This document shows, in pieces, positions 1 through 64,000 of a stretch of DNA of 64,000 bases. The stretch's first letter is position 1. The number at the start of each line of letters is the position of its first letter. Made by a program: the position numbers and the translations under genes. Under the pieces are notes generated by a model. The model was not told the origin of the DNA, did not search any database, and saw nothing but the letters and a program-made list of their open reading frames with translations. Source of the stretch: Colwellia sp. Arc7-D (GTDB lineage: Bacteria > Pseudomonadota > Gammaproteobacteria > Enterobacterales > Alteromonadaceae); the NCBI RefSeq assembly GCF_003061515.1, contig NZ_CP028924.1:1984001-2048000 (forward strand), given 5' to 3'.

Positions 1-1
1 A

Positions 2-1231
2 ACTAAAACAGCACAAGAAATTGATCTGCAAAATTGGATAAACTTTAATCCTACGCAATTAATTAATGCTGATAATAATATCGATGCTGATTATATTGAC
101 GCATACAGAGCGTCGCCTTCATTGTTGTTTAATCAACAACAAAACCCAATCGAAATCACTAAAAGTCAATTAATCGCTGCTATTGATGCTTATAAAGGTA
201 ATGAATTTACAAAAGCCAATACGCTTGCGGTTAGCGCTTATCTTGATGGCTTTGAGTTAATTGAAAATAGCTTAGACGCGAGAGATGAAGTTTTACGGAA
301 ACAAATTGAAGTTAACCTTATTAACTTAAGGCAAGTTATCAACTCACCAGGCGAAGAAAAACAGTTAATGCAATTATCTGCGGAGATATTTACTCAGTTA
401 GATGAAGCCGAGAAATTATTAACTGGGGCTGCTTTATCGAGTGGCGCATTGTTTTCTGCGAGTTTAGTTATTTTGCTACGAGAAGGGCTTGAAGCATTAT
501 TAGTTGTTATTGCGCTAATGACCGTACTTATTAGAACCAATAGACGTGATGCCCTTAAATATGTTCATGCTGGTTGGGTTTTAGCGTTAATAGCAGGCGT
601 AGCTACATGGGCAGTAGCGCAGTCGATTATCGACATTAGTGGTGCTAGCCGAGAAATGATGGAAGGTGTTGCGGCATTACTTGCAGCGATTATGCTGTTA
701 TATGTAGGTATATGGATGCACAGTAAAACTAATGCCGAACAATGGCAGGCATATATTCAAAAACATATCAGTACGCAATTACGAGCTGGCACGCTATGGG
801 GATTAACGTTACTTGCCTTTATTGCCGTGTATCGTGAAGTGTTTGAAACAGTTTTATTTTATCAATCACTATTAACACAAGCATCGCCAGAGCAATATTC
901 AGTTGCGGTTTCAGGCTTTATTACTGGGGTTGTTATTTTAGCCATAGTTGCTTGGGCGATATTAAAGTATTCAATTAAGTTACCTATTGCGCGTTTCTTC
1001 TCTATGACGACTTATTTATTACTCGCTTTAGCGTTTATCTTAATGGGTAAAGCTATTACCGCGTTACAAGAGGCCGCTGTGATCAGTATTTCTGCATTGC
1101 CAATGCATGTTGATTTACCTTGGATTGGCGTGGGTTCTACTTGGCAGGGGGCTTTTGCTCAAATAGCGGTAATATTGTTTTTTGCTTTTTATCGCATATC
1201 GACCAAGCAAAAATCTATAAAATCGAATTAA
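2..1231 (+). CDS. FTR1 family iron permease, 5' end cut by window
   Basis: This is the C-terminal part of an FTR1/EfeU-type iron permease of the inner membrane. The frame is open back to base 2, so the true start lies before the window. A soluble helical stretch of roughly 130 residues comes first, followed by about seven hydrophobic membrane segments. Two copies of the family's REXXE iron-binding motif are visible: REGLE near 479-493 and REVFE near 835-850. Both sit inside hydrophobic segments, as expected for the channel. The protein ends with a short basic tail (TKQKSIKSN). No EfeO or EfeB partner is visible on this side. The family call is secure; whether the substrate is ferrous or ferric iron cannot be read from the fragment. 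Confidence 0.88.
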   Translation, partial: TKTAQEIDLQNWINFNPTQLINADNNIDADYIDAYRASPSLLFNQQQNPIEITKSQLIAAIDAYKGNEFTKANTLAVSAYLDGFELIENSLDARDEVLRKQIEVNLINLRQVINSPGEEKQLMQLSAEIFTQLDEAEKLLTGAALSSGALFSASLVILLREGLEALLVVIALMTVLIRTNRRDALKYVHAGWVLALIAGVATWAVAQSIIDISGASREMMEGVAALLAAIMLLYVGIWMHSKTNAEQWQAYIQKHISTQLRAGTLWGLTLLAFIAVYREVFETVLFYQSLLTQASPEQYSVAVSGFITGVVILAIVAWAILKYSIKLPIARFFSMTTYLLLALAFILMGKAITALQEAAVISISALPMHVDLPWIGVGSTWQGAFAQIAVILFFAFYRISTKQKSIKSN

Positions 1232-1266
1232 GCTATGTAGGTATTAATGCATTTTTTCGCTTGAAT

Positions 1267-1327
1267 GGTTAGCTTATAAGATGAGTTTCAGTAAGCTAAC
1301 CTAATTTTTATGAGGGGCTAAGCCCCT
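1267..1327 (+). terminator. Two hairpins after the iron permease
   Basis: A perfect 10-bp inverted repeat (1267-1276 with 1292-1301) is followed by TAATTTTTA. A GC-rich stem (AGGGGC, 1313-1318, with GCCCCT, 1322-1327) then precedes TTTATTTATT. Either could end transcription of the permease gene; the second has the stronger stem. Confidence 0.55.
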
Positions 1328-1528
1328 TTATTTATTACTTTCATCTGTATGTTAGTTTGTTTCTTGTTGGTACAAGCGCTTTATTAGTTACTTTATTAAG
1401 AGAACGGTAAATCAGTACTTAAGCCTCATATATACTTTATCGTTTAATTATCTGCCTACAAATCTTTGATACAAGCTCTCACTTTTTCGTATGTGCAGAT
1501 AACTCTCTATCTATAATTACCTATCTAT

Positions 1529-1570
1529 CACTATTCATCTATCACTATTCATCTATAAATATTCATCTAT
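1529..1570. repeat. 14-bp tandem repeat, three copies
   Basis: Unit CACTATTCATCTAT at 1529-1542 and 1543-1556 is followed by AAATATTCATCTAT at 1557-1570. Looser CTAT-rich sequence lies just upstream. It lies in the intergenic region upstream of the giant surface-protein gene. Confidence 0.85.
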
Positions 1571-1670
1571 AAATACGTCGCTCATAAACAGTCAATAATT
1601 CTATTTTTTGACACTATTTACTATTTTTTAAAATAGATACATTTGTCAATTTATCGCACTAAAATGGCTG

Positions 1671-1705
1671 TTATTCCTTATTCCTTATTCCTTATTCCTT
1701 ATTCC
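1671..1705. repeat. 7-bp tandem repeat TTATTCC, five copies
   Basis: Five exact copies of TTATTCC run from 1671 to 1705, about 165 bp before the ATG of the giant surface-protein gene. Repeats of this kind change copy number by slippage. In Haemophilus influenzae, 7-bp repeats in front of the hmw adhesin genes alter expression. A similar role here is inference. Confidence 0.9.
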
Positions 1706-1870
1706 GCATTGAGTATAAGCAACCTGGAATATTAAACATAACCACCTGAATTCCATGTAAATCTCTGGGTTACAATTTAATTAAAATTTAATTTGTGATT
1801 TTAAAATCCTTTACTAATATTAAATTTATGTTTGTAGAATAAATATTTCTAATGATTAAATGGAGTAGTC

Positions 1871-2251
1871 ATGAGTCAAACAAGTATTAAAGGTTTCCCC
1901 AAGTTAAAATCTAATCCCAGTAAGTTAAAAACATTTCTAAGTATCGCATTAGTTTGCTCTCCCTTTTATACAAATGCCATTGAGTTTTGTACAGTTCCTT
2001 CGCAAGCGGGTGAATGGGATATAATTGATGATGGGAATACTAATATAAGTGCTATTTTTCCTGTAGGTGATACGGCAACCACTATGGATGCTGTTAATCA
2101 AGTTTCATTTAAAATCATTCATGAATATGCAGGAGATCTTCAAGCTAACCTAACGACACCTGGCGGGAGTAATATTCAGTTATTTACTTTAGGGAGTCCC
2201 TCAAATTGTAGCGGGCAGATTATAATGTCAACTTTAGGGATGATGCAGTAG
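1871..2251 (+). pseudogene. N-terminal fragment of giant surface protein, frameshifted
   Basis: These 126 codons form the natural start of the protein encoded by the 7.9-kb frame that follows. The ATG at 1871 has GGAG seven bases upstream. The product opens with a basic stretch and a hydrophobic signal peptide ending YTNA, then the first half of a P-domain (the subtilisin/proprotein-convertase accessory domain), including DLQANLTTPGG and a Cys in SNCSG. The frame stops at TAG 2249-2251. The same domain continues at once in the next frame ([11 protein letters not shown] from 2224). Going from this frame to the next requires re-reading one base between 2212 and 2248, so the DNA appears to lack one base relative to an intact gene. 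It may be a real mutation or a sequencing error. Confidence 0.75.
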
Positions 2252-5200
2252 CTGGCCCTATTCTAGTTGATGATCCTGGTGGTGATGACACCGTATGTAA
2301 TTCAGCTGCAACAACAAGATCTGCTGCAGTTACTGGCACTGGGGGTACTGGTAGTCCATTTGTGTTTACACCAACGGATTTAGTTGCTGTTCCCGCAATC
2401 GCAGGTAATGTTTTACCTCTAGATTCATTAACAAACTTGGTAGGTACACCTATAGGTACATGGAATATTTTTGTTAATGACGCTTTTAGTCAAGATGTCG
2501 GTTCTATTCGTGAAGTTTGTATCGATATTGATTACTCGTCTGCAACCTATGATATTTGGGTAAGTAAAAATAATACTTGTTCAGATCAAGTTGACAATTT
2601 AAGCTTTGTTCAGGGAGAAACTGGTTATATTTGCTATGAATTATCTAATCAGGGCACACAAACATGGGAGTTAATTTCTGCAGATAATAGTAACAACCAT
2701 TTAGCAGACTTATCGGCATTAGAGGGTGATTATGCAATAAAAAATGCACCTGGTGATTCAAAAGTTTTTGTACAATCTTTCAAAGCAGGCCAAGCGCTAA
2801 CACCCGTTGGTACTTCTACATTGACAGGGGCTGTAACGGTTCGTGGTACTGACACTGTATTCACTTCGGCTGACTCATTAACTACTGACGAAACTATAGA
2901 TATAACTGTTACAGCTGTTCCTCCAACAGTTGCGGTTACGCTTGATGACACTGACTTAATTGCAGGTGAAACTGCTTTAGTAACTTTTAGTTTTAATGAA
3001 GAAGTTGTAGGATTTGATGTTAGCGATGTTACGTCACCAAATGGTGTTTTGAGCAACTTTATCGTAGATCCATCTGACCCTACTATTTATACTGCAACAT
3101 TTACTCCAACTGAAGATATAGAAGATGCAACAAATACCATAGATGTTGGTTCTGGGTATCAAGATTTAGATTCAAACTCTGGGAGCTCTGCCAGTTCACC
3201 AAACTACACTATAGAAACTTTAGCACCTATTGTTGCTATAAGTAGCGCCCCTAATGTTAATGCAACCAATGCAGGTTCTTACCCTGTAAGCGGTACATGT
3301 ACAACTGGAGATGGTCTAGTCACCGTTGCAATTGCTGGAGCTACACCTGCTAGTCAAACAGTAAGCTGTTCTGGAACTGGTACGTGGAACGCAACATTTG
3401 ATGTCAGTGCGATCGCTGATGGTACTGATGTTATTTCCGCAGATGCAAGCCAAACAGATACTGCGGGTAATACTGGTAATGCTACTCAGGTAAAAGCAAA
3501 TAAAGATATCGTAGCACCTACAGTTGCTATTAATACATTAAATGATGCCAACGCATCTAATTCAAGTGCATATCCAATAACGGGCAGTTGTTCTATTGGT
3601 GATGGCAATGTTACGGTATTTGTTGCTGGTGCAACACCAGCGAATCAAGCTGTAACATGTACTGCAGCTGGTACTTGGACTGCAACTTTTGATGTAAGTG
3701 CCATTGCTGATGGCAGCAATGCCATTATTGCTGATGCAATGCAAACAGATGCCTCGGGTAACAGTGGCAGTGCGACACAAGTAACAGCGGATAAAGATGT
3801 AGTTGCACCCAATGTAGTGATTAACGCTTTAAATGATGCAAATGCAACCAATTCATCGGCATATGGTGTAACCGGAACTTGTACGATAAATGATGGTGAT
3901 GTGACTGTTTCGATTGTTGGCGCAACACCGAGTTCTCAAGCGGTAACTTGTACTGCAGCTGGTACATGGACGGCGACTTTTAATGTAAGCTCCATTGCAG
4001 ATGGCGACAATGTCGTTGTTGCAAATGCAATGCAAACTGACAATTCTGGTAATACCGATAGCGCTACACAATTAACCGCTGATAAAGACACATCTGTACC
4101 TGTAGTTACGGTTGACCCCTTAGTTGAAGTAAATGCAGCTAATGTTGCTACTTACCCTGTAAGCGGAACCTGTAGTATTGGCGATGGTAATGTTGCTGTA
4201 ATGTTGCCTGGTGCGAGTCCAGCTAGTCAGAGTGTTGTCTGTAATCCTGATGGTACTTGGACGGCGACTTTCGATGTAAGTGCCATTGCCGATGGTGCAG
4301 ATAGCATTGTAGTTAACGCCAGCCAAACAGATGCTTCAGGAAACACAACTAGTACAGCAAACCAAACAAGTGATAAAGACAGCACTCTTCCTGTTATTGC
4401 TATCAACACTTTAGTAGATGGTAATATTGTTAACAGAACGAGTTATCCTGTAAACGGAACATGTACTATAGGTGACGGTAATGTGACGGTGAATATTGTT
4501 GGTGCTACCCCTAGTACCCAATCGGTAGCCTGTAATCCAGATGGAACTTGGAGTTCAACGTTTGATGTTAGTGCTATAGCAGATGGCGCAGACGTAATTG
4601 TTGCTGATGCTAGTCAAACGGATTCATTTGGTAATGTCGGTAATGCAGTGCAAGAATCTGCTAACAAAGATGAAGACCAGCCTATTGTTTCTATTTTAAA
4701 TGCTCCTGTGACCATCAATAATAATGATTCTTTTGTACTGACCTTTGAGTTTAGTGAAGATGTTTTAAACTTTGACTTAAGCGATATCATCTTTAATAAC
4801 GCCACATTAGCTAACTTCACAGTAATTGATGGCAACACTTACACGGTTGAGGTTACACCTGATGGTGCTGGTAACGTTGATATAGGTTTACTGTTAGCGG
4901 CGGCTCAAGATTCTACTGGGAATGATACTAACGCAACAGCTGTTGAAGTTATTTATGATCAAGACAATGATGGCATAAGTGATGAAGATGAAATTGCATT
5001 AGGGCTTGATCCTACCAGCAATGATAGTGATAAAGACGGCATTCCTGATGGCACAGAAGTCGGTGATGTTAATAACCCTAACGATAGCGATTCCGATGGG
5101 ATGATTGATGCAATTGATCCTGATGACGATAACGATGGCATAGCGACAGTCAATGAAGACGCTAATCTAGATGCTGACAATAACCCTGCTACAGGTATTA

Positions 5201-8200
5201 CTGATAGTGATGGTGACGGTATACCAGACTATTTAGATACTGATTCAGATGGCGATAATATTTCAGATGCTAATGAGTCAGTGGCTACTGGTATTGATAG
5301 CGACAATGACGGTATTGATGATGCTATTGATGTAGACGAAACAGGTGGCGTTGATGCTAATGGTGATGGTGTTGATGATAATGTTGCACCAGCGAATACC
5401 GATGGCGATTTAGCACCTGATTATATTGATGTCGATAGTGATGGCGATGGTATACCTGATTATTGGGAGTCAGGAGCTTTAAATGTCGATTCTGATATGG
5501 ACGGTATTGATGATGCTTTTGACGTTGATATTACTGGCGGTTCAGATATAAATGGTGATGGTATAGATGACAATGCTACGCCTCCAAATAATGATGCTGA
5601 CACTTCTCCCGACTTTCAGGATCTCGACAGTGATAATGACGGTATCTCAGATGCAATTGAGTCTGGGGCATTAGGTATTGACACTGATGGTGATGGTATT
5701 GATGACTATTTTGACGTTGACCAAACTGGCGGAGTAGATGCCAATGGTGATGGCATTGATGATGATGTTATGCCTATTGATACTGATAATGATGGCATTC
5801 CAGATTTTCAAGACCCAGATAGTGATAATGACGGTTTACCTGATGTGATTGAAACTGGAGCGACTGGCATTGATACCGATGGTGATGGTATTGATGATGC
5901 TTTTGATGTGAACCAAACAGGTGGTGTTGATCTTGATGGTGATGGAATGGATGATAACACCAGCCCATACGCACTAGACTCAGACGGTGATGGTATTGCA
6001 GATCATTTAGATAACGATAGTGATAATGATGGTTTAAATGATGGCGTTGAAGCAGGCCTAAGTGGCAATGACACTGACGGTGATGGCATTGATGACAGTA
6101 TTGATGTAGATGAAACTGGCGGCACCGATACTAACTCTGATGGCATAGATGATGATTTTATTCCTGTAGATACTGATTCAGATGGTATACCTGATTACCT
6201 GGACCCAGATAGTGATAATGATGGTTTACCTGACACATTAGAAGGTAACAATGATACTGATATGGATGGTATTCCAGACTATCTTGACTCAGATAGCGAT
6301 GGTGACGGTATTGATGACGGTGTTGAATCTGGCGCTACGGGTATGGACAGCGATAATGATGGTATAGATGACGCCTTTGATGTTGATGAAACCGGTGGTA
6401 CTGATGCTAATAACGATGGTGTCGATGACAATATTGCTTTACCTGATAGTGATGAAGATGGCAGACCAGACTTCCAAGACAGTGATGTAGACACTGATGG
6501 AGATGGTATTCCTGATGTTGTAGAAGGTAATGGTGACATGGATGGTGATGGTATCCCTAACTATCTAGACCTAGATTCTGATGGTGATGGCATTAATGAT
6601 GCTTCAGAAGGAGCGATTGACTCAGATAGTGATGGAATACCTGATTACTTAGACCTAGATTCTGACGGCGATGGTATCAGTGATACATTGGAAGGAAATA
6701 GCGATAATGATGGTGATGGAATCCCTAATTATTTAGACCTTGATTCCGATGGTGATGGTATCAGTGATGCAGATGAAGGTAATGTTGACAGTGATGGCGA
6801 TGGTATTCCTGATTATCTAGACCTAGATTCTGACGGCGACGGTATTAGTGATGCAGATGAAGGTAATGGTGATGCTGATGGCGATGGTATTCCTGATTAT
6901 CTAGATCAAGACTCTGACGGTGACGGTATTAGTGATGCTGAAGAAGGTAATGGTGATTCTGATGGTGATGGTATTCCTGACTATTTAGACGGTGACTCTG
7001 ATGGTGATGGCATCAACGATGCAGACGAGGGGAATGGTGATACTGATGGCGATGGTATTCCTGACTATTTAGATGGTGACTCTGATGGTGATGGTATTAG
7101 CGATGCTGTTGAAGGATCAGGAGATAGTGATGGCGATGGTACGCCTGACTACTTAGACACTAGCCTAGATGAAGATGGCGATGGCATTCCAGATATTGTT
7201 GAAGGTACAGGTGATGATGATATGGATGGAATTCCTAATTATCTTGATACCGATTCAGATAACGATGGCATTGTTGATGGTTTTGAAGCGGGCAATAGCG
7301 GTCTCGATACCGATGGTGATGGCATTGATGATAGCTTTGATGTTGATCAAACGGGTGGCCAAGATGCAAACGGTGATGGTATTGATGACGATATAGTACC
7401 AACTGATACTGACAATGATGGTATTGCAGATTATATCGATTTAGATAGCGATAATGAAGGTGTTCCAGATGTAGTCGAATCGCAATTAAACATAGTTGAT
7501 ACTGATGGCGATGGTATTGAGGACCAATATGATGTAGATGCTACGGGTGGTGTTGATACTGATGGTGATGGTATAGATGATGCGTTCGATGTAGATGCAA
7601 CGGGTGGTTTTGATGCTGACGGTGATGGCATTGATGATGCAACGCTTATATTTACAGACACCGATGGTGACGGGTTAGCCGATTATTTAGACCAAGATAG
7701 TGATAATGATGGTATCAGCGACAGTGTCGAAAGTGATATTAGTGGACAAGATGTTGACATGGATGGAATTGATGATGCATTCGATATCGACTTTACTGGT
7801 GGTATGGATGCTAACAATGACGGTATAGATGATAGCGTTAACTTAACCGATACTGATGGTGACGGCATTATTGATATGCATGATCTAGACAGCGATAACG
7901 ATGGCTTACTTGATACTCAAGAAGCCGGTGTTGTTGACGACAATGGTGATGGTTTTGCTGATGATACTAGTGTGTTGATCACAGATCCGATTGATACAGA
8001 TGGCGATGGTATCTCTGATTATCGTGATTTAGACAGTGATAACGATGGCATCTTCGACATTGTGGGCACACCAGGAGCTGGTTTAGATATAAATAATGAC
8101 GGCATGATTGACCCCACAGATGATATTGACGGTGATGGTATTTATGACAGTTACGACGCTAACCCTGGAGGGCGTGGTACCAGCCCAGGAATCGATCCTG

Positions 8201-10071
8201 ATGGGGATGGTATACCATCGCATATTGATAAAGATGATGATAACGATGGTATATCTGATGTTGTAGAAGGTGTAGGCGATAGTGATGGAGATGGTATTCC
8301 AGACTATTTAGATGTTGATAGTGATAACGATGGCTTACCTGATTCATTTGAAACTAATAGGCCACTACCGACAGGAATGGATTCAGACGCTGATGGTATC
8401 GATGATGCATTTGATGTAGATGTAACAGGTGGTATAGATAGCGATGGTGATGGTATTGATGATGTTTTTACTATCATAGATACCGATAATGACGGTATTC
8501 CTGATTATCTTGATCTAGATTCTGATGGTGATGGTATCAAAGATAGCCAAGAGCAGGTGCTTATTGTACTAAGTGGAGTTGACAGTGATAACGACGGTAT
8601 CGATGATGCTATAGATGTAGACTTTACCCTTGGAACAGATGCAAATGGTGATGGCATTGATGACAATTCACTTGATTTACTAGATATAGATGGAGATGGA
8701 GTGCCTAACTTTAGAGACATTGATAGTGATGGAGACGGAATAAACGATGCTACTGAAGGTAATGTAGACACTGATGGTGATGGAATCCCAGACTATAAAG
8801 ATATTGATAGTGATGGTGATGGCGTACCTGACAGCCAAGAAAATGGAGACTTCAACAATGACGGTATTAATGACAGCCTGCAAGAACCTCGTCAAGTGGA
8901 GTCAACATTAAAAGGTGCGGGTAGTAGTGGGTTATTAATTTTAGGAGGATTGTTCTTAATGGTAGCACTGAGTAGGAAGCGCCAATTTATGGCATTAGCT
9001 TTATTAGTATCGATAAGTGTATCTGGCCAAGCTAAAGACAACTGTCAAGGCCTTGAAGATGAAAGCTGCTGGTATCTTTCTGGCGGGCTTGGGATGTCTT
9101 ATCTTGACCCTAACGAAAACAATACTGGTTGGAAAACGTTTGATGACAAAGATACCGCCTTCAAACTTTATGGTGGCTATGCTTTTAATGAGCACTGGTT
9201 TGCTGAGCTAAGCTACACAGACTTAGGTGAAGCGCTATTAAGCAACCGTAACCCCAATCTTCAAGATACCTTAAAAGTAGATTATTCTGGAGTGGCTTTA
9301 CAGGCAGGTTATTGGCTCAAACCGGTTGAAGCACAATGGAACGCTTTTATCAGAGCTGGTATTTCGAAGATAGACTCTAGCAGTAATCTTGAGCAATACC
9401 ACGAGCAACTTAATAGTACCCAATTTGTCATTGGTGCAGGTATTCAATGGCGCTTTAGTGATAACTGGATGACAAGGTTAGAAGTCGACAGTTATGATAA
9501 AGACGCGTTTTTCTTGGGGTTAAGTATTAGCCGATTTTTCGGTGACAGTAACGCCAGAAAATCGACAGCTATGACTAAGCCAACTCCTCGACCTGAGGTG
9601 ATATCTGAACCCATTCCTGTGGTTGCTCCAGTAAGGAACCAAGATGTAGATGCTGACGGTGTACTGAATAAATTAGATAAATGTCCAGACACATCAAAAG
9701 GACTGGTCGTGAATGAACAAGGTTGCCCAGTCGCACAAAAAGTGATTATTCAGTTTGATAATAATTCAACGGTTATTGGAGATAAATTTAAACTACAAAT
9801 TGATGATATAGCAGCTCAATTACGCCTTTATAAAGAAGTTAATATTACTTTAGAAGGGCATACTGACTGGCGCGGAAAGCAGACATTAAATCAGCCTCTG
9901 TCTGAGTCAAGAGCACGCGCCGTTGCTGAAGCTTTAATGCAGGCCACTAATTTACCTGAATCTGCTTTCACAATAATGGGTCATGGAGAACTTAAACCCA
10001 TTGATAGCAATAAAACAGAAATTGGTCGATATAATAATCGCAGAGTTGAAGTGCTTATTAAAGGCCATTAA
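2212..10071 (+). CDS. Giant calcium-binding TSP3-repeat / OmpA surface protein
   Basis: With the upstream fragment this makes a protein of about 2,730 residues; alone it could start only at weak sites such as GTG 2362. Domain order by nucleotide: rest of a P-domain (2212-2560); CARDB-like and Ig-like segments (2560-3215); five Ig-like repeats of about 97 residues (3217-4677); another Ig-like domain (4680-4950); about 1,300 residues of thrombospondin type 3 repeats, [12 protein letters not shown] type, with calcium-binding Asp ladders (4960-8880). A sorting-tail-like segment follows: GAGSSG, hydrophobic stretch, SRKR (8914-8982). Next comes a signal-peptide-like run (8983-9033), an OmpA-like beta barrel (9060-9545), one more TSP3 unit (about 9640-9730) and an OmpA peptidoglycan-binding domain with the TDWRG...N..LS..RA..V pattern (9735-10071). 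It is probably an outer-membrane-anchored adhesin or matrix protein. The 7.9-kb frame has no other break. Confidence 0.8.
3217..4677 (+). repeat. Five Ig-like domain repeats of about 291-294 bp
   Basis: Five consecutive copies start near 3217, 3511, 3801, 4090 and 4384. Each encodes a domain opening with a Pro-[VT]-V-A-I-like strand, a YPVSGTC motif, a DG.VTV strand, [18 protein letters not shown] and ending in NKD or DKD. Two Cys per copy could form a disulfide outside the cell. Copies differ enough at DNA level to be old duplications. Confidence 0.85.
6488..7190 (+). repeat. 84-bp tandem repeats inside the TSP3 region
   Basis: Within the calcium-binding region, a 28-residue unit (G-N/[22 protein letters not shown]) is repeated about eight times. 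DNA identity between neighbouring copies is high. This is the most homogeneous part of the TSP3 region and the likeliest place for copy-number change or assembly collapse. Confidence 0.8.
8959..10071 (+). other. Possible internal start for the OmpA part
   Basis: AGGAGG at 8943-8948 lies ten bases before an in-frame ATG at 8959. From that ATG the product opens [10 protein letters not shown], a hydrophobic core and SGQA followed by KDN, a textbook signal peptide. A complete eight-strand OmpA barrel and an OmpA C-terminal domain follow (370 residues). The OmpA part could therefore be made separately as well as being fused to the giant protein. AGGAGG is also simply the codon pair for Gly-Gly, so coincidence is possible. 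Confidence 0.4.
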
Positions 10072-10154
10072 AAGTGGGTAGGTAAGTTACATCTACAAGT
10101 TAATATATTTGTAATATTAATGTAAAAGCAGGTGTATATAAATATAGAAAGATT

Positions 10155-10184
10155 AAAAGGAATGCTAATGCATTCCTTTTTTTT
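10155..10184. terminator. Bidirectional terminator between surface protein and tdk
   Basis: Perfect 11-bp stem AAAAGGAATGC (10155-10165) with GCATTCCTTTT (10170-10180), loop TAAT, and a run of eight T (10177-10184). The A-run on the other side lets it serve the convergent tdk gene too. Confidence 0.92.
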
Positions 10185-10201
10185 AATGTGCTAAAAACGA
10201 A

Positions 10202-10789
10202 TTAAATTGAAGAATTCCAAACAAGTGCTTTGAAGTGTTTACGACACAGTGATTCGTATCGCTCATTACCACCAACTTCAATTTGTTCTCCACCTTTAAC
10301 TGCTTGGCCATTCTCATCACAGCGCATAACAAAATTGGCTTTTTTTCCACAATGACAAATAGTTTTTAATTCGACTAATTTATCAGCCCAAGCTAATAGC
10401 GCAGCACTACCATTAAAGGTTTCACCAAGAAAATCTGTTCGTATGCCATAAGCCAATACAGGAACTTTTAATTCATCAACAATATCGGTTAGCTCTTTAA
10501 CCTGTAGTTTTGTTAAAAACTGAGCTTCGTCTATTAATATACAGGCAATTTTACGTTCACTAATTTGCTGTTTGACTTGGTTAAATATGTCGGTTTTGTC
10601 ATCAAAAAGCAGGGCGTCAGCTTGAATACCTAATCTTGATGAAACTTTGCCCTTGGCAAATCTATCGTCTATTTGTGCAGTAAACAATAAAGTGTTTAAG
10701 CCGCGTTCTTGATAATTATAAGACGACTGTAATAGGTGGGTCGATTTACCGGCATTCATGGTTGAATAATAAAAGTATAATTGCGCCAT
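10202..10789 (-). CDS. tdk: Thymidine kinase
   Basis: Phosphorylates thymidine (and deoxyuridine) with ATP to feed dTMP synthesis in the cytoplasm. At 195 residues it has the normal size for the bacterial type II enzyme. The P-loop STMNAGKST is at residues 9-17, the Walker B/catalytic DEAQFL begins at residue 87 with the general-base Glu at 88, and the zinc ribbon cysteines are in CHCGKKA, MRC and LCRKH near the C-terminus. It is the last gene of a minus-strand nucleoside-salvage run (udk, nupC family, deoC, tdk), 62 bp after deoC, and ends against a bidirectional terminator. Confidence 0.96.
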
Positions 10790-10851
10790 TGATCAATAAT
10801 GTCCTAATTATGGTTGTTTGCTTAATTACTGTATTTACTTAAAATATAGTA

Positions 10852-11622
10852 TTAATAACTTGTTGGATTAGCGACTTTATCACTCGCACCCAATGTATTA
10901 AGAAGGTTAGTCAATAAACTGCTGGCGCCAAAACGAAAGTTATCTTTAGTTGCCCAATCTTCACCTAAAATATTGCCTGCTAAATCAAGATAGATTGCTG
11001 CATCTTCAGCATTTTTAACTCCACCTGCGGGTTTGAATCCCACCTGAGGGTTTTTGTTTTTAATGACGTTTAGCATTAATTCAGCTGCTTTTGGTGTCGC
11101 ATTTATTGCTACTTTTCCAGTCGATGTTTTAATAAAGTCAGCACCTGCTGCAATACAAATTTCACTGGCTTTTATAATAAGCTTGTCTGTTTTAAGCTCA
11201 CCCGTTTCAATTATTACTTTCAGTTTACTTTTTCCACAGGCTTTCTTACATGCTTTTACCAGATCATAACCTATGCTGTCATTTTGGTTTATTAATGCTC
11301 TATAAGGAAATACTACATCTACTTCATCTGCACCGTAGGCTACAGCTGCTTTTGTTTCGGCAACGGCTATTTCAATATCGTCGTTGCCGTGCGGGAAATT
11401 AGTAACTGTAGCTATTTTTATCTCAGGTGTGCCTTGTGCGGCTAATGTTTTTTTAGCTAAAGGAACAAAACGGGGGAATATACAAATAGCGGCTGTGTTA
11501 CCACAAGCAGACTTTGCTGCTTTACAAAGTTGAATTATATCAGCTGAGGTTTCTATATCCGTTAAGCTGGTTAAATCTATCATATGTAATGCACGTTGTG
11601 CGTAACTTTCTATAGTACTCAT
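10852..11622 (-). CDS. deoC: Deoxyribose-phosphate aldolase
   Basis: Cleaves 2-deoxyribose-5-phosphate to glyceraldehyde-3-phosphate and acetaldehyde, the last step of deoxynucleoside catabolism. At 256 residues it is close to the E. coli length. The Schiff-base lysine is K165 in FIKTSTGK, and the phosphate-binding GFKPAGG is near residue 196. It lies between the nucleoside transporter gene and tdk. A strong hairpin lies between it and the transporter gene, so it may be expressed partly by read-through or from its own promoter. With DeoB across the divergent promoter it completes the deoxyribose branch. Deo phosphorylases are not in the window. Confidence 0.96.
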
Positions 11623-11648
11623 GGCATGTCTCTGTACTTTGAAGGGAA

Positions 11649-11679
11649 TAAAAGCCTAGCTAAGAAAGCTAGGCTTTTA
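11649..11679. terminator. Strong hairpin between nucleoside transporter and deoC
   Basis: Perfect 13-bp stem TAAAAGCCTAGCT (11649-11661) with AGCTAGGCTTTTA (11667-11679), loop AAGAA. Read on the minus strand it ends TTTTATTCCC, a short U-run, so it could act as a full or partial terminator after the transporter gene. Confidence 0.75.
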
Positions 11680-11702
11680 GGTTTTAATGTTAACTATGTT
11701 TG

Positions 11703-12947
11703 CTACAAACTAACGAATACACCCGCAATAGCTGCACTCATTAAGTTAGCCATAGTGGCTGCTAGCATAGCTTTCATGCCTAAACGTGCAATGTCAGGTC
11801 GGCGATTGGGTGCCATTGAACCAATACCACCCAGTAAAATAGCAATGGAAGATAGGTTAGCAAAACCACATAAAGCAAAAGTTACAATCGCTTGAGTTGT
11901 TGGCGAAAGTGTATCTTTAATCTCAACAAAATTTACATAAGCAAAGAACTCATTGACGACAACTTTTTGTCCGATAAAGCTGCCTGCTTGCAACATTTCT
12001 TCAAAAGGCACACCAATTAAGAAAGCAAATGGTGCAAATATATAGCCAAGCAACCACTCAATAGTAATCCCTTCAAAACCTAATAGACTACCAAAGCCAG
12101 AAACCATAGAGTTAAGTAAAGCAATAATAGCTATAAATGCCAGCAACATAGCGCCAACGTTAACAGCAAGCTTAAGGCCTGATGCTGCGCCTGTTGCTGC
12201 TGCATCTATAACATTGGCAGGTTTGTCACCCGCTTCGGCTAATTCAACATCGCTATAATCGTTATTAATTTCTTCTGTTTCGGGCATAAGTAATTTCGCC
12301 ATTAACAAGCCACCAGGTGCGGCCATAAATGAAGCGGCAATCAAATATTCAAGTTTAACGCCTAATCCGGCATAACCAGCCAAAATAGAACCAGCAACAG
12401 AGGCTAAACCACCCACCATAATAGCAAAGAGTTCTGACTGACTCATTTTTGAAATGTAAGGGCGAATAACTAAAGGGGCTTCAGTTTGGCCAACAAAAAT
12501 ATTAGCCGTGGCAGAAAGTGATTCAGGTTTTGAAGTTTTTAACAATTTTTGTAAACCGCCGCCAATAATTCTAACCACCCATTGCATTATATTAAGGTAG
12601 TAAAGCACAGCGATAAGCGATGAGAAAAAGATAATAACGGGCAGTACACGAATTGCAAAGACGAATCCAACACCATTGTCAAACATAGCATCAGTACCTA
12701 AACCGCCGAATAAAAAGTTTATTCCTGCTTGAGCACTATTAATAACTTGCTGCACGCCATTAGTTATAGAGCCTAATACGTCTTTACCAAATGGCACGTA
12801 AAGTACAAAGGCACCAAGTATAATTTGTAAAGCAAAGGCAAAGCCTACTGTTCGCCAATTTATTGCACTGCGGTCTTTAGATAAAAAAAACGCTAATGCT
12901 AATAGTGCGAAAATGCCAAAGACTCCTCGAAGAGCACCTAATTCCAT
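11703..12947 (-). CDS. NupC-family nucleoside transporter
   Basis: A concentrative nucleoside transporter (CNT/NupC family) of the inner membrane, taking up nucleosides with protons or sodium. The 414 residues hold about ten hydrophobic segments. Family signatures include NGVQQVINSAQAGINFLFGG near residues 64-83, the GQTEAPLVIRPY nucleoside-binding motif in the middle, and the late NEF-x-AYVNF segment. It lies between udk and deoC, matching import followed by phosphorylation or degradation. The coupling ion and base preference cannot be told with certainty; the length and motifs resemble NupX/VcCNT-type proteins, and VcCNT is sodium-coupled. Confidence 0.92.
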   Translation of the reverse strand: MELGALRGVFGIFALLALAFFLSKDRSAINWRTVGFAFALQIILGAFVLYVPFGKDVLGSITNGVQQVINSAQAGINFLFGGLGTDAMFDNGVGFVFAIRVLPVIIFFSSLIAVLYYLNIMQWVVRIIGGGLQKLLKTSKPESLSATANIFVGQTEAPLVIRPYISKMSQSELFAIMVGGLASVAGSILAGYAGLGVKLEYLIAASFMAAPGGLLMAKLLMPETEEINNDYSDVELAEAGDKPANVIDAAATGAASGLKLAVNVGAMLLAFIAIIALLNSMVSGFGSLLGFEGITIEWLLGYIFAPFAFLIGVPFEEMLQAGSFIGQKVVVNEFFAYVNFVEIKDTLSPTTQAIVTFALCGFANLSSIAILLGGIGSMAPNRRPDIARLGMKAMLAATMANLMSAAIAGVFVSL

Positions 12948-13027
12948 AATTACCTCATAAATTATTTTGTTATCGTTATTATATTTATTTAAGTTATATC
13001 TATGTTAATTCTGTTGTTTATGTCGTG

Positions 13028-13672
13028 TTATGTACGTCTGTTCATTAGTTGACGAATTTTTGCTTTTAACATTTCAATTGCCATTCTATTTTTGCCACCA
13101 CGTGTGACTACAATGTCGGCAAAAGGTTTGTTGGGTTCAATATGCTGGCGGTACATAGGGCGAACAGTAGTTAAATATTGTTCTGTTATAGACGCTATAC
13201 TACGTGAACGTTCGATGGTATCGCGGTTGATTCTGCGCACAAGACAAATATCAAGAGGGGTATCAATATAAATTTTAATATCGAATTTATCTCTAAGTTC
13301 TTTATCTGAAAATAAAAGAATGCCTTCTATTAAAATTATAGGGGTTGGTTCTAAATGAACTGTTTCTGCTAGTCGGGTATGGGTTTTGTAACAATAAGTA
13401 GGTATATCAACACTTTCACCAGCACTTAATAAGGTTAAATGTTTCGATAGTAAACTATGTTCAAACGCATTAGGGTGGTCATAGTTTGTTTTTACACGTT
13501 CTTCCATCGAAAGGTGCGATTGACTATTGTAGTACGAATCTTCTTTGATAATAGCAATACCACTTGAGCCCAACTCAGGTAATAGTTCATCGTAAATAGT
13601 TTGCGCAAAAAGTGATTTGCCAGATGCCGAAGCACCGGTGACCGCAATAATTGTCGGTTTATTGGTTTGCAA
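13028..13672 (-). CDS. udk: Uridine/cytidine kinase
   Basis: Phosphorylates uridine and cytidine to UMP and CMP. The P-loop GASASGKS is near the N-terminus, followed by the family's EDSYY motif and the lid Arg cluster VRRINRDT. The start chosen is TTG 13672, preceded by AAGG at nine bases. It gives 214 residues and an N-terminus aligned with E. coli Udk. A longer reading from TTG 13702 adds ten mostly hydrophobic residues and has no good ribosome site. It heads the minus-strand salvage genes, with about 80 bp to the transporter gene and about 290 bp to the divergent deoB gene. Confidence 0.93.
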   Translation of the reverse strand: MQTNKPTIIAVTGASASGKSLFAQTIYDELLPELGSSGIAIIKEDSYYNSQSHLSMEERVKTNYDHPNAFEHSLLSKHLTLLSAGESVDIPTYCYKTHTRLAETVHLEPTPIILIEGILLFSDKELRDKFDIKIYIDTPLDICLVRRINRDTIERSRSIASITEQYLTTVRPMYRQHIEPNKPFADIVVTRGGKNRMAIEMLKAKIRQLMNRRT

Positions 13673-13723
13673 AACAGAGAGCCTTAAAAATATGATTAAC
13701 AAAAGTGTTAAGTAATTATCAAT

Positions 13724-13752
13724 TGCGGTGATGCTGAATATAGTTCACCGCA
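13724..13752. promoter_or_regulatory. Inverted repeat upstream of udk
   Basis: TGCGGTGA (13724-13731) and TCACCGCA (13745-13752) form an exact 8-bp inverted repeat whose half-sites are 21 bp apart centre to centre. It lies about 50 bp before the udk start in the udk/deoB divergent region. It could be a regulator operator or a leader hairpin; the regulator is unknown. Confidence 0.45.
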
Positions 13753-13874
13753 CTCATATTATGGACTAATTAATATGAATTTCATCAAAATTTAAGCAAA
13801 AGCAACATCTCTGCGTTAAATATTTACAAAATATCTGTTGTCTATAATTTATTGCTAGGTAAAGTATCACATGT

Positions 13875-13888
13875 TGACCAACTGGTCA
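13875..13888. promoter_or_regulatory. Operator-like palindrome upstream of deoB
   Basis: TGACCAACTGGTCA is a perfect dyad (TGACCA/TGGTCA around AC), 76 bp before the deoB ATG in the divergent udk/deoB region. The half-site resembles GntR-family operators. It fits a nucleoside-responsive regulator site, but no regulator gene is visible here. Confidence 0.45.
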
Positions 13889-13964
13889 TGAAATTTATCG
13901 ATATTTACAAGGATAAATTTTAAAATTTTGTTAAAATGCTTTGAACTACAGATAGGAAATAAAA

Positions 13965-15176
13965 ATGGCAAGAGCAATAGTTTTAGTAATCGACAGTTTT
14001 GGTATCGGTCATGCACCAGATGCAGCAGACTTTGGCGATATCAGTGCCAATACTTTTGCTAACTTATCAAGACACTTCTATAAACATGAGAAGCGTAAAA
14101 TTAATGTCCCTAATTTAGCTAAAATGGGTTTAGTTCAAGCCGCCTTTGAAGCGGGTAATAGCGAATTCCCCGTTGAAGAGCAAAAACCTGAACAAGGCGC
14201 GTATGGTTATGCTGCCGAGTTAAGTACCGGTAAAGATACTCCTAGCGGTCATTGGGAAATGATGTGTGTTCCTGTGCTTTTTGATTGGGACTACTTTCCT
14301 AAAGGTGATCATGCTTTTCCTGCTGATCTTATTGAGAAAATAAATCAAGCAACAGGTTATAACGGTATATTAGGTGACTGTCATGCATCAGGTACCGACA
14401 TTATTAACGAGCTTGGACAAGAACATATTAAATCAGGTTTACCTATTTGTTATACATCTGCAGATAGCGTCTTTCAAGTTGCAGCCCATGAAGAACATTT
14501 TGGTTTAGACAATCTATACAAATACTGTGAAACCGTAAGAGAACTGCTTTCTGATATGAATGTTGGTCGTGTTATCGCCCGTCCTTTTATTGGCAATAGT
14601 CCTGAAGACTTTACTCGTACAGGTAACAGACGCGACTATTCTATATTACCTCCTTCACCAACGGTACTTGATAGATTCACCCAAGCGGGTGGCCATGTGA
14701 TCAGTGTTGGTAAAATTGCAGATATATATGCACACCAAGGTATCAGTGAAAAAACTAAAGCAACGGGCATAGATGCGCTTGTTGATGCAACCATTTCACA
14801 TATAAATACAGCAAAAGACAATAGTTTGATCTTTACTAATTTAGTCAACTTTGATCAAGACTATGGCCATCGTCGTGACCCCGTAGGTTACGCATTAGCA
14901 TTAGAAAGTTTTGATACGCGTATACCTGAAATAATTTCAGCAATGAACGAAGATGATGTACTGTTTTTAACGGCAGACCACGGTTGTGATCCTACATGGC
15001 CTGGAAATGACCATACTCGTGAATATGTCCCTGTTATTGCATTTCACAAAAAGGTACGATCTGTTAATATTGGGGAAAGAAGTACTTTTGCTGATATTGG
15101 TCAAACAATCGCAGACTTATTTTCATTAGATAAAATGCCTTACGGCACAAGTTTTTTATCTGATCTTGATTTATAG
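13965..15176 (+). CDS. deoB: Phosphopentomutase
   Basis: Interconverts (deoxy)ribose-1-phosphate and (deoxy)ribose-5-phosphate, linking nucleoside phosphorolysis to DeoC and the pentose pathway. The 403 residues fit the family. Alkaline-phosphatase-fold metal sites are seen at the N-terminus (VIDSFGIGHAPDA), the phosphorylated Thr region GKDTPSGHWEM, the DYGHRRD motif and the DHGCDPTWPGNDHTRE metal cluster near the C-terminus. The ATG at 13965 follows TAGGA. It is divergent from udk, and the TonB-dependent receptor follows 93 bp later on the same strand. Confidence 0.96.
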   Translation: MARAIVLVIDSFGIGHAPDAADFGDISANTFANLSRHFYKHEKRKINVPNLAKMGLVQAAFEAGNSEFPVEEQKPEQGAYGYAAELSTGKDTPSGHWEMMCVPVLFDWDYFPKGDHAFPADLIEKINQATGYNGILGDCHASGTDIINELGQEHIKSGLPICYTSADSVFQVAAHEEHFGLDNLYKYCETVRELLSDMNVGRVIARPFIGNSPEDFTRTGNRRDYSILPPSPTVLDRFTQAGGHVISVGKIADIYAHQGISEKTKATGIDALVDATISHINTAKDNSLIFTNLVNFDQDYGHRRDPVGYALALESFDTRIPEIISAMNEDDVLFLTADHGCDPTWPGNDHTREYVPVIAFHKKVRSVNIGERSTFADIGQTIADLFSLDKMPYGTSFLSDLDL

Positions 15177-15269
15177 CAATTAAACTTAATGTCTTTGCCA
15201 TTAATATATAGCAAAGACAGAAGTAATAAATTTTACACAAAACATAAACAGTTCTTGGGAGAGTACTAA

Positions 15270-17537
15270 ATGAATGTTTTTAATAAAACGTCGCTCGCAC
15301 TTTGCGTGAATGCGGCTATTTTGGCGTCTGCTGCAGGTGTTTCAACTGCTGCACTAGCACAAGAAAATGCTAAAAACGCTGATGTTGTAGGCGTTGAAGT
15401 TATTGAAGTTACCGCTCGTAAACGTACAGAAAATATCAAAGAAGTTCCTATTTCTGTATCAGCACTTACCCCTAAAAAGCTTGAAGTACTAGGTTCATCT
15501 GGTATGGATGTTAGAGCACTTTCTGCGAAAGTACCGAGTTTGTTAATTGAATCATCTTTCGGTCGTACATTTCCCCGTTTTTATATTCGTGGTTTAGGTA
15601 ACACAGATTTCGATCTACTAGCCTCGCAACCTGTTTCATTAATTTATGATGATGTAGTTTTAGAAAATGCTTTAACTAAAGGTATGCCAATGTTTGACAT
15701 TGAGCGCGTAGAAGTTTTACGTGGTCCTCAAGGCACACTTTTTGGTCGTAATACACCAGCTGGTATAGTGAAAGTACAATCGAAAAAACCAACACAAGAT
15801 TTCGATGCTAACATTTCTGCTTCATACGGTAGTTTTGGTAGCACTGATTTACGCTTAGCGGTTGGTGGTGGTTTAACTGATACATTATCAGCCCGCGTTG
15901 CCTTATTACAACAAGACCGTGATGACTGGATAGACAACAAAGCACCTGGTTTTGAAGCAGAAGACCAATTGGGTGGCTACAGCGAAAGTGCTGGTCGCCT
16001 ACAATTGTTATGGGAACCAAGTGATGATTTTTCTGCACTATTTAACTATCACTTTCGTGATGCAGAAGCTGACTCTCGTGTTTTTAGAGCCAACATTATT
16101 AAGCCAGGCACTAACGAATTAGTTGACGATTTTGATCGTGAAACTGTATTTCAAGATGCTGCAGTTCGTAACGACCAAACGGTTGAAATGAAAGGCGCAA
16201 GTTTAAAGCTTGAATATAACATGGGCGATCACACGTTAACCTCTGTTACGGGTTATGAGTCTGCTGAAATGTTTTCAGTGGGCGATATAGATGGTGGTTA
16301 CGGTGCTTCATTCTTACCTGATTATATGGGACCTGGTTTTATACCTTTTCCGTCTGAAACTGGTGCAAGAATGCCTGATCATAAGCAAATTACGCAAGAA
16401 ATTCGTATTGCTAGTAATGACCTAGGTAAGTTTGATTATCAATTTGGTTACTTCTTATTCGACGAAGACCTAACGATTAATAACTTAAGTTTTAATACTT
16501 TGGCTGGCGGCGTACAAGACGGTATTGCTATTCAACAAATGGAAACTTCAGCTTGGGCAGTTTTTGCTTCACTTGATTACGAAGTTTCAGATAAATTAAC
16601 AGTTAACGGTGGTTTACGTTATTCAGATGATAAACGTGATTGGGATGGCGAACTAGTTCAATCACCATTTGGCGCACCAAGTTTTTCTGAAAGTAACAAT
16701 GTTCAAGACTCACAAGTAAGCGGTGATTTAAGTGCAAGTTACAAATTAAATGACGAGACCAACGTATATGCACGTTTAGCTCGTGGTTACCGTGCTCCAA
16801 GTATTCAAGGTCGTAGTTTACTATTCTCAGCAAACTCAACAACGGCTGATTCTGAAACTGTTGATTCAGTAGAAACAGGTTTTAAATCAGTATTTGCAGA
16901 AAATACCGCCCGTGTTGATGGCTCTGTTTACTACTATGTTGTTAATGACCAGCAGTTAACCGCTGTAGGTGGTTCTGGTAACGTTGCAAGTCTACTTAAT
17001 GCTGATAAGTCGGTTGGTTATGGTTTTGAGCTTGACTCAGAATACTTTGTTACTGACGATTTAGTATTAACGGCTAGCGTAAGCTACAACCATACAGAAT
17101 TACAAGATGATACCGTTGCGGTGCCTGGTTGTGGCGGCGGTTGTACGGTAACTTCACCATTAAATGGTGACGGTTTAGCGATGATCGATGGTAATTCATT
17201 ACCACAATCTCCAGAGTGGATTTCAAACTTTGCAGCTCGTTGGACAAAAGAAATTGGTGATGGTGAGGTTTATTTTTACACTGATTGGTCTTACCGTAGT
17301 GAAGTTAACTTCTTCTTATATGAGTCAACTGAGTTTACGGGTGATGCATTATTAGAAGGTGGCGTTCGTGTTGGTTATGAATGGTACACAGATGGCGCTG
17401 AATATGAAGTCGCTGTTTTTGGCCGTAATATTACTGATGAAGAGCAACTTACTGGTGCTATCGATTTCAATAATTTAACAGGTTATGTTAACGAACCTCG
17501 CTTCTGGGGTGTTGAATTTAAAGCTAACTTCTTTTAA
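15270..17537 (+). CDS. TonB-dependent outer membrane receptor
   Basis: A 755-residue outer-membrane active transporter. It has a signal peptide ending ALAQ (residues 1-31) and a TonB-box-like VEVIEVTARK, followed by a plug domain with SALTPKKLE, FYIRGLGN, VEVLRGPQGTLFGRNTPAG. A 22-strand-type barrel follows, with the family's GLRYSDDKRDW and LARGYRAPSIQG segments, and the protein ends in the aromatic residue typical of outer-membrane barrels (KANFF). GGGAGAG precedes the ATG. It follows deoB directly and lies beside nucleoside uptake and salvage genes, so nucleosides or a related compound are a reasonable guess for its substrate. The sequence alone does not prove this; it also resembles receptors for siderophores and glycans. 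Confidence 0.9.
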   Translation: MNVFNKTSLALCVNAAILASAAGVSTAALAQENAKNADVVGVEVIEVTARKRTENIKEVPISVSALTPKKLEVLGSSGMDVRALSAKVPSLLIESSFGRTFPRFYIRGLGNTDFDLLASQPVSLIYDDVVLENALTKGMPMFDIERVEVLRGPQGTLFGRNTPAGIVKVQSKKPTQDFDANISASYGSFGSTDLRLAVGGGLTDTLSARVALLQQDRDDWIDNKAPGFEAEDQLGGYSESAGRLQLLWEPSDDFSALFNYHFRDAEADSRVFRANIIKPGTNELVDDFDRETVFQDAAVRNDQTVEMKGASLKLEYNMGDHTLTSVTGYESAEMFSVGDIDGGYGASFLPDYMGPGFIPFPSETGARMPDHKQITQEIRIASNDLGKFDYQFGYFLFDEDLTINNLSFNTLAGGVQDGIAIQQMETSAWAVFASLDYEVSDKLTVNGGLRYSDDKRDWDGELVQSPFGAPSFSESNNVQDSQVSGDLSASYKLNDETNVYARLARGYRAPSIQGRSLLFSANSTTADSETVDSVETGFKSVFAENTARVDGSVYYYVVNDQQLTAVGGSGNVASLLNADKSVGYGFELDSEYFVTDDLVLTASVSYNHTELQDDTVAVPGCGGGCTVTSPLNGDGLAMIDGNSLPQSPEWISNFAARWTKEIGDGEVYFYTDWSYRSEVNFFLYESTEFTGDALLEGGVRVGYEWYTDGAEYEVAVFGRNITDEEQLTGAIDFNNLTGYVNEPRFWGVEFKANFF

Positions 17538-17576
17538 CAAGAAGTACTTTTTCAAACACACGTTAACAAGTTAAAC

Positions 17577-17611
17577 AAAAACCGGATATCAATTTGATAT
17601 CCGGTTTTTTT
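17577..17611 (+). terminator. Terminator after TonB receptor
   Basis: Stem AAAAACCGGATATC (17577-17590) with GATATCCGGTTTTT (17596-17609), loop AATTT, T-run to 17611. Strong rho-independent signal placed immediately before the 50-bp array. Confidence 0.93.
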
Positions 17612-17613
17612 AT

Positions 17614-17963
17614 GTACAGGATGTACGGTATTCGCGGTTGCATGGATGCAAAAGAGCGTGCATGTACAGGATGTACGGTATTCGCGATTGCATGGATGCA
17701 AAAGAGCGTGCATGTACAGGATGTACGGTATTCGCGATTGCATGGATGCAAAAGAGCGTACATGTACAGGATGTACGGTATTCGCGGTAGCATGGATGCA
17801 AAAGAGCGTGCATGTACAGGATGTACGGTATTCGCGGTAGCATGGATGCAAAAGAGCTTTCATGTACAGGATGTACGGTATTCGCGGTTGCATGGATGCA
17901 AAAGAGCGTGCATTTACAGGATGTACGGTATTCGCGGCTGCATGAATACAAAAGAGTTTGAAT
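17614..17963 (+). repeat. 50-bp tandem array, seven copies, GGA-hairpin units
   Basis: Units start at 17614, 17664, 17714, 17764, 17814, 17864 and 17914. All are exactly 50 bp and nearly identical; the last is degenerate. Each intact unit holds two small hairpins on the plus strand: GTACA-GGA-TGTAC and TTGCA-TGGA-TGCAA, so a GGA is displayed in each loop. The linkers (GGTATTCGCGG, AAAGAGCG) are conserved, with changes concentrated at a few positions. There are no unique spacers. Frames run open through the array in several directions because 50 bp is not a multiple of three and the unit lacks stops; these frames do not look like proteins. CAGGATG is the repeated motif of the CsrA-binding RNA CsrB in E. 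coli. Confidence 0.92.
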
Positions 17964-18050
17964 TTACTGGGTAAGTTTAGTTTTTACATTCCAGTAAATC
18001 TAATCAACAAAGTTCGCCTAGGTAAATTTCTGGCTTGATTTAAAGCAAAA
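17964..18050. other. Spacer after the array with loose inverted repeat
   Basis: ATTTACTGG (17962-17970) and CCAGTAAAT (17991-17999) form a 9-bp inverted repeat with a 20-base loop but no T-run, so it is not a terminator. It overlaps the last two bases of the seventh unit. No gene is seen here. Confidence 0.5.
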
Positions 18051-18085
18051 GACCCGATAACAAATTATGTTACCGGGCCTTTTAA
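18051..18085. terminator. Bidirectional terminator between array and aroH-like gene
   Basis: ACCCGATAACA and TGTTACCGGG form a stem (one mismatch) around AATTA, flanked by AAAAG on one side and CCTTTTAAA on the other. On the minus strand it would end the DAHP synthase transcript; on the plus strand it could end any RNA crossing the array. Confidence 0.75.
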
Positions 18086-18143
18086 AGAGTGTGTTTATAT
18101 AATTTACTATCTTAAATACACCCTCTAATTATTTGTACGTTAT

Positions 18144-19193
18144 TTATTTTCTAGTTTTAATCGCGTTAGCTAATATGTTAAGTATTTCGTCACTAGTGTC
18201 TAAGTTAATACACGCATCGGTAATACTTTGTCCATACACTAAAGGCTGCTGAGGAATTACTTTTTGGTTACCTGCAACCATAAAGCTTTCAATCATTACG
18301 CCAAAAATAGACTGGTTGCCTGAGTTTATTTGCTCAGCTAATGAATTAGCGACATCCATTTGTTTATTATGATCTTTGTAACTATTACCGTGACTGCAAT
18401 CTATCATTACCTTCTCAGGTAAATTTGCTTTCGCTAAGGTATTACAAGTATTCGTAATATACTCTTCTTGATAGTTTGGCTCTTTACCGCCACGTAATAT
18501 TACATGTGCATATGGGTTACCGTGTGTTTGATAAATACACATTTGGCCACTTTTATCCGGAGAGTAAAGCACATGTGGAACACTTGACGCTTTGATAGCG
18601 TCAACTGCTATTTGAATATTACCGTCAGTACCGTTTTTAAAGCCTACAGGGCACGAAAGTGCAGAAGCTAGCTCTCTGTGTACTTGGCTTTCAGTTGTAC
18701 GAGCACCAATAGCACCCCAACTGATCAAGTCAGAAATATATTGGCCAGTTACCATATCTAAAAATTCTGTACCAGCAGCGAGTCCTAACTTATTAATTTC
18801 CATTAACAGGTTACGGGCTAAATTTAAGCCCTTAGCTACTTTGAATGATTTATCTAGATCAGGATCGCTGATTAAACCTTTCCAACCCACGGTTGTACGA
18901 GGCTTTTCAAAATATACGCGCATAACAATGAGTAATTCATTGGCATACTTTTCTTGTAAGGTTTTTAATTTTTTTGCGTAATCTATAGCGGCTGCTGTGT
19001 CATGAATTGAACAAGGGCCAATAATAACAAGCAAACGCTTATCGTCGCCTCCAATAATGGCTTCAATTTCTTTACGGCTCTTGATTATGAAATTCGCTGT
19101 GGCGTCGTCAAGTGGTATTTGCTCAGCGAGTTCGGCAGGCGAAACTAAACTATCAATTAATGTGGTTCTAAATTCATCTGTTTTTATGGTCAT
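18144..19193 (-). CDS. aroH: DAHP synthase, class I, AroH-like
   Basis: Condenses phosphoenolpyruvate and erythrose-4-phosphate, the first step of the shikimate pathway. The 349 residues carry class I signatures: GPCSIHD with the metal Cys near residue 61, YFEKPRT, GWKGLISDPDLD, IGARTTESQ.HRE, VGFKNGTDG and DCSHGNS. N-terminal DEFRTTLIDSLVSPAEL, FLDMVTGQ and QPLVYGQSITDAC match the tryptophan-sensitive AroH isozyme better than AroF or AroG. Feedback specificity is inferred from that resemblance. No TrpR operator is evident in the upstream 120 bp. It is followed by a bidirectional terminator. Its PEP demand makes the nearby PEP synthase genes fitting neighbours. Confidence 0.9.
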   Translation of the reverse strand: MTIKTDEFRTTLIDSLVSPAELAEQIPLDDATANFIIKSRKEIEAIIGGDDKRLLVIIGPCSIHDTAAAIDYAKKLKTLQEKYANELLIVMRVYFEKPRTTVGWKGLISDPDLDKSFKVAKGLNLARNLLMEINKLGLAAGTEFLDMVTGQYISDLISWGAIGARTTESQVHRELASALSCPVGFKNGTDGNIQIAVDAIKASSVPHVLYSPDKSGQMCIYQTHGNPYAHVILRGGKEPNYQEEYITNTCNTLAKANLPEKVMIDCSHGNSYKDHNKQMDVANSLAEQINSGNQSIFGVMIESFMVAGNQKVIPQQPLVYGQSITDACINLDTSDEILNILANAIKTRK

Positions 19194-19320
19194 GGTATAT
19201 CAAATGCTGGTTAGCCTGCACATATTGATGCAGCGCAATAATTATATCGCGCTAACATAACGAAAATAAGCAATTATGTGAACCGCTTTCTAATATTTTA
19301 TGTAACTAAATTGTTATAAG

Positions 19321-20130
19321 TTAATATTTATAGCGCTGTAAGCCCGTTTCTGAGAGTATTTTGGCGGTAATTTCTTCAACTGATAGTTTAGTGGTGTTCA
19401 AAAATGGAATCTTCTCTTGTTTATAGAGTTTTTCGACTTCACGTACTTCCATCCGACATTGGCGCGCAGAAGAGTATTTGGTGTTCGCCATTCTACCGTC
19501 ACGAATATCAACCAAACGTTCTGCATCGATAGTTAAACCGAATATTTTCTTTTTGTGCATTTTTAAAAATGACGGAATTTGTAATTCATCCATATCATCA
19601 TCGGTAAAAGGGTAGTTTGCTGCCTTGATACCATATTGAAGTGCTAAATAAAGAGCTGTTGGAGTTTTACCTGAACGTGAAACGCCCACGAGTATTACAT
19701 CAGCATGTTCATAGTTAGTGACATTTGAACCATCGTCATTGGCTAAAGAGTAATTAACCGCGTCAATTCGATAATCATAACTATTTTCGTGAATACTGTG
19801 GGTTCTATGCGCTTTGGGTTTCGCTTTAATCCCCAGTTTTTCTTCAAGCGGAGCGATAAAATGTTCAAGAAAATTATAAATTATGCCATCGCAGCCGTCG
19901 ATAATTTCTCTAATATCTGGATTAACAAAGGTGTGAAACACTAAAGGAGGCACGCCGGTGCGCTTCGCTGCTTTATTGATTCGCTTACAGGCATCTATTG
20001 CTTTTTCTTTTGTTTCGACAAAGGAAATAGTGTCGTGCTCAAACTCCATAGGAAAAAGAGACAAAAGCGCGTGACCAAATACTTCAGAAGTGATCGCCGT
20101 TCCGTCAGATATATAAAAAGCTGCTCGCAT
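19321..20130 (-). CDS. ppsR: PEP synthase regulatory protein (kinase/pyrophosphorylase)
   Basis: DUF299-family bifunctional enzyme that inactivates PEP synthase by ADP-dependent phosphorylation of a Thr next to the catalytic His, and reactivates it by phosphate-dependent dephosphorylation. The 269 residues include the P-loop GVSRSGKT at 149-156, the family opening YISDGTA, and DRRM-like VDIRDGRMANTKYSS. It is divergent from ppsA, the standard arrangement of regulator and target. An ATG at 20130 follows AAGGAAT. Confidence 0.95.
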   Translation of the reverse strand: MRAAFYISDGTAITSEVFGHALLSLFPMEFEHDTISFVETKEKAIDACKRINKAAKRTGVPPLVFHTFVNPDIREIIDGCDGIIYNFLEHFIAPLEEKLGIKAKPKAHRTHSIHENSYDYRIDAVNYSLANDDGSNVTNYEHADVILVGVSRSGKTPTALYLALQYGIKAANYPFTDDDMDELQIPSFLKMHKKKIFGLTIDAERLVDIRDGRMANTKYSSARQCRMEVREVEKLYKQEKIPFLNTTKLSVEEITAKILSETGLQRYKY

Positions 20131-20346
20131 GATTATTCCTTAATATAATTCTATATTATTCTTTATTAGAAGGTTAAAACTTTGAAATAGTACTTTAGTT
20201 TCAAAGTTAGCAGTGTAAAATGTCTGTGACATGAAATAAACCACTTAATGATACATAAACTGATAAAAGCGTTAAGAAAGATATTTTTAGCCGATATTTT
20301 ATAGATAACTTTCTTAAATTTTATTATGTCTAGTGGAGATGTTGTC

Positions 20347-22725
20347 GTGCAAGAATACGTGCTTTGGTATGAAAATTTAGGAATGAATGATGTAGACCGT
20401 GTCGGCGGTAAAAATGCGTCATTGGGTGAAATGATTTCCAACCTTTCAAATGTTGGTGTGCAAGTGCCAGGTGGTTTTGCTACTACCTCGTTTGCTTTTA
20501 ATGAATTTCTAGAACAAAGTGGTTTGAACGATAAAATTTATCATTTACTTGATGATTTAGATGTCAGTGATGTAAATGCATTAGCTGAATGTGGCCAGAA
20601 AATCCGTCAATGGGTTATCGATACACCATTCTTACCAGATATGCAGAAAGATATTGAACAAGCTTACATAAAGCTTTCTGATGGCTTTGCTAACGACGCT
20701 TCATTTGCTGTTCGTTCATCTGCAACTGCTGAAGATATGCCAGACGCCTCTTTTGCTGGTCAGCAAGAAACCTTCCTAAACGTTCGTGGACTCGATGCAG
20801 TCATGATCGCTATTAAACACGTTTTTGCCTCTCTTTTTAATGATCGTGCTATTTCATACCGAGTGCATCAAGGTTACGACCATCGTGGTGTAGCACTCTC
20901 CGCCGGTATTCAGCGTATGGTGCGCAGTGATATTTCATCAAGTGGTGTAATGTTCTCTATTGATACTGAATCAGGCTTTGAAGATGTGGTATTTATTACT
21001 TCGAGTTACGGTTTAGGTGAAATGGTCGTGCAGGGTGCGGTTAATCCTGATGAATTCTATGTTCACAAACCAACATTAGCCAAAGGTAAACCTGCGGTAG
21101 TTCGCAGAAATATTGGCAGTAAAGCGATAAAAATGATTTACGCTGCTAATCAAGAACATGGCAAGCAAGTTGAAATTGTTGATATAGACCAAGCACAATC
21201 AGATACATTTTCACTGAATGATAAAGAAGTGGAAGAGTTAGCAAAACAAGCTGTAATTATTGAAAAACACTACGGTCGTGCTATGGATATTGAATGGGCT
21301 AAAGACGGCCTAGACGGTAAACTTTATATTGTTCAAGCTCGCCCTGAAACAGTAAAAAGTCGTGAAAATGCCAATGTAATGGAGCAATTCCAATTGCAGT
21401 CAAGTGCTCCTATCATTTGTGAAGGGCGCTCTATTGGTCATAAAATAGGCAGTGGTGAAGCAAAAGTATTATCTTCGTTAGCTGAAATGGATAAAATTTT
21501 ACCTGGTGATGTGTTAGTCACGGATATGACAGATCCTGATTGGGAGCCGATCATGAAACGTGCTTCTGCGATTGTAACTAATCGTGGTGGTCGAACGTGC
21601 CATGCTGCAATTATCGCACGTGAAATGGGTATCCCTGCAGTTGTCGGTTGTGGCGATGCTACTAAAAAAATTGCGACAGGCGATAAAGTAACGGTTTCTT
21701 GTGCTGAAGGCGATACAGGCTTTATTTACCAAGGTAAATTGGATTTCACTGTTACGACTTCAGAAGTTGATTCAATGCCAGATTTACCGTTGAAAATAAT
21801 GATGAATGTTGGTAATCCTGATCGTGCATTTGCTTTTGCTCGTTTACCGCATGCCGGTATTGGTTTGGCGCGTTTAGAGTTTATTATCAACAAAATGATT
21901 GGTGTTCACCCTAAAGCGTTATTAAATTTTGATGAGCAATCAGCAGATTTACAAGATGAAATTCGCGATATTATCGCAGGTTACGACAACCCGGTTGAGT
22001 TTTATATTGCCAAGCTAACCGAAGGTATTTCTACATTGGCTGCAGCATATGCCCCAGAAAAAGTTATTGTGCGTATGTCTGACTTTAAGTCAAATGAGTA
22101 TGCGAACTTAGTCGGTGGTGAAAACTTTGAGCCAGAAGAAGAAAATCCTATGATTGGCTATCGTGGTGCTTCGCGTTATATATCTAAAGACTTTAGAGAT
22201 TGTTTTGCGCTTGAGTGTGAAGCCATTAAACGTGTTCGAAACGATATGGATATGACTCATGTTGAGATTATGATCCCGTTTGTACGAACACTTGGTGAAG
22301 CAGCAGAGGTTATTGATATTCTAGCTGAGCATGGTTTAAAGCGTGGTGAAAATGGTTTACGTATCATCATGATGTGTGAGTTACCTTCAAACGCCTTGCT
22401 CGCCGACCAATTTCTAGATTACTTTGATGGTTTCTCAATTGGCTCAAACGATTTAACGCAATTAACTTTAGGCTTAGACCGTGATTCAGGCTTAGTTGCG
22501 CATTTGTTTGATGAACGAGATCCTGCGATTAAAATCTTGCTTGAAATGGCGATTAAAGCCTGTAAAGCACGTGGCAAATATGTGGGTATATGTGGTCAAG
22601 GTCCATCAGACCATGAAGACTTTGCTGCTTGGTTAGTGGATAAAGGAATTGAAAGCCTTTCGCTTAACCCAGATACCGTATTACCGACATGGTTATATTT
22701 AGCAGAGCAACACAATAAAAAGTAA
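20347..22725 (+). CDS. ppsA: Phosphoenolpyruvate synthase
   Basis: Makes phosphoenolpyruvate from pyruvate and ATP for gluconeogenesis. GTG 20347 has GGAG eight bases upstream and gives 792 residues, the E. coli length; an ATG at 20326 in frame would add seven residues but has no ribosome site. Order: N-terminal ATP-grasp domain (LWYENLGMNDVDRVGGKNASLGEM, AVRSSATAEDMPDASFAGQQET), central swivelling domain with the phosphohistidine in GGRTCHAAIIARE (about 21583-21621), and C-terminal PEP/pyruvate barrel ending GICGQGPSDH. The Thr in GGRTCHA is the residue targeted by PpsR in this family. A long imperfect hairpin follows. Confidence 0.97.
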   Translation: MQEYVLWYENLGMNDVDRVGGKNASLGEMISNLSNVGVQVPGGFATTSFAFNEFLEQSGLNDKIYHLLDDLDVSDVNALAECGQKIRQWVIDTPFLPDMQKDIEQAYIKLSDGFANDASFAVRSSATAEDMPDASFAGQQETFLNVRGLDAVMIAIKHVFASLFNDRAISYRVHQGYDHRGVALSAGIQRMVRSDISSSGVMFSIDTESGFEDVVFITSSYGLGEMVVQGAVNPDEFYVHKPTLAKGKPAVVRRNIGSKAIKMIYAANQEHGKQVEIVDIDQAQSDTFSLNDKEVEELAKQAVIIEKHYGRAMDIEWAKDGLDGKLYIVQARPETVKSRENANVMEQFQLQSSAPIICEGRSIGHKIGSGEAKVLSSLAEMDKILPGDVLVTDMTDPDWEPIMKRASAIVTNRGGRTCHAAIIAREMGIPAVVGCGDATKKIATGDKVTVSCAEGDTGFIYQGKLDFTVTTSEVDSMPDLPLKIMMNVGNPDRAFAFARLPHAGIGLARLEFIINKMIGVHPKALLNFDEQSADLQDEIRDIIAGYDNPVEFYIAKLTEGISTLAAAYAPEKVIVRMSDFKSNEYANLVGGENFEPEEENPMIGYRGASRYISKDFRDCFALECEAIKRVRNDMDMTHVEIMIPFVRTLGEAAEVIDILAEHGLKRGENGLRIIMMCELPSNALLADQFLDYFDGFSIGSNDLTQLTLGLDRDSGLVAHLFDERDPAIKILLEMAIKACKARGKYVGICGQGPSDHEDFAAWLVDKGIESLSLNPDTVLPTWLYLAEQHNKK

Positions 22726-22770
22726 TTATTGTTTGAGTTAACTTCGGTTTAAGATATTTTTACATTAATT

Positions 22771-22825
22771 AAAGCCTAGGCACTTTTTTGTCATAACAAA
22801 GATAAAAAAAGTTCTTAGGCTTTTT
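22771..22825 (+). terminator. Long imperfect hairpin after ppsA
   Basis: AAAGCCTAGGCACTTTTTT pairs imperfectly with AAAAAAAGTTCTTAGGCTTT around GTCATAACAAAGAT, followed by TTTTT. Likely rho-independent terminator. Confidence 0.75.
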
Positions 22826-22899
22826 CTGTTTAACGAGCAAATTAACAAAATCCCATGATATAATATTGGCCACATAATGTTGTTAATAGAAATTTATCT

Positions 22900-25800
22900 A
22901 TGTTACCTCGCTTAAGTCCTCAAGAGTTAGTTTCTCCTTTATATCAAGAGTTTGCCAAAATCTTGGCGACTAAAAATTTTTCAGGTGATATAAATTTTCA
23001 ATACAGCGCTCGTTTAGCGCATGCAACTGATAACAGTATTTATCAACAACTTCCTCAATTAGTACTTCATCCACGAACCAAACTAGATATTCAAGTTATT
23101 ACCTTATTGGGTAACGAAGAAAAATTTAACGCGATAAAATTTAGTGCTCGTGGCGGTGGAACAGGCACCAATGGACAAAGCTTAACACCTGGTATTGTGG
23201 TTGATTTATCAAAATACATGAACCGAATTTTAGAGATTAACGTTGAAGAAAATTGGGTTCGTGTCGAAGCCGGTGTGATTAAAGACCAACTTAATGATTA
23301 TTTAAGACCTTATGGTTTTTTCTTTTCTCCTGATTTATCAACCAGTAATCGAGCAACGGTTGGTGGCATGATCAATACTGATGCTTCAGGTCAAGGCTCT
23401 TTGGTTTATGGTAAAACTTCTGATCATGTTTTAGCGCTTGAAAGTGTATTAGCTAACGGTGAGTTACTTATTACCAAACCGCAAACTATGGCACAAGCAC
23501 AGTCACTAGCGAAACAGGACAGTACAGAAGCAAAATTAATGCAACAAGTGCTTAATACATGTGTTGATAACCGTAAGCTGATTTTAGAAAAATTCCCTCG
23601 TTTGAACCGATTCCTCACGGGCTATGATTTAGAAAACGTTTTTAACGACGATTTATCTATGGTTGATCTAAGTCGTATTATCACTGGTTCAGAAGGTTCG
23701 CTTGCATTTGTCTGTAAAGCAAAACTAAATTTAACACCGATTGCGAACGCAAAAACGTTAATCAACATTAAATATGACAGTTTTGACTCTGCTCTGCGTC
23801 ACTCGCCTCGTTTAGTTGAAGCTAAAGCTACGTCGGTAGAAACAATAGACAGCACCGTACTCAATCTCGCTAAACAAGATATTGTTTGGCAATTGGTGAG
23901 TGATATGCTGCAAGATGTTGATGGCGCTGTTATGGACGGCATTAACATGGTGGAATATAACGGTGAAAGTATTGAGAGCGTAGCAGATCAAGTATCCGCG
24001 TTATGTGCAGAACTAGACAAAGATATTGCGAATAAAACCGGTGTTATTGGTTACCAAGTCACGTCTGACCTTGCAAGCATTGGTAAACTTTATACCATGC
24101 GAAAAAAAGCGGTAGGGTTATTAGGGAATACAAAAGGTAGTCAAAAACCATTAGCATTTGCTGAAGATACAGCCGTTCCACCAGAAAATTTAGCCGATTA
24201 TATTGCTGAATTTCGAGCGTTACTCGATGGTTATGGTTTGCACTACGGCATGTTTGGCCATGTTGATGCTGGCGTTTTACATGTGCGACCTGCACTTGAT
24301 ATGTGTGACCCTGAGCAAGAAATTTTACTGAGAGAAATTTCAGATAAAGTCGTTGCGTTAACCGCTAAATATGGCGGATTAATGTGGGGCGAACATGGCA
24401 AAGGGTATCGTAGTGAATATGGCCCTGAATTTTTTGGTGAGGCGTTGTTTAGCGAATTACGAAAAATTAAAGCGGCTTTTGACCCGTTAAATAAAATGAA
24501 CCCAGGCAAAATTTGTACGCCATTTGAATCTACTGATAAGTTAGTTTCTGTTGATGATACAAAGCGTGGATTTTACGATAGACAAATACCAATAACGGTA
24601 AAAGACTCATTCAATTCAGCCCTTGATTGTAACGGTAACGGATTATGTTTTAATTATGACTTAGATAGCCCTATGTGCCCTTCAAGTAAGGTAACGCGTG
24701 ACCGAAGACAGTCTCCGAAAGGTAGAGCTGGCCTAATGCGCGAGTGGTTGCGTTTATTAGAAGCTAAGGGCGTTGATGTTCTCGCCATGGAACAGAATAT
24801 ACAAAACTGGTCAATCAAAAGCCTTATCGATAAGGTGAAAAATCGTTTCAACAACCAGTTTAATGGTGATGATACTGAAGATTTTTCTCACGAAGTTATG
24901 GAGGCGATGCAAGGCTGTTTAGCGTGTAAAGCATGTGCTAGTCAGTGTCCTGTTAAAGTGGATGTACCCGATTTTAGAGCTCGATTTATAAACTTATATC
25001 ACACACGATACTTTAGACCGCTAAAAGATCATTTGGTGGCGAATGTAGAATCGATGACACCCATCATGGCAAAAATGCCAAAATTGGTAAACAGTGTGTT
25101 AGCGTCTAATGTTTACGATAAATTATCGCAAGTGACTATTGGTTATGTTGATACGCCATTATTGTCAATTCCGACCTTAACGCATAGAACATCCGAGCAT
25201 AACTTCACACCTTTTGACTTATCAAAACTGAAAAGCATGCCTGTCGATGAACGTGCAAAATTGTTGCTCATCGTTCAAGACCCTTTTACTTCTTTTTATG
25301 ATGCAAAAGTAGTTGAAGACTTTATGTTGTTGGTGAAAAAACTGGGTTTTGACCCCATACTTTTGCCATTTAAACCAAACGGTAAACCGCAGCATGTTAA
25401 AGGCTTTTTAGCTAAGTTTGCAAAGACAGCAAAATCAACCGCTGAATTTTTGAATCAAGTTCATCAATTAGCGTTGCCTATGGTGGGCTTAGATGCCTCA
25501 ATGGTATTATGTTTTAGGGACGAGTATAAGCAGGTATTGGGTAATAACCGCGGTGATTTTGAAGTGAAGTTGGCCCATGAATGGTTAATATCGATTATCG
25601 AAGAAAAAGCCAGTACCTCAATTAACTTAGCCGATAATCAAAGCACTATTGCATATAAGTTGTTTGCGCATTGTACAGAAAAAACCGCTTTAGCCGGTAG
25701 TGAAGGGCAGTGGCAACATATATTCAAACATTTTGGTTTGAATCTAGCGAATGTATCTGTGGGTTGTTGTGGTATGGCAGGCACCTATGGACATGAAAAG

Positions 25801-25971
25801 GTTAATTTGGATAACTCAACATCGCTGTATAAAATGAGCTGGCAGAATAAAGTTGCGGAGCTAACCACAGAGCAAGTGTTGGTTACGGGCTATTCTTGTC
25901 GCAGCCAGATAAAACGTCTAGACAATAAAGTGACCTTACATCCAGTTCAGGCTTTATTAGCCGCGTTATAA
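22900..25971 (+). CDS. ydiJ: YdiJ-type FAD/4Fe-4S D-2-hydroxyacid dehydrogenase
   Basis: A 1,023-residue fusion of a GlcD-like FAD oxidase and a GlpC-like iron-sulfur protein, matching E. coli YdiJ (1,018 residues), which is reported to oxidise D-2-hydroxyglutarate. Order: FAD-binding PCMH domain with RGGGTGTNGQSL near residue 86 and the GGMINTDASGQGS motif; FAD-oxidase C domain; a Cys-containing segment CNGNGLCF...MCPSSKV; a ferredoxin-type cluster CLACKACASQCPVKVDV near 24919; and a C-terminal cysteine-rich part with GCCGMAGTYGHE. The electron acceptor cannot be read. It stands alone between two terminators. The substrate assignment rests on homology. Confidence 0.88.
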   Translation: MLPRLSPQELVSPLYQEFAKILATKNFSGDINFQYSARLAHATDNSIYQQLPQLVLHPRTKLDIQVITLLGNEEKFNAIKFSARGGGTGTNGQSLTPGIVVDLSKYMNRILEINVEENWVRVEAGVIKDQLNDYLRPYGFFFSPDLSTSNRATVGGMINTDASGQGSLVYGKTSDHVLALESVLANGELLITKPQTMAQAQSLAKQDSTEAKLMQQVLNTCVDNRKLILEKFPRLNRFLTGYDLENVFNDDLSMVDLSRIITGSEGSLAFVCKAKLNLTPIANAKTLINIKYDSFDSALRHSPRLVEAKATSVETIDSTVLNLAKQDIVWQLVSDMLQDVDGAVMDGINMVEYNGESIESVADQVSALCAELDKDIANKTGVIGYQVTSDLASIGKLYTMRKKAVGLLGNTKGSQKPLAFAEDTAVPPENLADYIAEFRALLDGYGLHYGMFGHVDAGVLHVRPALDMCDPEQEILLREISDKVVALTAKYGGLMWGEHGKGYRSEYGPEFFGEALFSELRKIKAAFDPLNKMNPGKICTPFESTDKLVSVDDTKRGFYDRQIPITVKDSFNSALDCNGNGLCFNYDLDSPMCPSSKVTRDRRQSPKGRAGLMREWLRLLEAKGVDVLAMEQNIQNWSIKSLIDKVKNRFNNQFNGDDTEDFSHEVMEAMQGCLACKACASQCPVKVDVPDFRARFINLYHTRYFRPLKDHLVANVESMTPIMAKMPKLVNSVLASNVYDKLSQVTIGYVDTPLLSIPTLTHRTSEHNFTPFDLSKLKSMPVDERAKLLLIVQDPFTSFYDAKVVEDFMLLVKKLGFDPILLPFKPNGKPQHVKGFLAKFAKTAKSTAEFLNQVHQLALPMVGLDASMVLCFRDEYKQVLGNNRGDFEVKLAHEWLISIIEEKASTSINLADNQSTIAYKLFAHCTEKTALAGSEGQWQHIFKHFGLNLANVSVGCCGMAGTYGHEKVNLDNSTSLYKMSWQNKVAELTTEQVLVTGYSCRSQIKRLDNKVTLHPVQALLAAL

Positions 25972-26032
25972 GTTTTGAAGTAATAGTTAATGGTGTTGAT
26001 TAAATGTAAGCATTATTGAATATTACTTTTAA

Positions 26033-26068
26033 AAACAATAAAAGCACCTAAAGGTGCTTTTATTGTTT
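26033..26068. terminator. Bidirectional terminator, 17-bp perfect stem
   Basis: AAACAATAAAAGCACCT (26033-26049) and AGGTGCTTTTATTGTTT (26052-26068) are exact inverted repeats; the realistic fold is GCACC-TAAA-GGTGC with A/T flanks on both sides. It lies between the convergent ydiJ and leucine dehydrogenase genes. Confidence 0.9.
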
Positions 26069-26104
26069 AAGGCGTTATTTTAATCCTGATAGCTTTTTAT
26101 TCTA

Positions 26105-27148
26105 CTATTTCGAACCATTAGCAATAATATTACGCGCCATTTCGTCGGCAATAAAGCCTGTAGGCATATTATTTGATTGTGCTGTTTCAAAAACTGTCAT
26201 CAAGGTGTTGTAAATATTCTCTACAAGCTTTGTTGCACTTTTTGCACAATAAGGTTCAGGGTATATCTCTAAAGCAACATTAATAATACCACCCGCATTA
26301 ATTACATAATCAGGCGCGTACAAAATTCCTTTGTCGAGTAATGCTTTATCATGACGTGACTCAGATAACTGGTTATTTGCACAACCGGCTACAATACTGG
26401 CTTTTAATTGTGCAATGCTTTCATCATTAATTGACGCACCAAGAGCACAAGGAGAGTATACATCTACATCTTGGCTATATATATCGTCTAATCCCACGAC
26501 TTTAGCATTTAGCTCCTTCTCTGCTTTTTCTAAGGTAGCTTGATTAATATCGGTAACGATTAATTCTGCTCCAGCGGCATGTAATTTTTCACAAAGTGAA
26601 TAACCTACACTGCCTAAACCTTGAACAGCCACTTTAATGCCAGATAAGTCGTCTTTACCTAACTTAAATTTAACCGCGGCTTTAATACCTAGGAAAGTGC
26701 CTAAAGCAGTGAAGGGGCCAGGGTTACCACTTTTACCTTCAAGCCCAGAAACAAAAGCTGTGCTTTGGTTAACAATGGCCATATCACCTGTAGTGATATT
26801 AATATCTTCAGCCGTATAGTAACGGCCATTCAAATTATTAACGGCCTGACCAAAAGCTTTAAATAGTGCTTCTGATTTTAGCGTTTTTGCATCGCCAATA
26901 ATAACACCTTTACCACCGCCAAGCTTTAAACCGGCCATAGCATTTTTATATGTCATGCCTTTAGATAAGCGTAATACATCTTTAAGCGCTGCTTCATCGC
27001 TTGCATAATCCCAAAAACGACACCCGCCAGCTGCAGGTCCTAATGCTGTGCTATGAACAGCTATAATTGCTTTAAGCCCTGACGCTTCGTCACTGCAGTA
27101 AACTACTTGCTCGTGGTTATCAAAATCTACTAAATCGAAAACGGCCAC
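26105..27148 (-). CDS. Leucine dehydrogenase (Glu/Leu/Phe/Val dehydrogenase family)
   Basis: NAD-dependent oxidative deamination of branched-chain amino acids. GTG 27148 is the likely start: GGAG lies nine bases upstream, giving 347 residues opening MAVFDLVDFD. Seen motifs: the substrate-binding AGGCRFWDY, the catalytic Lys loop KLGGGKGVIIGD, the Rossmann GLGSVGYSLCEKLH, and the late INAGGIINVALE. Length and motifs fit leucine dehydrogenase rather than the longer glutamate dehydrogenases. It is monocistronic, with a MITE-like element just upstream starting 23 bp from the GTG, which must bear on its promoter. Confidence 0.88.
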   Translation of the reverse strand: MAVFDLVDFDNHEQVVYCSDEASGLKAIIAVHSTALGPAAGGCRFWDYASDEAALKDVLRLSKGMTYKNAMAGLKLGGGKGVIIGDAKTLKSEALFKAFGQAVNNLNGRYYTAEDINITTGDMAIVNQSTAFVSGLEGKSGNPGPFTALGTFLGIKAAVKFKLGKDDLSGIKVAVQGLGSVGYSLCEKLHAAGAELIVTDINQATLEKAEKELNAKVVGLDDIYSQDVDVYSPCALGASINDESIAQLKASIVAGCANNQLSESRHDKALLDKGILYAPDYVINAGGIINVALEIYPEPYCAKSATKLVENIYNTLMTVFETAQSNNMPTGFIADEMARNIIANGSK

Positions 27149-27170
27149 TATCGAAATCTCCAATAATATT

Positions 27171-27326
27171 ATACCAATTGAGATAAAAAAATAATTTTAA
27201 GACGACTTAAATATCTAATACCTGCGTTACTTTCAATCCCAATAGCTAGCTATTGTTCTATCACGCGCCTTGTTCATAAATATTTAGTCTTGCTTAAAAT
27301 GTTCACTTACTTAATTCAATTGGTAT
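27171..27326. mobile_element. MITE-like palindromic element, 156 bp
   Basis: Perfect 11-bp terminal inverted repeats ATACCAATTGA (27171-27181) and TCAATTGGTAT (27316-27326) bound a non-coding 156-bp element. Near its middle is the 16-bp palindrome CAATAGCTAGCTATTG (27240-27255). From memory, similar elements with ATACCAATTG ends and a CTAGCTATTG core are common between genes in Colwellia and Pseudoalteromonas; a genome search would settle it. No transposase lies inside. Confidence 0.75.
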
Positions 27327-27511
27327 TAGAAATAGTTTAAGATTAATTTGACTTAAACTAGGGTTGTAATAATTCGCTGCGCACAATACCATTTAGGCAA
27401 ATGCTTCGCTAGCTAAGCTATAAATAAATTTGAACTTTGCTGTGAACTATTTCATACAAACTTTCCGATTGTTAAAAACTTATTAAAATAATCAATAAAA
27501 AGACCAAAAAT

Positions 27512-27913
27512 ATGACAAATAAATTAGAAATGACCGAAGAACAGCAACAAGAGTGGGTACGTGAACATTATTTAAAAGCAACTAAATACCTTGCGCAAAA
27601 AGGCTTAGTTGCAGAAAGTGTGGCTGATACTGAAAGCCGTTACTTAATACCATTAATGGCAGTATGGAAGATTAATTTATTAGACAAAACAAAAGTTTGG
27701 GTTATTTGTGGCGATTTACCTACAGACCATTTGGTGTTGGAAGAAAACGAATCTGCACGTAATGTTTTACGTCATTTTACTTTTAAATGGCAAATACAAG
27801 CTGATAAGCTTTTGAAAAGTGAAACACAAGAACAATTGGATTATGCAAAATTATTAATGACAAAAGCTGAAGGGCTATATCAACTTTATGCTAAAGATGA
27901 AATATGGGTTTAG
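27512..27913 (+). CDS. DUF4826 family protein, function unknown
   Basis: A 133-residue soluble, acidic protein with no signal peptide or membrane segment. It resembles the DUF4826 family of Alteromonadales and Vibrionales: an N-terminal WVREHYLKATKYLAQKG helix, a central strand pair around KVWVICGDLPTDHL, and a Trp-containing C-terminal helical part. No catalytic motif is recognisable and no function is known to me. It stands alone, followed by the end of the convergent GNAT gene; the nearby MITE-like element lies between it and leucine dehydrogenase. Confidence 0.7.
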   Translation: MTNKLEMTEEQQQEWVREHYLKATKYLAQKGLVAESVADTESRYLIPLMAVWKINLLDKTKVWVICGDLPTDHLVLEENESARNVLRHFTFKWQIQADKLLKSETQEQLDYAKLLMTKAEGLYQLYAKDEIWV

Positions 27914-27957
27914 TCACTCATTTAAACTAAAGATCTTTAAATATTATCTAAGCTAAC

Positions 27958-28419
27958 TTAATGGCTTAGATAATATTTAGCTACTGTTGCTTTATTGAGT
28001 AGACAAGTCATTTTTTGTTTAGGCATACCAGCTTCCATAAATACAGCGCCAGAAGTATTGAAATGATTTTCACGAAAATAATCGATTGTCTCTAAAGGGC
28101 TATATATAAATATTTCCTTTAGTTTCATCTCTTGGGCTATGCTAAACAGCTTTTGTAAAATGATTCTATCGACTTGATCTTTACGGTAGCGCTTTAATAC
28201 CGCAATTCGGCTAATTTCACCAGAAGATAAAATACGGCCGGTTCCTATCGGTTGTTGTGTTTTATCGTGACAAGCAAGCACATGATTCGCGAAGTGATCT
28301 TTGCGATCAAACTCAATTTTTTTAGGTATTCGCCATTCATAAACAAATACCTGTTCTCTAACATTTTTAAGTAAGGGAGCTGCTTGCTCCCACTTCACTC
28401 TACTCACCGTGTATGACAT
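27958..28419 (-). CDS. GNAT family N-acetyltransferase
   Basis: A 153-residue single-domain GNAT protein. The fold is suggested by the N-terminal helix with VREQVFVYEWRIP, the strand PIGTGRILSSGEISRIAVLKRYR, whose R-Y-R-K-D-Q segment stands for the acetyl-CoA loop, and the YFRENHF segment before the last strand. It lies three bases after the roxA stop, so the two are translated together. Substrate unknown. The pairing with a ribosomal oxygenase hints at a protein or ribosome target, but that is only inference. Confidence 0.8.
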   Translation of the reverse strand: MSYTVSRVKWEQAAPLLKNVREQVFVYEWRIPKKIEFDRKDHFANHVLACHDKTQQPIGTGRILSSGEISRIAVLKRYRKDQVDRIILQKLFSIAQEMKLKEIFIYSPLETIDYFRENHFNTSGAVFMEAGMPKQKMTCLLNKATVAKYYLSH

Positions 28420-28422
28420 TTA

Positions 28423-29577
28423 TTATTCTATATACCAATAACCCTTATTTAAAACATTAGTTAACAATTGTATGTTTTTCAAACAAACAGCAAGTTTTTT
28501 TACTTCACCGGTACTTAAAGGTTTTTGTTGTGCTAACTGTTCAGCCAACGCTAGAGTTTGGCTTTCTAAAGCAAAGTTCTCACCATTTATAAACAGTGTT
28601 GCTTGCTTGTCGTTAATTATGGCGGCTTTCAAGCCAGATACTGGCATAAATAAAATGTCAGGTTCAGATAATATATCGCTGAGCTTATCTTCATCTATAT
28701 CTTCAACGGGTACTAATATTTCCAAAGCATGATGACCTTGAGTTAAATATTGCCCAATAAATTGTTCAAAGAAACTCTCTTGCTCAAGGTTTTGCAGCAT
28801 AAATGCTTTTAATTGCTGCTTATCTTGTTGCGTGATAGTAAAGCTAGTTTCAGGTAGTGGTCTTTCTGGATCGCTAAATCTTTGTTCGCCTAAATTATTA
28901 TCAATGAGGTTATCAGCGAAACTTGACCATAAGTCTTGACTTGATGGCGCTTGAAAACCAATAGAGAAATTAACCGAATTTTCAATAGATACGCCTTTAT
29001 GTGGATGATTAGGCGGTATATACAGTAAATCTCCTGGTTCGGTAATGTCATCAATAACAGGCGTAAAAGGTGAAACTTGTTTTAGATCTGCATGCGGTAA
29101 TAAGTTTGTTAAGGTATTATCAGGCGCACCAACTTGCCAATGTCGTTTCCCGCTACCTTGGATTATAAAAACATCATATTGGTCTAAATGAGCGCCTACA
29201 CCGCCTTTTGGTGTTGAAAAGCTGACCATCACATCATCTATGCGCCAGTTAGGTATGAACGAAAAAGGGCTAAGCAAGTTATGAGTGGGTCGAGACCAGT
29301 TGTTTACTGCTTGCACCAATAATGTCCAATTATCTTCCCCATACTTTGAGAAATCTTCAAATGGACCATGATCAACTTGCCAGTCACCTTGGTTGTTAAC
29401 ACTGATAATGCGAGACTCTATTTCTTGTTCCATCGCTAAGCCGGCAAGTTCATCCGCTGATATTGTGTCTTCAAAGTCAGTAAAAGCTTGTTTGATCAAT
29501 AACGGTTTTTTTTGCCAGTATTGTTTAAGAAATATTTCTGGGGATAATTCCCCCCAATTGACTGATTCAATATTCAT
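28423..29577 (-). CDS. roxA: Ribosomal protein L16 arginine hydroxylase (JmjC/cupin)
   Basis: 2-oxoglutarate/iron(II) oxygenase of the YcfD/RoxA family, which hydroxylates an arginine of ribosomal protein L16. The 384 residues match YcfD. The metal triad is visible as HLDQYD (the HxD) near residue 131 and the later His in PPNHPHKGV; the jelly-roll JmjC domain is followed by the dimerisation and winged-helix regions. The opening WGELSPEIFLKQYWQKKPLLIKQAF is typical. AAGG lies seven bases before the ATG. The GNAT gene follows in the same operon. Confidence 0.92.
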   Translation of the reverse strand: MNIESVNWGELSPEIFLKQYWQKKPLLIKQAFTDFEDTISADELAGLAMEQEIESRIISVNNQGDWQVDHGPFEDFSKYGEDNWTLLVQAVNNWSRPTHNLLSPFSFIPNWRIDDVMVSFSTPKGGVGAHLDQYDVFIIQGSGKRHWQVGAPDNTLTNLLPHADLKQVSPFTPVIDDITEPGDLLYIPPNHPHKGVSIENSVNFSIGFQAPSSQDLWSSFADNLIDNNLGEQRFSDPERPLPETSFTITQQDKQQLKAFMLQNLEQESFFEQFIGQYLTQGHHALEILVPVEDIDEDKLSDILSEPDILFMPVSGLKAAIINDKQATLFINGENFALESQTLALAEQLAQQKPLSTGEVKKLAVCLKNIQLLTNVLNKGYWYIE

Positions 29578-29671
29578 AGTGCAACCTTGTTATCAAAAGC
29601 TTACGAACAATGTAACTAGCTTTTCTAGTGGATTGTATAGTACAAACTTTTGATATTTATAATTAAATAAC

Positions 29672-29701
29672 AAAAAGGGAGCCTATAGGATCCCTTTTTT
29701 T
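29672..29701. terminator. Terminator between purB and roxA
   Basis: AAAAAGGGA (29672-29680) pairs with TCCCTTTTT (29691-29699), with an inner CCTATAGG palindrome. Read on the minus strand it ends the purB transcript with TTTTTG. Confidence 0.85.
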
Positions 29702-29726
29702 AATCTTAAAAGCTTATATTAATAAA

Positions 29727-31112
<1,386 letters not shown>

Positions 31113-31118
31113 TTATAT

Positions 31119-31742
31119 TTAAATTTCTTTAAGTAATTGTTGAGCGCACGCGACCATTTTTGTGCGACCAAAGAGTATATTTCTACGTTTTCCACCGACT
31201 TGACGCCATAATACACTTGAACGAATACCAGCAAGTAATAGCGCACGGATTTTATGTTGATTGCTTTGCTGTTTTAGCAAATTAGGTTCGCCAGCAACTT
31301 GTATTGGTGTACCGATAGGGCTTAGTAGGTCACTATAAATACTGGCTAAACTAGCAATAAGAGTCTCGCTAGTAATATCGTAATGCGCTAGTTGTCGTTG
31401 ACTTTGTTCAATGCGATCACCCAAAAGCGCTAATTGCCCTTTTTTGTTGGCTAATCGACGCTCTAACCCTAATAAACTGACAACATATCGGGTTAACTCT
31501 GGATCTTTCTCTTTAGTTTGACTGCCAAGTTGCTCTATTAAAGCTTTTAAACCGGACTTTAAATGCGCAATATCGTTGCTGTAAACTTCTAATATGCTAT
31601 CTGGTGATGTCACCATAATGCTGTTTAGCATAATAGCGAGTTCGGTTTCTTCTACTGAGCCAGTACGCGCTATATTTTGCACTAGCGCTGAGGCTTGACA
31701 TATTGCAGCCAGGGTAATTGTTTGTTTTTCTAAATTATTCAT
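31119..31742 (-). CDS. hflD: HflD, lysogenization regulator homolog
   Basis: A 207-residue helical protein of the HflD family, peripheral to the inner membrane in E. coli, where it lowers the frequency of lambda lysogeny by binding CII. The host function is unknown. Family features are the opening QTITLAAICQASALVQNIAR, the GSQ-KEDPELTRYVVSLLGLERRL segment and the C-terminal IRALLLAGIRSSVLWRQVGG-KRR. It sits 12 bp after mnmA and before purB, the same order as in E. coli. Confidence 0.94.
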   Translation of the reverse strand: MNNLEKQTITLAAICQASALVQNIARTGSVEETELAIMLNSIMVTSPDSILEVYSNDIAHLKSGLKALIEQLGSQTKEKDPELTRYVVSLLGLERRLANKKGQLALLGDRIEQSQRQLAHYDITSETLIASLASIYSDLLSPIGTPIQVAGEPNLLKQQSNQHKIRALLLAGIRSSVLWRQVGGKRRNILFGRTKMVACAQQLLKEI

Positions 31743-31754
31743 GCATATCTTTTA

Positions 31755-32900
31755 TTAACGAATAAGGGAATTAATAATACCGCCACCTAGGCAAATATTA
31801 TCTTGATAAAACACCACAGACTGTCCGGGTGTTACTGAGCTTTGTGGCTCTGCAAACATCACTAAGTATTCACCATTGGCCATAGGTGAAAGATTACATG
31901 CGACATCTTCTTGTCGATATCGTGTTTTTACTGTGCATGAAATTGGCGTGGTTAAGTCTATTCTGTCGACTAAGTGCAATTGATTTGCTACTAAACCTTT
32001 AGAGAATAGGCGAGGGTGATCATGGCCTTGACCAACGATTAATACGTTACGCTCAAGATCTTTATCAACCACATACCATGGCGCTTCACCAGCATTTGCA
32101 AGCCCGCCGATACGTAAACCTTTGCGCTGACCTAAAGTGTGATACATCAAACCGTCATGCTCACCAATAGCTTCGCCTTCAGGTGTTTCTATTATGCCCG
32201 GTTGTGCGGGTAAATATTTACCCAAAAAATCTTTAAATTTGCGTTCACCAATAAAGCAAATACCGGTACTATCTTTTTTATTATGGGTGATCAAGTCAGC
32301 CTTTTCAGCGATAGCGCGTACTTCTGGCTTTTCAATATGTCCAACAGGAAATAGTGTTCTGCCTACTTGCAGGTGACTTAATGTGTAAAGGAAATAGCTT
32401 TGATCTTTATTACTGTCTAGACCGCGAAGCATTTGCCATTTACCATCATTAAACTCACGTTGCACATAATGGCCCGTAGCAATGTAGTCAGCGGCTAAAT
32501 CTTCACATGCAAATTCAAGAAATGCTTTAAATTTAATTTCTTTATTACACATAATATCAGGGTTAGGCGTTCTGCCTGCTTTATATTCAGCAAGAAAATA
32601 CTCAAAAACATTATCCCAATATTCGGTAGCAAAATTAATGGTATGAAGCTTTATACCTAATTTCTCACAAACATTTTGTGCATCTGCTAAGTCTTCTGCT
32701 GCCGCACAATATTCGTCATTATCATCTTCTTCCCAATTTTTCATGAACAAGCCTTCAACTTGGTAGCCTTGTTCAATTAATAAATAAGCAGAAACAGATG
32801 AATCAACACCACCCGACATACCTACAATAACTTTAGTATCTTGGGGTAACTTTTCGTTTGGTGATATTGAGTTTACCTTTACATGTTCGTTCGAGGTCAT
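31755..32900 (-). CDS. mnmA: tRNA 2-thiouridylase
   Basis: Thiolates uridine-34 of tRNA Lys, Glu and Gln using sulfur relayed from IscS/Tus proteins. The 381 residues show the PP-loop MSGGVDSS near residue 28, the [12 protein letters not shown] segment with the catalytic Cys, and the second catalytic Cys in [10 protein letters not shown]. It has about 14 extra residues at the N-terminus relative to E. coli before [10 protein letters not shown], starting at ATG 32900. It follows nudJ and precedes hflD. Confidence 0.97.
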
Positions 32901-32964
32901 GACAACTATATTTCTATGGAAAATGGCGCGAAATTATAGCATGGTCATTTAGCCTGATGATAGA

Positions 32965-33444
32965 TTAAAGATTAGATTTTAGGTGACTTAATGGTATTTT
33001 TTTACCACTGAGGTAATCTTCGATGCATTCAAGCACTAATGGACTACGTAATTGACTTGATTTTGCTTTAATCTCTTCAAATGTTAACCAATGACAGGCA
33101 ATAATTTCTTCATCTTGTGGTTGGCATTCTTCAAATGATTCACGTTCTATAACAAAGCAAAATCGTAAATAATAGAGTGATATCGACTGTCGGTAATAAT
33201 AGTAAATACCGCTAAGGTAATCGACCGAGCAAGTTAAGCCTGTTTCTTCTTCAAGCTCGCGCATTGCTGCATTTATTAGGTTTTCATTGGCTTCTAGATG
33301 ACCCGCAGGTTGATTGTAAACAGTATTCCCGTTTTCTATCTCTTCAACCAATAAAAATTTTCCTTGGCAAAAAACAACAACAGCAACAGTCGTATTGGGT
33401 TTGAATTGCTCACTACCATGTGGGTTTGTTAACAGATCAGTCAT
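32965..33444 (-). CDS. nudJ: Nudix phosphohydrolase NudJ
   Basis: Nudix hydrolase of the NudJ type, which acts on HMP-pyrophosphate and nucleoside di/triphosphates. The Nudix box is complete: [20 protein letters not shown] followed by TGL, matching GX5EX7REUXEEXGU. ATG 33444 is chosen because AAGAGA lies upstream and [10 protein letters not shown] resembles the family start; it gives 159 residues and overlaps the end of rluE by 8 bp, pointing to coupled translation. A longer in-frame reading exists but would lie deep inside rluE. Confidence 0.9.
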
Positions 33445-34054
33445 GTATAATTCTCTTATATTCGCCGTTATTAATACCATCTAAAGTCCACTGACCTATG
33501 CTATAGCGAATTAGTCTTAATGTTGGGAAACCGATATGAGCAGTCATTCTTCTAACTTGTCGGTTTTTACCTTCTTGTATAGTAATAGCTAACCAAGAAG
33601 TTGGAATCGCTGCGCGCTCACGTATGGCGGGTATACGAGGCCAAATATTGGGTTCTTCAATCATGTTAACTTTTGCTGGCTTTGTCAGGCCATCTTTTAA
33701 CTCTACCCCTTGGCGTAGCGCATCAAGATCATGCTCTTTTGGGACACCTTCAACTTGAACCCAATATGTTTTATTCGTTTTTTGGCTAGGATTTGCGAGT
33801 TTATGTTGAAGTTTTCCGTCATTAGTTAATAAAAGTAGTCCTTCACTGTCTCTATCTAGTCGACCAGCAGCATAAACATCCTTTACATGAACATAATCCT
33901 TTAAGGTTTTTCGGTTTTGATCATCGGTAAATTGGCATAAAACATCAAAGGGTTTATTGAAAAGTACAATTTCGGCTTTGAAATCAACTGGTCGTACCTT
34001 TTGAGGTTTGCGCTTGTATTTGCTTGTAAGTTTTTGTTTTTGTTTTAATTCCAC
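33437..34054 (-). CDS. rluE: 23S rRNA pseudouridine synthase RluE
   Basis: Makes pseudouridine 2457 in 23S rRNA. The 205 residues show the RsuA/RluE-type catalytic motif [17 protein letters not shown], with the nucleophilic Asp in LDRD, plus [12 protein letters not shown] and [21 protein letters not shown]. There is no S4 domain, as expected for RluE. It starts the minus-strand operon and is divergent from the monomeric icd gene, as rluE and icd are in E. coli. Confidence 0.93.
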
Positions 34055-34144
34055 GAAAGTTGACTCTGTAAATTTTAGTTTGAAAATAATTCATCTATTT
34101 TAATACGCCTTGATTTCCTATATTATGCGCGCGAAAATATTTTT

Positions 34145-34198
34145 TATCGATAAAATGAATAATTATTCGTAAATGAATGTGTATTCATTTTATCGATA
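34145..34198. promoter_or_regulatory. 17-bp perfect inverted repeat before monomeric icd
   Basis: TATCGATAAAATGAATA (34145-34161) and TATTCATTTTATCGATA (34182-34198) are exact inverted repeats separated by 20 bases, ending 26 bp before the icd ATG and just before its ribosome site AAAGGA (34213-34218). There is no T-run, so it is not a terminator. It could be an operator or a leader hairpin. Confidence 0.7.
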
Positions 34199-34224
34199 TA
34201 TGGCAAATCAGCAAAGGATTTTAA

Positions 34225-36456
<2,232 letters not shown>

Positions 36457-36478
36457 TCTATAATTAAAAAAGTCAGTC

Positions 36479-36508
36479 AAAAGCTAGGCAATTGCCTAGC
36501 TTTTTTTT
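36479..36508 (+). terminator. Terminator after monomeric icd
   Basis: AAAAGCTAGGC (36479-36489), loop AATT, GCCTAGCTTTT (36494-36504), T-run to 36508. It separates the two icd genes into independent units. Confidence 0.94.
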
Positions 36509-36725
36509 GTCTTAAATTTAACCTGTAACGCGAGCGATATTTAAATAGGTATGAGTTTTTTTCTATAAAAGTTTGCAATTGAATTAAAGCAACGGTTTAA
36601 TCATTCATGACGGTTATACTAATTATCATGATTTCAGTATTAGTGTCGCTGCACTTTTTCTATTAGTTTAAAGGAAAAGAAACTAGCAAACGGCTATTTT
36701 TATTAGTAAATTTAGGAGATCTCGT

Positions 36726-37976
36726 ATGTCGAACCATGTAATTATTCCAAGTGCTGGTGCCAAAATCACCTCAGAACAAGGTCTGTTGAAAGTACCTAAT
36801 AACCCTATTATCCCTTTTATTGAAGGTGACGGAATAGGTGTCGATGTAACACCACCTATGATGAAAGTTGTTGATGCTGCAGTAAATAAAGCATATGGCA
36901 GCGAAAGAAAAATTCATTGGATGGAAGTTTATGCCGGTGAAAAAGCAACGCAAATGTATGATTCAGAAACTTGGTTGCCAGATGAAACCTTAGCGATGTT
37001 CAAAGAATATAAAGTGGGAATAAAAGGTCCACTTACAACACCTGTTGGTGGTGGTATGCGCTCTTTAAACGTTGCCTTAAGACAAATACTTGATTTGTAT
37101 GTATGTCAAAGACCGGTGCAATGGTTTACCGGTGTGCCGAGCCCGGTAAAAAAACCTAGCGAAGTTGATATGGTTATTTTTAGAGAAAACTCTGAAGATA
37201 TTTATGCTGGGATTGAATATCAAGCAGGTACTGATCAAGCTAAAAAAATGATCAAGTTTTTAACTGAAGAAATGGGTGTTACTAAAATTCGTTTCCAAGA
37301 AAATTGTGGTATCGGTATTAAACCTGTTTCTAAAGAAGGTACACAAAGGCTAGTGCGTAAAGCTATTCAGTACGCCATAGATAATGATCGTGAATCTGTT
37401 ACTTTAGTGCACAAAGGTAACATTATGAAATTCACTGAAGGTGCTTTTAAAGAGTGGGGCTATGAATTAGCAAGAGAAGAATTCGGTGCTGATTTAATGA
37501 ATGGTGGTCCGTGGTGTAGTCTTAAAAACCCTAAAACGGGTAAAGAAATTATCATCAAAGATGTTATTGCTGATGCAATGTTACAACAAATTTTATTACG
37601 CCCAGCAGAATATAGTGTTATTGCTACGCTAAATTTAAACGGTGATTACTTGTCAGATGCTTTAGCAGCTCAAGTAGGTGGTATTGGTATTGCACCTGGC
37701 GCTAACTTAAATGATGATGTAGCCATTTTTGAAGCAACACACGGAACAGCGCCAAAATATGCAGGTCTTAATAAAGTGAATCCAGGATCTGTTATTTTAT
37801 CTGCTGAAATGATGCTTAGACATATGGGTTGGACTGAAGCGGCTAACTTGCTTTTAAAAGGTATGTCTGGTGCTATCAACGCAAAAACGGTTACTTATGA
37901 CTTTGAACGTTTAATGGACAATGCCACACTTGTTACTTGTTCTGAGTTTGGTGATTGTATAATTGAAAACATGTAA
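36726..37976 (+). CDS. icd: NADP isocitrate dehydrogenase, dimeric type
   Basis: Second, unrelated isocitrate dehydrogenase; 416 residues, the same length as E. coli Icd. Visible: [17 protein letters not shown], substrate-binding RSLNVALRQ whose Ser is the site phosphorylated by AceK in E. coli, [25 protein letters not shown], and the NADP-site region [12 protein letters not shown]. An ATG follows AGGAG at close spacing. A 270-bp leader separates it from the monomeric gene, so it should have its own promoter. It ends in a bidirectional terminator shared with cspD. Confidence 0.96.
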
Positions 37977-38024
37977 AAGTTAGTTTTACGAGTTTTGTAA
38001 TTTTTTTATAAAGTACTAAGCATA

Positions 38025-38052
38025 AAAAACACAGCCAATTTGCTGTGTTTTT
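38025..38052. terminator. Bidirectional terminator between icd and cspD
   Basis: AAAAACACAGC (38025-38035), loop CAATTT, GCTGTGTTTTT (38042-38052), then TATTTTTC. Serves both convergent genes. Confidence 0.92.
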
Positions 38053-38077
38053 ATTTTTCTATCTGTAAATTATTACA

Positions 38078-38305
38078 TTAGTTGTCAGAATCTGCTTCTA
38101 TCTCTGATGGCGTAATACTTGCTGCGTGATCACCTTTAGGGCCCGCATTTAGCTCGTAATTTACATCCTGTCCTGCTTTTAACGTACGGTATCCTTCCAT
38201 TTGAATTGTTGAATAATGTGCAAATATATCTTCACCACCATCCTCAGGACGAATAAAACCAAACCCTTTCGCATTATTAAACCATTTAACTGTACCGTGA
38301 GCCAT
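38078..38305 (-). CDS. cspD: Cold-shock domain protein CspD
   Basis: A 75-residue single cold-shock domain binding single-stranded nucleic acid. Both RNP motifs are present: KGFGFI (RNP1) and DIFAHYS (RNP2-like), with GTVKWFNNAKGFGFI at the N-terminus. The acidic tail (EIEADSDN) and position divergent from clpS identify it as CspD, which in E. coli inhibits replication in stationary phase. AGAAGGA lies nine bases before the ATG. Confidence 0.93.
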   Translation of the reverse strand: MAHGTVKWFNNAKGFGFIRPEDGGEDIFAHYSTIQMEGYRTLKAGQDVNYELNAGPKGDHAASITPSEIEADSDN

Positions 38306-38524
38306 ACTTCAACATCCTTCTAAATTCATCGGTAATTAGGTATGCTTTCCTCAAAGCATTATCTAAAGCATCAATATTTACAACAGATGACGAAAAATTA
38401 GCCATCAAAGTAAATCGTAGATAATAATTAAAAATAGTCAAGTGTTAAGTCACATATTTCGAGTTTTTAGTTATTATTTTTTTAAATCTTAAGCAAAATT
38501 TAACTGACAGACTAATATAGAATT

Positions 38525-38845
38525 ATGAGTAAATGGAAAGAATTGATAGACGACCAAACTGTTCTTGATGACGAGGTTATTGAAAAATTTGAGAAACCCC
38601 CAATGTATACAGTTGTGCTATTAAATGATGACTATACACCAATGGACTTTGTCATTGATGTACTGTGTAGATTTTTTAATATGAATGCTGAGCAAGCGAC
38701 AGATGTTATGTTAGCGATTCATTATAAAGGGAAAGGGCGTTGTGGTACCTTTACTGCTGAAGTAGCAGAAACTAAAGTCGATCAGGTCTTGAGTTACGCA
38801 ACGAGCAACGAACATCCGCTTAAATGTACTATGGAAAAAGCGTAA
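38525..38845 (+). CDS. clpS: ClpS adaptor
   Basis: N-recognin of the ClpAP protease: binds N-terminal Leu, Phe, Tyr or Trp and hands the substrate to ClpA. The 106 residues show the core [20 protein letters not shown], with the NDD motif and hydrophobic pocket, and [18 protein letters not shown]. It precedes clpA by 28 bp in one operon. The enzymes that create such N-ends, aat and bpt, lie close by. Confidence 0.96.
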
Positions 38846-38873
38846 TTACGCAAGATTTTAATTGGAGCATCTT

Positions 38874-41129
38874 ATGCTGAATAAAGATTTAGAAGTATCG
38901 TTAAATATGGCTTTTCGTCAGGCTAAAGAGTCTCGCCATGAATTTATGACGGTTGAACACTTATTGTTGGCATTGTTAGACAATCCTTCTTCTATCGATG
39001 CTTTAAAAGCATGCGGCGCAGATATCGCGAATTTAAGAAAAGAATTGTTAGCTTTTATTGCTGATACAACGCCAGTTATACCTGCTGGAGAAGCTGAACG
39101 AGAAACTCAACCCACACTGGGTTTTCAGCGAGTATTACAACGTGCTGTTTTTCATGTGCAATCTTCAGGAAAAAGCGAAGTTAATGGCGCGAATGTCCTC
39201 GTTGCTATTTTTAGTGAACAAGAGTCTCAGGCCGCTTATTTCCTTAAAAAGTCTGACATTACCCGTTTAGACATTGTTAACTTTATTTCTCATGGTATCG
39301 CGAAAATTGACCAAGAAGGTGCTAATAACGAAGATCAGCAAGCACCTGCTGGTGACGAAGAACCTCGTACGATTGATAATTTTTCAACAAACCTAAATGA
39401 AGTTGCTTTGAAAGGGGGCATTGACCCTCTTATTGGTCGCGATAACGAATTAGAACGAACTTTACAAGTATTGAGTCGCCGTAGAAAAAACAATCCTTTA
39501 TTTGTTGGTGAGGCAGGTGTAGGTAAAACAGCAATAGCTGAAGGCTTAGCAAATTTACTGGTATCAGATAAAGCGCCTGAATTTTTAAAAGATGCGACCA
39601 TTTATTCTCTTGATATGGGGGCTTTACTTGCGGGTACTAAATACCGTGGTGATTTTGAAAAGCGCTTTAAAGCACTGTTAAAGGAACTTGAGCAAGACGG
39701 TAATGCCATTCTATTCATTGATGAGATTCATACCATTATTGGAGCTGGTGCTGCGTCTGGCGGGATGTTAGATGCGTCTAATTTGATTAAACCTTTATTA
39801 TCATCAGGTAAACTGCGTTGCATGGGTTCAACAACGTACCAAGAATACCAAAGTATTTTTGAAAAAGATCGTGCATTAGCTCGTCGTTTCCAAAAAATTG
39901 ATGTGGTTGAGCCGAGTGTTGATGACACCACTAAAATATTACATGGCTTAAAAGAAAAATATGAAAGTCATCATGGCGTTAAATATACCAATAGTGCATT
40001 GCGAGCCGCAGCGCAACTTTCAGCAAAATATATTAATGACCGATTTTTACCTGATAAAGCCATTGATGTAATTGATGAGGCAGGCGCACGTCAACAGTTG
40101 GTTGCAGCATCTAAACGTAAAAAAACAATCAACAACACCGACATTGAAAATATTGTCGCTAAAATGGCACGTATTCCTGAAAAATCAGTATCGTCGACAG
40201 AAGTTGATAGTTTAAAAACGCTCGATCGTAATCTAAAACTTGTTGTTTTCGGTCAAGATCATGCTATTGACGAACTATCATCTGTTATTCGTTTATCTCG
40301 AGCAGGCTTAGGTAATGAACATAAGCCTATTGGTTCATTTATATTCGCAGGTCCAACAGGTGTTGGTAAAACAGAAGTTACTCAACAACTTGCAAAAGTA
40401 CTTGGTGTAGAGCTACTGCGCTATGACATGTCAGAATATATGGAGAAGCATGCCGTAAGTCGTTTGATTGGTGCTCCTCCTGGTTATGTTGGCTATGAGC
40501 AAGGTGGATTATTAACTGATGCTGTGATTAAAAATCCACATGCGGTTGTACTTCTTGATGAAATAGAAAAAGCACATGAAGATGTATACAACATATTATT
40601 ACAAGTTATGGATCATGGCACATTAACCGATAATAATGGTCGTAAAGCCGATTTTAGAAATATTATTTTAGTATTAACCACTAATGCGGGTGTAGAGCAC
40701 ACTGTTAAGCAATCTATTGGCTTTAAACAACAAGATAATAGTCTTGATGCTATGGAGGAAATTAACAAGGTATTTTCACCTGAGTTTCGAAATCGCTTAG
40801 ATAACATTGTCTGGTTTAATCATTTAGGTGATGAAGTTATTCAGCAAGTTGTCGATAAGTTCATTGTTGAGCTTCAAGTACAACTTGATGAGAAAGGCGT
40901 ATCGCTAGAAATAACTAAAGATGCTAAAAAATGGATGGCAAACAAAGGCTACGATAAAGCGATGGGTGCACGTCCTATGGCGAGATTGATTCAAGAGCAC
41001 TTGAAGAAGCCATTAGCCAATGAATTGCTCTTTGGCGAATTAACACAGGGTGGTGTAGCTAAAGTAGCAGTTAAGAAAGATAAATTAGTTATTAACTATG
41101 AATCTAAGAAAGAGTTAGTTGAGCATTAA
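38874..41129 (+). CDS. clpA: ClpA, ATPase subunit of ClpAP protease
   Basis: Hexameric AAA+ unfoldase working with ClpP and ClpS. ATG 38874 is chosen (TTGGAG six bases upstream), giving 751 residues; an upstream TTG would add four. An N-domain of about 145 residues is followed by AAA-1 with GEAGVGKTA and LFIDEIHTI, then AAA-2 with GPTGVGKTE and VLLDEIEKAH. The ClpP-docking loop reads SIGFKQQD, IGF in place of the IGL of E. coli. ClpP is not in the window. Confidence 0.97.
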   Translation: MLNKDLEVSLNMAFRQAKESRHEFMTVEHLLLALLDNPSSIDALKACGADIANLRKELLAFIADTTPVIPAGEAERETQPTLGFQRVLQRAVFHVQSSGKSEVNGANVLVAIFSEQESQAAYFLKKSDITRLDIVNFISHGIAKIDQEGANNEDQQAPAGDEEPRTIDNFSTNLNEVALKGGIDPLIGRDNELERTLQVLSRRRKNNPLFVGEAGVGKTAIAEGLANLLVSDKAPEFLKDATIYSLDMGALLAGTKYRGDFEKRFKALLKELEQDGNAILFIDEIHTIIGAGAASGGMLDASNLIKPLLSSGKLRCMGSTTYQEYQSIFEKDRALARRFQKIDVVEPSVDDTTKILHGLKEKYESHHGVKYTNSALRAAAQLSAKYINDRFLPDKAIDVIDEAGARQQLVAASKRKKTINNTDIENIVAKMARIPEKSVSSTEVDSLKTLDRNLKLVVFGQDHAIDELSSVIRLSRAGLGNEHKPIGSFIFAGPTGVGKTEVTQQLAKVLGVELLRYDMSEYMEKHAVSRLIGAPPGYVGYEQGGLLTDAVIKNPHAVVLLDEIEKAHEDVYNILLQVMDHGTLTDNNGRKADFRNIILVLTTNAGVEHTVKQSIGFKQQDNSLDAMEEINKVFSPEFRNRLDNIVWFNHLGDEVIQQVVDKFIVELQVQLDEKGVSLEITKDAKKWMANKGYDKAMGARPMARLIQEHLKKPLANELLFGELTQGGVAKVAVKKDKLVINYESKKELVEH

Positions 41130-41246
41130 TTTTTGACTGACATGAAACACATAGATGTTAAGTCACATTTATGTGTTTATTGCGTACTATCAATAAACAC
41201 AGTTGAAAAAAAATTGACTTAAATTTCAGACTAATTTTTAGACATA

Positions 41247-41272
41247 AAAAAACCGAGCTAGCTCGGTTTTTT
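41247..41272. terminator. Terminator after clpA
   Basis: AAAAAACCGAG, loop CTAG, CTCGGTTTTTT, with T-runs usable on both strands. Confidence 0.93.
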
Positions 41273-41305
41273 GTTTTTAAATTGGCAATAACAAAAATTT
41301 TAGTT

Positions 41306-41340
41306 ATAAAAAAACGCTTTGTTAATAGAAAGCTAAAGCG
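41306..41340 (-). terminator. Probable infA terminator
   Basis: On the minus strand AAAGCG... pairs with ...CGCTTT written here as CGCTTT (41315-41320) and AAAGCG (41335-41340), and is followed by seven U. The stem is short (6 bp) with a 14-base loop. Confidence 0.5.
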
Positions 41341-41365
41341 CTTTTAAAACTAAAACTTTAAATTT

Positions 41366-41668
<303 letters not shown>

Positions 41669-42370
41669 TTATTTATTTACGGTTTGCCATTGATTTTCTA
41701 CTAAAATTTGATGAGGAGTATAACGGTTTTTATAATTCATTTTACTGCACTCTTCAATCTGATAACCGAGGTAAAGGAATTGTCGTTTCTGTTGTGATGC
41801 AATATCTATTTGTTTAAGAATAGAATAAACACCTAAGCCATCTTTTTTGTAGTTTGGATCATAAAACGTATACACAGCTGATAAAGCATCAGGGATGTCA
41901 TCCGTTACGGCAACACTTATTAAAGCTTCTTTATGCCAAATTTCAATGTAGCATTGCGGTGTAATATTATTTTGAGTAAAGCTTTTGAACTGTTCTTCAG
42001 ACGCTGGAAACATACTGCCATCATGATGAATGGTATTAATATAGCTCTCATAAAGAGGGTAGTAACTTGCTTTTACTTCATTACTTATTAAAACAGTAAA
42101 TTGCTGATTACGTTTCAATAAACGTTTTTGACTTTTTGAAGGGATGAAGTCGTTAACTAATACGCGTAATGACTTACATGCTTGACAAGCAATACAATGG
42201 GGACGGTAAATATCGTTGCCACTGCGTCTAAATCCTTGCTGCATTAGCCAACCATAATGGTCTCGGTCATGTAAAACATCGTCAACAGCAATTAATAACC
42301 GCTCTTCTTGTTCGGGTAGGTAATTACAAGGAAACGATTTAGTAATACCTATCTTATAATTTGTACTCAT
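41669..42370 (-). CDS. bpt: Aspartate/glutamate leucyltransferase (Bpt)
   Basis: Transfers leucine from Leu-tRNA to proteins with N-terminal Asp or Glu, making them ClpS substrates. The 233 residues show the ATE-family N-domain cysteines in [12 protein letters not shown], the [12 protein letters not shown] segment, and the acyltransferase-like C-domain with SAVYTFYDP and [13 protein letters not shown]. Length and form fit the bacterial Bpt (ATE family) protein, for which leucyl transfer is the established activity. It lies 84 bp upstream of infA, on the same strand. Confidence 0.92.
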
Positions 42371-42438
42371 GAATGTTTTACTCGAAACCTTTCTCTATCA
42401 GACGATTAAAAATCGCTATTCTTTGATCATTTTTATTA

Positions 42439-43554
42439 TTAATTAGCCGATTTTAATGTTAGATATGCAGACTCAAAGTCGCCGAGACTATAGTGGGCTT
42501 CAGCTAACATATGTATTAATTCAATTTTATCTCTTTGCATCTGATAAGCCTCTGCGAGCGCAATGGTTTCAATAAGTAAGACTTTACACTCTATGAATTC
42601 TTTATTTTGAGCTAATATGTTTGCCATATTTTTACGAACATGAATTTTTACACGTTCTGACGCACTTAAATCTGCGGCAATAATAGCTTCATTTAAATAC
42701 TCTTTTGCTTCTTTGAAGTTTCCTAAATTATTTTGATATTCTGATAATCTAGACAATGAAAAAGCCTGATTGAGCTTATTTTTATCTTTTAAAGCTTGTC
42801 GATAAGATTTTAACATCCAAACACTGGCATCTTGCCAGTTTTCAGTTTCTTGATATATTCGCGCAAGGTTATAATACCCAATAGATAAGTAATGAGGTGT
42901 ATCTATTTTTTCATAAATAACATTAGCTTGATGTTGATATTTCAGTGCAATTTTTATTTTTCCAAGCCGTTTATTGACAGCACTATATCTTTCTAAAATT
43001 GTTGCCTTATCAAAAACATTAGGCATCAATTCTAAGTATTTAATCGCAAGGGTTAAATCTTTTACTGCTTTATCATCATTACCTAACAAATTATACGCAT
43101 AGGCTCTTTCAACTAACGCCGCTATTTTGTAATTCGATAAACTTGATTGTTCAGCTTTAATCACCGCCATATTAGCAGTAGCTAAAAACTCATTGAATTG
43201 TCCCCGCTGAAAGTACCCTCTAGATTGGCTAATCAGTACTCTGGTATGCCAAGTATCTGTTAATAAACCCGTAGCTAAGGCTGCTTTTGAATATTTTAAA
43301 ATATTTTCAGGTTGGTCAATGATGTAAGCTATTTCTGATTGAAGCACCATCAACTTAGCTTTTAAGTTAACGGTAACTTCAGGGTCGACTAATAAAGATT
43401 CTATTTTATAAAAAACAGCTTTTGGGTTAATAGCAATTTGATGATTAAGTGTTTGTTCAATATTATTGGTAGTGAAAGAAAATGCATAGTTTGAATAAAA
43501 TACAATTAATATTACCGTTAACCAACTAAGATTTTTATTCAAATTTTTCACCAC
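42439..43554 (-). CDS. Secreted TPR-repeat protein, function unknown
   Basis: A 371-residue protein with an N-terminal hydrophobic segment (signal peptide or anchor, residues about 11-27, ending YAFSF) followed by helical repeats resembling tetratricopeptides: YAYNLLGNDDKAVKDLTLAIKYL, YYNLARIYQETENWQDA, LSEYQNNLGNFKEAKEYLNEAI, LAEAHYSLGDFESAYLTLKSAN. It resembles the periplasmic TPR sensor part of Alteromonadales GGDEF or histidine-kinase proteins, but it stops right after the last repeat with no output domain, and only 68 bp follow before bpt. It may be a stand-alone ligand-binding protein or the remnant of a longer sensor. It interrupts the usual aat-bpt adjacency. Confidence 0.75.
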   Translation of the reverse strand: MVKNLNKNLSWLTVILIVFYSNYAFSFTTNNIEQTLNHQIAINPKAVFYKIESLLVDPEVTVNLKAKLMVLQSEIAYIIDQPENILKYSKAALATGLLTDTWHTRVLISQSRGYFQRGQFNEFLATANMAVIKAEQSSLSNYKIAALVERAYAYNLLGNDDKAVKDLTLAIKYLELMPNVFDKATILERYSAVNKRLGKIKIALKYQHQANVIYEKIDTPHYLSIGYYNLARIYQETENWQDASVWMLKSYRQALKDKNKLNQAFSLSRLSEYQNNLGNFKEAKEYLNEAIIAADLSASERVKIHVRKNMANILAQNKEFIECKVLLIETIALAEAYQMQRDKIELIHMLAEAHYSLGDFESAYLTLKSAN

Positions 43555-43645
43555 GATTAAATTTTTTTATATCAGCACTCATTATTAACAAATTTCAACG
43601 GTTATTCATACTTAAAGTTTTGATCGCTGAATAACAATAAGAGCG

Positions 43646-44356
43646 TTAATCTAAAAGTAACTGTCTAGTTTGCCAAAATTCTATTGGTGGGTTTATAGTT
43701 TTTGCAAGTGATTGCTGTTTTAAAAATTGTTGACGTGAAACTTCAATGCAACCCATTCCTGCTAAAAAAGGGTTAAGCATTTGGCAATCTATAAATTCAA
43801 CTTTTATTGATTTAAGTAAGTTAGCCAAATACACAAGTGCGATCTTTGACGCGTTGCTCTCTTTGTAAAACATTGACTCACCGGAGAAATAACCATTTAC
43901 TGCTACGCCATATAATCCACCAACTAGTTGCTCGTTATGCCAAACTTCAATTGAGTGTGCTCGGCCTTGATCATGTAATAACTTATAAGCAGCTATCATA
44001 GGGTCAACAATCCAAGTTTCTTCTTGACGAAAGGGGGCATCAGCACATAATGCAATAACTTGATTAAAGTCTTTATTAAGTGTGACGGTAAAGGTTTCCC
44101 GTTTAAGCACCTTTTTTAAGGTTTTATTAATCGTAAGTTGTGAAATATTAATAATGCCACGTGGATCAGGGCTCCACCACATGACAGGTTCGCCATCACT
44201 AAACCATGGGAATATCCCATTTTGATAAGCTTGATAAATTCGTTGAGGTGATAAGTCATCGCCGAAAGCGAGTAGGCCGTTGGGGTCGGTAAGAGCGGTA
44301 GATAAATCAGGGAAAATCGAGCTATTCGAAGTAATCCAAGGAATAGCTCGGGTCAT
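43646..44356 (-). CDS. aat: Leucyl/phenylalanyl-tRNA protein transferase
   Basis: Adds Leu or Phe to proteins with N-terminal Lys, Arg or Met, creating ClpS-recognised N-degrons. The 236 residues contain LLAFGDDLSPQRIYQAYQNGIFPWFSDGEP-type opening (FGDDLSP, YQNGIFPW), WWSPDPRGI, SIEVWHNEQLVGGLYG and FFSGESMF-like YFSGESMFY, and DCQMLNPFLAGMG. It lies three bases after trxB, so the two genes are probably co-transcribed. Confidence 0.95.
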   Translation of the reverse strand: MTRAIPWITSNSSIFPDLSTALTDPNGLLAFGDDLSPQRIYQAYQNGIFPWFSDGEPVMWWSPDPRGIINISQLTINKTLKKVLKRETFTVTLNKDFNQVIALCADAPFRQEETWIVDPMIAAYKLLHDQGRAHSIEVWHNEQLVGGLYGVAVNGYFSGESMFYKESNASKIALVYLANLLKSIKVEFIDCQMLNPFLAGMGCIEVSRQQFLKQQSLAKTINPPIEFWQTRQLLLD

Positions 44357-44359
44357 TGA

Positions 44360-45322
<963 letters not shown>

Positions 45323-45503
45323 CTACTCCAAAAATAAAATATGTTAATGTCTTAATAGTTGGGATTCTAAGTGATTATCTCAAGAGAGCAACAAAGAAAT
45401 AATTATAAATAATAATTTCTTTGACAAAACTGCAAGGCTATTTTTACAAATGCACCTAGATAATTGTAATGTTGCTGCTAATTATAAATACTTAAAAAAC
45501 ACA

Positions 45504-45528
45504 AAAGCCGCTTTATGTAAGCGGCTTT
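45504..45528 (-). terminator. Terminator after ald
   Basis: AAAGCCGCTT (45504-45513), loop TATGT, AAGCGGCTTT (45519-45528). On the minus strand it is followed by TGTGTTTTTTA, a weak U-run. Confidence 0.75.
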
Positions 45529-45550
45529 AAACATTTTTTGATGTTACAAG

Positions 45551-46672
45551 TTATAAAGTAGCTATAGCGACTTCTGGTGCAACATAATCATAGCCGAGTA
45601 CATCAGCCACTGGTTTGTAAGTGATTTTACCACCTAAAACATTTAAACCGGCCATTAAGTGTACGTCATCAAGTAATGCTTGTTTTGCACCTTTGTTGGC
45701 TAGTGTAACAGTAAATGGCATAGTCGCATTGGTTAACGCCATTGTTGATGTTCTTGCAACACCACCTGGCATGTTAGCAACACAGTAATGCACAACATCA
45801 TCAACTACATAAGTAGGGTCTTGATGTGTAGTCGCTTTAGATGTTTCAAAACAACCGCCTTGGTCAATGGCTACATCAACAATAACAGCGCCTTTCTTCA
45901 TCATTTTAATATGTTCAGCTGTCACTAACTTAGGCGCTGCTGCACCTGGAATTAAGACTGCACCGATAACTAAATCAGCTTCAACAATAAGTTGGTCCAT
46001 AGCATCAGCCGTTGAGTAAACGGTTTTAAGACGACCATCAAACTCTGTGTCTAACTGACGTAAACGAGGTAATGAACGATCTAAAATAGTAACGTCAGCA
46101 CCCATACCTACAGCCATACGAGCTGCTTGCGTACCAACAACACCACCACCAACAATAAGTACTTTTGCTGGAGCAACACCTGGAACACCACCTAACAATG
46201 CACCTAAGCCACCTTGTGCTTTTTCTAGCGCATGTGCACCTGCTTGTATTGACATACGGCCTGCAACTTCAGACATAGGTGCTAGTAGTGGTAAACCACC
46301 GCCATTTTGTGTAACCGTTTCGTAAGCAATACAAGTTGCGCCAGAAGCTACAAGTAGTTCTGTTTGCTTTGGATCTGGGGCTAAATGTAAGTAAGTGAAA
46401 AGTACTTGACCAGGTCGAAGCATTTTACATTCAATTGGCTGTGGTTCTTTTACTTTAATGATCATGTCAGCAGTAGCAAATATCTCTGCTGCTGAATCAA
46501 TAATTTTTGCACCAGCTGTGATGTATTGTTCATTTTCAAAGCCGATTGCTGCACCACCATTATTTTCAACGATAACGTCATGGCCATTAACAACTAACTC
46601 TTTAACACCAGCAGGAGTTAAGCCAATACGGTACTCGTGGTTTTTTATTTCTTTAGGTACACCGATAATCAT
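45551..46672 (-). CDS. ald: Alanine dehydrogenase
   Basis: NAD-dependent reversible deamination of L-alanine to pyruvate and ammonia. The 373 residues match the family: MIIGVPKEIKNHEYRIGLTP opening, TYLHLAPD with substrate residues, the Rossmann motif GGGVVGTQAARMAVGMGADVTILD, and DQGGCFETSKATTHQDPTY. It is divergent from lrp with about 120 bp between starts, suggesting Lrp control of alanine use. Confidence 0.96.
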   Translation of the reverse strand: MIIGVPKEIKNHEYRIGLTPAGVKELVVNGHDVIVENNGGAAIGFENEQYITAGAKIIDSAAEIFATADMIIKVKEPQPIECKMLRPGQVLFTYLHLAPDPKQTELLVASGATCIAYETVTQNGGGLPLLAPMSEVAGRMSIQAGAHALEKAQGGLGALLGGVPGVAPAKVLIVGGGVVGTQAARMAVGMGADVTILDRSLPRLRQLDTEFDGRLKTVYSTADAMDQLIVEADLVIGAVLIPGAAAPKLVTAEHIKMMKKGAVIVDVAIDQGGCFETSKATTHQDPTYVVDDVVHYCVANMPGGVARTSTMALTNATMPFTVTLANKGAKQALLDDVHLMAGLNVLGGKITYKPVADVLGYDYVAPEVAIATL

Positions 46673-46795
46673 AGTTTCTATCTCTGTTGTAAAATATGGA
46701 ACTAGTATAGTGACTTTATCTCGAATTAACCTGTCGTTATTTTGTTGATGTTAGGATATAATCCTGTAAATGTTTATTTTATTAGTGGATTGTAT

Positions 46796-47278
46796 ATGAA
46801 TTCTGCAGTGACAAAAAAAATAGATCGAATAGATAAAAATATCTTGTTTGAATTACAAAAAAATGGTCGTTTATCCAATATTGAACTTTCTAAAAGAGTA
46901 GGTTTAAGCGCTACTCCTTGTCTTGAAAGGGTGAAGCGTTTAGAAAATGACCAATTTATTGTTGGTTATCAAGCTATTTTAAACCCAAGAAAATTGGATG
47001 CTGCATTATTAGTGATAGTAGAAATTACCCTAACTAAAACCAGCCCTGATGTTTTTGACGATTTTTCTAAAGCGGTGCATGGCTTAGACGTCATTCAAGA
47101 ATGTCATTTAGTTTCAGGAAATTTCGACTTTTTACTTAAAACACGTGTCGCAGATATGACCGCTTATCGCGAACTATTGGGAGACACCTTGTTAAGGTTG
47201 CCTGCGGTTAGTGAAAGTAGAACCTATGTCGTTATGGAAGAGGTTAAATCCTCAAATCACTTACCTATAAAGCGTTAA
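46796..47278 (+). CDS. lrp: Leucine-responsive regulatory protein
   Basis: Global transcription regulator of amino-acid metabolism (Lrp/AsnC family). ATG 46796 gives 160 residues opening MNSAVTKKIDRIDKNILFEL, aligned with E. coli Lrp; an earlier in-frame ATG at 46742 would add an unrelated tail. An N-terminal helix-turn-helix (NGRLSNIELSKRVGLSATPCLERVKRLE) is followed by the RAM ligand-binding domain (VEITL, IQECHLVSGNFDFLLKTR). Its close match to E. coli Lrp and its position before ftsK mark it as the global Lrp rather than a local AsnC-type regulator. Confidence 0.94.
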   Translation: MNSAVTKKIDRIDKNILFELQKNGRLSNIELSKRVGLSATPCLERVKRLENDQFIVGYQAILNPRKLDAALLVIVEITLTKTSPDVFDDFSKAVHGLDVIQECHLVSGNFDFLLKTRVADMTAYRELLGDTLLRLPAVSESRTYVVMEEVKSSNHLPIKR

Positions 47279-47379
47279 AAGCCATTATTCACGGTAAATA
47301 TTCGGTATTACGTTTTATTCATCGCTAATGTTTGGTATTTTAGCATTATTATAATGATAATTTTCAGAAGAGTGTGCAT

Positions 47380-49914
47380 TTGTCTTCTCCATCTCCAAAG
47401 TTAAATGGCGTTCAACGCCTGCTCGAAGCCGGACTTTTAGTGTCCTGCGTTTTTGCTATGTTTATCATGCTAGCATTATTTAGTTTTGATCCCGCTGATC
47501 CCGGTTGGTCCCAAACGGGTTATCAAAACCCTGTCCGAAATTTAGGTGGCGCAGTTGGCGCATATTTATCTGATTTACTGTTAAATTTATTTGGGTTAAT
47601 TGCCTATAGCTTACCTTTTGTTATTGCGATAACAGGTTGGTTGTTATTTCAAAAGTATCACCAGTTAATTCGACTTGATTACCTAACATTAGGCTTAAAA
47701 TTTATTGGCTTTATTTTGTTTTATATTGGTATAACCTCGATAGCTAGCATGAATTTTGACGACGTTTTTTATTTTTCTGCGGGTGGTATTTTAGGCGACG
47801 TACTCAGTAACTCACTGATACCTTATTTGTCATTTGTTGGTAGCACACTGTTATTTGTAACATTTTGTGGGTCAGGCTTTGTTTTGTTAACCGGCATTTC
47901 GTTACTTAATGCTATTGATAAAGTAGGGGAGTTAGCGATAAATGCTATTGAATATAGTTTAACTATACCTGCGATTATTAAACATCATTTAGGTACAAGC
48001 CCAGAAAAAGAAACAGTAACAGCTCAATCATTAAATATTGAGCAAGCCGCTGAAAAACTCAATAGTACTAAAGCGACTTCAAACGATAATGTTCCAGAGC
48101 ATTACATCGCTTTTGAAAAAGAGTCTGATGAAGTCAAAGACGCTATGGAAGCTATCAGTGATGCTAAGCATGACAGTCTTATTGCCAAGAGTATTGATGA
48201 CAGCGCTTATAACTCTCGCGACAATGAACCTTATGTTGATATAGATGAATTAATGGGTGAGCCGCTTGCCATGAATGTGCAAGAGCATGTCAGCGATGAT
48301 GAAATTGCTGCCGCTTTCGAGCCCGTTGAAAAAATTGTTGTTGAAGAGCCTACAACCCTACATGATAAAATTTATCAGCAATTAGACAAAGATAAACCGG
48401 CAGAGCCAAATTATAATGATATGCCTTCATTAGATTTGTTAGACAGAAAAGATAAAGTTGAAAACCCAATTGATCAAGAGCAACTTGATTTAGTGTCTAG
48501 CTTAGTAGAAGCAAAACTGTTGGAATTTGGTATCAAGGCTGAAGTTGTTGGTGTATTCCCAGGACCGGTTATTACTCGCTTTGAGCTAAACTTAGCGCCA
48601 GGTGTTAAAGCCAGTAAAATTACCAATTTATCTAAAGATTTGGCACGTTCTTTATCGGCTAAAAGCGTACGAGTTGTTGAAGTTATTGAAGGCAAATCAG
48701 TTATTGGTATTGAATTACCTAACAAACATCGCGAAACCGTATTTTTCGCTGATGTTATCTCTTGTGAAAAATTTGCACTTTCAAAATCAAACTTAGCTAT
48801 GGCTATCGGTAGCGATATTTCTGGCCAACCGGTTATTGCTGATTTGGCTAAAATGCCACATTTATTAGTGGCAGGTACTACCGGTTCAGGTAAATCTGTA
48901 GCTGTTAATACCATGATAGTCAGTATTCTGTATAAGTCTTCTCCTGAAGATGTACGCATGATCATGATTGACCCTAAACAAGTAGAATTATCGGTTTATG
49001 ATGGTATTCCTCATCTTCTATCTGAAGTAGTAACCGACATGAAAGAAGCGGCGAATGCATTACGTTGGTGTGTTGGAGAAATGGAACGACGTTATCAATT
49101 AATGTCTAAACTTGGCGTACGTAACCTAAAAGGTTATAACGATAAAGTGGCTAAAGCCATTGCTGCCGGTGAACCTTTAATAGACCCTTTATGGCAGCCA
49201 AGTGATGCCTTTACACAAACGCCTCCAACATTAGAAAAGCTACCTTCGATTGTTATTATTGTTGACGAATTTGCTGACATGATGATGATAGTAGGTAAAA
49301 AAGTTGAAGAACTTATTGCTCGAATTGCTCAAAAAGCACGTGCTGCTGGTATTCACTTAATTTTAGCGACTCAACGCCCGTCAGCCGATGTTATTACGGG
49401 CTTAATAAAAGCTAATATTCCAACACGTATGGCACTGAGAGTACAATCGCGTATTGAATCTCGTATTATTCTTGATCAACAAGGTGCTGATCAATTACTG
49501 GGCATGGGTGATATGTTCTATTTACCGCCTGGTGAAGCCGTACCTATTCGTGTTCATGGTGCTTTTGTTGACGACCACGAAGTTCACGCAGTAGTTAACG
49601 ATTGGAAATCAAGAGCAGAGCCTAATTACATTGAAGAGATCCTTTCAGGCGATTCAGAACAAGATATTTTACTACCAGGTGAGCAAGCAGATGCCGATAG
49701 TGAAGAAGAAATAGATACATTGTATGATGAAGCATTAGCTTTTATTACAGAAAGTCGTCGAGTGTCAATTTCTAGCATCCAAAGAAAATTTAGAATTGGT
49801 TACAACCGTTCTGCACGTATTGTTGAACAAATGGAATCACATGGTGTCGTAAGCAGACCAGGTAATAATGGCGCACGAGAAGTGTTAGCGCCACCGCCAA
49901 TTAAGGAACACTAA
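47380..49914 (+). CDS. ftsK: DNA translocase FtsK
   Basis: Couples septum formation to chromosome segregation. TTG 47380 has AGAAGAG seven bases upstream and gives 844 residues; GTG 47374 is the alternative. About four N-terminal membrane segments (residues 15-170) are followed by a linker of only about 180 residues, much shorter than in E. coli, then the motor with Walker A GTTGSGKS, VIIVDEFADMMM, RIAQKARAAGIHLILATQRPS, and a C-terminal winged-helix gamma domain (VSISSIQRKFRIGYNRSARIVEQME) that reads KOPS sites and activates XerD. lolA begins one base later. Confidence 0.96.
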   Translation: MSSPSPKLNGVQRLLEAGLLVSCVFAMFIMLALFSFDPADPGWSQTGYQNPVRNLGGAVGAYLSDLLLNLFGLIAYSLPFVIAITGWLLFQKYHQLIRLDYLTLGLKFIGFILFYIGITSIASMNFDDVFYFSAGGILGDVLSNSLIPYLSFVGSTLLFVTFCGSGFVLLTGISLLNAIDKVGELAINAIEYSLTIPAIIKHHLGTSPEKETVTAQSLNIEQAAEKLNSTKATSNDNVPEHYIAFEKESDEVKDAMEAISDAKHDSLIAKSIDDSAYNSRDNEPYVDIDELMGEPLAMNVQEHVSDDEIAAAFEPVEKIVVEEPTTLHDKIYQQLDKDKPAEPNYNDMPSLDLLDRKDKVENPIDQEQLDLVSSLVEAKLLEFGIKAEVVGVFPGPVITRFELNLAPGVKASKITNLSKDLARSLSAKSVRVVEVIEGKSVIGIELPNKHRETVFFADVISCEKFALSKSNLAMAIGSDISGQPVIADLAKMPHLLVAGTTGSGKSVAVNTMIVSILYKSSPEDVRMIMIDPKQVELSVYDGIPHLLSEVVTDMKEAANALRWCVGEMERRYQLMSKLGVRNLKGYNDKVAKAIAAGEPLIDPLWQPSDAFTQTPPTLEKLPSIVIIVDEFADMMMIVGKKVEELIARIAQKARAAGIHLILATQRPSADVITGLIKANIPTRMALRVQSRIESRIILDQQGADQLLGMGDMFYLPPGEAVPIRVHGAFVDDHEVHAVVNDWKSRAEPNYIEEILSGDSEQDILLPGEQADADSEEEIDTLYDEALAFITESRRVSISSIQRKFRIGYNRSARIVEQMESHGVVSRPGNNGAREVLAPPPIKEH

Positions 49915-49915
49915 C

Positions 49916-50701
49916 ATGCTATTTAAGATTAAATTAATAAAAAATAGCGTTGCCATTGCAACGCTATGTAGTGCGGTATTTTCAACGGTTAGTTTAGCGG
50001 TAAGTCATGACAATTTGGATGTTCATTCTATAAAGGTTAATCCAGATCATACTAAAATTACCAAGCCAGTAGATCTAACCAAAAAACTAACAGATAACGG
50101 CACAGTAGAGTATTCAGTTGATGTATCGGTAATGAATAAAGCCAATGATCACAAAAGTGAGTTAATGGCCAAATTAGCGAAAATTGACTTTTTCAGCGCA
50201 GATTTTACTCAACGCATATTTGATGAAGCAGGTAATGAATTACAACAAGGCAGTGGTTCACTTTCTGTCAGCAAGCCTAATTTAGTGCATTGGCAGACCC
50301 TAATGCCTGATGAGTCATTGATAGTATCAGATGGCGAAAATTTATGGTTTTATGATCCCTTTGTTGAACAGGTCAGTGTTTACACTTTAGAAAGCGCGAT
50401 AGCCAATACGCCTATTTTATTAATTACCAGTAACAATGAGCAACTATGGCAAGATTACACCGTAAGCCAGTTAACGAATAATCGTTATTTGGTCACGGCA
50501 AATAATGAAAACTCGCGCGTTAAAAGTTTAGAGCTTAGCTTTACCGGCAATGCGCAGAAAGTTGAACTTTCAGCGTTTAATATTCTAGACGCAACAGGGC
50601 AGCTTAGTGTTATTAGCCTTGAAGATAAAAATACAAAACCTGAATCGAGTTTATTCCAGTTTACCGTCCCTGAAGGTGTTTATTTAGATGACCAACGCTA
50701 A
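49916..50701 (+). CDS. lolA: Outer-membrane lipoprotein carrier LolA, extended N-terminus
   Basis: Periplasmic chaperone carrying lipoproteins from LolCDE to LolB. At 261 residues it is about 55 longer than E. coli LolA. A signal peptide (to about residue 28, SLAVS) is followed by an extra polar stretch ([10 protein letters not shown]... to about residue 78), then the usual LolA fold: [57 protein letters not shown]. The extension has no match I recognise. Its stop overlaps the start of rarA by 14 bp. Confidence 0.92.
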
Positions 50702-52043
50702 CGGCTCACTCGAACTAGAGTTTGCTGAAGATGACCGTTTTAAACCCTTAGCGGCTAAATTAAGACCTAAATCGCTCGCAGATTATGAAGGCCAAGAACA
50801 CATACTAGCTAAAGGTATGCCATTACCCTTGGCTATAGAGCAAGGTAAAGTACATTCTATTATATTCTGGGGGCCGCCAGGCACTGGAAAAACCACCATA
50901 GCAGAAATTATTGCACATCATGCTAATGCCGATATTGAACGAGTGTCTGCAGTAACATCAGGCATTAAAGATATTCGCCAAGCTATTGAAAATGCAAAAA
51001 GTCGCGCAACCCATCAACAACGCAGGACGGTACTTTTTGTTGATGAAGTACATCGATTTAATAAAAGCCAGCAAGATGCATTTTTACCGCATATTGAAGA
51101 CGGCACCATTATTTTTATTGGTGCAACAACTGAAAATCCTGCTTTTGAACTCAATCAGGCTATTTTATCGCGTGCCCGTGTTTATACTTTAAAAAAACTC
51201 AGCGAAGCTAATCTAAGTAATGTACTTACTCGTGCGATAACTTATCAAACAAACAGCACTCAACTTGATATCATTATTGATGAAGCCACTAAAAAACAAC
51301 TTATTGCTTTAGCCAATGGTGATGCACGTAGGTTATTAAATTTATTTGAAAATTGTTTAGAAATTACCAAGGTTGAAAATAACCAACAAATACTCAGTAA
51401 AGAGCAGCTAATTCAAGTAGCAGGTAATAAAATTGCCCTTTATGACAAAGGCGGTGATGCTTTTTACGATCTCATTAGTGCTTTTCATAAATCGGTTCGA
51501 GGCTCAGATCCCGATGCTGCACTGTATTGGTATGCACGTATTTTAACCGGTGGCGGCGATGCACTTTATGTTGCACGACGTCTTCTTGCTATCGCCAGTG
51601 AAGATATTGGAAATGCTGACCCTCGTGCTATGCAATTAGCAATAAACGCTTGGGATACCTTTCAACGGGTTGGTCCAAGCGAAGGTGAACGCGCGATAGC
51701 CCAAGCTACGGTCTATATGGCACTTGCACCGAAAAGTAATGCCGTTTATATGGCATTTTCACAAGCAAAAGCCTTAGCAAAAGAAACCAGTGATCTTGAC
51801 GTGCCATTGCATTTAAAAAATTCTACCAGTGCTATTACAAAAGAGTTAGGACATGGTGAAGAGTATCGCTATGCTCATAATGAAGTTGGGGGCTTTGCTG
51901 CAGGCGAGAATTACTTTCCAGAAGAAATCGCCCAAACAACTCTTTATCAACCCACCGACCGTGGTCTTGAAAAACAATTGCGTGAGAAACTAAATTATTT
52001 AAACCAGTTAAACCAACAATCTGACCAACGCCGATATGACTAA
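50688..52043 (+). CDS. rarA: Replication-associated recombination protein RarA (MgsA)
   Basis: AAA+ ATPase related to clamp loaders that acts at stalled replication forks. The 451 residues fit the family: [16 protein letters not shown], Walker [11 protein letters not shown], Walker [20 protein letters not shown], sensor 1 FIGATTENP, arginine-finger LSRARVYTL, and the C-terminal tetramerisation region ([18 protein letters not shown]-like YQPTDRG). Overlaps at both ends (14 bp with lolA, 8 bp with crcB) mark a tight operon. Confidence 0.96.
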
Positions 52044-52437
52044 CACTATTAGTAACTTCACTTTATATCTATTTGTTGCCTTAGGTGGCGCTTTTGGTGC
52101 GAGCTTTCGATTTTATATTTCACAATTAATTTTAAATTGGCTCGGAAAAGGATTCCCTTTTGCTACGTTGGCGGTTAATATTTCCGGATCCCTGATCATG
52201 GGAGCACTTTATGGGTTAATTGAACAAGGTGTGATTGAAGTAAGTGTTTATCGAACACTTATTGGTATTGGCTTTTTAGGCGCATTTACCACTTTCTCAA
52301 CCTTCTCATTAGACACGTTGTTATTAATTCAACAAGGTGACATATTTAAAGCGACAATAAACATTTTACTTAATGTTTGCTTATGCATTTTTGCAGCAGC
52401 GTTAGGCATGTATATTGTATCTATTTTTAACAAGTAA
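52036..52437 (+). CDS. crcB: Fluoride ion channel CrcB/Fluc
   Basis: A 133-residue membrane protein with four hydrophobic segments that exports fluoride as a dual-topology dimer. Family residues: [34 protein letters not shown] with the channel Asn, and [16 protein letters not shown] with the stacked Phe and sodium-site residues. It overlaps rarA by 8 bp and precedes serS by 26 bp. No fluoride riboswitch is seen. Confidence 0.95.
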
Positions 52438-52457
52438 ATAACAAAGAAAACACGTGA

Positions 52458-53750
<1,293 letters not shown>

Positions 53751-53764
53751 TTAATGTCAGCTTC

Positions 53765-53799
53765 AAAAAAATCCAATACCTAGGTATTGGATTTTTTTT
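53765..53799. terminator. Terminator after serS
   Basis: AAAAAAATCCAATACC, centre TA, GGTATTGGATTTTTTT: a perfect 16-bp inverted repeat with a T-run to about 53799. Confidence 0.94.
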
Positions 53800-53893
53800 A
53801 TGCATAGAAAACACAAACCAATCGACTAGATAAACTAAAACAATAGTTATTGGTTCTTTACAGGTTGGTTAATAACTTAAAAAGGGATGTTAT

Positions 53894-54100
53894 ATGGATA
53901 GTTCTTCAATAATGCTTTGGAGCGTTTTATTTGGTGGTATTGGTATAGGTTATTTCATGTATGGTAGAAAACAAAAAGCGATTGTGCCGCTTTGCACCGG
54001 GCTAGCTTTATTTGTATTTCCATACTTTATGTCTAGCGTTACTATGCTGCTTATTGTTGGCGTAATTTTAGTTGCTATACCTTACTTTCTTAAAGTTTAA
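53894..54100 (+). CDS. Small two-helix membrane protein, unknown
   Basis: A 68-residue protein with AAGGGA before its ATG. Two to three hydrophobic segments (LWSVLFGGIGIGYFMYG; IVPLCTGLALFVFPYFM; VTMLLIVGVILVAIPYFL) are joined by a short basic loop GRKQKA. It is a typical small inner-membrane protein; similar short proteins are widespread in Alteromonadales, but I know of no function. It stands alone after the serS terminator. Confidence 0.65.
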   Translation: MDSSSIMLWSVLFGGIGIGYFMYGRKQKAIVPLCTGLALFVFPYFMSSVTMLLIVGVILVAIPYFLKV

Positions 54101-54181
54101 GTGCAGGTATGTGTGCAGGTGCAAGGGTAAATGACTTTTTCAGGTCAATGAGTTAAAGCTGTGTAGACTCTTAAATAGCAA

Positions 54182-54982
54182 TTAATTGAATGCTTTTACC
54201 TTGTCTGGTTGTTCAGCGTTTGCGTTATCGAGCGTTAAGTAGCGATCAAATATTTTTTGATATTCACCTGTAGCCTTAAGGTGTCGTAATTGTGTATTAA
54301 ACTTATTACGTAAGGCTTCTGACTTAAATAAAAAGCCATTAGGGCTTGCACCAAATAGCCCAAAACGATCGACTTGTTGAGCGGCATTAATTTTGCGGTT
54401 ATTGATTATTTGAACGCGGTAATAATCAAAAATGTGCGCATCCATTTGTACTACGTCAAACTTCTCTAAAAACAGCATTTTAACTTGTACTAATTGATCA
54501 AATGTTTCGCTATAACTCGAGTGGTTATTTGCCATATTAGCGTATGCTTCACCTAAATGAATAGCAGCATCTTGCCATGAAAGTAAACTGTGGTTTTTAA
54601 GATCTTTTAATTCGTTAAATTCAAAGTTATTTTTATGTAAGCTAAAGGCAAAGTTCTCGTAAGCGTAGGCAGTATCTGAAAGATAACCTTTTAAACCGTG
54701 TTCGTTGATCGTGTTTAAATTCATGTCAGATACCACATCAACTTCATCTGTTTTATAGGCATTAATTCGACGAGCATAAGGGAGGTACAATGGCTGTATT
54801 TCATAACCCAAGGGCTTCATTGTTGCTTTTAATAGATCGATAATAATACCTTCATTGGTGTCAGATAGAACCCAAGGCGCTAATTTACCACCAAATACTA
54901 CCGTTAACTTTTCTGCTGCGTTGGCTGCATTGAACAATAATGAAAGTAACATCACCACCCATATAATATTGATCGATTTCAT
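54182..54982 (-). CDS. Periplasmic solute-binding protein (SBP_bac_3 type)
   Basis: A 266-residue secreted protein with a signal peptide (MKSINIIWVVMLLSLLFNAANA, cleaved before AEKLTVVFG). It resembles family 3 amino-acid-type binding proteins: an opening PWVLSDTNEGIIIDLLKATMKPLGYEIQPLYLPYARRINAYKTDEVDVVSDM pattern (PWVLSD, GIIIDLL, PYARR, EVDVV) and the ending LRHLKATGEYQKIFDRYL. No transporter permease or ATPase lies nearby. Such orphan proteins are common in these bacteria and may serve as sensors. Ligand unknown. Confidence 0.8.
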   Translation of the reverse strand: MKSINIIWVVMLLSLLFNAANAAEKLTVVFGGKLAPWVLSDTNEGIIIDLLKATMKPLGYEIQPLYLPYARRINAYKTDEVDVVSDMNLNTINEHGLKGYLSDTAYAYENFAFSLHKNNFEFNELKDLKNHSLLSWQDAAIHLGEAYANMANNHSSYSETFDQLVQVKMLFLEKFDVVQMDAHIFDYYRVQIINNRKINAAQQVDRFGLFGASPNGFLFKSEALRNKFNTQLRHLKATGEYQKIFDRYLTLDNANAEQPDKVKAFN

Positions 54983-55220
54983 TTTATTTTACCGAATGAT
55001 AGATGTTATAGCGTAATTTTAGCGATTATATTGACTTCTAACAAGCTATGTATGTAACCATTTTTTGAAACAGGGGTTGTTGATGCGTAACCACTGTATA
55101 TTATTTTTAAACTCACATTAGGTATAACGTAACTTCGCCTAGTGCGTTGCAGTATATTTATCCACACACTTGTAACGACATATAATATAAAGCTTCCTCA
55201 AATTTGCATAATAAATTATA

Positions 55221-55236
55221 CTGTATAAATGTACAG
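55221..55236. promoter_or_regulatory. LexA box (SOS operator) of umuDC
   Basis: CTGTATAAATGTACAG matches the gammaproteobacterial LexA consensus CTGT-N8-ACAG exactly. It ends 15 bp before the umuD ATG at 55252, so LexA would block initiation there. Confidence 0.93.
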
Positions 55237-55251
55237 TTTTGGTTGTGTGTT

Positions 55252-55665
55252 ATGAAAGTTATTCCGATTTATATTGAGGCCGGTATCTCTGGCTTTGAAT
55301 CTCCTGCAGCTGAATATAAAGAGCTTGGCTTATCACTTGATCAACTTTTAATTTCAAACCCAGATGCAACGTTTATCGGTTTAGCACAGGGGGCCTCAAT
55401 GCAAGAGCTAGGTATTTTCGATGGTGATTTATTACTCGTCGACCGTGGTGAAACAGTAAAAGACGGAGACGTGATTGTTGCTAACTACAACGGTTGTTTT
55501 ACGTGCAAACTTATTGATAAAAAGAACGCTAGATTATTATCTGCCTCGTTCAAGCATAAACCTGTGAACATTACCCCAGAAGATGAATTTCAAATAGAAG
55601 GCGTTGTTACGCGCTCAATACGATTACATCGACCAGCAAGGGAGCTGAGCGCATGTATGCGTTAG
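55252..55665 (+). CDS. umuD: UmuD, translesion polymerase V subunit
   Basis: LexA-like protein that cleaves itself with RecA help and joins UmuC to form polymerase V. ATG 55252 lies just after the LexA box and gives 137 residues, close to E. coli. Catalytic Ser is in AQGASMQELG and Lys in GCFTCKLIDKK. Aligned with E. coli, the cleavage pair Cys24-Gly25 (CGFPSPAADY) reads Ser13-Gly14 here (SGFESPAAEY), so the N-terminal arm is about 11 residues shorter and the P1 residue differs. It overlaps umuC by 13 bp. Confidence 0.93.
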   Translation: MKVIPIYIEAGISGFESPAAEYKELGLSLDQLLISNPDATFIGLAQGASMQELGIFDGDLLLVDRGETVKDGDVIVANYNGCFTCKLIDKKNARLLSASFKHKPVNITPEDEFQIEGVVTRSIRLHRPARELSACMR

Positions 55666-56909
55666 TTGATGCGGTATCCTTTTATGCCTCTTGTGAAAAG
55701 GTATTTGACCCTTTAATTCGTAATAGGCCCGTAGTCGTACTAACAAATAACGATGGCTGTATTTGCGCTGTTTGCCCCATAGGCAGGCGTTTAGGTATAC
55801 CTAAGTTTAAACCTTACTTTCAAATTAAACATTTCTTGGCAAAACATAATGTGGTTATTCGCTCGTCAAATTACGAGCTATATGCAGATTTGAGCGAAAA
55901 AATGATGAATGTTATTGGGCGTTTCTGTGATAACCAATATGTATACTCGATTGATGAGTCATTTTTACAATTCAAAAAATATAATCAAATTATTATGGAT
56001 TGGCAGCAATATGGTCACGACATACGCCGTGCTGTTTGGCAAGAAACACGCTTACCCGTTGGTGTAGGATTTGGCTCGACACCAACGTTAGCCAAAGCGG
56101 CTAACCATGCGGCTAAAAAGTTACCGGGTTATAACGGGGTTGCGGTGGTTGACGATATAGCATCACGCAAAGACGTGTTATCAAAAATGACAGTAACTGA
56201 CGTATGGGGAATTGGTAGCCGATTAGGCAAACGTTTAAACGTATTAGGTATTGCTACCGCGTGGGATTTAGCCAATCAGTCACCTAAAGCTATGCGCAGC
56301 CAGTTTAGCGTACTGGTTGAGCGAACCGTTAATGAGCTTAACGGTATTGTTTGTATTCATTGGGATGAGGTAAAACAACCCAAAAAAGAAATTTTTTCAA
56401 CGAGAAGTTTTGGACAGCGTATTAATGAAACTTATCAATTAAAAACAGCACTGGTCAGCCACGGAGTCATTGTAGCTCGAAAATTAAGAAAACAGCATTC
56501 TCGGGTAAAACGCCTAGCAATTTTTGCAGCAAGTTCACCTCATGATGATAACTACTACAATCAATCTATTATTTATGAATTTAGCATTGCAACTGATAAC
56601 ACGCTCAGTATTGCCAATGCCATATCAACGGTTTTTAATCGTATTTATGCCAGTGGTGTTAATTTCTATCGCTGCGGTGTAGGCGCTATTGAACTTGAAA
56701 ATAGCCAGTTTCAACAACAGGATCTATTCTGGCCAAATAGTGACGACCCTAAATTAATGCACTGCTACGACGGTATAAATAATCGTTACGGTAATGAAAC
56801 ATTACAGCTAGCAGCGCAGGGCCGCATTGAAAAATGGCATATGCGACGTGAATTTCTTTCCCCGAGCTTTACCAGTAAGTGGCGAGATATACCGAAAATT
56901 AATTGTTAA
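55653..56909 (+). CDS. umuC: UmuC, DNA polymerase V catalytic subunit
   Basis: Y-family error-prone polymerase for bypass of DNA damage. The 418 residues match E. coli (422). Catalytic acids are in YALVDAVSFYASCE (Asp5) and YSIDESFLQF; then the finger and thumb regions with GVGFGSTPTLAKAANHAAKK and the helix-hairpin-helix DVWGIGSRLGKRLNVLGI, and the little finger domain from about residue 240 with FSTRSFGQRI. It overlaps umuD and shares its SOS promoter. Confidence 0.95.
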   Translation: MYALVDAVSFYASCEKVFDPLIRNRPVVVLTNNDGCICAVCPIGRRLGIPKFKPYFQIKHFLAKHNVVIRSSNYELYADLSEKMMNVIGRFCDNQYVYSIDESFLQFKKYNQIIMDWQQYGHDIRRAVWQETRLPVGVGFGSTPTLAKAANHAAKKLPGYNGVAVVDDIASRKDVLSKMTVTDVWGIGSRLGKRLNVLGIATAWDLANQSPKAMRSQFSVLVERTVNELNGIVCIHWDEVKQPKKEIFSTRSFGQRINETYQLKTALVSHGVIVARKLRKQHSRVKRLAIFAASSPHDDNYYNQSIIYEFSIATDNTLSIANAISTVFNRIYASGVNFYRCGVGAIELENSQFQQQDLFWPNSDDPKLMHCYDGINNRYGNETLQLAAQGRIEKWHMRREFLSPSFTSKWRDIPKINC

Positions 56910-57046
56910 CGGCATAAGAATAGGGCACTAGTGACGATACCCTTGGGTTTCTATAATTAAGTGCAAAACACTAAGGTTTGAAATTAACAAAAGTGGATTT
57001 TTGTTAGACATGCGTTAGATATAGGTTAGACGAATATTAATAGGCA

Positions 57047-57090
57047 CAAAAAAGCCACTTAAGAGTTTTTGTTTACTCTGTAAATGGCTA
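57047..57090 (-). terminator. Terminator of the tRNA-Pro gene
   Basis: On the minus strand AGCCA, an internal GAGT/ACTC pairing and TGGCT form an interrupted stem, followed by TTTTTG. It lies about 20 bp beyond the tRNA 3' end. Confidence 0.65.
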
Positions 57091-57107
57091 ATTTATATTA
57101 CTTAATG

Positions 57108-57184
57108 TGGTCGGAGTAGCAAGATTCGAACTTGCGACCTCACGTCCCCCAGACGCACGCGCTACCAAGCTGCGCTATACCCCG
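57108..57184 (-). tRNA. tRNA-Pro (anticodon GGG)
   Basis: 77 nt including an encoded CCA. Acceptor CGGGGTA pairs with TACTCCG (one G-U), D-arm GCGC/GCGC, anticodon stem TGCGT/ACGTG with loop CTGGGGG giving anticodon GGG, and T-arm GCAAG-TTCGAAT-CTTGC. It decodes CCC and CCU. It stands alone between umuC and yejM. Confidence 0.96.
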
Positions 57185-57283
57185 AATAATAAGCTTAATG
57201 GGGATAAAAGCTTATGCGAGCTATATTAATGATTTATGAGTCGAATGCAATTAAAAAACGTTACCGTTAAGCTAAGCGACTAA

Positions 57284-58993
57284 TTATTGTACACTTTGTG
57301 CTTGCTTACTGAATTGCTTAATAAAATTAACACCATCAATCATTAATGGAAAGTCAGGTTTTGCCGTAATAGGCGCGGCAAGCTGAATAGAATAACTTTG
57401 GAAGTTACCATTTTGGTCAACAAACATTGATTTATCTTTATTAAAAACAACAATGCCATTGTCCATAGTATTCGCAATAATGCGGTCATAAGTTAACGCT
57501 TTGATGTCAGTGCCATTGCTATAGCCTTTTTCATCAATATCACAACCTAACCAACGTTTAATTAAGGTGGGCTGAACATCCATATGGCTTGTCAGGTTAT
57601 TAATAAACGTATTCTTACTTTCAGGTAAAACAAATAACGCAGGTTTAGTTGATAAGCTTGTATCTATTGTGCTGTTACCAACCGAGCTGATCCAAAGAAT
57701 ATCGTTAATTTCATTATCATTTTGCTGTTTATTTTGTGCTGACATTAAAGCATCTAAAAACAGTTCATACTGATAACTATTGTCACCTTTAAAGTAAAAT
57801 ACGTGTAAGCCTGGCGAGTAGCTATTCAATTTATCAGCAAAAATTAAGCTAGAAATATCATTTAGTTTCGTTGTGCTAGAGAATAATTCATTAGTAATAT
57901 TCAGTAAGCCATTTGAGTTAATGATTGACGCTTCACTGTTATCTTCACCAATAATAGTAAACGATTTAGCAAGATTTTTTTGTTCTATAATCTGAAAAAG
58001 TAATGGTTGAGCATGTTGTTCAATTAACGATTCTTTATAAATACTCGGCAAGCTATAAAACAGATTAAACCAAGCATCTTTTGGTAACGCGTTATCCACA
58101 TGATTATCCAGCGAGAGTATGCCATGCTTGACTCTTTGCTTAATTTTATCCAACTGTTCAACTTGTAAGGTTTGGTCGGTAATTACCATGAAAACTGATT
58201 GTTTTAAGGCGGAATCATTCGGGCATTGACCCTGATATTGCGGGTACTGAGGAACGGCATCAGTAAAGGCTAACGGGCTAGTACGACGAGCAATATAATC
58301 AACTCTGTCGAACATGCCATATTTAGTTAATAAGGTTTTTGCCGTAGACGGATAAGTCAACGGTAATACGGTATCTTGACGCAACACATCATATTCAAGA
58401 TTAGCATCAGCCCAAATATGAATAATGTGACTAAAAAAGAAAAAGCTAACAAGTGGAATAACAATAAAGCGTGCAAAAATGGTTTTTTGTAAATCTTTTA
58501 AGTGTTTCCATGCATAGTTTGACGTAATAAGTTCAAACGACAAAATAACCATGGTTAACACTAAACTAACGAACCAAAAAACTCGGCTATTTTGTTGAAT
58601 TTCGTTGGTAATAAGCTCAAGTATTGGTGCACTTGATGAAATATTTAAATGATAACCTAAACGATTATAAATAAAGGCATCTAATAAAAGCAGTAATAGT
58701 TCAATGGTAAAAATAATGGAAGCGGTAACTCGAATAAACCGAGTGCGAGGAAACAATAAGGTGATCGGAAACAAAATGAGTACGAAACTCATAAAGGTTA
58801 GAAAAGCCATATGGCTTAACCACGTAGTAACTAAATACGTTTGGCCTAATAAAGTCTCGGGCATTGATTCACTAAATACATAAATTGACGATAATAATAT
58901 CGCCGCAATAATATTAAAAAAAGTGAACCAGTGGCTCCAACTAACTAACTGTAATAGGCGCTTACTATAGGGTTTAGATTCAAATGAAGCCAT
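57284..58993 (-). CDS. yejM: YejM/PbgA-like inner membrane protein with sulfatase-fold domain
   Basis: Five-helix membrane protein plus a periplasmic alkaline-phosphatase-like domain, 569 residues (E. coli YejM 586). In E. coli it senses periplasmic lipopolysaccharide and controls LpxC turnover through LapB. DUF3413 features: RLLQLVSWSHWFTFFNIIAAILLSS opening (WSHWFTFFN), helices to about residue 190, basic PRTRFIRV loop; then the soluble domain containing LFYSLPSIYK, HVFYFKGD and MDVQPTLIKRWLGC. The canonical sulfatase metal residues are largely missing, as in its relatives, so it is probably not an enzyme. yejL lies 55 bp upstream on the same strand. Confidence 0.9.
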   Translation of the reverse strand: MASFESKPYSKRLLQLVSWSHWFTFFNIIAAILLSSIYVFSESMPETLLGQTYLVTTWLSHMAFLTFMSFVLILFPITLLFPRTRFIRVTASIIFTIELLLLLLDAFIYNRLGYHLNISSSAPILELITNEIQQNSRVFWFVSLVLTMVILSFELITSNYAWKHLKDLQKTIFARFIVIPLVSFFFFSHIIHIWADANLEYDVLRQDTVLPLTYPSTAKTLLTKYGMFDRVDYIARRTSPLAFTDAVPQYPQYQGQCPNDSALKQSVFMVITDQTLQVEQLDKIKQRVKHGILSLDNHVDNALPKDAWFNLFYSLPSIYKESLIEQHAQPLLFQIIEQKNLAKSFTIIGEDNSEASIINSNGLLNITNELFSSTTKLNDISSLIFADKLNSYSPGLHVFYFKGDNSYQYELFLDALMSAQNKQQNDNEINDILWISSVGNSTIDTSLSTKPALFVLPESKNTFINNLTSHMDVQPTLIKRWLGCDIDEKGYSNGTDIKALTYDRIIANTMDNGIVVFNKDKSMFVDQNGNFQSYSIQLAAPITAKPDFPLMIDGVNFIKQFSKQAQSVQ

Positions 58994-59048
58994 TGCGTCG
59001 TAAATACTCTTATTATTGTTGAGGAATGTCGCTTATTATTTATACTTT

Positions 59049-59270
59049 TTATTTAGAATTTTGTATAGATTGTTTTAATGCGTTGGTAAAATTGTTTACT
59101 ATTGCTTCTCGTTCCTTTTTAGGAACATTATTTATAATAATTTCAGTTAGGGTGTTTCCTAAGCACATCAGCGCTAGATCAGGGGTTGCAGACTCGTTGA
59201 CGAGTACATCAAGCAAATCTTTAATAATTTTTTCTACACGTTCGTTGGAATACTTGGATACAATAGGCAT
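59049..59270 (-). CDS. yejL: YejL (DUF1414) small protein
   Basis: A 73-residue helical cytoplasmic protein of unknown function. ATG 59270 gives [20 protein letters not shown], matching the YejL start; an ATG three codons earlier is possible. It is adjacent to yejM and divergent from yejK, the order found in enterobacteria. Confidence 0.9.
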
Positions 59271-59348
59271 CTTAAACACTTAATGGTAATTGAATAAACT
59301 GACTTAAGTTTATCAAATGCCCGAACAATATAATACTGGCCTTTATCT

Positions 59349-60467
59349 ATGAGCTTAATAATTTCGAATATAACACTGCATTTTTTATCAAAAAAAGAAG
59401 AAACAGGTGAAGTTGTACTCAGGTTAGGGCCTGAAAACGTTGCGGCGAGTAGCAAAATAGAAAGTTTTGTTGATGCACTACATAAAATTTATAATAGTAA
59501 AGGTAGTAAGGCTTACGGACATTTTTCATCAATGCCAGCTGAAGGCGACAGTGCCCGATTTGTTGATGTTATGGAAAGTTATTTAAGTGATGCGCAAACT
59601 TTTCATCAATTTAGTGGCCAAGCCGGTAATTTACTTAAAAATGAATTAGAAAAATATGACCTAGCTGAAACGGGTTATTTAATTGTTTGTCATTATGAAT
59701 ATATGGGCGGTCGTTATTTACTGGTGGCTATTATTCCTATTTCTGAACATTACTCTGTTGATGGTGAATTAAATATTTCAGCGGATCAGCATCTTGATAC
59801 CAATAAATTACAGTTAGCGGCTCGAATTGATTTATTCGATTATCAAAATAATGCTGAGGGCAACCGTTACATTTCATTTATTAAAGGCCGTGCAGGCAGA
59901 AAAGTATCTGATTTTTTCTTAGACTTTTTAAGTTGTGAAGAAGGGCTAAACTCGAAAGAGCAAACCCAAACCTTAGTACAAGCCGTTGAAGACTATGTTG
60001 CCGTTAATCAGTTTGACGCGAATGAAAAGCAACAAACGCGTAAAGAGCTATTAAGTTACTGTAAAGAGCAAAAAGAGTCAGCGCAGGATGTGTCATTGCA
60101 AGAAATTGGTAATGTAATTAAAACAGAAGAAAGTGGACAAGACTTTTATAAATTCTGCCAAGAGCAATCATATCCAATTGAAGAGTCATTTCCGCATGAC
60201 CAAGCTGTAGTCAATAAAGTGACTAAATATGCAGGCTATGGTAACGGCATTAGTTTGAGTTTTGAGCGTAGCCATTTTGGTCAAGATGTTGTTTATAGCC
60301 CCGCTAATGAAAGCATTACTATTTATAAAGTACCGCCAAATTTAAAAGATCAATTATTAGCATTAATGGAAAGTAATGCTAATCAAAGCGCGAATTCAAA
60401 CCAAGCTACAGCGCAAAATAATGAAAACTCGAGCCTAGAGCAAACGCAACATTCAGAAAGCGAATAA
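59349..60467 (+). CDS. yejK: Nucleoid-associated protein YejK/NdpA
   Basis: A 372-residue nucleoid-associated protein (E. coli 335). In E. coli YejK is found on the nucleoid and binds topoisomerase IV and gyrase. Family signatures: QTFHQFSGQAGNLLKNELEKYD near residue 80, GYLIVCHYEYMGGRYLLVAIIP, RYISFIKGRAGRKVSDFFLDFL, and YGNGISLSFERSHFGQDVVY. The last 35 residues are a low-complexity N/Q/S/E tail that adds to the usual length. It is divergent from yejL. Confidence 0.93.
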   Translation: MSLIISNITLHFLSKKEETGEVVLRLGPENVAASSKIESFVDALHKIYNSKGSKAYGHFSSMPAEGDSARFVDVMESYLSDAQTFHQFSGQAGNLLKNELEKYDLAETGYLIVCHYEYMGGRYLLVAIIPISEHYSVDGELNISADQHLDTNKLQLAARIDLFDYQNNAEGNRYISFIKGRAGRKVSDFFLDFLSCEEGLNSKEQTQTLVQAVEDYVAVNQFDANEKQQTRKELLSYCKEQKESAQDVSLQEIGNVIKTEESGQDFYKFCQEQSYPIEESFPHDQAVVNKVTKYAGYGNGISLSFERSHFGQDVVYSPANESITIYKVPPNLKDQLLALMESNANQSANSNQATAQNNENSSLEQTQHSESE

Positions 60468-60552
60468 TTAACGTTCACTCAGTTAGGCATCAACCATATA
60501 TAAATCCTATTGCTGAAGTTAAGCGATAGCAAATGAAAAAATTAGGAAAAAA

Positions 60553-61581
60553 ATGAGCACATTAACCATTACTAGACCAGACGACTGGCATGTACATTTA
60601 CGTGACGGTGAAGCCTTAAATAATACCGTTGCTGATATTAGTCGCTACTTTGGTCGCGCTATTATAATGCCAAACCTTGTACCGCCAGTAACTAATGCAG
60701 AATTAGCAACCCAGTATCATCAACGTATTATGGCTGCTAATCCGAGTAAGCAATTTCAACCTTTAATGGTGCTGTATTTAACGGATAAGACTACGGCTGA
60801 AGATATTAAAGCCGCTAAAGCATCGGGTATTGTATACGCCGCGAAGCTTTATCCCGCAGGTGCAACCACCAATTCTTCTTCAGGTGTTACTAACGTCGAT
60901 AACATTGCGCCAGTTTTAGCCGCAATGGAAGAAGTTAACATGCCATTATTGGTACATGGTGAAGTAACGGATCATGATATTGATATTTTTGATCGTGAAG
61001 CTATCTTCATTGATACTATTTTGCGCCCATTAGTTGCAAAGTATCCAACATTAAAAATTGTTTTAGAACATATTACGACTAAAAATGCGGTTGATTTCGT
61101 TAAAGAAGCCAGTGATAACGTTGCGGCAACCATTACCGTTCATCATTTGTTATTTAACCGTAATCACATGTTAGTTGGCGGTATTCGTCCTCATTTTTAC
61201 TGTTTACCTATATTGAAGCGTAATACTCATCAACATGCCTTAATTGAAGCGGCAACCAGTGGTAGCGAAAAGTTTTTTCTAGGTACAGATTCTGCGCCGC
61301 ATCCACAAGGTGCTAAAGAAGCAGCATGTGGATGTGCCGGTGCTTACACAGCGCATGCCGCTATTGAACTTTATGCAGAAGCATTTGAACAAGCCGGTGC
61401 ACTTGATAAGCTTGAAGGTTTTGCTAGCTTGAATGGTCCTAAGTTTTATAACTTACCAGTAAATAGCGATAAAATAACCTTAGTGAAACAAGCTTGGAAC
61501 GTACCAGCAACCATGGCATTTGGTGGTGATGTTGTTGTACCTATTCGTGCAGATGAAACCATCGCTTGGCAAGTGAAATAG
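60553..61581 (+). CDS. pyrC: Dihydroorotase
   Basis: Closes carbamoyl-aspartate to dihydroorotate in pyrimidine synthesis. The 342 residues match the class II enzyme of E. coli. Zinc ligands are in [10 protein letters not shown], the carboxylated Lys in [14 protein letters not shown], the His residues in LLVHGE and LEHITT, and the Asp in [11 protein letters not shown]. Two genes of apparently different function follow closely on the same strand. Confidence 0.96.
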
Positions 61582-61598
61582 TAGGGGGATAATAATAA

Positions 61599-62480
61599 AT
61601 GCAGTTATTTGTAAATGATTTAACCGTAATCGACTTCTCTTATTGTTGTAGTGCACGTGGCATAGTGGGTGAAAGCTGGATTGTAGATGTTTTACTTGAT
61701 GGAAGTTTAAATGAAATGAGCATGGTGCTAGATTTTGCTGTGGTTAAAAAGCAAATCAAAGCCATTATTGATGATGCTGTTGATCATAAATTACTCTTGC
61801 CAATGCAAGATAATAGTATTAATGCAGAGCCCTCAACGCAAAGAGATGGTCATGAGTTTGTAAATTTTGAATCAAAACAAGGTGCATACTATTTACAGTC
61901 ACCTAGTTGTGCTTTTGCAAAAATAGACACTAAGCAAATAGATATAGAGTCAGTTACCGCATATTTAACGACCATAATTCTTACGCATTTACCTAAAAAT
62001 GTTCAAGGCTTAACGCTAAATTTAAGACCAGAAGTTATTGATGGTGCCTACTATCATTATACCCATGGCTTGAAACTTCACGACGGTAATTGTCAGCGCA
62101 TTGCCCATGGCCATCGCTCTAAAATTCATATCTATAAAAATGGTAAACGTTCATCAGCACTTGAAGAGGTGTGGAGTTTACGTTGGCAAGATATTTACCT
62201 TGCCAGTGAAGCTGATCGTATAGCGCTAAGTGATTTAGAGTTATCTGAAGTAGCTCGTGCTAATTTGACACCCGATCACCAATTATTTTCTTACTATGCA
62301 CCGCAAGGCCGATTTGATATTGCGGTACCAAGTAACATATTAGATGTGGTTGATTGCGATTCAACGGTGGAGTTACTTGCTGACTTTATTGTTCGACAAC
62401 TTAAAAAGCAATCACCTAATGATGAATTTAAAGTTGTTGCATTTGAAGGTGTTGCAAAAGGTGCTATTGCTCATGGGTAA
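61599..62480 (+). CDS. Two-domain 6-pyruvoyl-tetrahydropterin-synthase-like protein
   Basis: A 293-residue protein built from two T-fold domains of the PTPS/QueD kind. Domain 1 (about residues 1-140) keeps the later motifs MVLDF (43-46) and VDHKLL (61-66), but where the zinc site HGH should be it reads GESW (24-27). Domain 2 (about 141-293) has H156, C165 and HGH (170-172), resembling the zinc set, and ends with VVAFEGVAKGA, like the closing Glu motif. One active site may thus be shared between the two halves. Similar proteins beside pyrC or M23 peptidases occur in Vibrio and Shewanella, to my recollection. The true substrate is unknown. It starts 17 bp after pyrC and overlaps the peptidase gene by 8 bp. 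Confidence 0.75.
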   Translation: MQLFVNDLTVIDFSYCCSARGIVGESWIVDVLLDGSLNEMSMVLDFAVVKKQIKAIIDDAVDHKLLLPMQDNSINAEPSTQRDGHEFVNFESKQGAYYLQSPSCAFAKIDTKQIDIESVTAYLTTIILTHLPKNVQGLTLNLRPEVIDGAYYHYTHGLKLHDGNCQRIAHGHRSKIHIYKNGKRSSALEEVWSLRWQDIYLASEADRIALSDLELSEVARANLTPDHQLFSYYAPQGRFDIAVPSNILDVVDCDSTVELLADFIVRQLKKQSPNDEFKVVAFEGVAKGAIAHG

Positions 62481-63312
62481 ACACAGAACAATGTTATTAA
62501 AGCTGTATATTGTATCTGGTTTGTTATTTGCAAATGTTGTATCAACACAAGCAGAAACCATATCAAGTGAACCGTTTTTTCAAGGTTCACTGATTGTGGG
62601 TAAAACGAAGCCAGAAAACACAGTAACGTTAAATGGAAATAAAATTAAGGTTTCTAAGCAGGGCGATTATGCTTTGGGTTTTAGCCGAGATGAGAAAAAT
62701 AACAGTGAGTTATTGATCATAAGCCCAAGTGGTGAAACTGAAAAGCGTTTACTAAAACCTTTAAAGCGAAATTATAACATTCAACGTGTGAATGGTATTT
62801 CGAAAAAAATTATGAACCCCAACAAAAAAGCCATCAGCCGAGTTGGGGAAGATAATAAAAAAATTAGAGCTGCGCGCCAGGTTGATAGCGATTTAACGGC
62901 ATTTTCTCAAGGCTTTATCGCGCCTATTGATGGCATAATTACCGGTGTATATGGTAGTCAACGTTATTATAATGGTGTACCTAAAACACCACATTATGGT
63001 TTAGATTATGCGGGTAAAAAAGGCGATCCGGTAAAATCTCCTGCAGACGGTAAAATATTAATGTATGTAGCTGACATGTTTTACTCGGGTGGTACTATGA
63101 TTATTGATCATGGACACGGCGTTACTTCAACATTTTTACACTTAAGCGATTCATACGTTAAAGAAGGTGATGATGTTAAGCAAGGTGAACTAATCGCAGC
63201 AGTAGGCGCAAGTGGCAGAGCAACAGGACCACATTTAGATTGGCGAGTTAACTGGTTCAACATGAGGTTAGACCCTGCATTGGTGCTAAAATTAAAACCT
63301 TCAAATTTATAA
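62473..63312 (+). CDS. M23 (LytM-type) metallopeptidase, secreted
   Basis: A 279-residue envelope protein, probably cutting peptidoglycan cross-bridges or activating amidases. ATG 62473 follows AAGGTG and overlaps the previous gene; ATG 62491 is also possible. The signal peptide is LLKLYIVSGLLFANVVSTQA. A beta-rich N-terminal domain (about 35-110) precedes the M23 domain (about 150-265): HYGLDYAGKKGDPV gives the HxxxD zinc pair, LHL the catalytic His, and the final motif is GPHLDWRVNW, where the usual HLH is HLD. The first His is kept; the ligand position is Asp. Many proteobacterial relatives share this variant, so it may still be active. Confidence 0.88.
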   Translation: MGKHRTMLLKLYIVSGLLFANVVSTQAETISSEPFFQGSLIVGKTKPENTVTLNGNKIKVSKQGDYALGFSRDEKNNSELLIISPSGETEKRLLKPLKRNYNIQRVNGISKKIMNPNKKAISRVGEDNKKIRAARQVDSDLTAFSQGFIAPIDGIITGVYGSQRYYNGVPKTPHYGLDYAGKKGDPVKSPADGKILMYVADMFYSGGTMIIDHGHGVTSTFLHLSDSYVKEGDDVKQGELIAAVGASGRATGPHLDWRVNWFNMRLDPALVLKLKPSNL

Positions 63313-63361
63313 GGTCTACTATTAGCTAAGTCGGTAATGAACAAGGTATGAAAGGCATAAC

Positions 63362-64000
63362 ATGAAAAACTTATTTATCATTTTTGTACTTATTATCAAC
63401 ATTACCGTCAATGCTAAAGAGTTACAGGTCGGTTGGGAACTCTGGTACCCATATCAATATCGAACTAGTCAACAAGATCTCGTGGGTTTAGATTTTGAAA
63501 TTTTTAATACTATTTTGGCTAAAGTTGGTTATGAAACCGCTTATACTGAATTACCGTGGAAACGACATCTACACTATATAAAATTAGGTGAATTGGATGT
63601 TGCTATGGGCGCGTCATATAGTGAAGAAAGGTTACACTATGCTATGTTTACACAAGCTTATAGGCAAGAAACAGTTAATCTATATGTCAGAAGTGGCCAA
63701 ACTAAAGCGATTAAATTAGACACTTTATCTGATCTTATAAATAGTGATTATATGATAGGGGTAGAGAGTGGATATTATTATGGAGAAGCGTACAAAGAAT
63801 TAATGAAAACCACTAATTTTCAAGAACATATCATTGAAGTTGTTGATATTGAAGAAAATGTAACATTACTGATGCAAGGTCATATTGATGGTTTTTTAGT
63901 TGACCCTGCCACCATTACAGCGTTCTCAAACAAATATCAAATGAACGGCGAATTTGAGCAGCATAAAATAACTATTTATCAATCAGGTATTCACTTCATG
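63362..64000 (+). CDS. Periplasmic solute-binding protein, 3' end cut by window
   Basis: The first 213 codons of a second family 3-type binding protein, open to the last base of the window. The ATG lies at 63362; the signal peptide MKNLFIIFVLIINITVNA is followed by KELQVGWELWYPYQY. Typical features are GLDFEIFNTILAKVGY, ELPWKRHLHYIKLGELDVAMGAS (LPWKR, GELDVA), YVRSGQ and LLMQGHIDGFLVDPA. Proteins with PW(K/A)R after the first lobe are abundant orphan binding proteins in Alteromonadales. Ligand unknown. Confidence 0.82.
   Translation, partial: MKNLFIIFVLIINITVNAKELQVGWELWYPYQYRTSQQDLVGLDFEIFNTILAKVGYETAYTELPWKRHLHYIKLGELDVAMGASYSEERLHYAMFTQAYRQETVNLYVRSGQTKAIKLDTLSDLINSDYMIGVESGYYYGEAYKELMKTTNFQEHIIEVVDIEENVTLLMQGHIDGFLVDPATITAFSNKYQMNGEFEQHKITIYQSGIHFM

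Follow-up and report, generated by a model that had tools for sequence, protein, structure and literature searches.

The window analysed here, a stretch of 64,000 nucleotides from Colwellia sp. Arc7-D, contains a long open frame encoding, in order, Big_12 domains, thrombospondin type 3 (TSP_3) repeats, a sorting-tail-like segment, a putative internal signal peptide, an OmpA-like barrel and an OmpA domain (Table 1). The repeats are evident by sequence, and the TSP_3 model scores 20.9 bits in the long frame, against a Pfam cut-off of 25. The original prediction had placed a tail-like segment, an ATG, a signal peptide and an OmpA protein in one frame, and this arrangement was confirmed: no stop codon occurs from the GAGSSG motif through the tail helix, the SRKR cluster and the second hydrophobic segment to the end of the OmpA protein. 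SRKR is followed by 362 further in-frame residues, and the window tail is thus not at the C terminus of the protein. The same prediction had one stretch serving as a membrane helix in a long form and as a signal peptide in a short one; the sequence instead resolves into two separate hydrophobic segments connected by a short basic loop, and it is the second that would act as signal peptide in both forms.

Table 1 Features of the fused gene and of the frame upstream of it (window coordinates)
Feature	Position	Strand	Evidence or remark
Upstream ORF with signal peptide and first part of P_proprotein domain	1871..2251	+	PF01483, 22.0 bits (cut-off 21)
Long open frame	2212..10071	+	Listed ORF runs from GTG 2362 to stop 10071
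Strongly conserved passenger end, just 5′ of the tail	8839..8883	+	15 residues; alignments of relatives
GAGSSG motif	8914..8931	+	Sequence; Gly motif also in relatives; presumed rhombosortase-type cut site
First hydrophobic segment (tail helix)	8932..8970	+	13 residues; same segment delimited in homologue P0001
AGGAGG (8943–8948) and in-frame ATG (8959–8961), ten bases apart	8943..8961	+	Possible internal start
SRKR basic loop between the two helices	8971..8982	+	Tail end and putative signal-peptide n-region
Second hydrophobic segment (putative internal signal peptide)	8986..9033	+	14 residues plus QA; sequence and contrast with the first helix
Eight-stranded OmpA-like outer-membrane barrel	9070..9540	+	Pfam, AlphaFold2, Foldseek
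Single thrombospondin type 3 repeat between barrel and OmpA domain	9637..9699	+	20.7 bits, under the Pfam cut-off of 25
OmpA peptidoglycan-binding domain	9754..10041	+	PF00691, 61.3 bits

In the short form beginning at ATG 8959, the barrel matches OMP_b-brl (PF13505, 56.7 bits) and OmpA_membrane (PF01389, 38.1 bits). The 410 residues from position 8839 onwards were modelled with AlphaFold2 from an input of five sequences (mean pLDDT 58.9, but below 50 for tail, second segment and linker). The model contains eight barrel strands, with block pLDDT values of 58–86 over the barrel. Foldseek comparison of this barrel with solved structures returned OmpA barrels (1bxw, TMt 0.73; 1qjp, 0.76), together with weak, low-ranked matches to autotransporter barrels. 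The OmpA half has the order of TraB (barrel, TSP3 and OmpA, with the TSP3 repeat under the Pfam cut-off). Two more specific identities were considered and rejected on model scores: the OmpA half reaches 58 bits with the TraB model (NF033763), the cut-off of which is 700, and 54.9 bits with that of the sortase-associated OmpA protein PdsO (TIGR03789), the cut-off of which is 152.2.

The junction recurs widely in relatives. In a family-level search, 69 of 196 genomes gave matches at E ≤ 1e-20, which in many cases covered no more than the OmpA part; the junction was found in frame in a congener (G163, 69% identity) and in genomes of other genera, among them G052 (45%), G108, G190, G020 and G003. 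Within the genus of the window, a match at this threshold is present in two of the eight sampled genomes, its own included, and absent from six, a patchy distribution. A scan of GTDB contigs yielded four named loci, from Colwellia polaris, a Kangiellaceae MAG, Psychrosphaera haliotis and an uncultured Oleiphilus MAG. A profile built from ten junctions and searched against 394 order-level and 369 class-level genomes matched 133 and 61 of them, respectively, at E ≤ 1e-8, many through the barrel only. The retrieved loci carry 112 distinct barrels, of which 79, from 65 genomes, are fused with two helices, one is a one-helix fusion (L138), one a fusion with no helix detected (L147), 13 are split, and 18 had no upstream tail protein that we could find (17, plus L082, which has a false tail and is excluded from the split count); these loci are the better and longer matches, and their counts are not population frequencies. 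Because the same one-frame junction occurs in dozens of distant relatives, it lies far beyond chance. The view that a tail-sorted surface protein has been joined to an OmpA partner is supported, and the split versions that the original prediction envisaged exist in the 13 barrels for which the same two parts are separate genes. Profile rows with one stop were also considered as split genes and rejected, as most of those inspected proved to be barrel-only fused proteins with their own terminal stop inside the match.

A protein search with the long ORF gave a similar picture. The barrel is present in 117 of the best 120 of 129 proteins (P0040, P0105 and P0108, which lack it, were left out), and in 112 of these 117 listed long homologues two hydrophobic segments directly precede it. 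Four of the 117 have one segment only (P0056, P0057, P0064 and P0102), which looks as if the start of the tail and the end of the signal peptide had merged, and P0071 has none. The passenger domains vary widely among the listed homologues. This search, whose length filter lets through nothing but long proteins, is uninformative on the share of split genes.

Fused and split forms coexist within the group. In G020, a fused and a split copy adjoin each other, the split one ending in ...GSGTFGSILLGILATLGLRRRQTKK, followed by a stop and then by the barrel gene, and both forms occur in five genomes (G020, G422, G698, G716 and G765). On a tree of 87 barrels, built by a quick method and with 25 of its 84 inner branches starred, the fused and split states change at least nine times, and the starred branches force six changes for the fused label (three labels compared), which indicates that fusion or splitting, in either direction, has occurred several times. 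The clade of nine barrels that includes the window is fused throughout (SH-aLRT support 90, not starred), which speaks against the original suggestion that a local loss of a stop codon produced the fusion; a recent stop loss is likewise ruled out by fused relatives that span genera and orders.

We next consider the first helix as a sorting tag. The window tail has the tripartite pattern of a Gly/Ser motif, a hydrophobic helix and a basic cluster, and a Gly motif is present in 102 of the 112 listed homologues. The NCBIfam GlyGly-CTERM model (TIGR03501, cut-off 15.5 bits) gave no match for the window's own tail, which exceeds the cut-off of no tag model and matches PFE-CTERM and PEP-CTERM below theirs. 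When the internal tails of the 79 fused genes were scanned alone, 32 matched GlyGly-CTERM at E ≤ 0.022, about the 15.5-bit cut-off, and 47 did not, as against none of the 79 second-helix segments delimited alike as a control; the internal tail of Psychrosphaera haliotis (L053) reaches 22.3 bits. The original description of the tail as GlyGly-CTERM-like therefore holds for its tripartite pattern and for the tails of relatives that match the model, and fails for the window tail itself when set against the NCBIfam model. JDVT-CTERM matches four of the 79 genome tails, and these, together with the Gly-Cys/Asp-Pro tails described below, make it seem that more than one type of tag is involved. MYXO-CTERM (17 members) and some other models also match tails at E ≤ 0.022, a threshold that is not their own cut-off.

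The genome of the window, in which the original prediction had proposed looking for a rhombosortase, contains one (173.3 bits, cut-off 84), as well as two ordinary GlyGly-CTERM proteins and GspD. It also encodes a 3,794-residue TSP3 paralogue (G000:C1:961000-979000; L114 327–11711) with the tail at its end and no barrel fusion. In the class sample, a rhombosortase is present in 26 of 26 fused genomes, against a base of 126 of 369 over the cut-off (Fisher 1e-13), and in the order sample in 30 of 31, against a base of 234 of 394 at E ≤ 1e-20 (Fisher 1e-6), statistics that ignore the kinship of the genomes and count the window's genome in both samples; in the family sample the figure is seven of seven. 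In the fused genome G293, a 40.7-bit rhomboid match was found and nothing stronger. In G861 (L155 3807–6529), the rhombosortase open frame lies directly 3′ of the fused gene and overlaps it by 7 bases, and in G840 (L154 2–4274) the rhombosortase open frame overlaps a gene with a GlyGly tail, with a separate, convergent OmpA-type gene nearby; these neighbours are possible dedicated protease–substrate pairs.

The sequence properties of the second helix resemble those of a signal peptide. The loop that precedes it in the 112 listed homologues has a median length of 8 residues (range 3–29), contains at least two Arg or Lys residues in 111 and has more basic than acidic residues in all 112. A signal peptidase I-like site with a hydrophilic stretch follows the second helix in 98 of the 112 and the first helix in 40 (Fisher 6e-16; the same listed proteins), and a strict A-x-A motif follows the second in 51 and the first in 10; no signal peptidase I-like site was found for 14 of the 112 second helices. 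Furthermore, a lipobox is present in eight of the 112 second helices (P0106, P0110, P0112, P0114, P0115 and P0117–P0119), which thus resemble internal lipoprotein signal peptides, and in none of the 112 first helices. The tail also differs in all eight of these proteins, where Gly-Cys and, after it, Asp-Pro precede the helix, so that tag and signal are combined in a second way. As an internal lipoprotein signal would have no evident use in a chain that is not cut there, the lipobox is the strongest single argument for cutting. The window segment itself has the features of a Sec signal peptide (an SRKRQ n-region, a 12-residue h-region and SGQA), with a predicted signal peptidase I cut after the Ala at 9031–9033, and signal peptidase I is encoded in the genome.

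What the data show is how the fused protein is built, that this layout recurs, that its second helix has the character of a signal peptide, and that it co-occurs with rhombosortase. We propose that the junction is probably a cleavage cassette within a polyprotein, from which rhombosortase and signal peptidase I would release an adhesin–barrel pair resembling TraA and TraB. The giant, adhesin-like N-terminal passenger would be exported by Sec until the tail helix stops transfer and holds it in the inner membrane; the basic loop would remain cytoplasmic, and the second helix would re-enter the membrane and send the OmpA half into the periplasm. Rhombosortase would then cut at GAGSSG, after which the passenger could receive a lipid-type anchor and reach the cell surface by type II secretion. 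Signal peptidase I would cut after SGQA (in proteins with a lipobox, signal peptidase II would act instead), and the OmpA-like barrel thus released would insert into the outer membrane, where it may act as the 1:1 partner of the passenger, as TraB does for TraA. We infer the membrane topology, both cuts, the surface display and the pairing of the two products. Several points speak against this model: the window tail and 47 of the 79 internal tails fail to match the GlyGly-CTERM model, G293 lacks a full rhombosortase match, four listed homologues have a single helix and P0071 has none, 14 of 112 second helices lack the signal peptidase I-like site, the AlphaFold2 model has no helix for the second segment, presence in the genus is patchy, and the window copy has a frame break in its 5′ part.

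The partner proposal is based on TraA and TraB of Myxococcus, because their genes overlap, the layout of TraB is similar and the two proteins form a 1:1 complex. The ORFs of traA and traB share four bases (PMC3325183), and TraB consists of a barrel, TSP3 and OmpA and binds TraA in a 1:1 complex (PMC12045341, preprint). The window group shares with this system a tag-sorted surface protein and a barrel–TSP3–OmpA partner. However, TraA and TraB are encoded by two genes and the passenger is a different one with a MYXO-CTERM tag, whereas the OmpA half of the window is far below the TraB cut-off.

Among the other readings, internal initiation is unlikely, although it is the likeliest of them: ribosomes starting at ATG 8959 would make an OmpA precursor that carries its own signal peptide, either in addition to the long form or in its place. 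AGGAGG lies ten bases before this ATG, both G163 and Colwellia polaris retain the ATG together with a GGAGG core, and P0001–P0004 retain the Met. Synonymous identity at the junction is 16 of 20 against a median of 0.56 in the comparison with C. polaris and 15 of 23 against 0.53 in that with G163, and dS is low there (0.38 and 0.62 over 36 codons); this conservation is no more than a hint. In addition, the OmpA protein would still be made despite the frame break in the 5′ part of the window gene. By contrast, AGGAGG with an ATG 5–11 bases away occurs once in the 64 kb, where 1.37 occurrences are expected by chance, and GGA-GGA at that spot also encodes a Gly-Gly pair. Moreover, an ATG in a usable place with a Shine–Dalgarno match of at least four is found in 16 of the 79 fused genes, leaving 63 without one, but in 24 of 30 separate outer-membrane protein genes; such a match also accompanies 30% of 134 background ATGs. 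Counting GTG and TTG raises the number of fused genes with a usable start to 29 of 79, and 38 of 79 have any ATG there. A Met lies in the loop of 20 of the 112 listed homologues, or 59 of 112 if the last residues of the first helix are included. The original suggestion of a separately initiated OmpA product is thus weakened, as its ribosome site and ATG are at chance level: internal initiation may add to the OmpA supply in Colwellia, and as a general route it is unlikely.

If the chain stays uncut, the two helices would form an inner-membrane hairpin that tethers both the adhesin and the OmpA half. This is the simplest reading of the topology, and the four listed homologues that lack one helix are compatible with it, yet it is distinctly improbable, given the split orthologues and the signal peptidase I-like sites and lipoboxes that close the second helix. 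An outer-membrane barrel would also be hard to square with an N-terminal tether in the inner membrane. The AlphaFold2 model has a helix for the first segment and none for the second, where pLDDT is below 50, and so is no test of a hairpin.

Very improbable, too, is an accident, whether a lost stop, an assembly error or a decaying pseudogene. Frame breaks do occur, at 2212–2251 in the window copy and within the TSP3 repeats of the G163 copy (L035 4755–4806), and the fused gene is patchy in the genus. Against this reading, the fused frame is common to most barrels at the retrieved loci and to every row of the window's clade, and long copies exist, such as one of 3,038 residues in Colwellia sp. 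6M3. Furthermore, dN/dS is 0.06–0.22 for the repeats, the barrel and the OmpA domain where it could be computed (dS was obtained for ten of twelve gene parts); for the junction alone (36 codons) the values of 0.53 and 0.27 are too noisy for use. Type V, or autotransporter-like, secretion, in which the barrel would export the N-terminal passenger, can practically be dismissed: the order of passenger and barrel and the weak Foldseek matches recall it, but the barrel is of the eight-stranded OmpA type with OmpA as its best solved matches, and two membrane helices and a signal-peptide site separate it from the passenger. The translocator barrel of a type V autotransporter has 12 strands and is fused directly to its passenger, an arrangement that the window protein does not have.

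The cleavage-cassette model has a close precedent in myxobacteria. The mBio 2025 paper on myxosortase describes, in the passages cited, internal MYXO-CTERM motifs in ORFs in rare cases, including MXAN_5598 of Myxococcus xanthus, in which the motif separates an adhesin from a barrel plus OmpA half within one ORF; its authors suggest that two genes have fused, draw a comparison with TraA plus TraB, and propose processing of the N-terminal part (PMC11980579). Like MXAN_5598, the window protein combines a large adhesin region, an internal tag, an outer-membrane barrel and an OmpA domain in one ORF. MXAN_5598 has a MYXO-CTERM tag with an invariant Cys and is paired with myxosortase, whereas the window group has GlyGly-type tails and rhombosortase and extends over many genera; the analysis of an internal signal peptide or lipobox is an addition to that case, as far as the cited passages describe it. 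The window tail resembles the substrates of the GlyGly-CTERM/rhombosortase system, including VesB of V. cholerae (PMC13393428), in its Gly/Ser motif, helix and basic cluster and in the presence of a rhombosortase in the same genome. GlyGly-CTERM was, however, described at the extreme C terminus (Haft and Varghese 2011; PMC3237569), whereas the window tail lies inside a longer protein. In the parts of the literature on rhombosortase and on GlyGly-CTERM with OmpA that were at hand, no GlyGly-CTERM tags within barrel fusions were found. The idea of an internal-tag fusion is already in print for myxobacteria.

Related arrangements exist elsewhere. An archaeal ArtA substrate, going by the title of a 2017 article by Abdul Halim, reportedly has its tripartite tag away from the C terminus; the enzyme there is an archaeosortase, as opposed to the rhombosortase here. 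FbcH, the cytochrome b/c1 polyprotein of Bradyrhizobium, has an anchor followed by an internal signal peptide and gives two products. Viral glycoprotein precursors, such as the Gn/Gc precursor of SFTS virus (PMC5113920), likewise yield two products per chain from an anchor and a following internal signal peptide. Unlike the window group, the viral precursors and FbcH involve no sorting-tag protease, and their proteins are unrelated to those of the window.

More generally, we lean towards the view that such genes, which occur in numerous gammaproteobacteria, marine and otherwise, encode a widespread and repeatedly formed class of polyproteins. In these, a tag for rhombosortase would stand back to back with an internal signal peptide, of type I or of the lipoprotein type, as a two-protease cassette, which would ensure that a giant surface adhesin and the OmpA-like anchor or partner belonging to it are made in equal amounts; 'C-terminal' tags would then be internal in a large share of such proteins. 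If so, GlyGly-CTERM tags need not be terminal, bacteria would possess a polyprotein with two dedicated membrane proteases, rhombosortase substrates would be linked to OmpA-type partners as TraA is to TraB, and a partner could be predicted for many giant adhesins. The model may also explain why the database names of these proteins range from 'OmpA family' through 'Ig-like' to 'choice-of-anchor L'.

The 5′ part of the window gene differs from that of its closest relative. The P_proprotein domain seems to be spread over two frames (1871–2360, the continuation being read by eye), and the break between them is either real or an assembly error; because of it, the full-length window product may not be made. 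Unbroken fused genes occur in Colwellia sp. 6M3, Psychrosphaera haliotis and Teredinibacter turnerae. The closest of the matches listed, the choice-of-anchor L protein of Colwellia sp. 6M3, is 97% identical over 2,328 residues, beginning at its residue 714, and the N termini differ. As the window copy starts with a P domain and the 6M3 protein with a choice-of-anchor L N terminus, the N terminus of the passenger seems to have been exchanged. Short tandem repeats lie 5′ of the gene, at 1523–1570 (14 bp, 3.4 copies) and 1671–1705 (7 bp, TTATTCC, five copies), and are possible slippage sites. Further along the window, at 17612–17956, a 50-bp tandem repeat is present in 6.9 copies with 95% matches and has open frames on both strands.
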